Origin: Planctomycetota bacterium
GTDB taxonomy: Bacteria > Planctomycetota > PUPC01 > DSUN01
Assembly (NCBI GenBank): GCA_016872875.1
Contig: VGYW01000017.1
Span: 1 to 38,385 of the forward strand
Direction: 5' to 3'
Length of the DNA: 38,385 bases
Part shown: positions 1 through 38,385 of the stretch, piece after piece
Position numbering within the stretch: the first letter of the stretch is position 1
Layout of the letters: each line of letters begins with the position of its first letter
The notes under the pieces: generated by a model
The model's input: only the letters and a program-made list of their open reading frames with translations
What the model was told of the DNA's origin: nothing
Databases searched by the model: none
Program-made: the position numbers and the translations under genes

Positions 1-69
1 CCCGTCCGCGTCCTCGACGCCATCGTCAAGTCCGCCACCACCGGCCAAACCGTTCGCGTGCGGCGTTGA
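1..69 (+). CDS. C-terminal end of a protein, possibly Gfo/Idh/MocA oxidoreductase (partial)
   Basis: The window opens inside a reading frame of 22 codons that ends in TGA at 67-69. The visible tail reads ...VLDAIVKSATTGQTVRVRR. An Ala/Ser-rich helix followed by TGQ-V-V is a common ending of Gfo/Idh/MocA-family sugar oxidoreductases, and another member of that family lies at 23951-25279. The fragment is too short to prove the family. The next gene has its own promoter at 73-101, so this gene and the TA pair are probably separate transcription units. Confidence 0.4.
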   Translation, partial: PVRVLDAIVKSATTGQTVRVRR

Positions 70-72
70 TGC

Positions 73-101
73 TTGTTCATATCTCGCGTGTCGCGTATAA
101 T
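73..101 (+). promoter_or_regulatory. Sigma-70-type promoter for the TA pair, possibly also the retron
   Basis: TTGTTC (73-78) and a perfect TATAAT (96-101) are separated by exactly 17 bp. The site sits 32 bp before the ATG at 134, and an AGGAG ribosome binding site lies at 121-125. No strong promoter is visible between here and the reverse transcriptase, so this promoter may also transcribe the msr-msd RNA and the RT. Confidence 0.75.
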
Positions 102-133
102 CAAGAGTTGCGGAACACGCAGGAGATTCCTAC

Positions 134-349
134 ATGATCACGAGGACAGTGCCGCTAGAGGAGATCCGGGGCAGGACGCTTGAGGATGTCCTTGACGAGG
201 TGGTGGAGCAGGAGGAGGTCCTGACGGTCCGTCGCCCGGACGGCTCGGGCGTGATGATTCAGCCATCCCCCCACCTCGAGCCGCTGCCGAGGCTCCGGTG
301 CGTCGTGCCCAGGAACTGGAAGGATGTCATCAACGCCCCCGGGAACTGA
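134..349 (+). CDS. Small antitoxin-like protein paired with a PIN toxin
   Basis: This encodes a 71-residue acidic protein starting at ATG 134, 8 bp after AGGAG (121-125). It has a short N-terminal strand/helix region and many Glu/Asp residues (LEDVLDEVVEQEEVLTV), like Phd/VapB-style antitoxins that bind the toxin through a C-terminal tail. Its end overlaps the start of the downstream PIN-domain gene by 26 bp, the usual arrangement for an antitoxin translated just before its toxin. The role comes from size and context; I do not recognise a specific antitoxin family. In such systems the pair usually represses its own promoter. Confidence 0.6.
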   Translation: MITRTVPLEEIRGRTLEDVLDEVVEQEEVLTVRRPDGSGVMIQPSPHLEPLPRLRCVVPRNWKDVINAPGN

Positions 350-845
350 ACGGGTGTTTTTCGACGCAGGCCTCTTCATCGCGGCCTTGTGCGAGCGCGA
401 CGAGAGGCACGAGGAGGCCCGGCCGCTGGTCGAGGCGGCGCGCGGAGGCACTCTTCCCGCATGCACCACAGCGAGCGTGCTGAGCGAGGTCTACGCCGTC
501 CTGACTTGGGAGAGGACCGAATGGCGGCTGGACCCTGCGGACGCAGCGGGAGTGGTGGACTTGCTCATTCACCCCCGCTCTGCCATCGAGGTCCTAGCCT
601 GTGGGCATGAGACCGCGAGAAGGGCCATGCGGCTTGCCGCCGCTCACGGCCTCACCGCGCGGCGGATTCACGATGCCCGCCACGCCGCAGCCGCATTGCT
701 CCACGGGCTTCAGTCCGTCTACACATACGACGTTGCCGACTGGGGAGTGTTCGAGGCAGATGGCCTGAGAATCATCGGCCCGCCATCTGTGCTCCCCAAG
801 CGCAGGCCCACGGCGGCAGATCGGACCATCGGCCCGCGCCCGTGA
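324..845 (+). CDS. PIN-domain ribonuclease toxin (VapC-like)
   Basis: This 173-residue protein has the PIN fold acidic residues in order: Asp in FFDAGLFIAAL near the N-terminus, Glu in SEVYAV, Asp in RIHDARHAAAAL and Asp in TYDVADW. VapC-type toxins are Mg2+-dependent RNases that cut tRNA or rRNA and are held inactive by the adjacent antitoxin. The start lies inside the upstream antitoxin gene. The last 25 or so residues (PKRRPTAADR...) form a basic tail beyond the fold. The gene ends 34 bp before the left arm of the retron RNA on the same strand, so co-transcription with the retron is possible. Confidence 0.85.
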   Translation: MSSTPPGTERVFFDAGLFIAALCERDERHEEARPLVEAARGGTLPACTTASVLSEVYAVLTWERTEWRLDPADAAGVVDLLIHPRSAIEVLACGHETARRAMRLAAAHGLTARRIHDARHAAAALLHGLQSVYTYDVADWGVFEADGLRIIGPPSVLPKRRPTAADRTIGPRP

Positions 846-879
846 GAGCGCGCAAATCTCGTTCTCGCTCTTGATCCAG

Positions 880-1138
880 AGTCTGGAATGTGTAATCTGG
901 GATCTGGAACCTGGCATACGCGAAGCGGAAGGGCGGGGAGAGAGCTTTAGCCGACACGCAAGTGTCGCTGCGGCGTTACGCCGCGGACGTGCCCTAGCTC
1001 GCTTCACGCCAGCAGAATATTCCAGTGGTCGTTCCGACCACTGAAATATTCGGCGCAGGAGAGCGACGTAAAGCCCTCCCCGCCCCCCGCTTCGCGTATT
1101 CCAGACTCCAGATTCCAGATTACAGATTGCAGACTGCG
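880..1138 (+). ncRNA. Retron msr-msd RNA
   Basis: The 312-bp gap before the RT gene folds into one long structure. Left arm 880-949 pairs with right arm 1069-1138. The outer 39 bp match at 33 positions, and the inner part (GCGAAGCGG...GCTTTA) is nearly perfect. Directly after the left arm comes TTAGC, so G950 is a candidate branching guanosine, as in known retrons. The msr part follows with two small hairpins: 952-967 (GCAA tetraloop) and 970-984. The msd part is dominated by a hairpin at 1016-1050 with 15 of 16 pairs and a TTC loop. Reverse transcription from the a2 junction near 1068 would give a branched msDNA of roughly 70-80 nt. The a1/a2 stem of about 70 bp is very long for a retron. 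Strand is set by the TTAGC motif and the RT direction. Confidence 0.8.
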
Positions 1139-1157
1139 GAGCGGGGAGAGCAGCGCT

Positions 1158-2324
1158 GTGAATGCCTTCTGGATCATCGGCGCCTTGATCGCCGCGTGGC
1201 TCGTGCTGCGGTGGCTCACAGGCCGCGGGACGGCTCGGCCCGCGGGCGACCCCTTCGTGACGAAGCGGAACCCCAAGACCGGCGAACCGGTCCCGCCCGG
1301 CAGCGGCAAGGGGCGCGAAAGGCTCCGCGCCACCGCCACGCACCGCCCCCAGCTCCTCGCCGAGAACGGCCTGCCGAACATCGCGAGGCGCGACGACCTC
1401 GCACGCGCTCTGGGCATCACAAGGGGCACCCTCGACTGGCTGGCGTTCCCCGACGATAGGGAGCAGCCGCCGCACTACTCCGCCTTCGCCGTGCCCAAGC
1501 GCTCCGGCGGCTACCGCGTCCTCTACGCTCCAAAGCCGAAGCTGAAGGCCGCACAGCACTGGATTCGCAAGGAAATCCTGTCGAAGACCTTCGCCGAGGA
1601 CCCCGCCCACGGCTTCGTCGCCGGACGCTCCATCCACACCAACGCCCAGCCCCACGCGGGCAAGGACATCGTGGTGACGCTCGACCTGGACAATTTCTTT
1701 CCGTCCGTCACCTACCGCCGCGTGCGCGGCATCTTCCAATCGCTCGGCTATGGCGAGGAGGTCGCCATCCCGCTGGCCATGCTGTGCACGGTGAAGCCGG
1801 CGGAGAAGGTGCGGGAGTTCGTCGGCGGCCAGCGCCACCGCATGCTCCCGCAGGGCGCCCCTACCAGCCCCGCCCTCGCCAACCTGGCCTGCCGCCACCT
1901 CGACCTGCGGCTCGCCGGCCTGGCCAAGAAGTTCGGCTGCACCTACACCCGCTACGCCGACGACCTGACCTTCAGCGGCGACGACACGTTCAGGCGTTCC
2001 CTCAAGCGCTTCCTCAAGCTCCTCCACCAGATCATCGCAAAGGAGGGCTTCAAGCTCAAGAAGGGCAAGACCCACTTCGCCCGCCGCGGCGCACGCCAGG
2101 AGGTCACTGGCCTCGTGGTGAACGACGGCCCCCGCGTGCCGCGTGCCTACCGCCGTCGGCTCCGCGCCATCCTCCACAACGCCCGCCGGGGTGGCCTTGA
2201 GGCCCAGAACCGCGAGAAGCACCCCCACTTTCGCCAGGCCCTTCGCGGCCGCATCGAGTTCGTCCGCTCAACCCACCCCGACCTCGCCGAGAAGCTGATC
2301 GCCGAACTGAACGCGATCGGTTGA
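1158..2324 (+). CDS. Retron reverse transcriptase with N-terminal membrane segment
   Basis: The protein has 388 residues and starts at GTG 1158, 8 bp after GGGGAG (1144-1149). It shows the retron RT hallmarks: NAQPH (162-166, the NAxxH motif), catalytic Asp residues in LDLDNFF (175-181), PQGAPTSP (231-238), YADD (266-269) and VTG (316-318). The N-terminal block around GITRGTLDWLAFP and the RLAGLAKKFG segment resemble the Myxococcus Mx162-type retron RTs as I know them. Retron RTs prime on the 2'-OH of a G in their own msr RNA and make msDNA; many known retrons act in anti-phage defence. Unusually, residues 4-20 form a hydrophobic helix followed by a basic stretch, suggesting membrane attachment. 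No effector gene is fused to it. The msr-msd gene lies immediately upstream. Confidence 0.93.
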   Translation: MNAFWIIGALIAAWLVLRWLTGRGTARPAGDPFVTKRNPKTGEPVPPGSGKGRERLRATATHRPQLLAENGLPNIARRDDLARALGITRGTLDWLAFPDDREQPPHYSAFAVPKRSGGYRVLYAPKPKLKAAQHWIRKEILSKTFAEDPAHGFVAGRSIHTNAQPHAGKDIVVTLDLDNFFPSVTYRRVRGIFQSLGYGEEVAIPLAMLCTVKPAEKVREFVGGQRHRMLPQGAPTSPALANLACRHLDLRLAGLAKKFGCTYTRYADDLTFSGDDTFRRSLKRFLKLLHQIIAKEGFKLKKGKTHFARRGARQEVTGLVVNDGPRVPRAYRRRLRAILHNARRGGLEAQNREKHPHFRQALRGRIEFVRSTHPDLAEKLIAELNAIG

Positions 2325-2330
2325 CCCCAC

Positions 2331-2360
2331 TTGACATCGCCGGGAGAGTGGGAGTAGGAT
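2331..2360 (+). promoter_or_regulatory. Promoter of the first TA-glycosidase operon
   Basis: Consensus TTGACA (2331-2336) is followed after 18 bp by TAGGAT (2355-2360). It lies just after the RT stop codon and about 50 bp before the ATG at 2411. Confidence 0.6.
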
Positions 2361-2410
2361 CGAGGCCGGCCGAAGGCTCGCATCGCACAGCCGCCTCAAA
2401 GGACGCGACC

Positions 2411-2914
2411 ATGGGTGATCCGATCGAGCCGTTGTCCTCTGTGTATCTCGAGACCTCCGTCGTGAGCTACGCCACGGCGCGCCTGAGCAGGGACCCTCTG
2501 ATCCGAGGACATCAGGAGTTGACCCGACGCTGGTGGGATGGGTCCCGGCACAGCTATCACCTCTTCACCTCTCCGGCGACGGTGAGCGAAGCCGGCGAGG
2601 GAGACCCTGAGGAAGCAAGGAAGAGGCTGGAGTACCTGGCCGAGGCCGACACGCTTGAGGCGGTTCCACGGGTCCTGGCGCTTGCCGCCGAGCTTAAAAC
2701 GTTTCTCCACATTCCTGAGAAGAAGGGTCCTGATGCCGCTCATCTCGCCTTTGCCGTTCACTATCACATGGTGTACCTTCTGACGTGGAACTGCGCCCAT
2801 CTGGCGAACGAAATGGTCCGCCGCGCTTTGGCCGACTTGTGTCGTGAACGCGAACTCTGGATGCCCATCATCTGCACGCCCGAGGAGATGATTCGACCGG
2901 AAAAGGAGTGCTGA
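2411..2914 (+). CDS. PIN-domain toxin, copy 1 of a paralogous pair
   Basis: I chose ATG 2411 because AAGGA lies 8 bp upstream and the protein then aligns from its N-terminus with the paralogue at 6405. The 167-residue protein begins with the PIN strand YLETSVVSYATARLSRD and carries HQELTRRWW, a GD-PEEA-RL-YL region, a DAAHLAFAV motif with the third acidic residue, LLTWNCAHLAN and PIICTPEEM. This is a recognisable PIN-like toxin family of cyanobacteria and planctomycetes. It is presumed to be an RNase inhibited by the small protein encoded 1 bp downstream. It is the first gene of an operon that continues into a GH36-like glycosidase. Confidence 0.82.
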   Translation: MGDPIEPLSSVYLETSVVSYATARLSRDPLIRGHQELTRRWWDGSRHSYHLFTSPATVSEAGEGDPEEARKRLEYLAEADTLEAVPRVLALAAELKTFLHIPEKKGPDAAHLAFAVHYHMVYLLTWNCAHLANEMVRRALADLCRERELWMPIICTPEEMIRPEKEC

Positions 2915-2915
2915 C

Positions 2916-3113
2916 ATGCGAAAGGATCCCATCCTGGAGGAAGTGTGGCGAGCAAGGGAGAAGTTCGCCGCCGAGTGCGACTATGACCTCCATAAGATGT
3001 TCGAGAAATACCGCGAGATCACTAGGCAATGGAAGGGCAAGGTGGTCGGCGAGGAGGAGGTCCTGGGCAAACGGCGGGTTGCCAAGCGCCCTTTGCGGAG
3101 GACCCGCACGTGA
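2916..3113 (+). CDS. Small antitoxin-like partner, copy 1
   Basis: This 65-residue protein starts 1 bp after the PIN gene stops. It begins MRKDPILEEVWRAREKFAAECDYDLHKMF, which matches the opening of the paralogue at 6910 (PIVEEVRAARQALAAQCGYDPQKML). The family is the usual partner of this PIN group. Its stop codon overlaps the GTG start of the glycosidase (GTGA at 3110-3113), so translation of the two is coupled. The C-terminal tail is strongly basic (RRVAKRPLRRTRT), which is unusual for the part of an antitoxin that normally wraps the toxin. Confidence 0.72.
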   Translation: MRKDPILEEVWRAREKFAAECDYDLHKMFEKYREITRQWKGKVVGEEEVLGKRRVAKRPLRRTRT

Positions 3114-6100
3114 AGAGGCTGACGCGGCTGTGTGTTCTTGCCCTGCTCTGCGGCACCACGCAGGCGGGCGAGCCCGCGGAACTCAGGAAGGACGCCGAGG
3201 ACATCTCGTTCGGCAACGAGCACCTGACTCTGCGCTTCCGCAGGGCGGGCGCGCGGTGCGAACTAACGGAGGTGGTCAGCAAACTCGCAAAGCGAGCTCT
3301 GGCTGTCAAGTCCGATGGCTTCTCTATCGGCGTGGAGGGGGGAGATCCGCTACGGGATTCCGATCTCCTCTTCGAGAAGGCGCTGAGCGATGAGGCCGGG
3401 GGAGAGCGCCGGCTCGTGCTGGCCTACAATGACGGGAAGCCGAAGGGCGTGCAACTTCGGGTGGTCTACAGGATCGGGACAGAGCCCTTGGTGCGGCGGC
3501 ACATCGAATTGTCCGCCTCAGAACCGCTTCCTATCCGCCAGGTGGATGCCTGGATCGTCGGCGTCGAGGGCAAGGCGTCGGGGCAGGGCTTTGGCCAGCC
3601 GGTGCTGCTTGAGGACACGTTCTGGGGGCTGGAGTTCCCGGGCGGCCACAACAGCTTCGCCAACGGCACCGCGAAGCTCACCCACTACCCCGGGCGCACC
3701 ACCGATCGCTTCGTGAGCAAGACGGCGGTGCTGGGCGTCGCAGAGCCAGGCCGCGTCGCGCAACGCTTCCAGGACTACATCGCCTCCATCCAGGCCACGC
3801 CCAGGGAGCAGCGGCTCTTCGTGAACTACAACACGTGGTGGACGCTGATGCCGCCGACCGAGAAGAACTGCGTGGAGCTGATCAAGCTCTTCAAGGAGAA
3901 GCTCTTCGACCCCCACGGCGAGTCGTTCGACACCTTCACGATTGACGACGGGTGGGACAAGAAGGAGACGCTCTGGGAGCTTGTGCCCGAGCGGTTCCCG
4001 AACGGCTTCGGGCCGCTCGTCGAGCCGCTGAAGGCGATGAAGGCGAATCTTGGGCTCTGGCTCTCCCCCTCGTCGGGTTACAGCCACGCGCCCCACCTGG
4101 CCAAGCTCGGCTACGAGCACAACAGCAATCAGTGGTACTGCTGCCAGAGCGGCCCGAAGTACCGCCGCGACATCGCCGCGCGCGTCACCGCCCTCGCCAA
4201 GCAGTACGACCTCGCCTTCTACAAGTTCGACGGCTTCTGCCCCAGTTGCGAGGCGAAGGACCACGGCCACCTGCCCGGCCCCTACGCCCAGGAGGCCAAC
4301 ATTGACGCCTTCATCGAGCTGATGACGGCGGCCAAGAAGGCGAAGCCGGGCATCTTCCTCGACCCCACCTGCGGCATGTGGCTCAGCCCCTGGTGGCTCC
4401 CCTACTGCGACGCCATCTGGGGCAACGTGTCGGGCGACTACCCCGACATCATCGTCCCCGCCCCCATCGTCCGCGACAGCGCCACGACCACCCGCGACGC
4501 CGTCTTCCGCCAGCGGGTGCGCGAGCACCCCGGCTATCCGCCCAGCGCCATCGAGCACCTCGGCATCATCGTCATCACGCCCGAGAAGTGGGAGGACAAC
4601 GCCATCGCCGTGGTCGGCCGCGGCTGCCGGCTCCTCACGCTCTACATCAACCCCAAGTTCTTCACCTCCGTCTCTCGTCCCCCCGCTCCCACCCCTTCTC
4701 GTCCCCCCGCTCCGCGGGGGGACGCCGACCCCGGCCGCTCCGCGGCCAAAGAAGGGACGCGGAGCGTCCCGGACGACCGTTCCCACGCGGAGCGTGGGAA
4801 CGAGAAGGGGGTGGGGGAGCGTGGGAACGAGAAGGGGGTGGGCGCGGAGCGTGGGAACGAGAAGGGGGTGGGCGACCGCGACTGGGCTTTCCTAGCCTCG
4901 GTGCTCAAGTGGACCCGCCACAACTCGGCCACGCTCGGCCACACCACCCTCATCGGCGGCGACCCGATGAAGCGCGAGTGGTACGGCTACGCCCACTTCG
5001 CCGCCAACCGCGGCATCATCTCTTTGAGGAACCCCTTCATCGAGCCTCAAAAGGTCAGCCTCAAGCTCGACGAATCGGTGGGTTGGGACCTGGCGCGCGC
5101 GGAGGGCGCCTTCGTTGCTCAGACCGTCTACCCGCACCATGAGTTCTTCCCTGGCCGGTACGGGTATGGCGACCGGCTGGAGGTGATGCTCCAGGCGTAC
5201 GAGACGACCCTCATTGAGGTCGAGCCGGCGCCCCCAGGCATCGCGCCTCCTCTCGGTGGCCTCCGGGCTGTCGAGACGGAGCGGGCAGCGAAGCGCGTGA
5301 GCTATGCTGTCTACGGTCGATCTGGCCGGAGTGTCCGTGGCTTGATGTTCCCTGGCCTGGAAGCGCCTTGCCGCGTCGAGGCCGCGCGACTCGATATTCC
5401 CGCAACTGACGCCCCGTGGCGGGTCGAGGGGAGTTGCGTCGCCACCGTGCCCCAGGGCGCGAAGGCGGCTATGCACATCCTGTGCGACCCGCGGGGCGGC
5501 GCCGCCGGCGCTGAGTGCACGGCACTGATTGGCGGAAAGCCGCTTTCTGTCCGCGCTGTCCGCTCGGGCGGCAACCAGGCCCACTCGAAGCATTCCTGGA
5601 CATGGTTCGAGTTCGACCTGCCCGCCGGCAAGAGCGAAGTCGCGGTCACCATCAAGCCGGCCAAGGAAGGCGGTTTCAGCCGCGCCGAGGTCGGCTGGTG
5701 GCTCTGGGTCGAGCATCCCCTTCAGAAGCAGTCCCTAGTCCTGGAAGCCACCCGGGAGTCCGACAGACTGCCCCCCGCCAACCCAAAGCCACTACCCATC
5801 CCCATCGCCATGGAAACGGAGCGCGAGATCATCACGATTCAGGCGGCCAAGGTGTTCACGGCGCCGCGGGTCTGGCCGAAGGCCGACGCGCCGAGCGCCT
5901 GGCTCGACGAGCTTCCGCCCGACGACGCGACGCTCGGCTGGGGCAAGCTCCAGACCAATCAGAGCGTGTGGGAGAAGCCGATGACCGTCGCGGGCAAGAA
6001 GTTCGCCCGCGGCCTCGGCACCCACGCCGAGAGCCGCATCGTCTACGACCTCAGCGGCGGCAAGTTCAAGGCCTTCCGCTGCCTCGTCGGCCGCGACGAG

Positions 6101-6307
6101 GCCGCGATGGAGGGCGCGATGGCCTTCCAGGTGAAGCTCGACGGCAAGGTGGTCTTCGACAGCGGCCCGATGACCAAGGCATCGGCCGCGAAGCAGGTCG
6201 AGATTGACGTTTCCCGCGGCACGACCCTCGAACTGCTCACCCTCGACGGCGGCGACGGCGTCGGGGGCGACCACGGCGACTGGGCCGAGGCGCAACTTGT
6301 GCGGTAG
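3110..6307 (+). CDS. Exported GH36-like alpha-galactosidase with C-terminal NPCBM domain
   Basis: I chose GTG 3110 because GGAGGA lies at 3097-3102 and the product then starts with a signal peptide (VKRLTRLCVLALLCGTTQA). The 1065-residue protein has an N-terminal beta-sandwich and a GH27/36-like TIM barrel with FTIDDGW (DDGW at 279-282). The probable nucleophile is Asp374 in YKFDGF. Residues about 940-1065 form an NPCBM carbohydrate-binding domain (RGLGTHAESRIVYDL, ending DWAEAQLV). It likely releases alpha-linked galactose or a related sugar outside the cytoplasm. Residues 521-589 are encoded by an inserted array of hairpin repeats (4670-4876) that kept the frame open; this stretch is Pro/Arg/Gly-rich and unlikely to be part of the fold. 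The gene is translationally coupled to the upstream antitoxin. Confidence 0.82.
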   Translation: MKRLTRLCVLALLCGTTQAGEPAELRKDAEDISFGNEHLTLRFRRAGARCELTEVVSKLAKRALAVKSDGFSIGVEGGDPLRDSDLLFEKALSDEAGGERRLVLAYNDGKPKGVQLRVVYRIGTEPLVRRHIELSASEPLPIRQVDAWIVGVEGKASGQGFGQPVLLEDTFWGLEFPGGHNSFANGTAKLTHYPGRTTDRFVSKTAVLGVAEPGRVAQRFQDYIASIQATPREQRLFVNYNTWWTLMPPTEKNCVELIKLFKEKLFDPHGESFDTFTIDDGWDKKETLWELVPERFPNGFGPLVEPLKAMKANLGLWLSPSSGYSHAPHLAKLGYEHNSNQWYCCQSGPKYRRDIAARVTALAKQYDLAFYKFDGFCPSCEAKDHGHLPGPYAQEANIDAFIELMTAAKKAKPGIFLDPTCGMWLSPWWLPYCDAIWGNVSGDYPDIIVPAPIVRDSATTTRDAVFRQRVREHPGYPPSAIEHLGIIVITPEKWEDNAIAVVGRGCRLLTLYINPKFFTSVSRPPAPTPSRPPAPRGDADPGRSAAKEGTRSVPDDRSHAERGNEKGVGERGNEKGVGAERGNEKGVGDRDWAFLASVLKWTRHNSATLGHTTLIGGDPMKREWYGYAHFAANRGIISLRNPFIEPQKVSLKLDESVGWDLARAEGAFVAQTVYPHHEFFPGRYGYGDRLEVMLQAYETTLIEVEPAPPGIAPPLGGLRAVETERAAKRVSYAVYGRSGRSVRGLMFPGLEAPCRVEAARLDIPATDAPWRVEGSCVATVPQGAKAAMHILCDPRGGAAGAECTALIGGKPLSVRAVRSGGNQAHSKHSWTWFEFDLPAGKSEVAVTIKPAKEGGFSRAEVGWWLWVEHPLQKQSLVLEATRESDRLPPANPKPLPIPIAMETEREIITIQAAKVFTAPRVWPKADAPSAWLDELPPDDATLGWGKLQTNQSVWEKPMTVAGKKFARGLGTHAESRIVYDLSGGKFKAFRCLVGRDEAAMEGAMAFQVKLDGKVVFDSGPMTKASAAKQVEIDVSRGTTLELLTLDGGDGVGGDHGDWAEAQLVR
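4670..4876. repeat. Hairpin repeat array inserted in the GH36-like gene
   Basis: The array contains perfect palindromes at 4701-4723, 4731-4747, 4754-4770 and 4779-4801 (GTTCCCACGC...GCGTGGGAAC). Three 26-bp direct units then begin with GAGCGTGGGAACGAG at 4790, 4817 and 4847. The GTTCCCACGC/GCGTGGGAAC palindrome is a widespread REP-like repeat that surfaces in translated databases as SHAERGNE or SAWERE peptides. Here it is in frame and adds about 69 residues. Confidence 0.85.
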
Positions 6308-6324
6308 GTACCCTGCCGGGTCAC

Positions 6325-6351
6325 TTGACAAAGAGACAAGAACAGGATAAG
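6325..6351 (+). promoter_or_regulatory. Possible promoter of the second TA-glycosidase operon
   Basis: A consensus TTGACA (6325-6330) sits in the same local context (CACTTGACA) as the one at 2331. The -10 is weaker: GATAAG at 6346-6351, 15 bp away. Confidence 0.4.
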
Positions 6352-6404
6352 AGTCAAATGAGAAGGTGAGCGAGTCCCCGGCTGTTGCGAGGAAGTGCAT
6401 TGTT

Positions 6405-6908
6405 ATGGCCGCCGAAGTGGAATACATCCCGTCCCTGTATCTTGAGACAACAGTCGTGAGCTATCACACATCACGTCCAAGCCGCGATGGCACCATCCGA
6501 AAGCACCAAGAGATCACGCACGAATGGTGGGAGAAGGAACTGGCTCACTACCGCGTGTTCGTTTCGGCGCGAGTCATCTTGGAGGCAAGGCAAGGAGACT
6601 CCGACGAGGCCGAGAGCAGGCTTCTCGCGGTCAGTGAGATAGACTTGCTGGTGGAGCGCGCCGAGATCCCGTCGCTCGCCACACTGCTTCGTAGAGAGCT
6701 TCTTCTTCCGGAGAAAGCCATTGGCGATGCGTTCCACGTCGCTTACCCGATCTCATGCGAACTGGATTACCTTCTCACTTGGAACTGCGCGCATCTGGCG
6801 AATCCTCAAACCCAGCGGCGGCTTGCCAACTTGACCCGTCAACATGGGTTCTGGCTGCCGATCATCTGCACCCCCGAGGAAATCGCGAGGTACAGCGAGG
6901 AGATCTGA
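6405..6908 (+). CDS. PIN-domain toxin, copy 2
   Basis: ATG 6405 is preceded by GAGGAAG about 11 bp upstream and gives the same N-terminus as the copy at 2411; a GTG at 6366 is in frame but adds an unconserved extension. The 167-residue protein has YLETTVVSYHTSRPSRD, HQEITHEWW, ARQGDSDEAESRL, DAFHVAYPI, LLTWNCAHLANP and PIICTPEEI, in register with the first copy. It is the predicted RNase toxin of a second TA pair. It lies 3.3 kb from its paralogue and again heads an operon ending in a glycosidase gene. Confidence 0.82.
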   Translation: MAAEVEYIPSLYLETTVVSYHTSRPSRDGTIRKHQEITHEWWEKELAHYRVFVSARVILEARQGDSDEAESRLLAVSEIDLLVERAEIPSLATLLRRELLLPEKAIGDAFHVAYPISCELDYLLTWNCAHLANPQTQRRLANLTRQHGFWLPIICTPEEIARYSEEI

Positions 6909-6909
6909 C

Positions 6910-7092
6910 ATGTGGAAAGCCCCGATTGTCGAGGAAGTTCGTGCGGCACGCCAGGCGCTTGCCGCACAGTGTGGCTATGACCCCCAGAAGATGCTCGAGC
7001 AGGACCGCGAGGTCGTCAAGAGCTGGAAGGGAAGGGTCGTCACCAAGGAGGACCTGGCAAGGCGGCACCGAACTGCCGCAAGGAAAGCATAG
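6910..7092 (+). CDS. Small antitoxin-like partner, copy 2
   Basis: The ATG at 6910 lies 1 bp after the PIN stop, the same spacing as in copy 1. The 60-residue product opens MWKAPIVEEVRAARQALAAQ and shares the CGYD--KML and SWKGRVV segments with the 2916-3113 protein. Its stop codon directly abuts the GTG start of the xylanase-like gene at 7093. The tail is again basic (ARRHRTAARKA). Function is inferred from its pairing with the PIN gene. Confidence 0.72.
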   Translation: MWKAPIVEEVRAARQALAAQCGYDPQKMLEQDREVVKSWKGRVVTKEDLARRHRTAARKA

Positions 7093-8331
7093 GTGAATGC
7101 TAGCGAAATCCTGAGCAGCGCGGAACGGCGCATAGGGGAGCACCGAACGGCTGAGGCCGCCCTGCGTTTTGTGGACTCGGCGGGCCAGCCGCTGGCGAGC
7201 GTGGCGGCCGAGGTGACGCTCGTGCGCCGCGAGTTCAAGCTCGGCGCCAATGCCTTCCGCATCGGGGCCATCGAGGACGCCGCTCTTCAGCGCGCATACT
7301 ACGAGCGCTTCGCCGCGCTGCTCAACTACGCCACGCTGCCCTTCTACTGGGGCGGCTACGAGCCGCAGCCGGGGAAGACCCAGGAGGCACGCCTCGATCA
7401 AATGGCGGCCTGGTGCCGCGAGAACAACATCGCCACGAAGGGCCACCCGCTCGTCTGGCACGAGGTCTTCCCCAAGTGGGCCGAGGCGCTTGCCGATGAG
7501 GACGTGTTGAAACGCCAGGAGGAGCGTGTGAAGCAGATCGTCTACCGCTTCCAGGGGCGGATTGACATCTGGGACGTGGTGAACGAGGCGACGGTGAGCG
7601 CGCGGTTCGGGAACGCTGTTGGCCGCTGGATGAAGGCCAACGGCGCAGCGAAATGCGTGGCCGACGCGCTCCGCTGGGCCGATGCCTCAAACCCCAAGGC
7701 CGTGCTGCTGTACAACGACTTCAACGTCTCGCCCGACTTCGAGAAGCTCGTCCAGGCCCTCCTGGACGCCAAGGCACCCGTCAAGACCATCGGCATCCAG
7801 AGCCACATGCACAAGGGCACGTGGCCCATCGAGCGGGTGTGGAGCGTGTGCGAGACCTATGCGCGCTTCAAGCTCCCGCTCCACTTCACCGAGGCCACCG
7901 TGCTCTCGGGCGAGTTGAAGAAGGACGACGACTGGCACAAGCGGCGGGACGACTGGCACACCACGCCCGACGGCGAGAAGCGGCAGCTCGAGTATGGCCA
8001 GCAGTTCTACACCGTCCTCTTCAGCCATCCCGCGGTCGAGGCGATCACCTGGTGGGACTTTTCGGACAACGGCAGTTGGCAGGGCGCGCCCGCGGGGCTG
8101 GTGCGGAAGGACATGACGCCGAAGCCGCTCTACGACTGGCTCCTCGAGGCCTTCCAGAAGCGCTGGGCGACGAATGCGAGCGTGACCGCGGACGCCGCGG
8201 GCAAGGCCACCCTCCGCTGCTTCTTCGGGGAGCACGAGGTCCGCGCCAAGCTCCCCTCGGGCGCGGCCCTCACAGGCCGCTTTCGCCTGGAGCGGCACGG
8301 GGGCCGGTCCCTCGATGTGCCCATGACCTGA
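7093..8331 (+). CDS. GH10 endo-beta-1,4-xylanase-like enzyme
   Basis: The 412-residue protein starts at GTG 7093, immediately after the antitoxin stop. It shows a GH10 TIM barrel: GHPLVWHE at strand 3, acid/base Glu165 in WDVVNEAT, YNDFN, IGIQSHMH, nucleophile Glu267 in LHFTEATV, and ITWWDFSD near the end. GH10 enzymes cleave beta-1,4-xylan with retention of configuration. No signal peptide is visible, so it may act on imported oligosaccharides or use an unrecognised export route. The last 60 or so residues look like a small beta domain. The gene shares an operon with the second PIN/antitoxin pair and converges on ldh. Confidence 0.85.
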   Translation: MNASEILSSAERRIGEHRTAEAALRFVDSAGQPLASVAAEVTLVRREFKLGANAFRIGAIEDAALQRAYYERFAALLNYATLPFYWGGYEPQPGKTQEARLDQMAAWCRENNIATKGHPLVWHEVFPKWAEALADEDVLKRQEERVKQIVYRFQGRIDIWDVVNEATVSARFGNAVGRWMKANGAAKCVADALRWADASNPKAVLLYNDFNVSPDFEKLVQALLDAKAPVKTIGIQSHMHKGTWPIERVWSVCETYARFKLPLHFTEATVLSGELKKDDDWHKRRDDWHTTPDGEKRQLEYGQQFYTVLFSHPAVEAITWWDFSDNGSWQGAPAGLVRKDMTPKPLYDWLLEAFQKRWATNASVTADAAGKATLRCFFGEHEVRAKLPSGAALTGRFRLERHGGRSLDVPMT

Positions 8332-8348
8332 CCTCGAGGTTCTTCTAT

Positions 8349-8444
8349 CGTCCTCGTCCCTCGTCCTCGTCCGTCGTCCTCGATTCTCGTCGTTCCTGAG
8401 GGAGAGGGGTCGAGGACGAGGACGAGGGACGAGGACGCGGACGA
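8349..8444. repeat. Long inverted-unit hairpin element, copy L of the ldh-flanking pair
   Basis: Left arm 8349-8384 is built from reiterated TCGTCC/TCGTCCTCG units, and right arm 8410-8444 is their reverse complement (GAGGACGAG units). They enclose a 25-bp core. The element lies between the convergent xylanase-like and ldh genes and could act as a bidirectional terminator. A homologous copy in the same orientation lies at 9432-9544. Confidence 0.88.
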
Positions 8445-8458
8445 TTGAGGAGCAGGAG

Positions 8459-9397
8459 CTACGCGCCCAGGGCGGCGGCGATGGCGGCGCGGATGACGTC
8501 GGCGGAGCGGGCGAGGGCCTGGCTCTCGGCGTCGGAGAGCTTGGTGTGGATGATGCGCTCGATGCCGCCTGCGCCTACGATGCAGGGCAGGCTCAGGCAG
8601 AGGCCGTCGAGGCCATACTGCCCCTGGAGCGGCGCGGAGAGGGTGAGGACGCTGTGCTCGTTGCGGAGGATTGCGCCGACGATGCGGAGGACGGCCAGGC
8701 TGACGGCGTAGTTGGTGAAGCCCTTTTTCTCGATGACGTGGTATGCGGAGTCGCGGACGCGGCGCTCGACGGCGGCCTTGTCGTCGGGCAGGGAGCCGTG
8801 GCTGCACCCTTCGCAGAAGGCCTCGAGGGGCGTGCCGGCGATGTGGACCTGGCTCCAGAGGAAGACCTCGCTGTCGCCGTGCTCGCCGACGACGTAGGCG
8901 TGGACGTTTCGCGGGTCCACGCGGCAGGTGCGGCTGAGCTCGAAGCGGAAGCGGGCCGAGTCGAGCACGGTGCCCGAGCCGAACACTCGGCTGGGCGGCA
9001 GCCCCGACCGACGAAGCGCCACGCAGGCCATCACGTCCACGGGGTTCGTGACCATCAGGATGCAGGCGTCGCCGAGGTGGGGCGCGAGGGCGTCAACGAT
9101 GCCGCCGCAGATGTCGGCGTTACGGCGGCAGAGCTCGAGGCGGGTCTCGCCCGGCCGCTGCCTGGCCCCGGCCGTGACGACGATGACGCGGGAGCCGGCG
9201 CAATCGGGGTAGCCGCCCGCGCGGATGGTGACGGGCGGGGTGAAGAACAGCCCGTGGTTCATGTCCATCGCGTGGCCTTGCGCCCGCGCCTGGTCGAGGT
9301 CAACCAGGACGAGCTCGGTGGCGAGGCCGGACACCTGGAGGGTGTAGGCGATGGTGGCCCCCACGTCGCCCGCGCCGATGATGCTGACTTTGGACAT
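8459..9397 (-). CDS. ldh: L-lactate dehydrogenase
   Basis: The 312-residue protein belongs to the LDH/MDH family. It has the Rossmann motif GAGDVGA at the N-terminus and the NAD-selecting Asp in LVDLD. The loop GARQRPGETRL has Gln at the specificity position typical of lactate rather than malate dehydrogenases. NPVDV, GSGTVLDSARFRF and the catalytic His region GEHGDSEVFLWS are also present. It would interconvert pyruvate and L-lactate with NADH in the cytoplasm. I chose ATG 9397 over the in-frame ATG 9403 because AGGGGG (9404-9409) is 6 bp from the former and abuts the latter. The gene is monocistronic and flanked by two copies of a hairpin repeat. Confidence 0.93.
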   Translation of the reverse strand: MSKVSIIGAGDVGATIAYTLQVSGLATELVLVDLDQARAQGHAMDMNHGLFFTPPVTIRAGGYPDCAGSRVIVVTAGARQRPGETRLELCRRNADICGGIVDALAPHLGDACILMVTNPVDVMACVALRRSGLPPSRVFGSGTVLDSARFRFELSRTCRVDPRNVHAYVVGEHGDSEVFLWSQVHIAGTPLEAFCEGCSHGSLPDDKAAVERRVRDSAYHVIEKKGFTNYAVSLAVLRIVGAILRNEHSVLTLSAPLQGQYGLDGLCLSLPCIVGAGGIERIIHTKLSDAESQALARSADVIRAAIAAALGA

Positions 9398-9431
9398 ATC
9401 CATCCCCCTGTGTCACGGAAAGGCGTTGCTG

Positions 9432-9544
9432 CTTCTTCTATCGTAATCGTCCCTCCTCCTCGTCCTTCGTCCTCGATTCTCTTGGTTCTGGGCTTGTCCT
9501 CGGGAAGAGTCGAGGACGAGGACGAGGACGAGGACGAGGGACGA
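9432..9544. repeat. Long inverted-unit hairpin element, copy R of the ldh-flanking pair
   Basis: It shares the lead-in CTTCTTCTATCGT, the left-arm TCGTCC units (9447-9476), the core CCTCGATTCTC and the right-arm GAGGACGAG units (9510-9544) with the element at 8349-8444, in the same orientation. It lies between ldh and the next gene on the minus strand. Confidence 0.88.
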
Positions 9545-9553
9545 CGAAGGCAC

Positions 9554-10495
9554 CTACTTGTGTGCGGGGGGGATGAGGCCGGCGTCGCGGAGGGGCTTGG
9601 CGAGGGGCTCGTGGTCGAGGCGCGCGCCGAGCCGCAGGATGCACTCCTCCAGGAGGTCGCTGGGGTACTTCTCCTTGGCTGCGGCCGGCCGGAAGTCCTT
9701 CAGCCAGCGGTTGGCGGCCTCGACCAGGAGGTCCTTCTCGCCCAGGGTGAGGGGGGTGCCGGCGGACTCTTTCTGGACGCAGGCGATGGCGATGGCTGCG
9801 TCGGCGGCGTAGCGCTGTGCGGGGGACTCGGCTGCGGCGGCGAGGGCGCGCCAGGGCGCGGCGGCCTCGGCCTTGGGGATGGCGGGCACCCTGCGTGCGA
9901 GCGCGCGCAGGCGCCCGGGGGCGTGGAGCACCTCGGGGAGGGTGAGGGTGCCGATGAGGGAGTCGAGGAGCAGCTTCGCGCGCTTCTCGCCCTTCGGGTC
10001 GTCGGGGTCGGCGATGCGGTTGAGCTGGCGCTCGACCAGGATGTCGAGCGCGCGGCCGCGCGCGTACTCTTTCACGAGAGGGGATTTCGCGATGCGGGCG
10101 AGCGCCGCGCAGATGTCGTCGCTGAGCGCGTGGGCGGCCAAGGCGTCCACGAGCGGCACCTGGATGGCCTGGAGGGGGGACCTGCGGAACTTGGCGGCCC
10201 CCATCTCCTCGATGCGTTCGAGGTGCTCTGTGGCCATGCGGAGGAGGATGGGGATGGCGTCCTCGGACGGCCTGGCGCCGATGGCGTGGAGGAGCTGGGT
10301 CTGCTGCTTGACGAAGTCGGGCGGCTGGCCGCCGATGAAGCGGGTGGCGAGGTTTTCGGGGGTGTTGAGGGCCTCGAAGTCCTGGTAGAGGCGTTTCGCG
10401 TCAGGCGCCTGCTCTGCCCCCCGGCCCGCGCCGGCCCACAGGGCCGACAGGGCACCCAGGATCAGAATCTGCGTGCAACGGCGCGGGATACGCAT
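9554..10495 (-). CDS. Exported alpha-helical protein of unknown function
   Basis: ATG 10495 is preceded by AGGAGG 8 bp away; a GTG one codon earlier is less well placed. The 313-residue product starts with a signal peptide (MRIPRRCTQILILGALSALWAGAGRGAE). The remainder is almost wholly helical and Ala/Leu-rich, with segments such as LVDALAAHALSDDICAALARIA and ARGRALDILVERQL that resemble irregular HEAT/armadillo-type repeats. No catalytic motif is visible. A periplasmic scaffold role is possible but cannot be shown. It is separated from the upstream metalloprotease gene by a 207-bp palindromic repeat element. Confidence 0.7.
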   Translation of the reverse strand: MRIPRRCTQILILGALSALWAGAGRGAEQAPDAKRLYQDFEALNTPENLATRFIGGQPPDFVKQQTQLLHAIGARPSEDAIPILLRMATEHLERIEEMGAAKFRRSPLQAIQVPLVDALAAHALSDDICAALARIAKSPLVKEYARGRALDILVERQLNRIADPDDPKGEKRAKLLLDSLIGTLTLPEVLHAPGRLRALARRVPAIPKAEAAAPWRALAAAAESPAQRYAADAAIAIACVQKESAGTPLTLGEKDLLVEAANRWLKDFRPAAAKEKYPSDLLEECILRLGARLDHEPLAKPLRDAGLIPPAHK

Positions 10496-10557
10496 CACCT
10501 CTCCCTCCTTGTCAAGGCGGCCAAGGTAGAACGCCCCACAAATGAGGGGACAGAACT

Positions 10558-10764
10558 GAAGTCCCGAAGGGACAGCAGTGGGTAGCCGGCGGCTTCAGCC
10601 GCCGGAACGTGGCACACACATGGCCCAGTCCCGAAGGGACGGCAGATGCCCACGTGAGGGGGACCCGCTACACGTTTCTGTCGTCCCTTCGGGACTTCTC
10701 CACTTCTGGCGCAGGGGTCCGGCGGCTGAAGCCGCCGGCAACCTACTACGCTCCCTTCGGGAGC
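10558..10764 (+). repeat. 207-bp palindromic dispersed element, copy 1
   Basis: The element contains six perfect small palindromes in order: GTCCCGAAGGGAC, CCGGCGGCTTCAGCCGCCGG, GTCCCGAAGGGAC, GTCCCTTCGGGAC, CCGGCGGCTGAAGCCGCCGG and GCTCCCTTCGGGAGC. The first half is roughly the reverse complement of the second, so the whole can fold into a branched hairpin. The reverse complement of 25304-25511 aligns along its full length. It fills the gap between two minus-strand genes and contains no credible gene. Confidence 0.92.
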
Positions 10765-10786
10765 AAGACAGCGGGGCAGCCGAAGG

Positions 10787-12877
10787 TCAATCCCCCTGAT
10801 AGCGGGGATAGGAGTTGCTGCCGGGATAGGTCCAGTCGTTGGCCTTGGTGACGGTGAGGCCGGTGTCGAGTTCCTTCTTGCGGGCGCGCAACTCCTCGTC
10901 CCCGTAGGTGGCGTAGCGGCCGCCCATGTTGTAGGTGTCGGGGTCGTTGGCGTCGGTGGCGATGCCGAGGAAGGCCGGCTCGAAGAGGTTCGGGATGCCG
11001 TCGTCGTCGGGGTCGTCGTAGTCGTCCCCGTCGTTCTCCCCGTCGGCCTCAGCCGCGGCGATCGCGGCGTCCCAGTTGTCGTAGAACCACTTGTGCTGGA
11101 ACTCGTGGGCGATGGTTTCGGCGGCGCAGAAGGGGCCGATGCCCTGGCCTGTCACGACGACCGTGCCGCCGAGGTCGTTGGTGTAGGTCTCAGGCCCGGA
11201 GTTCTCGGTGGGGGCGAGGTCTCGGACGTGGACGTGGTCGTCGCCTGGGAAGTACGAGCCGTATCCCCAGCCCCACATGTACTCCCAGCCGGTGGTCGTG
11301 CCGCAGACGTTTCCGGTCTTCCAGTAGTAGAACCAGTTCGGGCCGCGGTCGCGCCCGACGCCTGGGTTGTTGGCGGCCCAGCGGTGGTGGAAGACCTCGA
11401 TGGGCTGCTGGGCGGTGGCGATGACTGTAGCGCCGTCCACGATCTGCGCCCAGACGCTCTTGAGGCCGAAGTCGGCGTTGTTGGCGGGCAGGCCGGTGAA
11501 GCGGGCGCTCACCTCGTAGCGTCCCGTCTTGGTGTTGAGCACGGCCTTGCCCGTGGTGCCGTGCGCGCCGGGGGGCAGCCCGGCGGCGCTGCCGAGCCAG
11601 GGCGAGAGGCCCTTCTTCGCCCTCCATTCGAGGGGGGACGCGCCGACCGGGCTGATGGCGGCCCGCACCTTGTTCGCAAGGTCGGCCACGCCCGGGGCGT
11701 TCACCGCGAAGCTACAGAAGACCTCGAGGACCCCAGGCGTCCTGGATGTGAAGACGACCTCGGAGTTGCCGACCTCCAGCCACGTGTTTGCGGTCGGGTC
11801 GCCGTGGGGGTTGAGGATCGCGACCTGGGGGGTGCCCGTCGTCACGCGGATGAGGTAGGTGCCGGTCTTCGACCACTTGGTGGCGCGCACGCGGACGAAG
11901 TAGGTGCCGGGGGCGAGTGCCTGGACGATTCGCGCCATGCGCCCCCGCTCGCCGCTGGCGTCGTCCGTCGCGATCAGGGTCGTCTGGTCGGCCTGGAAGA
12001 GCCACGCGGTGTTGTCGTTCAGGGTGTCGGCCCACGTCTCGATCGTGTAGGTGCCGGGGGCCGCTGCGTTGAAGAAGAACCAGTCCTCGTTCCCCGGGGG
12101 CCAGATGTCGCCGCTCCTCGGCGGACCGTTCACGATCAGCTCCACGGGGATCGGCTCGTCGAGGTAAATCCTGTCCCAGACAGTGTTCGACTCTCTGAGA
12201 TTGGCGTCGCGGACCTTCAGGTAGACGGTCTTCGTGTCGTTCCCGGCCGAGAGGGTGAATGGCGGGGTGGGGACGTAGGGGAGCCAGGCTGCGCCGGCGA
12301 AGGTGGGCGACTCGCTGGCCATGAACTCCGCCGCCACCCCCGCGCTCGCGTGGTTCAGGGTCACAGGCCGGGCCGCGGTGACGATGGCGCCGTTGTTGAT
12401 TGCGAAGCGTGAGAGGACCGGGGCGGTGGACCTCACGCTGATCGTGTAGTCGCCATCGTCCCACCACCCATAGGGCTGGACCAGGACATAGTAGGTGCCC
12501 GGGCGAAGGGTGCGGGTGATCTTCGACATCAGCCCCGTGCCGCGGTTGTCGTCGTCGTCTATGAACCGCAGGTCCTCGTCGAAGAGGGTCATGAACGAGT
12601 CGTCGAGGCTCCCGGGCCAGGTCTCCACGGTGTAGACGCCGGCCGCGACGACCTCGAAGAAGAACCAGTTCTCGTCGAAGTAGAAGTGGATGTCGCCCCA
12701 CTCGGCCGGGCCGTCCACGATCAGCTCCTCGGCGTCCCACCAGGAGAAGCCGGCCTTGGCCTTCTCGCGGCACGGGTCAGGCTCATCCGGGCCTCCGCTG
12801 CCGCGGCACACGGCGGCGGCGATCGCCCCCACGGCGAGCCCGAGGATGGCGCGGCGAACTGCACTTCCGAACCGCAT
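10787..12877 (-). CDS. Exported zinc metalloprotease-like protein with two PPC-type domains
   Basis: I chose ATG 12877 because AGAGG lies 6 bp upstream and the product starts with a signal peptide (MRFGSAVRRAILGLAVGAIAAAVC). The 696-residue protein has two copies of a PPC-like beta domain. Each has a GDI---DE-WFFF...GTY-IETW core followed by GTY-V-V and a Y-I-V strand. HEFQH at 591-595 fits the HExxH zinc site of metallopeptidases. An Asp-rich stretch near the C-terminus (DGENDGDDYDDPDDDG) looks like calcium-binding thrombospondin-3 or dockerin-type loops. It is probably a secreted or surface peptidase. The third zinc ligand is not obvious, so activity is not assured. Confidence 0.72.
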   Translation of the reverse strand: MRFGSAVRRAILGLAVGAIAAAVCRGSGGPDEPDPCREKAKAGFSWWDAEELIVDGPAEWGDIHFYFDENWFFFEVVAAGVYTVETWPGSLDDSFMTLFDEDLRFIDDDDNRGTGLMSKITRTLRPGTYYVLVQPYGWWDDGDYTISVRSTAPVLSRFAINNGAIVTAARPVTLNHASAGVAAEFMASESPTFAGAAWLPYVPTPPFTLSAGNDTKTVYLKVRDANLRESNTVWDRIYLDEPIPVELIVNGPPRSGDIWPPGNEDWFFFNAAAPGTYTIETWADTLNDNTAWLFQADQTTLIATDDASGERGRMARIVQALAPGTYFVRVRATKWSKTGTYLIRVTTGTPQVAILNPHGDPTANTWLEVGNSEVVFTSRTPGVLEVFCSFAVNAPGVADLANKVRAAISPVGASPLEWRAKKGLSPWLGSAAGLPPGAHGTTGKAVLNTKTGRYEVSARFTGLPANNADFGLKSVWAQIVDGATVIATAQQPIEVFHHRWAANNPGVGRDRGPNWFYYWKTGNVCGTTTGWEYMWGWGYGSYFPGDDHVHVRDLAPTENSGPETYTNDLGGTVVVTGQGIGPFCAAETIAHEFQHKWFYDNWDAAIAAAEADGENDGDDYDDPDDDGIPNLFEPAFLGIATDANDPDTYNMGGRYATYGDEELRARKKELDTGLTVTKANDWTYPGSNSYPRYQGD

Positions 12878-12939
12878 CTGGCACCTCTCTGTCAAATGCT
12901 CCCAAGCTCCGCCGCCCGCAAGGCAACTTGCAGCAGCCA

Positions 12940-12969
12940 AGTATAACCCCACTTGGCAGTGGGAGTCAA
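12940..12969 (-). promoter_or_regulatory. Promoter of the metalloprotease gene with a palindrome in the spacer
   Basis: On the minus strand TTGACT (12969-12964) is followed after 18 bp by TATACT (12945-12940). The spacer holds the inverted repeat CCCAC-N6-GTGGG (12948-12963), a position where a repressor could block polymerase. The operator role is a guess; the promoter match is direct. Confidence 0.65.
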
Positions 12970-13006
12970 AGGGAAAGACGCAAATGGGAAGGAAAAGGTC
13001 ACTTGG

Positions 13007-13025
13007 CCAATGCCTCAGGCATTGG
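13007..13025 (-). terminator. Possible terminator overlapping the stop of the HEAT-like gene
   Basis: The perfect 8-bp stem CCAATGCC/GGCATTGG has a 3-nt loop that contains the stop codon of the minus-strand gene. A short T-run follows about 10 nt further along the minus strand. Confidence 0.35.
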
Positions 13026-13887
13026 GGGGGTGGGCGTGGGGGCGGCTGGGGGCCTTAGGCGCCGGCGTGTGGGTTCCGCGCGAGCCGGGAGGGGGAGCCG
13101 CCGGCGCATCGGCCTGGACCGCGGCGCGCTTGGTCCGAATCTGCGCAATGGCCTTTGCGGCCGCGGCCGAGATCACCTGGGTGGAGTGGTCCAGCATGTG
13201 GCCGAGGAAGCGCGTGGCGTGCTCGGGGTCCGCCTCGGCCATCAAGTGCACGACGACTGCCGGGTCGCCGCGCTCGAAGCTGAACGAGTGATACCGCAGG
13301 CGCCGGCGGCCATGCGCGATCTCGTGCAGCTTCGTCAGCTTCTCGGGGTCGCGCAGCGACCTCAGTTCCTGAACCGCCCACCGCCGGATCACCCCGTGCG
13401 GGTCCTCTTCGCGGGTGAGGAAGTAGCTCTCGACCAGGCGCTCGACGAGTTCCGGGTACTCGACCCGCGCGAGGCCTCGGACGGCCGCGGTGCGGACGTG
13501 GAGCGGCGTGCGCGCGCTCTTGACGACCTCGACGAAGCTGCCGACGTGGCGATGGTGGACGACCCCCGCGAGGGCAGCGATCGCCGCCTCGCGCACGCTG
13601 TCCGGCTGGTGCTCCGAGAGGATTGCCTCGTTGAGGGCCTTGAGGACGCGCTCGTCGTTGCAGCGCTTGTGGATGGCCGCCAAGGCCGCGGCCACCTGCA
13701 CCCGCAGCTCCTCTGGGCCGTGTGCCAGCGCCAGGCACAGGGAGTGAACGCACCGCGTGGTGCCGAGCTTCTCGAGGTCACGGACCGCGGCCAGGGCCTC
13801 CGCGGGCCGTCCCTGGCCGTCCGCCGCGGACTCGATCCTGCGAACGGCTCGTCCCTCTTTCCACCGGTTCAGCAGCGCCCGTATCAT
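13015..13887 (-). CDS. HEAT-repeat-like protein with Pro/Ala-rich tail
   Basis: ATG 13887 (MIRALLNRWKEGRAVRRIES) is the best start; GAGGG lies 7 bp upstream, while upstream in-frame options are TTG or GTG without a good site. The 290-residue protein consists of about six helical pairs. Recurring patterns such as ELRVQVAAALAAIHKRCND, SVREAAIAALAGVV and HVRTAAVRGLARVEYPELVERL are typical of HEAT/PBS-lyase-type repeats used in protein binding. The last 35 residues are Pro/Ala-rich and look disordered. There is no signal peptide or enzyme motif. It lies downstream of the fmdB-like gene but beyond a strong terminator, so it is probably separately transcribed. Confidence 0.72.
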   Translation of the reverse strand: MIRALLNRWKEGRAVRRIESAADGQGRPAEALAAVRDLEKLGTTRCVHSLCLALAHGPEELRVQVAAALAAIHKRCNDERVLKALNEAILSEHQPDSVREAAIAALAGVVHHRHVGSFVEVVKSARTPLHVRTAAVRGLARVEYPELVERLVESYFLTREEDPHGVIRRWAVQELRSLRDPEKLTKLHEIAHGRRRLRYHSFSFERGDPAVVVHLMAEADPEHATRFLGHMLDHSTQVISAAAAKAIAQIRTKRAAVQADAPAAPPPGSRGTHTPAPKAPSRPHAHPPNA

Positions 13888-13959
13888 CCCTCGGCCCTCG
13901 TCGGAGCCTTCCGGCCCACTCACTACTTGTAGCAAATCCCGGCGGCTTCGTCAAGGGCC

Positions 13960-13999
13960 AAAAGAAGACCGGCGTCCCGCCACGGGGGCGGGACGCCGG
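13960..13999 (-). terminator. Rho-independent terminator of the groESL-fmdB unit
   Basis: A perfect 13-bp GC-rich stem (13969-13981 with 13987-13999) and a 5-nt loop are followed on the minus strand by TCTTCTTTT (13968-13960). It begins 29 bp after the stop of the small zinc ribbon gene at 14028. Confidence 0.88.
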
Positions 14000-14027
14000 G
14001 ATAGGTGCGAGAGCGGGCGGCAGGGGC

Positions 14028-14192
14028 CTACGACTTCTTGCTGGTCTTGACGAGGACGGTGCCGTAGACCTGCTCGACCTTTCGCTTGCCGCACTTGGGG
14101 CACTTGGGCTTGCCCTTGTCGAACTCCGTCCAGCTCATCGTCGCGCTGAACGTCTTCTTGCACTCGGTGCAACGGAAGTCATAGGTCGGCAT
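14028..14192 (-). CDS. FmdB-family small zinc ribbon protein
   Basis: This is a short gene of 54 residues. It starts at ATG 14192, 8 bp after GGAGGG. The product begins MPTYDFRCTEC and has a second knuckle CPKC, giving the two Cys pairs of the FmdB/CxxC_CxxC_SSSS zinc ribbon family; the MPTYDF-C opening is diagnostic. The tail is basic (KTSKKS). Family members are thought to be small regulatory or nucleic-acid-associated zinc proteins, but the precise role is unknown. It lies 21 bp downstream of groEL and directly before a strong terminator, so it is probably the third gene of the groESL transcript. Confidence 0.85.
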   Translation of the reverse strand: MPTYDFRCTECKKTFSATMSWTEFDKGKPKCPKCGKRKVEQVYGTVLVKTSKKS

Positions 14193-14213
14193 TGTGGATG
14201 CCCTCCGTGGTGC

Positions 14214-15851
<1,638 letters not shown>

Positions 15852-15902
15852 CGGTTTCTCTTCCTCCGTTACTGTTTGGGGGGTCGGGGAGCCAGCGGCA
15901 CA

Positions 15903-16199
15903 TCAATCCTGGACGATCCCCAGGACGTCGTCTTCCTTCATGATCAGGTACTCTTCGCCTTCGAGCTTCACCTCGGTGCCGGAGTATTTGCCGAAGAGGA
16001 TTTTGTCGCCCTTCTTCACCTGCATCGGGATGAGCTTGCCCTCCTCCGTGCGGCGCCCCTCCCCGACGGCGATGACCTTGCCCTGGATCGGCTTTTCTTT
16101 TGCCGTATCGGGCAACACGATGCCGCCGGCCGTCTTCTCCTCCGCCTCCAGGCGCTCGACCAGCAGCCGGTCGCCCAGCGGGATCAGCTTCGTCGCCAT
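15903..16199 (-). CDS. groES: Co-chaperonin GroES (Hsp10)
   Basis: The 98-residue protein has the Hsp10 core: [32 protein letters not shown] (mobile loop), [45 protein letters not shown]. It caps the GroEL ring. Two in-frame starts exist, at 16208 and 16199. I prefer 16199 because it gives the usual length and leaves AGGAG at 10 bp instead of 1 bp. It is the first gene of the groES-groEL-fmdB unit. I looked upstream for a CIRCE element (TTAGCACTC-N9-GAGTGCTAA) and saw none, so heat-shock control is not evident. Confidence 0.95.
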
Positions 16200-16791
16200 C
16201 CTCTTCATGCTCCTTTCTCATTGAGCCACTTGAACTTACGTCGCGGGCGGGTGCCGCATCCCTGCCGCGCGCCCCACCCTCTCCAACAACGTGCATGGGG
16301 AATTCTGAGCAAAAACCGTGCCTTTGCTCTCTCTTGCTCCCCTCACCACACCCAAGTCAAGCCGCGGCAAAGGCTTACACACTGGCACGCGCCCGGCGTC
16401 ATCCCCCTTCCCCTGCCAAATTGGCAGCGCCCCCTCTCCCCCGCCCCCGCGCCCCGCCTGCCAACCTGACAGCCCGTCCACATCCGCCCTCCCCGCGTCC
16501 CGCGCTACATGATCAACTCCCCCGCCTACGGATTTGATCATGTAGTGCGCCGTGCAGCCAACGACATAACCATGGGCCAGTTCAAGGCTTATGGCTCACG
16601 ATACGGCACTCCATCCCGCGCGCTACATGATCAACCCCCCTTCAGACCCGCAGGACAGGCGATGAGGAACCCAGGAGGCCAGGAAAGGAAAGGCCCCCGC
16701 CCTTTCCTCCCTTCCTGCCTTCCTCAGAGGTCCATCCTCTCCGTGCTCTCCGTGCCTCCGTGGTGAGTTCCCCGCAGTGCGCGATTTGGCC
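16200..16791. other. Non-coding region between groES and the surface-protein gene
   Basis: No credible gene is seen in this stretch. It holds C-rich sequence upstream of groES, the GCTACATGATCAA repeats at 16498-16640, and a short purine/pyrimidine-rich inverted stretch near 16670-16735. It ends with CTCTCCGTGCCTCCGTGGTGA (about 16747-16767 plus flank), which resembles a dispersed repeat of related genomes. The promoter at 16792 follows. Confidence 0.6.
16498..16640. repeat. Three copies of GCTACATGATCAA (hairpin plus direct repeat)
   Basis: GCGCTACATGATCAA at 16502-16516 is the near-complement of TTGATCATGTAGTGCGC at 16534-16550, forming a hairpin. A third copy with matching flanks (TCCCGCG...ACCCCCC) begins at 16614, giving 26-27-bp direct repeats 116 bp apart. 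Each carries the self-complementary TGATCA. Confidence 0.8.
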
Positions 16792-16819
16792 TTGACATTG
16801 TGTAGGGGGGGGGTATACT
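16792..16819 (+). promoter_or_regulatory. Strong promoter of the propeller/PKD surface-protein gene
   Basis: Consensus TTGACA (16792-16797) and TATACT (16814-16819) are separated by 16 bp, with a nine-G run in the spacer. Transcription would start near 16826, leaving a 5' leader of about 118 nt that contains a small CCCCAC...GTGGGG-like hairpin near 16890. Confidence 0.75.
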
Positions 16820-16943
16820 CGCCGCCTGTTGACACAACGCGCTCTTGGCGGTACGGGGAGTTCTTTCGCACACACCTCAGCCACTTCCCCACGGGATGGG
16901 GAGGCCCCCCGTCCGCCCCGAGCGAAGCGAAAGGGGACGCGGC

Positions 16944-18722
16944 ATGGGCATGGGACGCGGGGTGGCGATCGCGATGGCGATCGGGGCAGCAGTCGGCATT
17001 GCCCCGCCGGCTTCCGGCGCAGACTTGCTGGTCGCCAACTACTTCGGGAGCAACATCCTCCGCTACGACGGAGCCACAGGTGTCTACAAGGGCGTCTTCG
17101 CTTCCGGCGGCGCTCTCGCTAACCCCTATGGAATCGTCTACGGCCCGGATGGCCACCTTTACGTCTCGAACGCGCCATTCGGCGCGCGCCAGATCCTCAG
17201 GCTCCACGGCACAACAGGGGCCTTCCTCGGCGTGTTCGCCAGCGGCTCGGGCCTCTACGGCAACAAGGGCTTGACATTCGGCCCAGAGGGCAATCTCTAC
17301 GTGGCGAACTCCAACACACATGAGGTCCTGCGCTTCGATGGGCGAACAGGCGCTCCGCTCCCCGCGCCAGGTAGGGCTGGAGCGGTGTTCGCGGCAGGCG
17401 GAGGCTTGCTACACACCAACGACTGTGCATTTGGCCCTGACGGCCACCTCTACGCTGTCGGAAGCCCATCTTCATGCGTGTACAAGTTCGATGGGACCAC
17501 CGGCGCGTTCATGGGCATACACGCTTCCGGCCCCGAATACGCACCTCGAGGTCTCGAGGCTGTGACCTTCGGACCGGGCGGGAGGTTGTACGTGTATGAC
17601 TGCGATACCGTGGCCATCTGGCGCGAGGATGGCCTTGGCGGATTCGAGGTGTTCGTATCCAATGCAGGTATCAGCCAAGCCAGGGGCCATATCATCTTTG
17701 GTCCTGATGCCCATCTCTATGTCGGGGATAACGCAGGAGGTTCCTCCCGTGTTCTCCGCTTCCACGGACAGACGGGGGCTGCTCTGCCTGCCCCCGGCAG
17801 GACGGGCTCGGACTTTGCGATCGGGGGCGGCCTCAGCTTGCCCGGTGGTTTGGCATTCATGCTTCCTGCCAATCGGCCCCCAGTCGCCCACGCCGGCCCC
17901 GACCAAGTGGTCGAGCAGGCATCGGCTGCGGGGGCGCAGGTGACGCTCGACGGTTCGGCCTCGTCCGAACCCGACGGGAACCCGCTCTCCTATCGCTGGA
18001 CCTGGCCCGGCGGCTCGGCCTCGGGCGTGAATCCCACAATCACCCTGCCCCTCGGCACGACCACCGTCACCCTCGTCGTCAACGACGGCCAGGCCGATTC
18101 CGCGCCCGACACCGTCCTCATCACCGTCAGGGACGCGACTCCGCCGACGCTCGTGGTCCCCGCTCCGATTGTGGTCGAGCAGGCCACGGCGGCGGGGACG
18201 CGGGTGTCGTGGGACTGGGTGGCCGCGGATGTCTGCGATGCCGAGGTGGATGTGGTGTGCAGCCCGCCGTCGGGCTCCGTCTTCCCGCTCGGCGTGACGG
18301 CCGTGACCTGCACGGCGACCGATGATTCGGGCAACCAGACGGTGAAGACGTTCACCGTGACGGTGAAGGACACGACGGCGCCCGTCATCGAGAGCGTGTG
18401 GGCGACGCCGAATGTGCTATGGCCGCCGAACCACAAGATGGCGAACATTGCGGTCGGGGCCGTGGTGGGCGACGTCTGCGATGCGGCGCCGGGGTGGCGG
18501 ATCGTGGGCGTGGCAAGCAACGAGCCGGTGAACGGCCTAGGAGATGGCGATGCCGCCCCCGATTGGGAGATCACGGGCGACCACTCGCTGAAGCTGCGGG
18601 CGGAACGCTCGGGGAAGGGCTCGGGCCGGGTCTACACGATCACCATCGAGGCCACGGATGCGAGCGGGAATGCCGCGACGGCGCAAGTGACCGTGAGCGT
18701 GCCGCACGATCAGAAGAAGTAG
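16944..18722 (+). CDS. Secreted propeller protein with PKD and HYR-type domains
   Basis: I chose ATG 16944 because AAAGGGGA lies about 7 bp upstream and a signal peptide follows (MGMGRGVAIAMAIGAAVGIAPPASGA). The 592-residue product has three parts. First is an NHL/SMP-30-like beta-propeller built of about six repeats of the form G-LYV-N---ILR-DG-TGA. Second is a PKD domain (VAHAGPDQVVEQASAAG...SYRWTWPGG...VTLVVNDGQ). Third are two immunoglobulin-like HYR-type modules: TPPTLVVPAPIVVEQATAAG...VTCTATDDSGN, then the NHKM...SNEPVNGLGDGD...LRAERSGKGSGRVYTI pattern. There is no catalytic site; a surface or extracellular binding role is likely. It has its own strong promoter. Confidence 0.8.
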   Translation: MGMGRGVAIAMAIGAAVGIAPPASGADLLVANYFGSNILRYDGATGVYKGVFASGGALANPYGIVYGPDGHLYVSNAPFGARQILRLHGTTGAFLGVFASGSGLYGNKGLTFGPEGNLYVANSNTHEVLRFDGRTGAPLPAPGRAGAVFAAGGGLLHTNDCAFGPDGHLYAVGSPSSCVYKFDGTTGAFMGIHASGPEYAPRGLEAVTFGPGGRLYVYDCDTVAIWREDGLGGFEVFVSNAGISQARGHIIFGPDAHLYVGDNAGGSSRVLRFHGQTGAALPAPGRTGSDFAIGGGLSLPGGLAFMLPANRPPVAHAGPDQVVEQASAAGAQVTLDGSASSEPDGNPLSYRWTWPGGSASGVNPTITLPLGTTTVTLVVNDGQADSAPDTVLITVRDATPPTLVVPAPIVVEQATAAGTRVSWDWVAADVCDAEVDVVCSPPSGSVFPLGVTAVTCTATDDSGNQTVKTFTVTVKDTTAPVIESVWATPNVLWPPNHKMANIAVGAVVGDVCDAAPGWRIVGVASNEPVNGLGDGDAAPDWEITGDHSLKLRAERSGKGSGRVYTITIEATDASGNAATAQVTVSVPHDQKK

Positions 18723-18729
18723 GCCAGGG

Positions 18730-18839
18730 AAGGGACCACAGGGACCACAGGGACAACAGGGACCAAAGAAGGAGCGTGGGGATGCGGCATGGTTTCCCCG
18801 GGCTGGTCCCTGTTGTCGCTGGGGTCCCTGAAGTCCCTT
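18730..18839. repeat. Long inverted-unit hairpin element (GGGACCACA units)
   Basis: Left arm 18730-18765 is made of reiterated AGGGACCAC/AGGGACAAC units. Right arm 18804-18839 is its near-perfect reverse complement (TGGTCCCTGTTGTC...). They surround a 38-bp core. It begins 8 bp after the surface-protein stop and precedes the DUF362 promoter, so it may also terminate transcription. Related single-arm units occur in frame at 31195-31225. Confidence 0.88.
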
Positions 18840-18855
18840 TCTTTTCTCCCCGTGC

Positions 18856-18884
18856 TTGACACCCGCTACCCCGCCTGATAGACT
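18856..18884 (+). promoter_or_regulatory. Promoter of the DUF362 gene
   Basis: TTGACA (18856-18861) is followed after 17 bp by TAGACT (18879-18884). It lies about 50 bp before the start codon at 18935. Confidence 0.6.
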
Positions 18885-18934
18885 GCCCACTGTGGGACCG
18901 GCGGCCACCCGACACCCGGCACAGGAGAATGCCC

Positions 18935-20011
18935 ATGGGCGGTCCAAGCGAGATGAATCGGCGCGAGTTCCTGGCGGTGGGGGCGGGCACAGTGGCGGCG
19001 CTCGCCACGCGGCAGGCCGTCGCGGCGCCCGAGCCGCGCATCGTGGTGGCACGCGGCGCGGCGAAGATGGCCGCCGACGAAGGGGCCGCCACGCGCCTGA
19101 AGGCCGCTCTCGACAAGCTCGGCGGGTTCAAGGAACTTGTCAGCGGCAAACGGGCCTTCATCAAGATCAACGGCACCGACAAGAGCTTCTCGGACGCGAA
19201 TACCTCGGCCTCGATGACCGCGGCGGTCATCCGCGCCTGCAAGGAGAACGGGGCGAAGGTGGTCAAGGTCATCGGCCAGGAGTGGGACGGCTACGACTGC
19301 AAGCGCGCCGACGGCCCGACGCTCCGCGAGGTGATCAAGAAGGAGGGCGCCGAGCTTGAGGAACTCATCCACTGGTGGCTCAAGACCACGCAATACGAGA
19401 ACAAGGTCCCAAAGGCGGGGGGCTGGAAGGAACTCTGGGTCGCTAAGGAGATCTTCGAGCCCGACGTCGTCCTCATCAACGTCCCCCGCCTCAAGACCCA
19501 CAATTTCACGATCTACACGGGCTGCGTGAAGAATTGCATCGGCCTCACCTGGCATATGTATGCCCATCACTGCACCGACGACCGCAACCCGAAGGCCGGC
19601 GCGAGCGACCAGCACCCCGCACGCCTCAAGGGCTGGGAGCTCTTCCCCGCGAAGCTCTCCAACGCCTACAACGAGGTCTATCGCCAGGCCGTTGACCTGA
19701 ATATCCTCGACGCCGGCGAGCCGACCTTCGGCTGGGGCGGCCCCAAGCCCGAACGCATCCGCACCTTCCCCGGCAACGCGGTGGTGGTCGGCCTCGACGC
19801 GCTTGCGGTGGACGCCTATGGCTGCCAACTGCTCCACGAGAAGGAGCCGCAGCTCATCCCCGCCGGCGCTCTCGCCGACTGGACCAAGGGCGACAGCGTC
19901 TACGTGCAGAGCAACCTCACCAAGGGCAACTACCTGGCCGAGTGCCAGAAGCTCGGCGCCGGCCAGGGCGACCTGGCGAAGATCAAGATTGACGAGGTGA
20001 AGGTTGACTGA
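18935..20011 (+). CDS. Tat-exported DUF362-family protein
   Basis: ATG 18935 lies 6 bp after AGGAGA (18923-18928); an ATG at 18929 abuts that site and one at 18953 is also in frame. The 358-residue product has a Tat signal (NRREFLAVGAGTVAALA). It continues with the DUF362 pattern: KINGTDKSFSDANTSASMTAAVIRACKE, VVLINVPRLKTHNF, the GCVKNCIGLTWHMYAHH region, and DAGEPTFGWGGPKPERIRT with VVGLDALAVDAYGCQLL. Family members often contain Fe-S ligands and are found with redox proteins, but their reaction is not established. Tat export suggests it folds in the cytoplasm around a cofactor. It ends 31 bp before the ATG of the lipoprotein gene. Confidence 0.83.
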   Translation: MGGPSEMNRREFLAVGAGTVAALATRQAVAAPEPRIVVARGAAKMAADEGAATRLKAALDKLGGFKELVSGKRAFIKINGTDKSFSDANTSASMTAAVIRACKENGAKVVKVIGQEWDGYDCKRADGPTLREVIKKEGAELEELIHWWLKTTQYENKVPKAGGWKELWVAKEIFEPDVVLINVPRLKTHNFTIYTGCVKNCIGLTWHMYAHHCTDDRNPKAGASDQHPARLKGWELFPAKLSNAYNEVYRQAVDLNILDAGEPTFGWGGPKPERIRTFPGNAVVVGLDALAVDAYGCQLLHEKEPQLIPAGALADWTKGDSVYVQSNLTKGNYLAECQKLGAGQGDLAKIKIDEVKVD

Positions 20012-20023
20012 GCGAAGAGCGTC

Positions 20024-20099
20024 GAGCCACGAGCCACGAGCCATGAGCCACGAGCTTCGGAGTCTGAGGCTCGCGGCTCGCGGCTCGCCGCTCGTGGCT
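20024..20099. repeat. Long inverted-unit hairpin element (GAGCCACGA units) over the lipoprotein start
   Basis: Left arm 20024-20055 repeats GAGCCACGA/GAGCCATGA. Right arm 20069-20099 is the reverse complement (GCTCGCGGCTCGCGG...CTCGTGGCT). The core is 13 bp. It overlaps the first 19 codons of the lipoprotein reading frame, including its ATG, so an mRNA hairpin would bury the start site. Confidence 0.85.
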
Positions 20100-20579
20100 A
20101 TCTTCTTCGCGCTCCTGACCGGCTGCCCCCCCTGGGCGGCCAAGGCACCTGCGAATCCTGCCGCAGTCCTGCGTGCCGCCGACGCCGCCCTGCCCGACAT
20201 GGCCTTCACGAACGTGGCCGAATGGCCCGGCGCGCGGCTGTTCGACTACATGGACGGCGCGGCCGAGGCCTACTTCAGGCGCCGATTCGTCACCCTCGCC
20301 TCAGCCGACACGAAGCTCGGCAAGACCGATGCCCGCGTCGAGCTCTTCCAGGTGAGGTCCCCAGCCGACGCCAGGGCGCTCTTCGACGACCACGACGACG
20401 GGAAGGGCAAGAAGCTCTCCGTTGGCCTCGCCTCTGCCCTCTGGGAGGCCCGCGAGATGGAGGCCATCTTCCACCGCGGCCCCCTATTCTGCCGCCTCAT
20501 CATCTACGGCGCCAGCCCCGAGGCCCACAAGCTCCTCGACACCCTGGCTGGCGCAATTGACAAGAGCATTCCCCAGTAG
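20043..20579 (+). CDS. Predicted lipoprotein, DUF6599-like
   Basis: The 178-residue product from ATG 20043 has a signal segment PLVAIFFALLTGC with a lipobox Cys at residue 28; a TTG at 20004 overlapping the DUF362 stop is an alternative start. The mature part has FTNVAEWPGARLFDYMDGAAEAYF, a YMDGAAEAY motif like the YINGGA(D/E)-Y signature of the DUF6599 group. It also has VELFQVRSPADARALFDDH and FCRLIIYGASPEA. Function is unknown. The N-terminal coding region is made of the hairpin repeat at 20024-20099, so the original start was probably altered by the repeat. It likely shares a transcript with the DUF362 gene. Confidence 0.65.
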   Translation: MSHELRSLRLAARGSPLVAIFFALLTGCPPWAAKAPANPAAVLRAADAALPDMAFTNVAEWPGARLFDYMDGAAEAYFRRRFVTLASADTKLGKTDARVELFQVRSPADARALFDDHDDGKGKKLSVGLASALWEAREMEAIFHRGPLFCRLIIYGASPEAHKLLDTLAGAIDKSIPQ

Positions 20580-20608
20580 CCCGTCGCTCCGCGGCGGGGG
20601 ATTCCCAT

Positions 20609-20650
20609 GATCGGTCCGATCGGTCGGATCCGTCCGATCAGTCGGATCGG
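20609..20650. repeat. Short palindromic array of GGTCCGATC/GGATCGG units
   Basis: About five alternating GATCGGTCC/GGATCCGTC/GATCAGTCG units are partly self-complementary and lie 30 bp after the lipoprotein stop. It is similar in style to the longer inverted-unit elements but without a distinct core. Confidence 0.65.
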
Positions 20651-20793
20651 CCTGCCCGTCCGGGGCGGGAGATTTCCGCGTCGGAGACGCGGGCCGCGTC
20701 ACCCTCCAGTTGTGTAGCCTTGCCTGCGGAAGGCAGTCGCCGTGCGAAAGAGGGCGAGGGTGTTCGCGGCCGGCACGTCGGGCTTGATGTGAA

Positions 20794-20964
20794 GGCCGGG
20801 GCCACCAGCCGCCCGTCAATCCCCAGTTCGTCCTCCACCGCGGTCGGGGCGACGCCGAGATAGGCCGCAAGCACCTCTATTGTCTCGATGCAGATGCGGT
20901 CAGCCGGAATCCGGTCGGGCACTTGCTGGCGTATGGCCGTCAACTCGCGCTCGCGTGAGGTCAT
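20794..20964 (-). pseudogene. N-terminal fragment of a uroporphyrinogen decarboxylase-like gene
   Basis: On the minus strand from ATG 20964 about 57 residues read MTSRERELTAIRQQVPDRIP followed by a helical region ending LGIDGRLVAPAF. This is the usual opening of URO-D-like proteins (methyltransferase relatives of HemE) of about 340 residues. The similarity stops abruptly and the frame continues for 51 codons into low-complexity sequence near the array at 20609. It appears to be a remnant left by deletion or rearrangement. Confidence 0.6.
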
Positions 20965-21044
20965 TCCTCGTGGCCCTTGTGTGACAGTGCGGCCGCGTGT
21001 ATCATCAGCGCCGGTAACGCCTCAGCGGATCGAAGCGGGAGTTG

Positions 21045-21220
21045 GTAGTGCGGCCTTCAGGCCGTACGCTCCTCCCCCCGTTCACTGGGGGACTGAGGGG
21101 GGCGGGGCGCTGCCCCCACCCCGGCCCTCCCCGCGAGCGGGGAGGGCGAGACGCGGGGGACGGAGCCCCCGCCCACAACAGGGATGCCCCGCTCACAGAA
21201 CGGGCTAAAGCCCGCACTAC
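21045..21220. repeat. Hairpin element with GTAGTGCGG...GCACTAC ends
   Basis: The left end at 21045-21067 (GTAGTGCGGCCTTCAGGCC) is mirrored by CGGGCTAAAGCCCGCACTAC at 21201-21220. Between them lie several GC-rich palindromes, including CCCTCCCCGC...GCGGGGAGGG near 21125-21150. No gene is seen in 20965-21276. The TAGTGCGGGCTTTAGCCCG motif is a common dispersed repeat in related genomes, as I recall. Confidence 0.7.
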
Positions 21221-21276
21221 AAGCTGCTCGCGCTCTCCGTCGTGGGTGCTGGCCTAGGAAGAGGAACCCACACAGC

Positions 21277-23808
21277 ATGACCTCCCTACAGGTTGGCGTC
21301 AAGTGGGTGGCCCTGTTGCCGCTCCTAATCCCAGGGCTCCCTGCCTTCGGTGGTGAGCGTAGCGGCACCCCCTCGCGCGCTGCCGCGTGGCTGCTCGGCG
21401 ATGGCGTGCAGCCGATCGCGGACCTCGTGAACGCCGCCGAGCCGGGCAAGCTGCCGGCCTTCCGCGACCGCCTCGGCTCCTTCAAGGCCGAGGCGCGGGA
21501 GAGGGCGTTACTGGTCACTGGGAGCTTCCCCGAGGCGAACGTGTGGCGCTTCGATCTCACGACCGCCGACGGGCAGTTCGACGTGCGCCGCCTCTACGTC
21601 GAGCATGGCGGCGTCGCGTTCCCCGACCCCAACTCGGTTCAGACGCGCCGCATCGGGAAGCTCCTCGGCGACCCCGCCAAGGGGCTGACCCACACGGGGC
21701 CGTGGGAGATCTTCAACGGCGACTGGCTCGTGCCCACCGCCCGCGTCGCTCTCGACGGCCAGCACGTCTATACATCCTGGTTCGACCTGCCGAGCCTCGA
21801 AGACCAGGCGGCGGGAAGGGTCTACGCCAGCTTCGCACTCGACATCCCGAAGCCCGGCCAGCACGCCATCCGCATCGCGTTCGACGACTTCGCGCGCCAC
21901 ACGCGCTGGCGCCCCGGGGCACGCCAGAAAGAGAAACCCGAGATCACCCACGTGCCAAACCCTCTCCGCCCGCACCACATCGGCTCGATAGCCATCGGCA
22001 TTGATGAGCGGGTCCGCTCCCTCCAGCGCATCACCCTCAAGCCCGAACTCGCCGGCAAGCACCCCCGCCTCAGCAGCCAGAAGCCCTTCGAACCGGATGA
22101 CAAGGCGGTTCAGAGCCTGATCTTCACCCTCGACCCCGAGCGCGCCGCGCCCTGGGAGTACAGCGACGACGCGGAGTCCATGGCCTCGGACAACGATATG
22201 GACGCCGGGAAGCGTGGCCTGGCCGCCTGCGAGGCCTACGACCGCCTGGTCCCGCGCCTCTCGCCCGACGCCAGGAAGGAGCTCGACAGGCACTTCCTCA
22301 AGCGTTTCGGGGGCTTCTACACCTTCTCGGTCTTCCAGCGGAACTACCATCCGACCGGCTACGCCCAGAACCACTGCTCGAAGGCGATCTGGGCGCTCTT
22401 GGGAGCCGGGCTTGCCTGGGACGGCCCTGAGGCCCAGAAGTGGCTCGACTGGGCCGTGATGGTGGTCAGCAAGCGGGTCGAGCTCCTCGGCCGCGACGGC
22501 GGCCTGGAGTGGATGAACGAATCGCGCGACTACGGCCTCGGCTTCTGGGAGACCTGCCGCAAGCTCATCCTCCAATGCACCGGCCTCGACCTTGCGAAGG
22601 GGCCTTTCTTCGACAACGAGTGGCGCTACGCCCTCCACAACGCCCCCGCCTGGCCGAAGGGCCGCGTCCCCGCCCTCATGGCCGGCCAGGGCCTCCGCGA
22701 GCAAGGCAACCTGCCCCTGCCCGACGGCGTGATCGCGGCGGACACGCCCACCAACGCGCGCTTCAGCGACGTTGACCAGGTGTTCATGCGGTCAGGGTGG
22801 GGCGACGACGCCCTGCGCGTCCGCCTCCTCGCAGGCTCCGTCTTCGGGAAGGAGGGGACGTCGCGCGCCCTCCGCTTCAACTGGGCGCACTGCCAAGTCA
22901 ACCGCGGCTCGATTGCCATCTGGAAAGGCGTCCACCCAATCATCAACGAGCCGGGCGCTGACCGCACCTACCGCAAGAGCGCGGCCAACGACAACTGCAT
23001 CATCGTGAACGACACCGACCAGTGGGGCGGGGGACAGGTCTGGCACCCAAGGCTGCGGCTTGACCAGGTGGGCCGCATCGCCTTCTTCGCCGACGGCAAG
23101 CTGCTATCCGTCGCCCGCGCCGACCTCACCAACGCCTATCCCCCCGAGGCCCGAATCAAGTCCCTTTCTCGCGTCCTCATCCACCTCAAGCCCGACCACT
23201 TCCTCGTCTTCGACCGCCTTGAGACGAACGGCCCCGGCAAGGCCGAATGGCGCTTCCACGCCCCCTTCGTCCAGCCGCTTGCTGGGGCGAATACCTTCGC
23301 GGCTTTCGGGTTTCACAGAAGGTCAGGGCGGCCCACAACCTACGACGCTGCCTTCACCAAACTCCCCGACGCCGCCTGCCAGCTCGCCTTCCTGACGCCG
23401 GGCGTCAAGCCTGAGATTGGGGTGTCCGATGTCTACTACCGCGGCGACCCCTTCCGCCAGCCGACGCGCCACCTCCGTGTCATCCAGGAGAGCGACGCCC
23501 CCATGACCCTCCTCACCGCCTTTGCCCCCAAGCTCCTCCTTGAGGCGAAGGGCAAAGGCGTCTTTGTAGCGCGCGCCGGCGACCTCTCCTGGACCATTCT
23601 CGTCGGCGGCGGCACCTGCGACACCCTCACCTCCGACGCCCACCTCGCCCTCGCCGCCCGCAGCCTTCGCACTGGCTCCGCCGAGCTCTTCCGCTTCGGC
23701 GGCCGCCGCCTGGAGTTTGCAGGCCGTACCTTCCCAGGCGATGGCGAAGACCTCTTCGCCGCAGCCCAGGAGGCAAAGCCAACTCCTGTGGGTCCAAGTG
23801 TCGAATGA
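21277..23808 (+). CDS. Exported heparinase II/III-like polysaccharide lyase
   Basis: ATG 21277 gives a signal peptide (MTSLQVGVKWVALLPLLIPGLPAFG); GGAAGAGG lies 12 bp upstream, a weak spacing. The 843-residue protein has an N-terminal beta-rich region, a central helical toroid (NHCSKAIWALLGAGLAWDG, DGGLEWMNESRDYGLGFWET), and a C-terminal beta-sandwich. The sandwich carries QVFMRSGWGDDALRVRLLAG, CIIVNDTDQWGGGQ and FLVFDRLETNG, typical of heparinase II/III family lyases. These lyases cleave uronic-acid polysaccharides by beta-elimination. The exact substrate cannot be read. The 3' end runs into a hairpin repeat that supplies the last codons and stop. Confidence 0.78.
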   Translation: MTSLQVGVKWVALLPLLIPGLPAFGGERSGTPSRAAAWLLGDGVQPIADLVNAAEPGKLPAFRDRLGSFKAEARERALLVTGSFPEANVWRFDLTTADGQFDVRRLYVEHGGVAFPDPNSVQTRRIGKLLGDPAKGLTHTGPWEIFNGDWLVPTARVALDGQHVYTSWFDLPSLEDQAAGRVYASFALDIPKPGQHAIRIAFDDFARHTRWRPGARQKEKPEITHVPNPLRPHHIGSIAIGIDERVRSLQRITLKPELAGKHPRLSSQKPFEPDDKAVQSLIFTLDPERAAPWEYSDDAESMASDNDMDAGKRGLAACEAYDRLVPRLSPDARKELDRHFLKRFGGFYTFSVFQRNYHPTGYAQNHCSKAIWALLGAGLAWDGPEAQKWLDWAVMVVSKRVELLGRDGGLEWMNESRDYGLGFWETCRKLILQCTGLDLAKGPFFDNEWRYALHNAPAWPKGRVPALMAGQGLREQGNLPLPDGVIAADTPTNARFSDVDQVFMRSGWGDDALRVRLLAGSVFGKEGTSRALRFNWAHCQVNRGSIAIWKGVHPIINEPGADRTYRKSAANDNCIIVNDTDQWGGGQVWHPRLRLDQVGRIAFFADGKLLSVARADLTNAYPPEARIKSLSRVLIHLKPDHFLVFDRLETNGPGKAEWRFHAPFVQPLAGANTFAAFGFHRRSGRPTTYDAAFTKLPDAACQLAFLTPGVKPEIGVSDVYYRGDPFRQPTRHLRVIQESDAPMTLLTAFAPKLLLEAKGKGVFVARAGDLSWTILVGGGTCDTLTSDAHLALAARSLRTGSAELFRFGGRRLEFAGRTFPGDGEDLFAAAQEAKPTPVGPSVE

Positions 23809-23902
23809 TGAACGCCGAATGTCGAATGTCGAACTGACGAGGAGAGGGGTCCCGCCCTCGGCTTCATTCGTCATTCGTCGTTCGTCATTCGACGTTCGAC
23901 AC
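23798..23902. repeat. Long inverted-unit hairpin element (GTCGAATG units)
   Basis: Left arm 23798-23834 repeats GTCGAATG/GCCGAATG units. Right arm 23866-23902 is the reverse complement (ATTCGTCATTCGTCGTTCG...GTTCGACAC). The core is 31 bp. It lies between the convergent lyase and oxidoreductase genes and includes the lyase stop codon (23806-23808). ATTCGTCATTCGTC arrays are a known database artefact source (MTNDE-type peptides). Confidence 0.88.
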
Positions 23903-23950
23903 CGGTCTGCCACATGCGCGCAGGAACCCGCGCCAAAGACACCACAAGCT

Positions 23951-25279
23951 CTACAGTGTCCACCCCTTCCGGTATTCGCGATGGACGAAGGCGTTGGCTT
24001 CGGGGACGTTTGTGCAGCGGAGGGCGGGCCAGTCCCAGGCGAGCTTCTTGCCGGCGCGGATGGCGACGTTGCCGGCGAGGACGAGCTCGGTGAGTGGGCT
24101 GGCGAAGTCGGGGAAGTTGGCCCCGCACGGCTCGCCGCCGCGAATGGCGCGCTTGAACTCCTCGTAGATGCCGGGGGAGCGGGGCAGGGTCTTGGGCGGG
24201 AGGGCGGGCTGGAGCTCTTTCATCTTGGCTTCGGGGATGATGCGGCCGTCGAAGATCGTGGCCTTGTCGCCCACGATGATGTGGCCGTTGTCGCCGAGCT
24301 TGCGCTCGGGCTCCAGCTCCTTGGGGCGCTCCGCCATCTTGCCGCCATCGTACCACACGAGCTTCAACTCGGGCATGTCGGCACGGGCGGCGATGCGGTA
24401 GGTGATGATTGACCAGACGGGATAGGTTTCGCCGTTGTGGCCGGCGTGGACCGCCTCCACCTCGAAGGACTTTGCCTGGCCGAGCTTGAGCGCCCAGAAG
24501 ACGCCGTCGAAGGCGTGGCAGGCGATGTCGCCGAGGGCGCCGGTGCCGAAGTCCCACCAGCCGCGCCAGGCGGCGGGGTGGTAGACGGGGTGGTAGGGCC
24601 GCTCGGGGGCGGGGCCGAGCCAGAGGTCCCAGGAGAGGGTGGGCGGGCAGGGGGGCGTGTCCTTGGGGCGGTCCATGCCCTGCGTGTTCCACCACCTGCC
24701 GGGGCGGTCGGTCCAGATGTGGACTTCGCGGACGGGTCCGAGGACGCCGCCCCAGACCCATTCGCAGAGGATGCGCTGGTGCTCGCCGCAGTGGCCCTGG
24801 ATGCCCATGACGGAGGCGACCTTCTTCTCGCGTGCGGCCTCGCCGAGGGCGCGGGCCTCGAGCATCGAGTGGGTGAGCGGCTTCTGGGTGAAGCAGTGCT
24901 TGCCCATCTTGATGGCCATCATCGAGGCCGGGGCGTGGGTGTGGTCGGCGGTGGAGACCGTCACCGCGTCAATCTGCTTGTCCATCTCCTGGAGCATTAC
25001 GCGGAAGTCGCGGAAGAACTTGGCGTTCGGGTGTCGCTTGGCCACGCCTGCGGCGCGGCGCTCGTCCACGTCGCAGAGCGCCACGATGTTTTCGGAGGCC
25101 ATGCCCGCCACGTCGCTGTCGCCCTTCCCTCCGCAGCCGATGCCCGCGACGCCGAGCTTCTCGCTCGGGGCCTTCTGCCCCTCGCCGCCAAGGACGTGCC
25201 GCGGCACGGCAATGAAGCCCACCGCGGCAGCCGCGCCGCCAAGGAAGGAGCGACGGGACAGAGGACCGGGCGTACTCAT
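23951..25279 (-). CDS. Tat-exported Gfo/Idh/MocA-family oxidoreductase
   Basis: The 442-residue protein starts at ATG 25279 with GGAG 6 bp upstream. It has a Tat signal (SRRSFLGGAAAAVGF) and a Rossmann NAD(P)-binding region (LGVAGIGCGGKGDSDV). It has the family helix GKHCFTQKPLTHSMLEARAL, where the usual E-K-P is Q-K-P, and HCGEHQRILCEWVWGGVLGPVREVHIWTDRP. The C-terminal part has WDFGTGALGDIACHAFDGVFWALKLG and FKRAIRGGEPCGANF. These secreted planctomycete versions probably oxidise or epimerise sugars outside the cytoplasm with a tightly held nucleotide. It converges on the lyase gene; upstream it is preceded by the second copy of the 207-bp element. Confidence 0.9.
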   Translation of the reverse strand: MSTPGPLSRRSFLGGAAAAVGFIAVPRHVLGGEGQKAPSEKLGVAGIGCGGKGDSDVAGMASENIVALCDVDERRAAGVAKRHPNAKFFRDFRVMLQEMDKQIDAVTVSTADHTHAPASMMAIKMGKHCFTQKPLTHSMLEARALGEAAREKKVASVMGIQGHCGEHQRILCEWVWGGVLGPVREVHIWTDRPGRWWNTQGMDRPKDTPPCPPTLSWDLWLGPAPERPYHPVYHPAAWRGWWDFGTGALGDIACHAFDGVFWALKLGQAKSFEVEAVHAGHNGETYPVWSIITYRIAARADMPELKLVWYDGGKMAERPKELEPERKLGDNGHIIVGDKATIFDGRIIPEAKMKELQPALPPKTLPRSPGIYEEFKRAIRGGEPCGANFPDFASPLTELVLAGNVAIRAGKKLAWDWPALRCTNVPEANAFVHREYRKGWTL

Positions 25280-25303
25280 GCATTGCTCCTCATTCGGTTT
25301 CTT

Positions 25304-25511
25304 GCTCCCAAAGGGAGCATAGTGGTTAGCCGGCGGCTTCAGCCGCCGGACTCAGGCCCCAAAACCAGCGAAGTCCCGAAGGGACGGCAGAAACGGGGTG
25401 CGGAGCGGCTTGCCGCGGGGGCTCTGCCGTCCCTTCGGGACTGGGCCGTGTGTGCGCCGCGATCCGGCGGCTGAAGCCGCCGGCTAAACACTGGCGTCCC
25501 TTCGGGACGGC
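25304..25511 (-). repeat. 208-bp palindromic dispersed element, copy 2
   Basis: This is the reverse-oriented homologue of 10558-10764. It has the same order of six palindromes and nearly the same length, with matching spacers such as GTGTTTAGCC-GGCGG and ACACAC-GGCCCAGTCCCG on the minus strand. Its bounds are GCTCCCAAAGGGAGC (25304-25318) and GTCCCTTCGGGACGG (to 25511). It has been captured as the 3' coding end of the aspartyl-protease-like gene. Confidence 0.92.
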
Positions 25512-25914
25512 GATTCCGCCCCTCCACTTGCGGGATAGTGTACTCGGTGAATGTGCGGCGGCGCAGCCCTCCGAGATCGAGGGTGCCATTCTCGGGATGG
25601 AGCTTGATCTCCCACTTCCCCATGGCGAACGTGCCAATGATCGCGTCGAGGGCGTGGCCATCGGCTTCACCGAGTTCGTCTACGGGGATCACTCCCGCGT
25701 CGAAACTCAAGCCCTCGATGGTGCCGATTGCTATGCACTCCTCCTTGACCTCGATCAGCCGCCCGGCTAGCCGGACGCGGTAGGGTTCCCGCAGAACGCA
25801 CATGGGCACGCCGGCGAGCAACTCGCGGCGCACGAATGAGTGATGCACCCCGCTGTCAAAGAGCGCGATGGCCGCCTTGCCTTCGATCTCAATCTGCTTC
25901 ACGAGCCTGCTCAT
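25339..25914 (-). CDS. Retropepsin-like aspartyl protease-like protein with repeat-derived C-terminus
   Basis: ATG 25914 is 6 bp from GAGGG (25921-25925). The 191-residue product has a short beta domain with IALFDSGVHHSFVRREL, where Asp20-Ser-Gly matches the D-[ST]-G active site of clan AA single-domain proteases. LDAIIGTFAMGKWEIKLHPENGTLDL follows the usual G-(D/T) flap/strand pattern. The family is common in bacteria and generally of unknown substrate. From about residue 135 onward the protein is encoded by the 208-bp repeat (Arg/Pro-rich, ending LVLGPESGG), and the stop codon lies in one of its palindromes. The native protein was therefore probably about 135 residues long. It is 12 bp downstream of the large propeller gene, likely the same transcript. 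Confidence 0.68.
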   Translation of the reverse strand: MSRLVKQIEIEGKAAIALFDSGVHHSFVRRELLAGVPMCVLREPYRVRLAGRLIEVKEECIAIGTIEGLSFDAGVIPVDELGEADGHALDAIIGTFAMGKWEIKLHPENGTLDLGGLRRRTFTEYTIPQVEGRNRRPEGTPVFSRRLQPPDRGAHTAQSRRDGRAPAASRSAPRFCRPFGTSLVLGPESGG

Positions 25915-25926
25915 CTTCGGCCCTCA

Positions 25927-28900
25927 TCACGGAGTGGATTGCGGCAGGAAGGCGATGGAGGTCTGGAGGGGGTAGCCGCAGATGCAGCCGGAGGCGGCCT
26001 CGGGGACCAGGACGAGGCCGCCCGCGGGGATGATGTTGACCCAGCAGCCGGGGCGGACGACGGTGGCGAGGTCGGTGTGCTCGCCGGTCTTGAGGTCGAA
26101 CATTCTGGCGTTGGAGTAGCGGCTGAAGGCGCAGCGGGCCGAGGCGGTGATGGTGCCGCAGGTGGGGCTCTTCTGCCACTTCCACACGGGCGCCGGCTCG
26201 CCGGTCCGCAGGCGGCAGGCGAAGCCCGTATTGTAGATGACGTCGCCGACGATGGCCGAGTGCTGCACCTGCTCGGCGTGCGGCCCCTGGAGGATGTTGT
26301 CGGGCACTGGGGTCTGGGTGTTCCGCCAGAGGAGGGCGCCGTTCGCGGCGTCGAAGGCCGCAAGGTCGTAGCGCACCCGCCGTTGCTTCTCGATCAGCAC
26401 GTTCTTCGTTCCAGTGATCAGCAGAGTCTCCTGGGCATAGCTGAGGTAGATGCAGTGCTGGAGCTGTTCGAGTGCGGCGGGCTTGGACCAGAGGGGCTTG
26501 CCGGAGCGGAGGTCGAGAGCGACCAGGTTTGCCCCCTTGCCCAGGAGAGCGTCGAGGCGGACGCGGCCGTCGGCCGCGTCGCGGGTCTCGGGGTTGGCGC
26601 TCTCGACGAAGTAGAGCCGTCCCCCGCCGGCGGCGAGGGTGGGGTTGATGATGACGCCCTGGGTCGGCGCGGGCGCATAGTCCCACAGCTTCTTGCCGCT
26701 CTGGCGGTCGAGGGCAAAGATGCTGTCGCTGCACACGACCGGCATGCGGTCGCGCCAGATGAGCACCTCAGTATCGAGGGTCTGGAAGCGATAGGACGCG
26801 AGGGGCTTGGTGTCGCTGCCGAGGAGGAGGTCGTCCACAGCGGCGACGTAGCCCCACTCGGTCTTGCACGTTGCAGTGAACTTCGCACGCCCGGTCTTCG
26901 CATCGAGGGCGAGGCATTTCGCTGCGGCGGCCACGTAGAGGCAGTCTGCGGTGGCGGCCAGGTTCCCGCAGTTTTTCAGCGCGCCCAGCCGAATGGAGTC
27001 GGGCACCTCGCGCTCCCAGAGCGCCGTGCCGTTGTACGCGTCGAGGGCCGCGATGTAGTTGTCGCCCGTGACGAACAGGCGTCCCGCGGCGTAGACGGGG
27101 CCGCTGGTCTTGTCGTGGCGGTCGGGCATGCGGCGTGGGCCGGGCCGCCCGAACCACTGGACTGAGGCGGGGCCTGGCGCGAGCGTGTCGCCGCTGCACG
27201 CGCTGTTGGCGGGGTCGGCGTAGAGGTGGCTCCACTCGCCCGCCCCTGGCAGCGGCCCTCGACGCGCCGAGCCCGTCCAGATGCCATCGCGGTCCTTTTC
27301 CACCTTCCAGCCTGGGATCGCCTCGGCGCCCCACGCGTCCGCCGCGTTTGGAGGGAGGAAGAAGATGACGGTGCCACCGGACGGCCGCAGGACGCGCCAG
27401 ACGTCGGCTGCGGGCGGCAGGGTCGTCGCCTCTGCCGAGGCGACGACGTTGGCGAAGTACGGCTGGTAACGCACGGTTTCGAGCGTGCCGCAATGGACGC
27501 TGACGCGAGAGCCATGGAGGCCGGCCTGTCGGAGACGCTTTCGGGCGGCCTCTGCCTTGGCGGGGTCGCGCTCAAGCACGACCACCTGGAAGCGCGAGCG
27601 CTTGGCAATCTCGCAAGGCAGGCTGCCATCGCCCGCTCCAAGGAGGAGGCAATAGCCCTGGTCGCCATCGGCGGCCCTGACGATCTTCTCGGCCAACTGC
27701 TTGGGGAGCTTTCCCGCCTCGTCGTCCGGGTAGGGCAGGGGAGACGCTTCTTCTACCGCCTTCAGAGCCTTCGCGCCGGGCGCGAAGCAGTGGACCGCGC
27801 CGCTGTCGGTGCTCACGAAGAGGCGGGAGCCGGCCACGGCGAGGCCGTGCGCCCTGCCGGAAACGACGCCTGTCCAGACGGCCTTGCCGTCCGCCGCGCC
27901 GTAGGCGACCACGCGGTCCTCGCCCCCCGCGAAGAGCACATCCCCCGCCAGGATCAGCTCGTGGGGGTTGCTGCACGACACGTCCCACTTCAGATACGCC
28001 TTGCGTTCGCCGTCGAGTTCCTCGAGACGCTTCTGCTCGTCAGGCGTCCTGGCCTTCTTGGCTCGGAGGCGGCCTGCCTCGATGTAGAGTCCCAGGTCAA
28101 TGGCTCGGAGGCGGTCCCTCGTGAGGACGTATGCCGTCGGCCCCTCGACAACCAGGCGCAGGCCGGGGAGCGACGCCACCCTCTCCCGCCCGTCGGCCGT
28201 CGAGAAGAGGAGCAACCCGTCCTCCCCGCTGCTGTGGACGAGAAGCGTGTCGGCCCGGAGCGCGAAGGTGCCGCCGGCCTTGCCGCCGAAGCCGCCGGGG
28301 ATGCTTCCGAGGTCCTTGCCGTCGCTGCGGTCGTAGACCTGCGGCGCCGTGCGGCCAGTGGGCACGAACAGCCGAGTCGGCGAAACGAGCAGGTGGCCCT
28401 CAGGCGTGACCTTAAGCGGCTGCTTCCAGAGCTGCTTGCCATCCTTCGAGTCAAGCGCCACCAGGTAAGTGCCGTGGTCCGGGAAGAGGCCGGCGGCGAA
28501 GTGGACGACCCCGCCCTCGGCCGCGACGCCGCTGCGGATTGGCCAGAGGGAGATCATCCTGCCGTTGCCGGGCAGGCGGCGGTCCTCAGGCCCGGCCCGG
28601 TGGCGCCAGAGGAGCGTGCCGTCGTCGGCCTTCAGGCAATAGAGGCAGCCGTCGTCGGAGCCGACATAGACCCGGCCGTCAGCGACGGTCGGGGCGAGCC
28701 GCACAGGGCCTTCGGTGGTGAAAGCCCAGAGGAGCCCGCCGGTCCGTGCGTCGAGGCAATAGACCGTATCGTCGCCCGACGAGCCGAAGAAGACCCGCCC
28801 GCCGGCCACGGCCAGTTGGGGTGCCCAGTCGTAGGAGAGGGTGGGAGCCATCCAGGCGAGGCGGTGCCAGACGTCCTGCTTCGCGGGCGATTCGGGCCAG

Positions 28901-29097
28901 GCAGGGCTGGGGGGGACGGAAGGCTGACGAACCCAGGCCTCTTCCAGGGGGAGGGGAAGTGATTCCGCGGTCGAACCGTTGCGGGCATGGTCGCCACGAT
29001 ACGTCGGCCAATCGGCGGCGAACGCCGGGAGCGCGGCGAGGAGCAGGCTCACTATACAGGCGTGGTCACGATGCCGCGGGCTTGACGAAGAACTCAT
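25927..29097 (-). CDS. Exported PQQ-like propeller protein with internal methyltransferase-like domain
   Basis: The 1056-residue protein begins with a signal segment (CIVSLLLAALPAFAA) and WPTYRGDHARNGST, the usual opening of PQQ/BamB-like propellers. Blades with -G-V-FGSSDDTVYCLDARTGGLLW-F pattern occur on both sides of an inserted Rossmann segment. The insert, at about residues 470-610, has CLLLGAGDGSLPCEIA, VVVLERDPAKAEAARKRL, VSVHCGTLE and VWRVLRPSGGTVIFFLPP, the order seen in SAM-dependent methyltransferases. A methyltransferase fold in an exported protein is odd, because SAM is cytoplasmic; the insert may bind another ligand. The start overlaps the end of the aspartate kinase gene by 32 bp. 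The aspartyl-protease-like gene follows 12 bp after its stop. Confidence 0.82.
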   Translation of the reverse strand: MSSSSSPRHRDHACIVSLLLAALPAFAADWPTYRGDHARNGSTAESLPLPLEEAWVRQPSVPPSPAWPESPAKQDVWHRLAWMAPTLSYDWAPQLAVAGGRVFFGSSGDDTVYCLDARTGGLLWAFTTEGPVRLAPTVADGRVYVGSDDGCLYCLKADDGTLLWRHRAGPEDRRLPGNGRMISLWPIRSGVAAEGGVVHFAAGLFPDHGTYLVALDSKDGKQLWKQPLKVTPEGHLLVSPTRLFVPTGRTAPQVYDRSDGKDLGSIPGGFGGKAGGTFALRADTLLVHSSGEDGLLLFSTADGRERVASLPGLRLVVEGPTAYVLTRDRLRAIDLGLYIEAGRLRAKKARTPDEQKRLEELDGERKAYLKWDVSCSNPHELILAGDVLFAGGEDRVVAYGAADGKAVWTGVVSGRAHGLAVAGSRLFVSTDSGAVHCFAPGAKALKAVEEASPLPYPDDEAGKLPKQLAEKIVRAADGDQGYCLLLGAGDGSLPCEIAKRSRFQVVVLERDPAKAEAARKRLRQAGLHGSRVSVHCGTLETVRYQPYFANVVASAEATTLPPAADVWRVLRPSGGTVIFFLPPNAADAWGAEAIPGWKVEKDRDGIWTGSARRGPLPGAGEWSHLYADPANSACSGDTLAPGPASVQWFGRPGPRRMPDRHDKTSGPVYAAGRLFVTGDNYIAALDAYNGTALWEREVPDSIRLGALKNCGNLAATADCLYVAAAAKCLALDAKTGRAKFTATCKTEWGYVAAVDDLLLGSDTKPLASYRFQTLDTEVLIWRDRMPVVCSDSIFALDRQSGKKLWDYAPAPTQGVIINPTLAAGGGRLYFVESANPETRDAADGRVRLDALLGKGANLVALDLRSGKPLWSKPAALEQLQHCIYLSYAQETLLITGTKNVLIEKQRRVRYDLAAFDAANGALLWRNTQTPVPDNILQGPHAEQVQHSAIVGDVIYNTGFACRLRTGEPAPVWKWQKSPTCGTITASARCAFSRYSNARMFDLKTGEHTDLATVVRPGCWVNIIPAGGLVLVPEAASGCICGYPLQTSIAFLPQSTP

Positions 29098-30430
29098 GGT
29101 AGAGGGCCCTCACGGCGTCGTGGGCGTCGGCAGCCTTGACGCCGAACATCATGGAGACCTCGGAGAAGCCCTGGTTGATCATCTCGATGTTGACGCCTGC
29201 GCGAGCGAAGGCAGCAGTGGCGCGGGCGGCAATGCCCACCGTGTGCTGCATCCCTTCGCCCACGATCATCACGAGGGCCAGGCCCCGCTCCACGCTCACG
29301 TCGTCCACCGCCAGGTCCTTGCGAATCCGCTCGACCACGCGGGCCTCCGTTGTGGTGTCGAGGAACTTCTCCCGCAGGATGACCGAGATGTTGTCTATCC
29401 CGGTCGGGCAGTGCTCGAAGGGGATGCGCTCGTCCTCGAGAATCTGGAGCAGTCGGCGCCCGAAGCCCACCTCGCGGTTCATCAGGTACTTGCTCATGTA
29501 GATCGAACAGAAGCCGGCGTCGCAGGCGATGCCTGTGACCGCGCTGGAGGCCAGCATCCGCTCCGGGACGATCATCGTGCCGGGCGCGGAGGGGTTGTTC
29601 GTGTTCCTGATGCAAACCGGGATGCCGGCGTGGTAGGCCGGCTCCAGGGCCTCCTCGTGGAACACGCTGAAGCCGGCGTAGGAGAGCTCGCGCATCTCGC
29701 GGTAGGTTATCTCCGGGATGGGGCAGGGGTTCTGAATGATGCTCGGGCTCGCCGCGAACACCGAGTCAACGTCTGTGAAGTTCTCGTACAGCTCGGCCCT
29801 CACGCCCGCTGCGACCACGGAGCCCGTGATGTCTGAGCCGCCGCGCGAGAAAGTGACCACCTCCCCCTTCGGCGAGTAGCCGAAGAAGCCGGGAAACACG
29901 GTCACGCCCGTCCGCCGGCGGAGCTTCCGCAGGTTGCCGTACGATTCGGGCAGCACGCGCGCGTTGCCGAACTCCGCGCTCACCAGCAGTCCGGCCTCCT
30001 TCGGGCTGACGTAGCTCGCCTTGACCCCGAGGCTCCGGAGGTACTCGGCAAAGAGCTTCGCACAGTTGTCCTCCCCCGCCGCCTTCACCGTATCAACGTA
30101 GCGCCCGCGATGGCTCTTGTCGCCAGCCAGGCGGGCATTGAGATCGCTGGTCACGGTCTTGCCGATGGCGTCCGAAAGCCCGAGCCCCTCGGCGATGCCG
30201 GCATAGCGGTCGGCCACGGCGCGGACCTCCGCCTCCGCCGACCCGAACGCCAGGTAGTGGTCGGCGCAGGCGATCAGCATGTCCGTCACCTTCGTGTCCG
30301 TCTTGTGCCGCTTCCCCGGCGCCGAGACCACGATCACCCTCCGCTCGGGGTCCGAGGCCACGATTGCCCCGACCTTCTTGAACTGCTCGGCCGAGGCCAG
30401 CGACGTGCCGCCAAACTTTGACACCTTCAT
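29066..30430 (-). CDS. lysC: Aspartate kinase
   Basis: ATG 30430 gives MKVSKFGGTSLASAEQFKKV, the canonical start of aspartokinases; AGGAG lies 12 bp upstream. The 454-residue enzyme phosphorylates L-aspartate, the first step to Lys, Met, Thr and diaminopimelate. The kinase half includes KFGGTS, VTVFPGFFG, SRGGSDITGS and ELYENFTDVDSVFAASP. Two ACT-type regulatory regions follow (IDNISVILREKF and LALVMIVGEGMQHTVGIAARATAAFARAGVNIEMINQG). It has the length of a monofunctional enzyme; no homoserine dehydrogenase part is fused. Feedback control by Lys or Thr through the ACT domains is expected. It has a promoter at 30479-30506 and is divergent from the large kinase. Confidence 0.95.
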   Translation of the reverse strand: MKVSKFGGTSLASAEQFKKVGAIVASDPERRVIVVSAPGKRHKTDTKVTDMLIACADHYLAFGSAEAEVRAVADRYAGIAEGLGLSDAIGKTVTSDLNARLAGDKSHRGRYVDTVKAAGEDNCAKLFAEYLRSLGVKASYVSPKEAGLLVSAEFGNARVLPESYGNLRKLRRRTGVTVFPGFFGYSPKGEVVTFSRGGSDITGSVVAAGVRAELYENFTDVDSVFAASPSIIQNPCPIPEITYREMRELSYAGFSVFHEEALEPAYHAGIPVCIRNTNNPSAPGTMIVPERMLASSAVTGIACDAGFCSIYMSKYLMNREVGFGRRLLQILEDERIPFEHCPTGIDNISVILREKFLDTTTEARVVERIRKDLAVDDVSVERGLALVMIVGEGMQHTVGIAARATAAFARAGVNIEMINQGFSEVSMMFGVKAADAHDAVRALYHEFFVKPAAS

Positions 30431-30478
30431 GCGGGCGTATTGCTCCTGAAGACCCTTGGAAGAACCACCATCGCCCAT

Positions 30479-30506
30479 ATTATAGACGGAACGCTGCCAG
30501 ACACAA
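30479..30506 (-). promoter_or_regulatory. Promoter of the aspartate kinase gene
   Basis: On the minus strand TTGTGT (30506-30501) is followed after 16 bp by a perfect TATAAT (30484-30479). It is back to back with the plus-strand promoter at 30514-30542; the two -35 boxes are 7 bp apart. Confidence 0.65.
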
Positions 30507-30513
30507 GCGCCCC

Positions 30514-30542
30514 TTGACGCCACGCGGCCCAATGTGTAGAAT
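30514..30542 (+). promoter_or_regulatory. Promoter of the large Ser/Thr kinase gene
   Basis: TTGACG (30514-30519) is followed after 17 bp by TAGAAT (30537-30542). The 5' leader to the ATG at 30661 would carry the hairpin repeat at 30556-30620. Confidence 0.75.
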
Positions 30543-30555
30543 CCCCTGCTGTTGC

Positions 30556-30620
30556 GGGATGAATGGATGGGTGGATGGGTGTCAGACAATCATCCATTCG
30601 TCCATCCATCCAATCATCCC
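30556..30620. repeat. Long inverted-unit hairpin element (GGATGGGT units) in a 5' leader
   Basis: Left arm 30556-30581 repeats GGATGAAT/GGATGGGT. Right arm 30590-30620 is the reverse complement (CATCCATTCGTCCATCC...). The core is 8 bp. It lies between the promoter and the start codon of the large kinase, so it would form a strong hairpin in the mRNA leader. Confidence 0.85.
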
Positions 30621-30660
30621 CTTTGGTTGCCGCGGTGCCCGCCTCATCACGGAAGCCGCC

Positions 30661-33600
30661 ATGCCCGACCCGCGCGAAAGCCTTTGCTCCGGCTGCGGGA
30701 CCACCCTCACGCTCGCCCCCGACGCCAGGGCGACCTGCCCGAAGTGCGGCCTGGACACCCGCATCCCAGGCACCCACGACCCCACGCCGCCCCTCGCCCA
30801 GCCTACCGCCACGCTGCCCGACGGCGCGGCCCCGACTGTCGCGCTCGCCGATGCGCCCGCAGGGCGGCCGGCCCCCGCGCCCGAGCGCACGGGCGAACTC
30901 TCCCTCCCGCGCTACGAGGAGCAGGAGGTCATCGGCCACGGAGGAATGGGCGAGGTCGTCCTCTGCGTCGACCGCGACATCCACCGCCAGATCGCCCTCA
31001 AGCGCATGCGTGAGACGCCCGACGCCAAGCCCTCCGACCGCGCGCGCTTCGTCGAGGAGGCCCAGGTCACTGGCCAGCTCGAACACCCGAACATCGTGCC
31101 CATCTACGAGCTCTCGCGCGACCCCGAGGGCGGCGTCTACTACACGATGAAGCTGGTCCGCGGAAGATCGCTGGCTGAGATTCTGAAGGACATCAAGGAC
31201 CACAGGGACCACAAGGACGACAGGGGCGCTCGTGACAGTGCTGGTGGCACAGGCGTCCCGCCTGTGGGCCAAAGGCAAGATGCCTGTGCCACCAAGGAAA
31301 TCTCTCTCGGCGACCTGCTACAGATGTTCCTGAAGGTCTGCGACGGCGTGGCCTTCGCCCACTCGCGCGGCGTCATCCACCGCGACCTCAAGCCCGCGAA
31401 CATCATGGTCGGCGACTATGGCGAGGTTCTTGTGATGGATTGGGGCCTGGCGCGCATCCTCAGACCAGACGACAGACGACAGATGACAGATGACAGCGGC
31501 CAGAGGGTGGAAAGTCACGCGTCACGCGTCACGCGTCAGGAATCACCCCCTCAAATCGCCTCCGACCGCCAGGAGATGTCCGCCCTCGAAACCCTCGCCG
31601 GCTCTATGCTCGGCACCCCGGCCTACATGTCGCCCGAGCAGGCGAAGGGGGAGTTGGACAAGATTGACGCCCGCTCCGACCTCTGGTCGCTGGGCGCGAT
31701 ACTCTACGAAATCTTGACGTTGGAGCGCGCCTTCGCGGGCGAGACCACCTACGCCATCCTTGCCAGCGTCCTGAAAGGCAACATCGTCCCGCCCGAGCAG
31801 CGCGCCCCAAGCCGCAACGTCCCGCGCGAACTCTCGGCCATTGTCATGAAATGCCTCAGCCGCACTCGTGCCTGCCGCTATGCCTCTGTCCTCGACCTCA
31901 AGCGCGACCTCACCCTCTTCCTCGAAGGCCGCAGCGTCTCGGCGGCGCCCGACACCTTTGCCCAGGCTTTTGTGAAACTCATCAAGCGCAACAAAGCCGT
32001 CAGTGCGGCCATTGCCCTCGCCCTATCCGTCCTATCCGTCCTATCCGTCCTATTCGTCACTCGCCTGGCGCGCGAACGAGATAGGGCCGTCGCAAGTGAG
32101 GGCCGCGCCATCACCAACGAGAAGGCAGCCATCACCGCCCGCGAGAAACAAGTCAAGGATGCCCTCAAGGCCTCGGAAGTGCTGGCCTACCAGGCCATCC
32201 GCGCGGCGGAGGAGGGGCGGTTCACCGAGGCGGAGGCCCGGGCCGAGGCGGCTAGGATTTTCCTTCCCGACGGCCCCTGGGGCTACTACGCCCTTGCCCA
32301 GATCGCCATGCAGCGGCAGGACAAGGCGACGGCGCGCAAGCAACTCGACGAGGCCCTTCGCCGCGACCCCACGCACGAGCAATCGCGGGCCGCCCTCGCC
32401 CAGCTCCTCGGGGCAGCCGGTGAAGCCGACAAGCTGAGAGCTCTTGTGGCGAGCGCCGGCAAGGCCGGGGATTGGCGCGCCCTGCTCGCCGCAGCCGACG
32501 CATTGGTCGCGGCAGGCGGCTCTGAGGGACTCGCGGCCTACGAGAATGCCCTTGCCCTCATGGAGAAGGACCCCACGGTCGAGCGAAAGGTCCTCGATGA
32601 GAAGAAGGATACGCACTTCTACGTGCGGGCAAAGGCCCTGTCTGCGGGCTTCTACGACTCCATCCGCAGGCTCCCGGTCGAGGAGCAGCGGCGGCGCATC
32701 GCCGCCAAGTTCAGCGAAATCCACGGCACCCCAATCAACCCGACATTCACAGTTGACAAGGGGGCAATCGTGGGCTTGTCCCTCCAGCAGCAGCCTGTCC
32801 GGTCCCTTGAGCCGCTCAGGGGCATGCCCCTGCGGTACCTTAACTGCGCAGGCACCCATGTGGGTGACCTACGAGCACTTAGAGGCATGCCGCTCGAGAC
32901 TCTTTTTTGTGGAGGACCTGTTAACGTTCTCGCCGGCAAGATCGCTGACCTAGCCCCACTAGAAGGAATGCCTTTGGAAGAACTAATGGTGGCCGTTTGC
33001 CAAGTAGAAGATATAAGGCCCTTGAAAGGACTACCCCTGGCTAGGCTGCGTTTGGAGTTCCTGCCTGTTAGGGACCTGACGCCCTTGAGGGGGATGCGAC
33101 TTGAGACCCTAAGTGTCAGGTACTGCCGGCGTATAAGGCACCTGGATCCTCTTCAAGGAATGCCCCTCACCACACTGGACTGTGACTCGACGGGCGTGGC
33201 CGACCTCGGCCCACTCAAGGGCATGCGACTCAGAAGCTTGAACTGTGGTTCGACGGGCGTGGCCGATCTCCGCGCACTCAAGGGCATGCCACTCAGAAGC
33301 TTGAACTGTGGTTCGACGCGGGTGAGTGACCTGGACCCGCTAAGGGGAATGACATTGACGACCTTGGACTGCTCGGGTACCAGTGTGAGCGACCTTAGCC
33401 CTTTGCGAGGGATACCCCTGACTTGCCTGGAGTGCGAAGGGGCTCCATTGAAGGACCTGCTCCCGCTGAAGGGCATGCCTCTGACAACCCTGCACTGCGC
33501 AACTCCCGGAGTGGCCGACCTGTGCCCACTCGACGGGATGAAGTTGGAAACGCTCTCTTTTTCCCCCAATAGAATCACGAAAGGTCTTGACCTGATAAGG

Positions 33601-33699
33601 GCCATGAAGACCCTGAGACGCATAGGCCGCCAACGCCACTACCTGCACGGAGCGGATGATTTCTGGAAGAGATACGACGCGGGGGAGTTCAGCAAGTAG
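30661..33699 (+). CDS. Transmembrane Ser/Thr protein kinase with zinc ribbon and leucine-rich-type repeats
   Basis: The 1012-residue protein from ATG 30661 starts with a zinc ribbon (CSGCG...CPKCG) and a Pro/Ala linker. A Hanks-type kinase domain follows: G-loop GHGGMGEV at 92-99, Lys114, HRDLKPANI with Asp242, DWG at 260 in place of DFG, and GTPAYMSPEQAKGE. A membrane span lies near 447-466. Then come a TPR-like helical region and about eleven 22-24-residue LRR-like repeats (L-GMPL-SLNCGST-V-DL) from about 709 to 990. The end is DFWKRYDAGEFSK. It probably phosphorylates proteins in response to an external or periplasmic signal read by the repeats. Repeat DNA has inserted in frame at about residues 178-214, before the HRD motif, and at 266-300 in the activation loop, so activity could be altered. 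Confidence 0.85.
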   Translation: MPDPRESLCSGCGTTLTLAPDARATCPKCGLDTRIPGTHDPTPPLAQPTATLPDGAAPTVALADAPAGRPAPAPERTGELSLPRYEEQEVIGHGGMGEVVLCVDRDIHRQIALKRMRETPDAKPSDRARFVEEAQVTGQLEHPNIVPIYELSRDPEGGVYYTMKLVRGRSLAEILKDIKDHRDHKDDRGARDSAGGTGVPPVGQRQDACATKEISLGDLLQMFLKVCDGVAFAHSRGVIHRDLKPANIMVGDYGEVLVMDWGLARILRPDDRRQMTDDSGQRVESHASRVTRQESPPQIASDRQEMSALETLAGSMLGTPAYMSPEQAKGELDKIDARSDLWSLGAILYEILTLERAFAGETTYAILASVLKGNIVPPEQRAPSRNVPRELSAIVMKCLSRTRACRYASVLDLKRDLTLFLEGRSVSAAPDTFAQAFVKLIKRNKAVSAAIALALSVLSVLSVLFVTRLARERDRAVASEGRAITNEKAAITAREKQVKDALKASEVLAYQAIRAAEEGRFTEAEARAEAARIFLPDGPWGYYALAQIAMQRQDKATARKQLDEALRRDPTHEQSRAALAQLLGAAGEADKLRALVASAGKAGDWRALLAAADALVAAGGSEGLAAYENALALMEKDPTVERKVLDEKKDTHFYVRAKALSAGFYDSIRRLPVEEQRRRIAAKFSEIHGTPINPTFTVDKGAIVGLSLQQQPVRSLEPLRGMPLRYLNCAGTHVGDLRALRGMPLETLFCGGPVNVLAGKIADLAPLEGMPLEELMVAVCQVEDIRPLKGLPLARLRLEFLPVRDLTPLRGMRLETLSVRYCRRIRHLDPLQGMPLTTLDCDSTGVADLGPLKGMRLRSLNCGSTGVADLRALKGMPLRSLNCGSTRVSDLDPLRGMTLTTLDCSGTSVSDLSPLRGIPLTCLECEGAPLKDLLPLKGMPLTTLHCATPGVADLCPLDGMKLETLSFSPNRITKGLDLIRAMKTLRRIGRQRHYLHGADDFWKRYDAGEFSK
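31195..31297. repeat. Hairpin repeats inserted in the kinase domain
   Basis: GGACCACAGGGACCAC units (31195-31225) match the arm of the element at 18730-18839. A separate hairpin follows, with arms CTGGTGGCACAGGCGTC (31241-31257) and GATGCCTGTGCCACCAAG (31279-31296). They encode a low-complexity stretch between the kinase N-lobe/hinge helix and ISLGDLLQMFLKV. Confidence 0.8.
31460..31545. repeat. Tandem repeats inserted in the kinase activation loop
   Basis: CAGACGACAGACGACAGATGACAG-type units (about 31465-31497) are followed by GTCACGC units (about 31514-31538). They interrupt the stretch between DWGLARIL and TLAGSMLGTPAYMSPE, normally short in this family, and keep the frame. Confidence 0.75.
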
Positions 33700-33862
33700 G
33701 GCGGGGGAGGCCAAGAGCCAGTCGGCAGTGAGCAGTCGGCAGTCGGCAGGGGAGGAGGAGGCGGGTGTTCGGTGTTGGGTGTCAGGTGTTGGGGGTGAGA
33801 GATTCGCGGAGACTCGCGCGATTCGCGGTCACACGAAGAAGGTGTTCGGTCTTCGGGGCAAG
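33655..33862 (+). repeat. Kinase 3'-end plus tandem-unit block, copy 1
   Basis: The block starts in the last codons of the large kinase (TTCTGGAAGAGATACGACGC) and passes the stop. It continues with CAGTCGGCAGT units (33718-33756) and GTGTTCGGTGTTGGGTGTC units (33763-33796). It ends with GTGTTCGGTCTTCGGGG near 33843-33859. The same order of segments recurs at 34593-34762 in the same orientation. Confidence 0.85.
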
Positions 33863-33914
33863 AGGGCCGAAGATAGCCGACAGGGGCCGCGAGCGCCCAA
33901 GCGGCCGGCGGGCA

Positions 33915-33943
33915 TTGACTTCGGCAGTGGCGTACCGTAGAAT
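33915..33943 (+). promoter_or_regulatory. Promoter of the BrnT-type TA pair
   Basis: TTGACT (33915-33920) is followed after 17 bp by TAGAAT (33938-33943), about 55 bp before the ATG at 33998. Confidence 0.75.
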
Positions 33944-33997
33944 GCGTGCGAAAGAAGGAGCGACAGCCGCTCACCGTGCGAAGGCGGTTGGATAGTC

Positions 33998-34282
33998 ATG
34001 GACATTGACGACTTCGTCTGGCTGCCGGATGTCGTGGACAAAGTCGCCGTCAAGCACGGCTTGACGCAAGACGAGGTGGAGGAGGTGTTCTTCAACCGCC
34101 CGCAGTTCCGATTCGTTGAGTCGGGCTTTCGGCCGGGCGAGGACGTCTACGCCGCCCTGGGCCAGACGGATGCGGGGCGGTACGTGATCGTCTTCTTCAT
34201 TCTGAAGCCCGGGCACCTGGCGCTCATCGTCAGCGCCCGCGACATGGACCGCAAGGAGCGCAGGAGATACAAGCGTGGCTAG
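33998..34282 (+). CDS. brnT: BrnT-family (DUF497) RNase toxin
   Basis: The 94-residue protein has the DUF497 pattern: DFVWLPDVVDKVAVKHGLTQDEVEEVFFN near the start, a central beta-sheet with RYVIVFFIL, and the terminal SARDMDRKERRRYKR, which closely matches the BrnT ending. BrnT toxins are RelE-fold RNases that stop translation. The antitoxin gene follows with an 8-bp overlap. The module has its own promoter and sits between two copies of the kinase-tail repeat block, so it may have arrived or been preserved by recombination between them. Confidence 0.8.
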   Translation: MDIDDFVWLPDVVDKVAVKHGLTQDEVEEVFFNRPQFRFVESGFRPGEDVYAALGQTDAGRYVIVFFILKPGHLALIVSARDMDRKERRRYKRG

Positions 34283-34535
34283 CCAAAGGAAAGCAACGGC
34301 CATTTCCAGAGCCAGGAGCATCGAGCACCTGGGCGAGTTCTGGGATTCCCATAGCTTGGCCGACTACTGGGGCCAGACCCGGGAGGCCCTTTTCGAGCTT
34401 CGCGCCGCGCGCCGACGAAGGGTGACCATTTCGCCTGAACTCTATGCCCAGGTCGAAGCGGAGGCTCATCAGAGAGGGGTCTCGCCCGAAACGCTGGTGA
34501 ACCTGTGGCTGACAGAGCACGTTGGCACGAGATAG
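34275..34535 (+). CDS. Antitoxin of the BrnT-type pair (CopG/BrnA-like)
   Basis: The 86-residue protein starts at GTG 34275, 8 bp after AGGAG, and overlaps the end of the toxin gene. It has the FWDSHSLADYW segment and a ribbon-helix-helix-like region RRRVTISPELYAQVEAEAHQRGVSPETLVNLWLTEHV, as in CopG-type antitoxins that pair with BrnT. It probably neutralises the toxin and represses the promoter at 33915. Confidence 0.78.
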   Translation: MASQRKATAISRARSIEHLGEFWDSHSLADYWGQTREALFELRAARRRRVTISPELYAQVEAEAHQRGVSPETLVNLWLTEHVGTR

Positions 34536-34592
34536 GCGCGCCGGCGTCGGGGAGGAGTAATCCAGGATCAATGGGGCCGATGGATCAAGGCC

Positions 34593-34762
34593 GACGAGTT
34601 CTGGAAGAAGTATGACGCGGGGGAGTTCGGCAAGTAGGGCGGGGGGAAGGCAGAGGGCAGACGGCAGGGGAAGAGAAGCCAGGTGTTGGGTGTCAGGTGT
34701 TGGGGGTTGGGGGCAGGGGAAGACAGGTTATCGGTGTTCGGTGTTCGGTCTTCGGGGTATGC
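34593..34762 (+). repeat. Kinase 3'-end remnant plus tandem-unit block, copy 2
   Basis: ADEFWKKYDAGEFGK-stop can still be read at 34590-34637. It is followed by the same trailing sequence as after the large kinase: GGCAGAGGGCAGACGGCAG units, AGGTGTTGGGTGTCAGGTG units and GTGTTCGGTCTTCGGGG. No upstream kinase sequence remains, so this is either the scar of a second kinase gene or a duplicated block. Confidence 0.82.
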
Positions 34763-34803
34763 AAGAAGAAGACAGCCCCAAGAGGTGGAAGGCGGGGGGT
34801 GTT

Positions 34804-35250
34804 TCACGGTTCCAGTTCGTCGAGGATGAGCGCGCGAATGTCGTGGACGCGCTTGAAGACTGGATCGTTGGTGAGGATGGCCTGGCAGCCGGCGTGGGTG
34901 GCGACGGCAACCTGAAAGGCATCGGCGAGGCGGAGATCATAGGTCGCGCGGGTGCGGGCGGCGCATGCGGCTTGCTGCTCCCCGATCGTGTGGAACTCCG
35001 TGTCCTCGCCCTCCACAATGAGGGTGTGGTAGGATGCTTCGAGATCGGCCAGACCCAGTCGGAGCGGGTGGACAAGGCACTCGGCCAGGGTGACAGGGGA
35101 TGTGACGATGAGGACGCCCCTGCGCGCACGCGCGGCGAAGAAACTCGTCATGCGTTCCGCGTAGATGGGGTTTCGCTCGAGGTGGTAGATGGCAGGCGCA
35201 GAGTCCATGAGGACCGCCGACACGCCGTCGAGCGCCTCTTCAATCCTCAC
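34804..35250 (-). CDS. PIN-domain toxin (VapC-like)
   Basis: The 148-residue protein starts at GTG 35250 and shares a GTGA overlap with the antitoxin stop. It has the four PIN acidic positions: Asp in VLMDSAPAIYHLE, Glu in TLAECLVHPLRLG, Asp in LRLADAFQVAVATHAGC and Asp in ILTNDPVFKRV. It is expected to be a Mg2+-dependent RNase. It belongs to a different PIN subfamily from the copies at 324, 2411 and 6405, because the spacing and the LTND motif differ. Confidence 0.85.
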   Translation of the reverse strand: MRIEEALDGVSAVLMDSAPAIYHLERNPIYAERMTSFFAARARRGVLIVTSPVTLAECLVHPLRLGLADLEASYHTLIVEGEDTEFHTIGEQQAACAARTRATYDLRLADAFQVAVATHAGCQAILTNDPVFKRVHDIRALILDELEP

Positions 35251-35486
35251 GGCACGCTCCTGCGCTCATCGGATTCCTGCCGAGTCCGGGAGACCCACTT
35301 CTGGGCGTCCTCGCCGCACAGGGGGTAGGGTGCGCTGCCTGCGAGGTCCTCCCAGCGTGGACGCGGCTTGGTTGACACCTCGGATGCCCGCAGGCGCGCG
35401 ACCAAGCGCTCGACCAGCAACAACTGGTCCCCGCGCGCGAGGGCTTCCGCCTCTCTCAGAACATGCTCATAGGGCGGTGAAGCCAT
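35247..35486 (-). CDS. Antitoxin-like partner of the PIN toxin
   Basis: The 79-residue protein starts at ATG 35486 with GGAG 8 bp upstream. A central helix EHVLREAEALARGDQLLLVERLVARL resembles small antitoxins that use an alpha-helical toxin-binding segment; the tail is charged (RTRQESDERRSVP). It is translated just ahead of the toxin and coupled by a 4-bp overlap. A strong promoter lies directly upstream. Confidence 0.72.
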   Translation of the reverse strand: MASPPYEHVLREAEALARGDQLLLVERLVARLRASEVSTKPRPRWEDLAGSAPYPLCGEDAQKWVSRTRQESDERRSVP

Positions 35487-35509
35487 GGTCTCAGCTCCTT
35501 CCTGTGATC

Positions 35510-35538
35510 ATCATACAGGGCAGCGGGCAGGAAGTCAA
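35510..35538 (-). promoter_or_regulatory. Promoter of the VapBC-like pair
   Basis: On the minus strand TTGACT (35538-35533) is followed after 17 bp by TATGAT (35515-35510), about 24 bp before the antitoxin ATG. Confidence 0.75.
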
Positions 35539-35548
35539 AACCCCAACC

Positions 35549-37039
35549 TCAGCGGAAGCGCAGGGCGAAGAGGTCGGCGTCGCGCAGGGTGATGCGCAGG
35601 CGGATGGGGGTGCCGGCAAGGGCAGAGAGGTCGCTGCCGCCTTTCCAGGTGACAACGTATCCGAGGGAGTCGCCGAAGATGTCGGGGCAATCGGCCAGGG
35701 CGTGGCCGGGGAGGGGCTTGCCGGAGGGGTCCTGAAGCTCGACCTTCACTGTCCCTGCGGCAGAGGTCGAGAGGTTCAGGACGAGGCTCTTGCCCGCGAA
35801 GACGAACGGCTTCGTGCGCAACTCCCCCCCGCTCCACGTGGCGCTGGCCGACACAAAACCGTCCATCCGCAGCGTGTAGCGGCGGATGGTGACCCTGTCA
35901 CCCGTCCAGTAGCCCTCCGTGGCGTAGAGCGAGAGCTCGTTCGGGGAGTTGGGCAGGTGGCTCCTGGTCTCGACCACGTGCCAGGCGATATAGTTGTCGC
36001 CGTACTTCCAGTTGTCCTTGAGCCGCAGGCCGGGGCGAAGGAATGCCTCGGTCCAGCGGCGAAAGGTCAGGCCGTCGCGGCTGATCATCAGCAGGCCCTC
36101 GGTGAGGGCCGTGCCGTAGCGGGGGTTGGCCTTCGCACGAAGCCTGCGGTGCTCGGGCTCGGGCAGCGCCTCCATCGCGGGGGACCAGCCGCGGTCTATG
36201 TAGCGGGTTGGGAAGCCGATGAAGATGTGCGGGGCGCGATGGTAGGGCTTGATCTGGTTCGTGTAGAGGTGCTCCTTGGCGGCGCCTGGGTAGGCAAGCC
36301 ACACGGGCTCGGTCCAGGTGATGAAGTCCTTCGAGGTGGCGGTGCGGATGTCGCGGAGGCCCTCGCGGAAGTCGCGGACGTAGGCCCGGTACTCGCCGCG
36401 GGCGGCGTCCCAGAAGGTGATGTTCTGTGTGTCGAACGCGCCCTGGGTGATGATGGGCTTGCCGCCGTTCATGGGCGACCAGTGCAGCCCGTCGGGCGAC
36501 TGATAGGCCAGGAGCCCCTTGCGCCAGCCGGCGGCGGCGACCGCCTTGTAGCGGGCCTCGCGCGGGCAGGCGGGATTGGCGTCCACGAATGGCGAGAAGT
36601 CGTGGCACAGCTCGCCCATCCGCAGGATGTTGTTCTTCGTCGAGCCGCCGAACTCCACGAGGCCAAGCTCGGGCCTCGTCCACGCGATGCCGTCCTTGCT
36701 CTCGGCCACGCAGGTGACCATCGGGTGGGCGTCTACGACCTTGTTGCCCTCGAGGTTCATCTGGTGGCCGCGGTAGTACATGCGATAGGCCTCGCCATCC
36801 TGGAGCACGGTGACGTAGTTGCAGCCGTTGCCCTCCCAGGGGGCGTCGAGGGTGAGGACGATCTCGCGTGGCACAGGCTCGCGGAGGCGGAACTGTGCGG
36901 CGCCGTCCAGGCGCTCGATGAGATAGTCATCCACCATCAGCTCCAGGCGCGAGCCGAGCTGGAGCGGCTCCGCCGCCTGCGCGAGCGCAAGGACAATGAA
37001 GACGAACGCCAAAGCCAGATCGAGTCGAGCGGAGATCAT
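35549..37039 (-). CDS. Exported five-bladed-propeller glycosidase-like protein
   Basis: The 496-residue product starts at ATG 37039 with a signal peptide (MISARLDLALAFVFIVLALAQAAE). It contains ELMVDDYLIERLDG, then propeller motifs such as YRMYYRG, CVAESKDGIAWTRPELGLVEFGGSTKNNI, LAYQSPDGLHWSPM and LLMISRDGLTFRRW. These are Asp-box-like patterns of GH32/GH43-type propellers that are common in planctomycete exported proteins. A beta-sandwich ends the protein (VKVELQDPSGKPLPG). The catalytic residues cannot be assigned with certainty, so glycosidase activity is inferred from the fold. The start overlaps the upstream DUF433 gene stop by 4 bp, so both are one operon. Confidence 0.7.
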   Translation of the reverse strand: MISARLDLALAFVFIVLALAQAAEPLQLGSRLELMVDDYLIERLDGAAQFRLREPVPREIVLTLDAPWEGNGCNYVTVLQDGEAYRMYYRGHQMNLEGNKVVDAHPMVTCVAESKDGIAWTRPELGLVEFGGSTKNNILRMGELCHDFSPFVDANPACPREARYKAVAAAGWRKGLLAYQSPDGLHWSPMNGGKPIITQGAFDTQNITFWDAARGEYRAYVRDFREGLRDIRTATSKDFITWTEPVWLAYPGAAKEHLYTNQIKPYHRAPHIFIGFPTRYIDRGWSPAMEALPEPEHRRLRAKANPRYGTALTEGLLMISRDGLTFRRWTEAFLRPGLRLKDNWKYGDNYIAWHVVETRSHLPNSPNELSLYATEGYWTGDRVTIRRYTLRMDGFVSASATWSGGELRTKPFVFAGKSLVLNLSTSAAGTVKVELQDPSGKPLPGHALADCPDIFGDSLGYVVTWKGGSDLSALAGTPIRLRITLRDADLFALRFR

Positions 37040-38085
37040 CGGGAACCCTCCTTGGTCTTTGGTTCTGGCTTGTCGTCAGCAGGGCTGCTGTCGAGTCCCA
37101 AGGCGTACTTCTCGTTCAAGACCATCGCGCGCACCTTCTCGGCCGAGTACTGAAGGCGCTCAACTCTCTTTCCGTCCTTGTCCGTCGTCACGACAGAGGC
37201 CCACTTGGGCTCCCGGAGGAATGGTGCGAGAGCATCCTTGACCTTCTGGGAACGGTCCCCGGCAGCGAGGAGAGCGTGGCAGGCGTCGAGGCGTGGCCAC
37301 GGATGGTACGCCTCTGTAAGGCGCAGCAGAAGGGGGCGGACGCGCCTGGCGAAGATGGCCGGATGGCTGTTGAGGTATGCCCCCACTCCCCGGTTCTCCT
37401 CTAGTTGCAGGGCGAGATTGAGCCAGGCGTCGCGCGGCTGGTTCAACCAGTAGTTCTCGAATGACCCGTTGATGATCTGCGAAGGGTCGTTGGTTGGCCA
37501 AGCCGTGCCCGCCTCCACCAGCCCCTCCTGCTGCAATGCCCAATACGGTATGAAGGTGGTGGTGCCATGGCGCTCGTAGTTCCGCTTGCGGGCCTCGGCA
37601 ATCTGCTGCACATCACTCCAGTCCGGGTAGTACAGCGCCTCGGATGGCACACGGAGATTGGCGACCAGTTCGTCAACCAGGCGTTCCTGTTTTATGGCGA
37701 TCATGGCCTCCCGCATCTCCTTGCGCGTTTGGAGGAGCTTCATCAGGAGCACGGCGGCCGAGCAGAGGAAGGCCCCCGCGAACAGCCATCCCGCCATCGC
37801 GCGGAACCTCTTCCTGCGCTCGGTCTTCTGCCTTAGGAAGGGAGACCCTGCCGATGGCGATGATGCCCGCTCCCCATGGATGGTCCTCCCGGCATATTCG
37901 AGCGCTGCCAGGATGTCCTCCCTGCTGAGTTGCGGGTATTCCTTGAGCACATCCTCTGGCATCATGCCCTCCGCAAGGCTCCCAACGATGATAGCCACGG
38001 GGACCCGGGTGCCTCGGATGCATGGGTCGCCGTGATGGATCTCGGGGTCAATGCTGATACGCGTCTTCCAGAGCTCGCGTGCCAT
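37036..38085 (-). CDS. DUF433 domain fused to a membrane span and unknown C-terminal domain
   Basis: ATG 38085 lies 7 bp after AGGAGGAC; a GTG at 38091 nearly touches that site and is less likely. The 349-residue protein begins with a complete DUF433 domain at about residues 7-70. It has RISIDPEIHHGDPCIRGTRVPV, EGMMPEDVLKEYPQLSREDILAALEYA. DUF433 is usually a free antitoxin-like DNA-binding protein of 70-100 residues. A Lys/Arg-rich stretch follows, then a hydrophobic helix near 93-117 (MAGWLFAGAFLCSAAVLLM), then about 230 residues I do not recognise, with helical repeats like YHPWPRLDACHALLAAGDRSQKVKDAL. The architecture suggests a membrane-bound regulator. It is co-transcribed with the downstream propeller protein. 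Confidence 0.72.
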   Translation of the reverse strand: MARELWKTRISIDPEIHHGDPCIRGTRVPVAIIVGSLAEGMMPEDVLKEYPQLSREDILAALEYAGRTIHGERASSPSAGSPFLRQKTERRKRFRAMAGWLFAGAFLCSAAVLLMKLLQTRKEMREAMIAIKQERLVDELVANLRVPSEALYYPDWSDVQQIAEARKRNYERHGTTTFIPYWALQQEGLVEAGTAWPTNDPSQIINGSFENYWLNQPRDAWLNLALQLEENRGVGAYLNSHPAIFARRVRPLLLRLTEAYHPWPRLDACHALLAAGDRSQKVKDALAPFLREPKWASVVTTDKDGKRVERLQYSAEKVRAMVLNEKYALGLDSSPADDKPEPKTKEGSR

Positions 38086-38117
38086 ACGCACGTCCTCCTG
38101 AGTGTCTTGTGAACCCT

Positions 38118-38146
38118 ATTCTACCCTCCAGGCGCCGGCGGGTCAA
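38118..38146 (-). promoter_or_regulatory. Promoter of the DUF433-propeller operon
   Basis: On the minus strand TTGACC (38146-38141) is followed after 17 bp by TAGAAT (38123-38118), about 33 bp before the start at 38085. Confidence 0.75.
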
Positions 38147-38191
38147 GACTTGGCGCCTGTAACGGAAGTGGCCGCGGAAAGTGCGTGAGCC

Positions 38192-38223
38192 TGTGGGAGT
38201 GCGGCGGCTTGACGCCGCTTTCC
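38192..38223. repeat. Single hairpin repeat GAGTGCGGCGGCTTGACGCCGC
   Basis: The arms GCGGCG and CGCCGC form a short hairpin in the gap between the partial gene at the right edge and the DUF433 promoter. The GTGCGGCGGCTTGACGCCGC motif resembles a dispersed repeat common in planctomycete genomes, as I recall; only one copy is present here. Confidence 0.55.
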
Positions 38224-38286
38224 ATGCGCCTTGGGGCAATTCAAAGGCAGTCGCACCGCACCGGGCACCCGGACCCACAATGCACC

Positions 38287-38385
38287 TCACGGAGCGTCAT
38301 CTTTCTCGGGGGGCCTCGGGCCGTAGTGGGGGAGGGGCTGGGTGGCTTCGTAGGCGCCGAGGTCGGGGGCGGCGCCGAGGAAGTC
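38287..38385 (-). CDS. C-terminal end of a secreted beta-helix-type protein (partial)
   Basis: Entering from the right edge on the minus strand, 32 residues read DFLGAAPDLGAYEATQPLPH and then a Pro-rich tail, ending in TGA at 38289-38287. The D-LGAAPDLGAYE motif is the typical last strand of right-handed parallel beta-helix proteins (pectate-lyase-like or polymorphic outer-membrane-type) in this bacterial group. The rest of the gene lies outside the window, so the substrate cannot be inferred. Confidence 0.6.
   Translation of the reverse strand, partial: DFLGAAPDLGAYEATQPLPHYGPRPPEKDDAP

Follow-up and report, generated by a model that had tools for sequence, protein, structure and literature searches.

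Does the reverse transcriptase (RT) gene near the start of a 38,385-nucleotide stretch of planctomycete DNA (the window, by which we mean this whole stretch) belong to a retron and, if so, what sets it apart from the retrons already described? An earlier note, made from the letters alone, had read the locus as a complete retron with an exceptionally long a1/a2 stem. We consider it likely that the locus is a retron in which a stem core shared with relatives is lengthened by a repeat, and in which the RT is held at the membrane, with no clear known effector found.

The RT gene and its N-terminal segment are placed as follows:

1158-2324 (+), retron reverse transcriptase, GTG start, 388 amino acids (from profiles, structure matches and alignment)
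1164-1220 (+), predicted N-terminal transmembrane helix, RT residues 3-21 (from hydropathy, AlphaFold2 and a codon test)

NAxxH, YADD and VTG make up the motif set of a retron-type RT, and the residues concerned, which the earlier note had picked out, are invariant across a 40-sequence alignment (N162, A163, H166, Y266-A-D-D269 and V316-T-G318). RT_XIII was the top PADLOC RT profile at 432.6 bits, with RT_other at 390.9 and RT_outgroup at 369.9, and the group II intron RT model gave 55 bits, below its cut-off of 300. Retron RTs led the matches to solved structures by both sequence and fold, Ec86 first, the fold list running Ec86, Eco2, Eco7. Since both trees described below were built without group II or DGR rows, it is only these profile and fold scores that cover the placement of the enzyme among retron RTs. 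Against the sole close relative whose DNA was compared (locus L187 in genome G348; RT 84% identical), residues 59-388 bear the mark of purifying selection (dN 0.097, dS 0.40).

The region upstream of this gene can be laid out as an msr-msd RNA between paired ends:

875-920 (+), outer 5' arm, mostly (CCAGATT)n in reverse orientation; pairs with 1096-1140; absent from the L187 5' arm
921-949 (+), a1, inner 5' arm; largely common to L187; ends directly before G950
947-951 (+), TTAGC, with the candidate 2'-5' priming guanosine G950 (from sequence); identical in L187
952-967 (+), msr hairpin 1, GCAA loop; two-sided change at 6 of 6 pairs and 75% of cells paired in 12 relatives
968-986 (+), msr hairpin 2; 96.9% of cells paired in 12 relatives
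999-1066 (+), msd region, its hairpin enclosed by a basal stem (999-1004/1061-1066); 73.1% of cells paired across the 12 relatives
1012-1054 (+), msd hairpin; pairing kept in L187 despite much sequence change
1069-1096 (+), a2, inner 3' arm; copying would start at G1068
1097-1140 (+), outer 3' arm, (CCAGATT)n; present in L187 too

Positions 841-1157 fold at -187.1 kcal/mol, a stability that none of 100 shuffled sequences reached (z = -13.9), as the earlier note's reading of this region would have it. Its further elements were also recovered: TTAGC at the arm junction (947-951, G950 directly after the 5' arm), two msr-like hairpins, and the msd hairpin claimed at 1016-1050, which we place at 1012-1054 with one internal mismatch within 1015-1051. 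The arms close at A949/T1069, so that G950 is the first unpaired base 3' of the 5' arm; the priming-guanosine rule applied to it is taken from PMC6868368. With an msr-msd region flanked by pairing ends and a candidate priming G immediately 3' of the first arm, the upstream RNA has the make-up expected of a retron. No sigma-70-like promoter ahead of the RNA came out of a consensus scan of 600-2500. Separately, 1138-1151, before the RT start, repeats the GCGGGGAGAG of a1 (933-942) and could pair with a2 (1073-1086) in place of a1, as a possible switch.

Between the window and L187 the RNA flanks are identical at 115 of 120 positions, against 154 of 209 fourfold sites in the RT (p = 9e-8), while the msd hairpin keeps 18 of 32 aligned positions and has 8 compensatory pairs, as counted from these two sequences. 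Faster change of the msd hairpin than of fourfold sites was not supported (18/32 versus 154/209, p = 0.057). In an Rfam scan of the window every retron family stayed below its gathering score; a covariance model built from the window and L187 (R1) does match relatives. Run over 72 sources (659 kb), R1 gave 29 matches at E <= 10, four of which are accounted for by the two training sequences, each matched on both of its strands. A further twelve, scoring 44.8 to 15.8 bits, sit on the + strand a short way upstream of RT genes from the group in which no effector gene was found (the effector-less group); 11 of these have E <= 0.34, and the L059 match (E 1.9) falls within the range of chance matches and is counted because of where it lies. 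The RNA core that the earlier note expected to persist in homologous loci is thus kept before the RT in 12 of the 17 loci of this group (as drawn in the quick tree, window and L187 excluded), with no match before the RT in L060, L070, L073, L075 and L174. In these 12 relatives, all outside the model, 88.2% of 570 cells pair, as opposed to 59.1% after shuffling and 38-45% when the partners are slid. Two-sided change is seen at 49 of the 54 pairs. Both figures come from an alignment fitted to R1 and hence biased in its favour.

Besides G348, no relative better than E 1e-95 appeared among the phylum genomes listed in two further draws, whose 21 genomes each were almost all shared with the first draw; a scan of genome contigs with a single RT protein gave no confirmed match, and the exact msr core had no match in viral contigs. 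In the retron RNAs of two other loci, L009 and L053, the msd hairpin is predicted to be very long.

The RT profiles, the fold and the RNA core common to relatives support the assignment of the locus as a retron. By analogy with known retrons, a single transcript from about 870 on would carry the msr-msd and then the RT gene, the arms would pair, G950 would supply the 2'-OH, and reverse transcription would start at G1068 and run back across the msd hairpin to yield a putative 2'-5' branched msDNA of about 70-80 nt.

The shared core would correspond to an a1/a2 stem of about 25-30 pairs, which a heptamer repeat, in opposite orientations on the two sides, would extend to 61. An ungapped search gave 63 nt at 81% complementarity (875-937/1078-1140), and a duplex calculation 61 pairs before any internal loop reached 4 nt, so the "two 70-nt arms" of the earlier note were about right. 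When pairs are counted from the candidate priming G outward, as far as the first loop of at least 4 nt, the window stem exceeds those of all 11 relatives measured, which span 17-26 pairs (L045 26; L187 25; L020 and L077 22; L059 21; L066 and L055 19; L052 and L032 18; L038 and L051 17). PMC6868368 gives the length of retron a1/a2 as about 8-30 bases.

The extra part is itself a repeat. An 18-base repeat pattern has 75 forward and 61 reverse matches in G348 at <=2 mismatches (136 in total, overlapping registers of one array being counted apart), and its reversed control has 0; the (CCAGATT)n arrays, whose dispersal is seen in G348, are spread over many contigs. L187 has the repeat on the right side only, its left arm being without it. 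Because the outer arm is largely a repeat dispersed in G348 that the L187 left arm lacks, the exceptional length is probably a lineage-specific feature; it stands as a measurement and is unfit as the name of the element. Recent copying of the left arm from the right is unsupported by the arm distances: the left arm matches the window right arm at 57 of 69 positions and the L187 right arm at 54 of 67, about equally distant from both, so that no recent matching is seen. Some heptamer arrays elsewhere in G348 (loci L188-L207) adjoin GC-rich palindromes or other heptamer arrays.

Could the long stem have been selected in this lineage because it steadies the RNA or lifts msDNA yield? Its 61 pairs are almost unbroken, and in PMC11754653 editing by engineered Retron-Eco1 improved with a1/a2 stems of 23 and 27 bp. 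Against this stand the dispersal of the extra part's repeat in G348 and its absence from the L187 left arm, the shorter stems of all 11 relatives and the lack of recent matching between the arms, which together make selection for length unlikely. We regard the lengthening as probably tolerated or mildly helpful, and not as the basis of function.

Type XIII retrons (PADLOC RT_XIII, SWIM_XIII, WGR_XIII and HEAT-ARM_XIII) share with the window their best RT profile, a neighbouring tree position and, in two SWIM loci, weak matches to the RNA model. We searched by tblastn, with queries from loci that PADLOC names SWIM_XIII and WGR_XIII, and found a SWIM-type gene in 57 of 96 sequences; neither the 38-kb window nor L187 has a SWIM or WGR gene by this search, and in the window the RT has no adjoining SWIM, WGR or HEAT-ARM partner. 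A PADLOC scan, one by one, of 30 chosen window ORFs besides the RT (a subset) gave no match to SWIM_XIII or WGR_XIII. It did match HEAT-ARM_XIII weakly at 13015-13935 (-), 11 kb away from the RT (25.3 bits, E 5.9e-7), covering positions 1249-1383 of the 1972 in the model; 25927-29097 (-) has a weak mad2 match, and 30418-33699 (+) matches kinase models (PD-T4-6, mad6 and others). The window also has two Acido-Lenti-1 RNAs (RF01687), at 25464-25509 (+) and 10560-10605 (-).

The locus might nonetheless be an ordinary type XIII retron whose SWIM, WGR or HEAT effector is encoded at another site in the genome or dropped out of the assembly. The RT_XIII profile and the HEAT-ARM_XIII match favour this reading, as does the presence of a SWIM_XIII gene somewhere in 4 of 15 effector-less-group genomes (G620-G623); both type XIII controls, G005 and G006, have one. 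On the other hand, SWIM_XIII is missing from the G348 genome and from 10 of the 14 further group genomes that were searched, tblastn finds neither a SWIM nor a WGR gene in the 38 kb, none of the 30 ORFs scanned matches either profile, and the HEAT match spans little of what is a long repeat model. SWIM_XIII is also missing from the L032 and L180 genomes, and in that of L174 it is on another contig. SWIM-type loci gave no R1 match at E < 1, but weak, correctly placed ones between the SWIM gene and the RT in L179 (3075-3201 (-), 16.2 bits, E 1.6) and L181 (671-811 (+), 15.5 bits, E 2.3), both with a similar GC hairpin and L179 with TTAGC too. From these the R1-type RNA may extend into part of type XIII, a point in favour of the ordinary reading, which on balance we hold to be quite unlikely.

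The trees place the window beside type XIII. With near-duplicates removed (107 of 125 rows kept), the quick tree puts the window in a 44-row set without any SWIM locus (SH-aLRT 99), a set that includes one long-branched viral RT. In the careful tree (78 of 125 rows) the effector-less rows are not one clade: those from planctomycetes form a separate branch (93/77) and the window family stands beside a set with SWIM, L024 and myxobacterial rows (85/72), neither split being starred, while the close window family is firm (99/99). As to the likeness to Mx162-type enzymes proposed in the earlier note, two myxobacterial RTs, neither of them Mx162, belong to the window's group in the quick tree and fall outside it in the careful tree.

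Likeness is also found in the effector-less planctomycete retrons (L020, L038, L045, L066, L077 and others), which have the R1 RNA and a hydrophobic N-terminal start, but which differ in having AAG before the loop where the window has TTAG, a stem of 17-26 pairs, and RTs 43-48% identical to that of the window (in the five named loci). Four loci have a conserved, hydrophobic-looking protein after the RT (L020 5330-6199, L038 6192-6935, L045 6043-6768, the same place as L169, and L051 4398-5141), which had no Pfam match in the three scanned; we rejected it as the effector since tblastn found no copy in the other loci searched, including L052, L055, L059, L066 and L077.

The N-terminus of the RT offers another distinction. 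Residues 1-17 have a mean Kyte-Doolittle value of 2.1, and 10 of the 39 other A1 sequences score 2.2-2.8 (P0001, 2, 4, 5, 7-10, 14 and 30), while most of the remainder open with an MGFLDWL-like amphipathic segment; by FWLIVM count, 36 of 40 close relatives have hydrophobic starts. AlphaFold2 predicts a helix at residues 3-21, then low confidence at 24-36 and 45-58, which reads as a linker over about residues 24-58, and then the RT (mean pLDDT 85.5). Residues 2-24 show dN 0.20 and dS 0.65 between the window and L187, which fits a translated segment, although at the protein level they outpace the RT domain (dN 0.20 versus 0.097).

Among the genome-contig loci, a hydrophobic start is found in 12 of 16 effector-less loci against 3 of 50 SWIM loci (p = 1.4e-7; 6 of 72 loci unjudged), the other 47 SWIM loci having a different RT N-terminus by this count. 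The effector-less label of L032, L174 and L180 is drawn from short flanks. Within the count, L040 owes its place to an upstream start and is artefactual, L026 lies inside the SWIM clade and the L055 segment is atypical. As only two independent tree pairs link the hydrophobic start to the missing effector, the association may reflect one or two events.

Judged from sequence, the helix most likely keeps the RT-msDNA complex at the inner membrane, and a family in which an amphipathic helix has given way to a transmembrane one would be in keeping with action at the membrane; alternatively, a hydrophobic N-terminus can serve as a protein contact. The effector would be an unlinked or unrecognised partner, or the membrane-bound complex itself would act. 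A stronger version, in which this is a widespread effector-free retron lineage whose RT helix inserts or clusters when msDNA is disturbed at infection and damages the inner membrane, seems to us decidedly unlikely.

Two readings fare worst. The adjoining PIN-type toxin genes (324-845 and 2411-2914) lie on the RT strand and directly flank the retron, and 324-845 encodes a PIN domain protein, yet neither has a relative in L187 (tblastn, 14 kb), where a TPR protein gene on the opposite strand lies upstream and the gene of a shared NPCBM protein downstream, so that a role for them as retron effectors is highly improbable. Equally remote is a decayed retron that persists as RNA and RT and makes no product, as the want of a clear effector (tblastn; 30 ORFs scanned) might suggest, because the catalytic residues are intact, the RT and RNA flanks are under purifying selection and the msd hairpin is re-paired in L187.

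The NPCBM gene downstream in both window and L187 suggests vertical inheritance of the locus. Among its other neighbours, 134-845 comprises a small ORF and the PIN-domain gene, a VapBC-like pair directly 5' of the retron RNA without an L187 relative. Two further gene pairs, 2411-3113 and 6366-7092, are paralogous, with 46% identity between the proteins and 48% between the small ORFs that follow them; Pfam gave no match for the first protein, and 6366-6908 with two small ORFs had no relative in L187 (tblastn, 14 kb).

With regard to better-known systems, PMC6868368 reports an N-terminal RT extension in myxococcal retrons, which by that description Mx162, Mx65 and Sa163 share with the window, and vertical inheritance for Mx162 and Sa163; it gives the priming motif as CAGC in Mx162 and Sa163 and GAGC in Mx65, compared with TTAGC here. 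Among solved structures that of Ec86 (Eco1) comes nearest in both sequence and fold, at 32% identity over the fold alignment, and its complex with an effector has been solved, whereas no clear effector was found for the window retron. Among the papers listed, few of them subscription ones, none dealt, judged by title and opening lines of the abstract, with planctomycete retrons or with membrane helices in retron RTs. The earlier note's view that retrons of this host group are little described holds in that sense, yet 7828 proteins match the RT at E <= 0.001.

Our best reading is thus a new retron variant beside type XIII, with an RT that is perhaps membrane-tethered and without a clear effector found. 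It cautions that repeats can generate a long predicted a1/a2 stem. It also yields a transferable RNA model, brings in a retron lineage whose relatives in Planctomycetota and Sumerlaeota are known at the DNA level, and raises the idea that some retron RTs may be membrane-bound.
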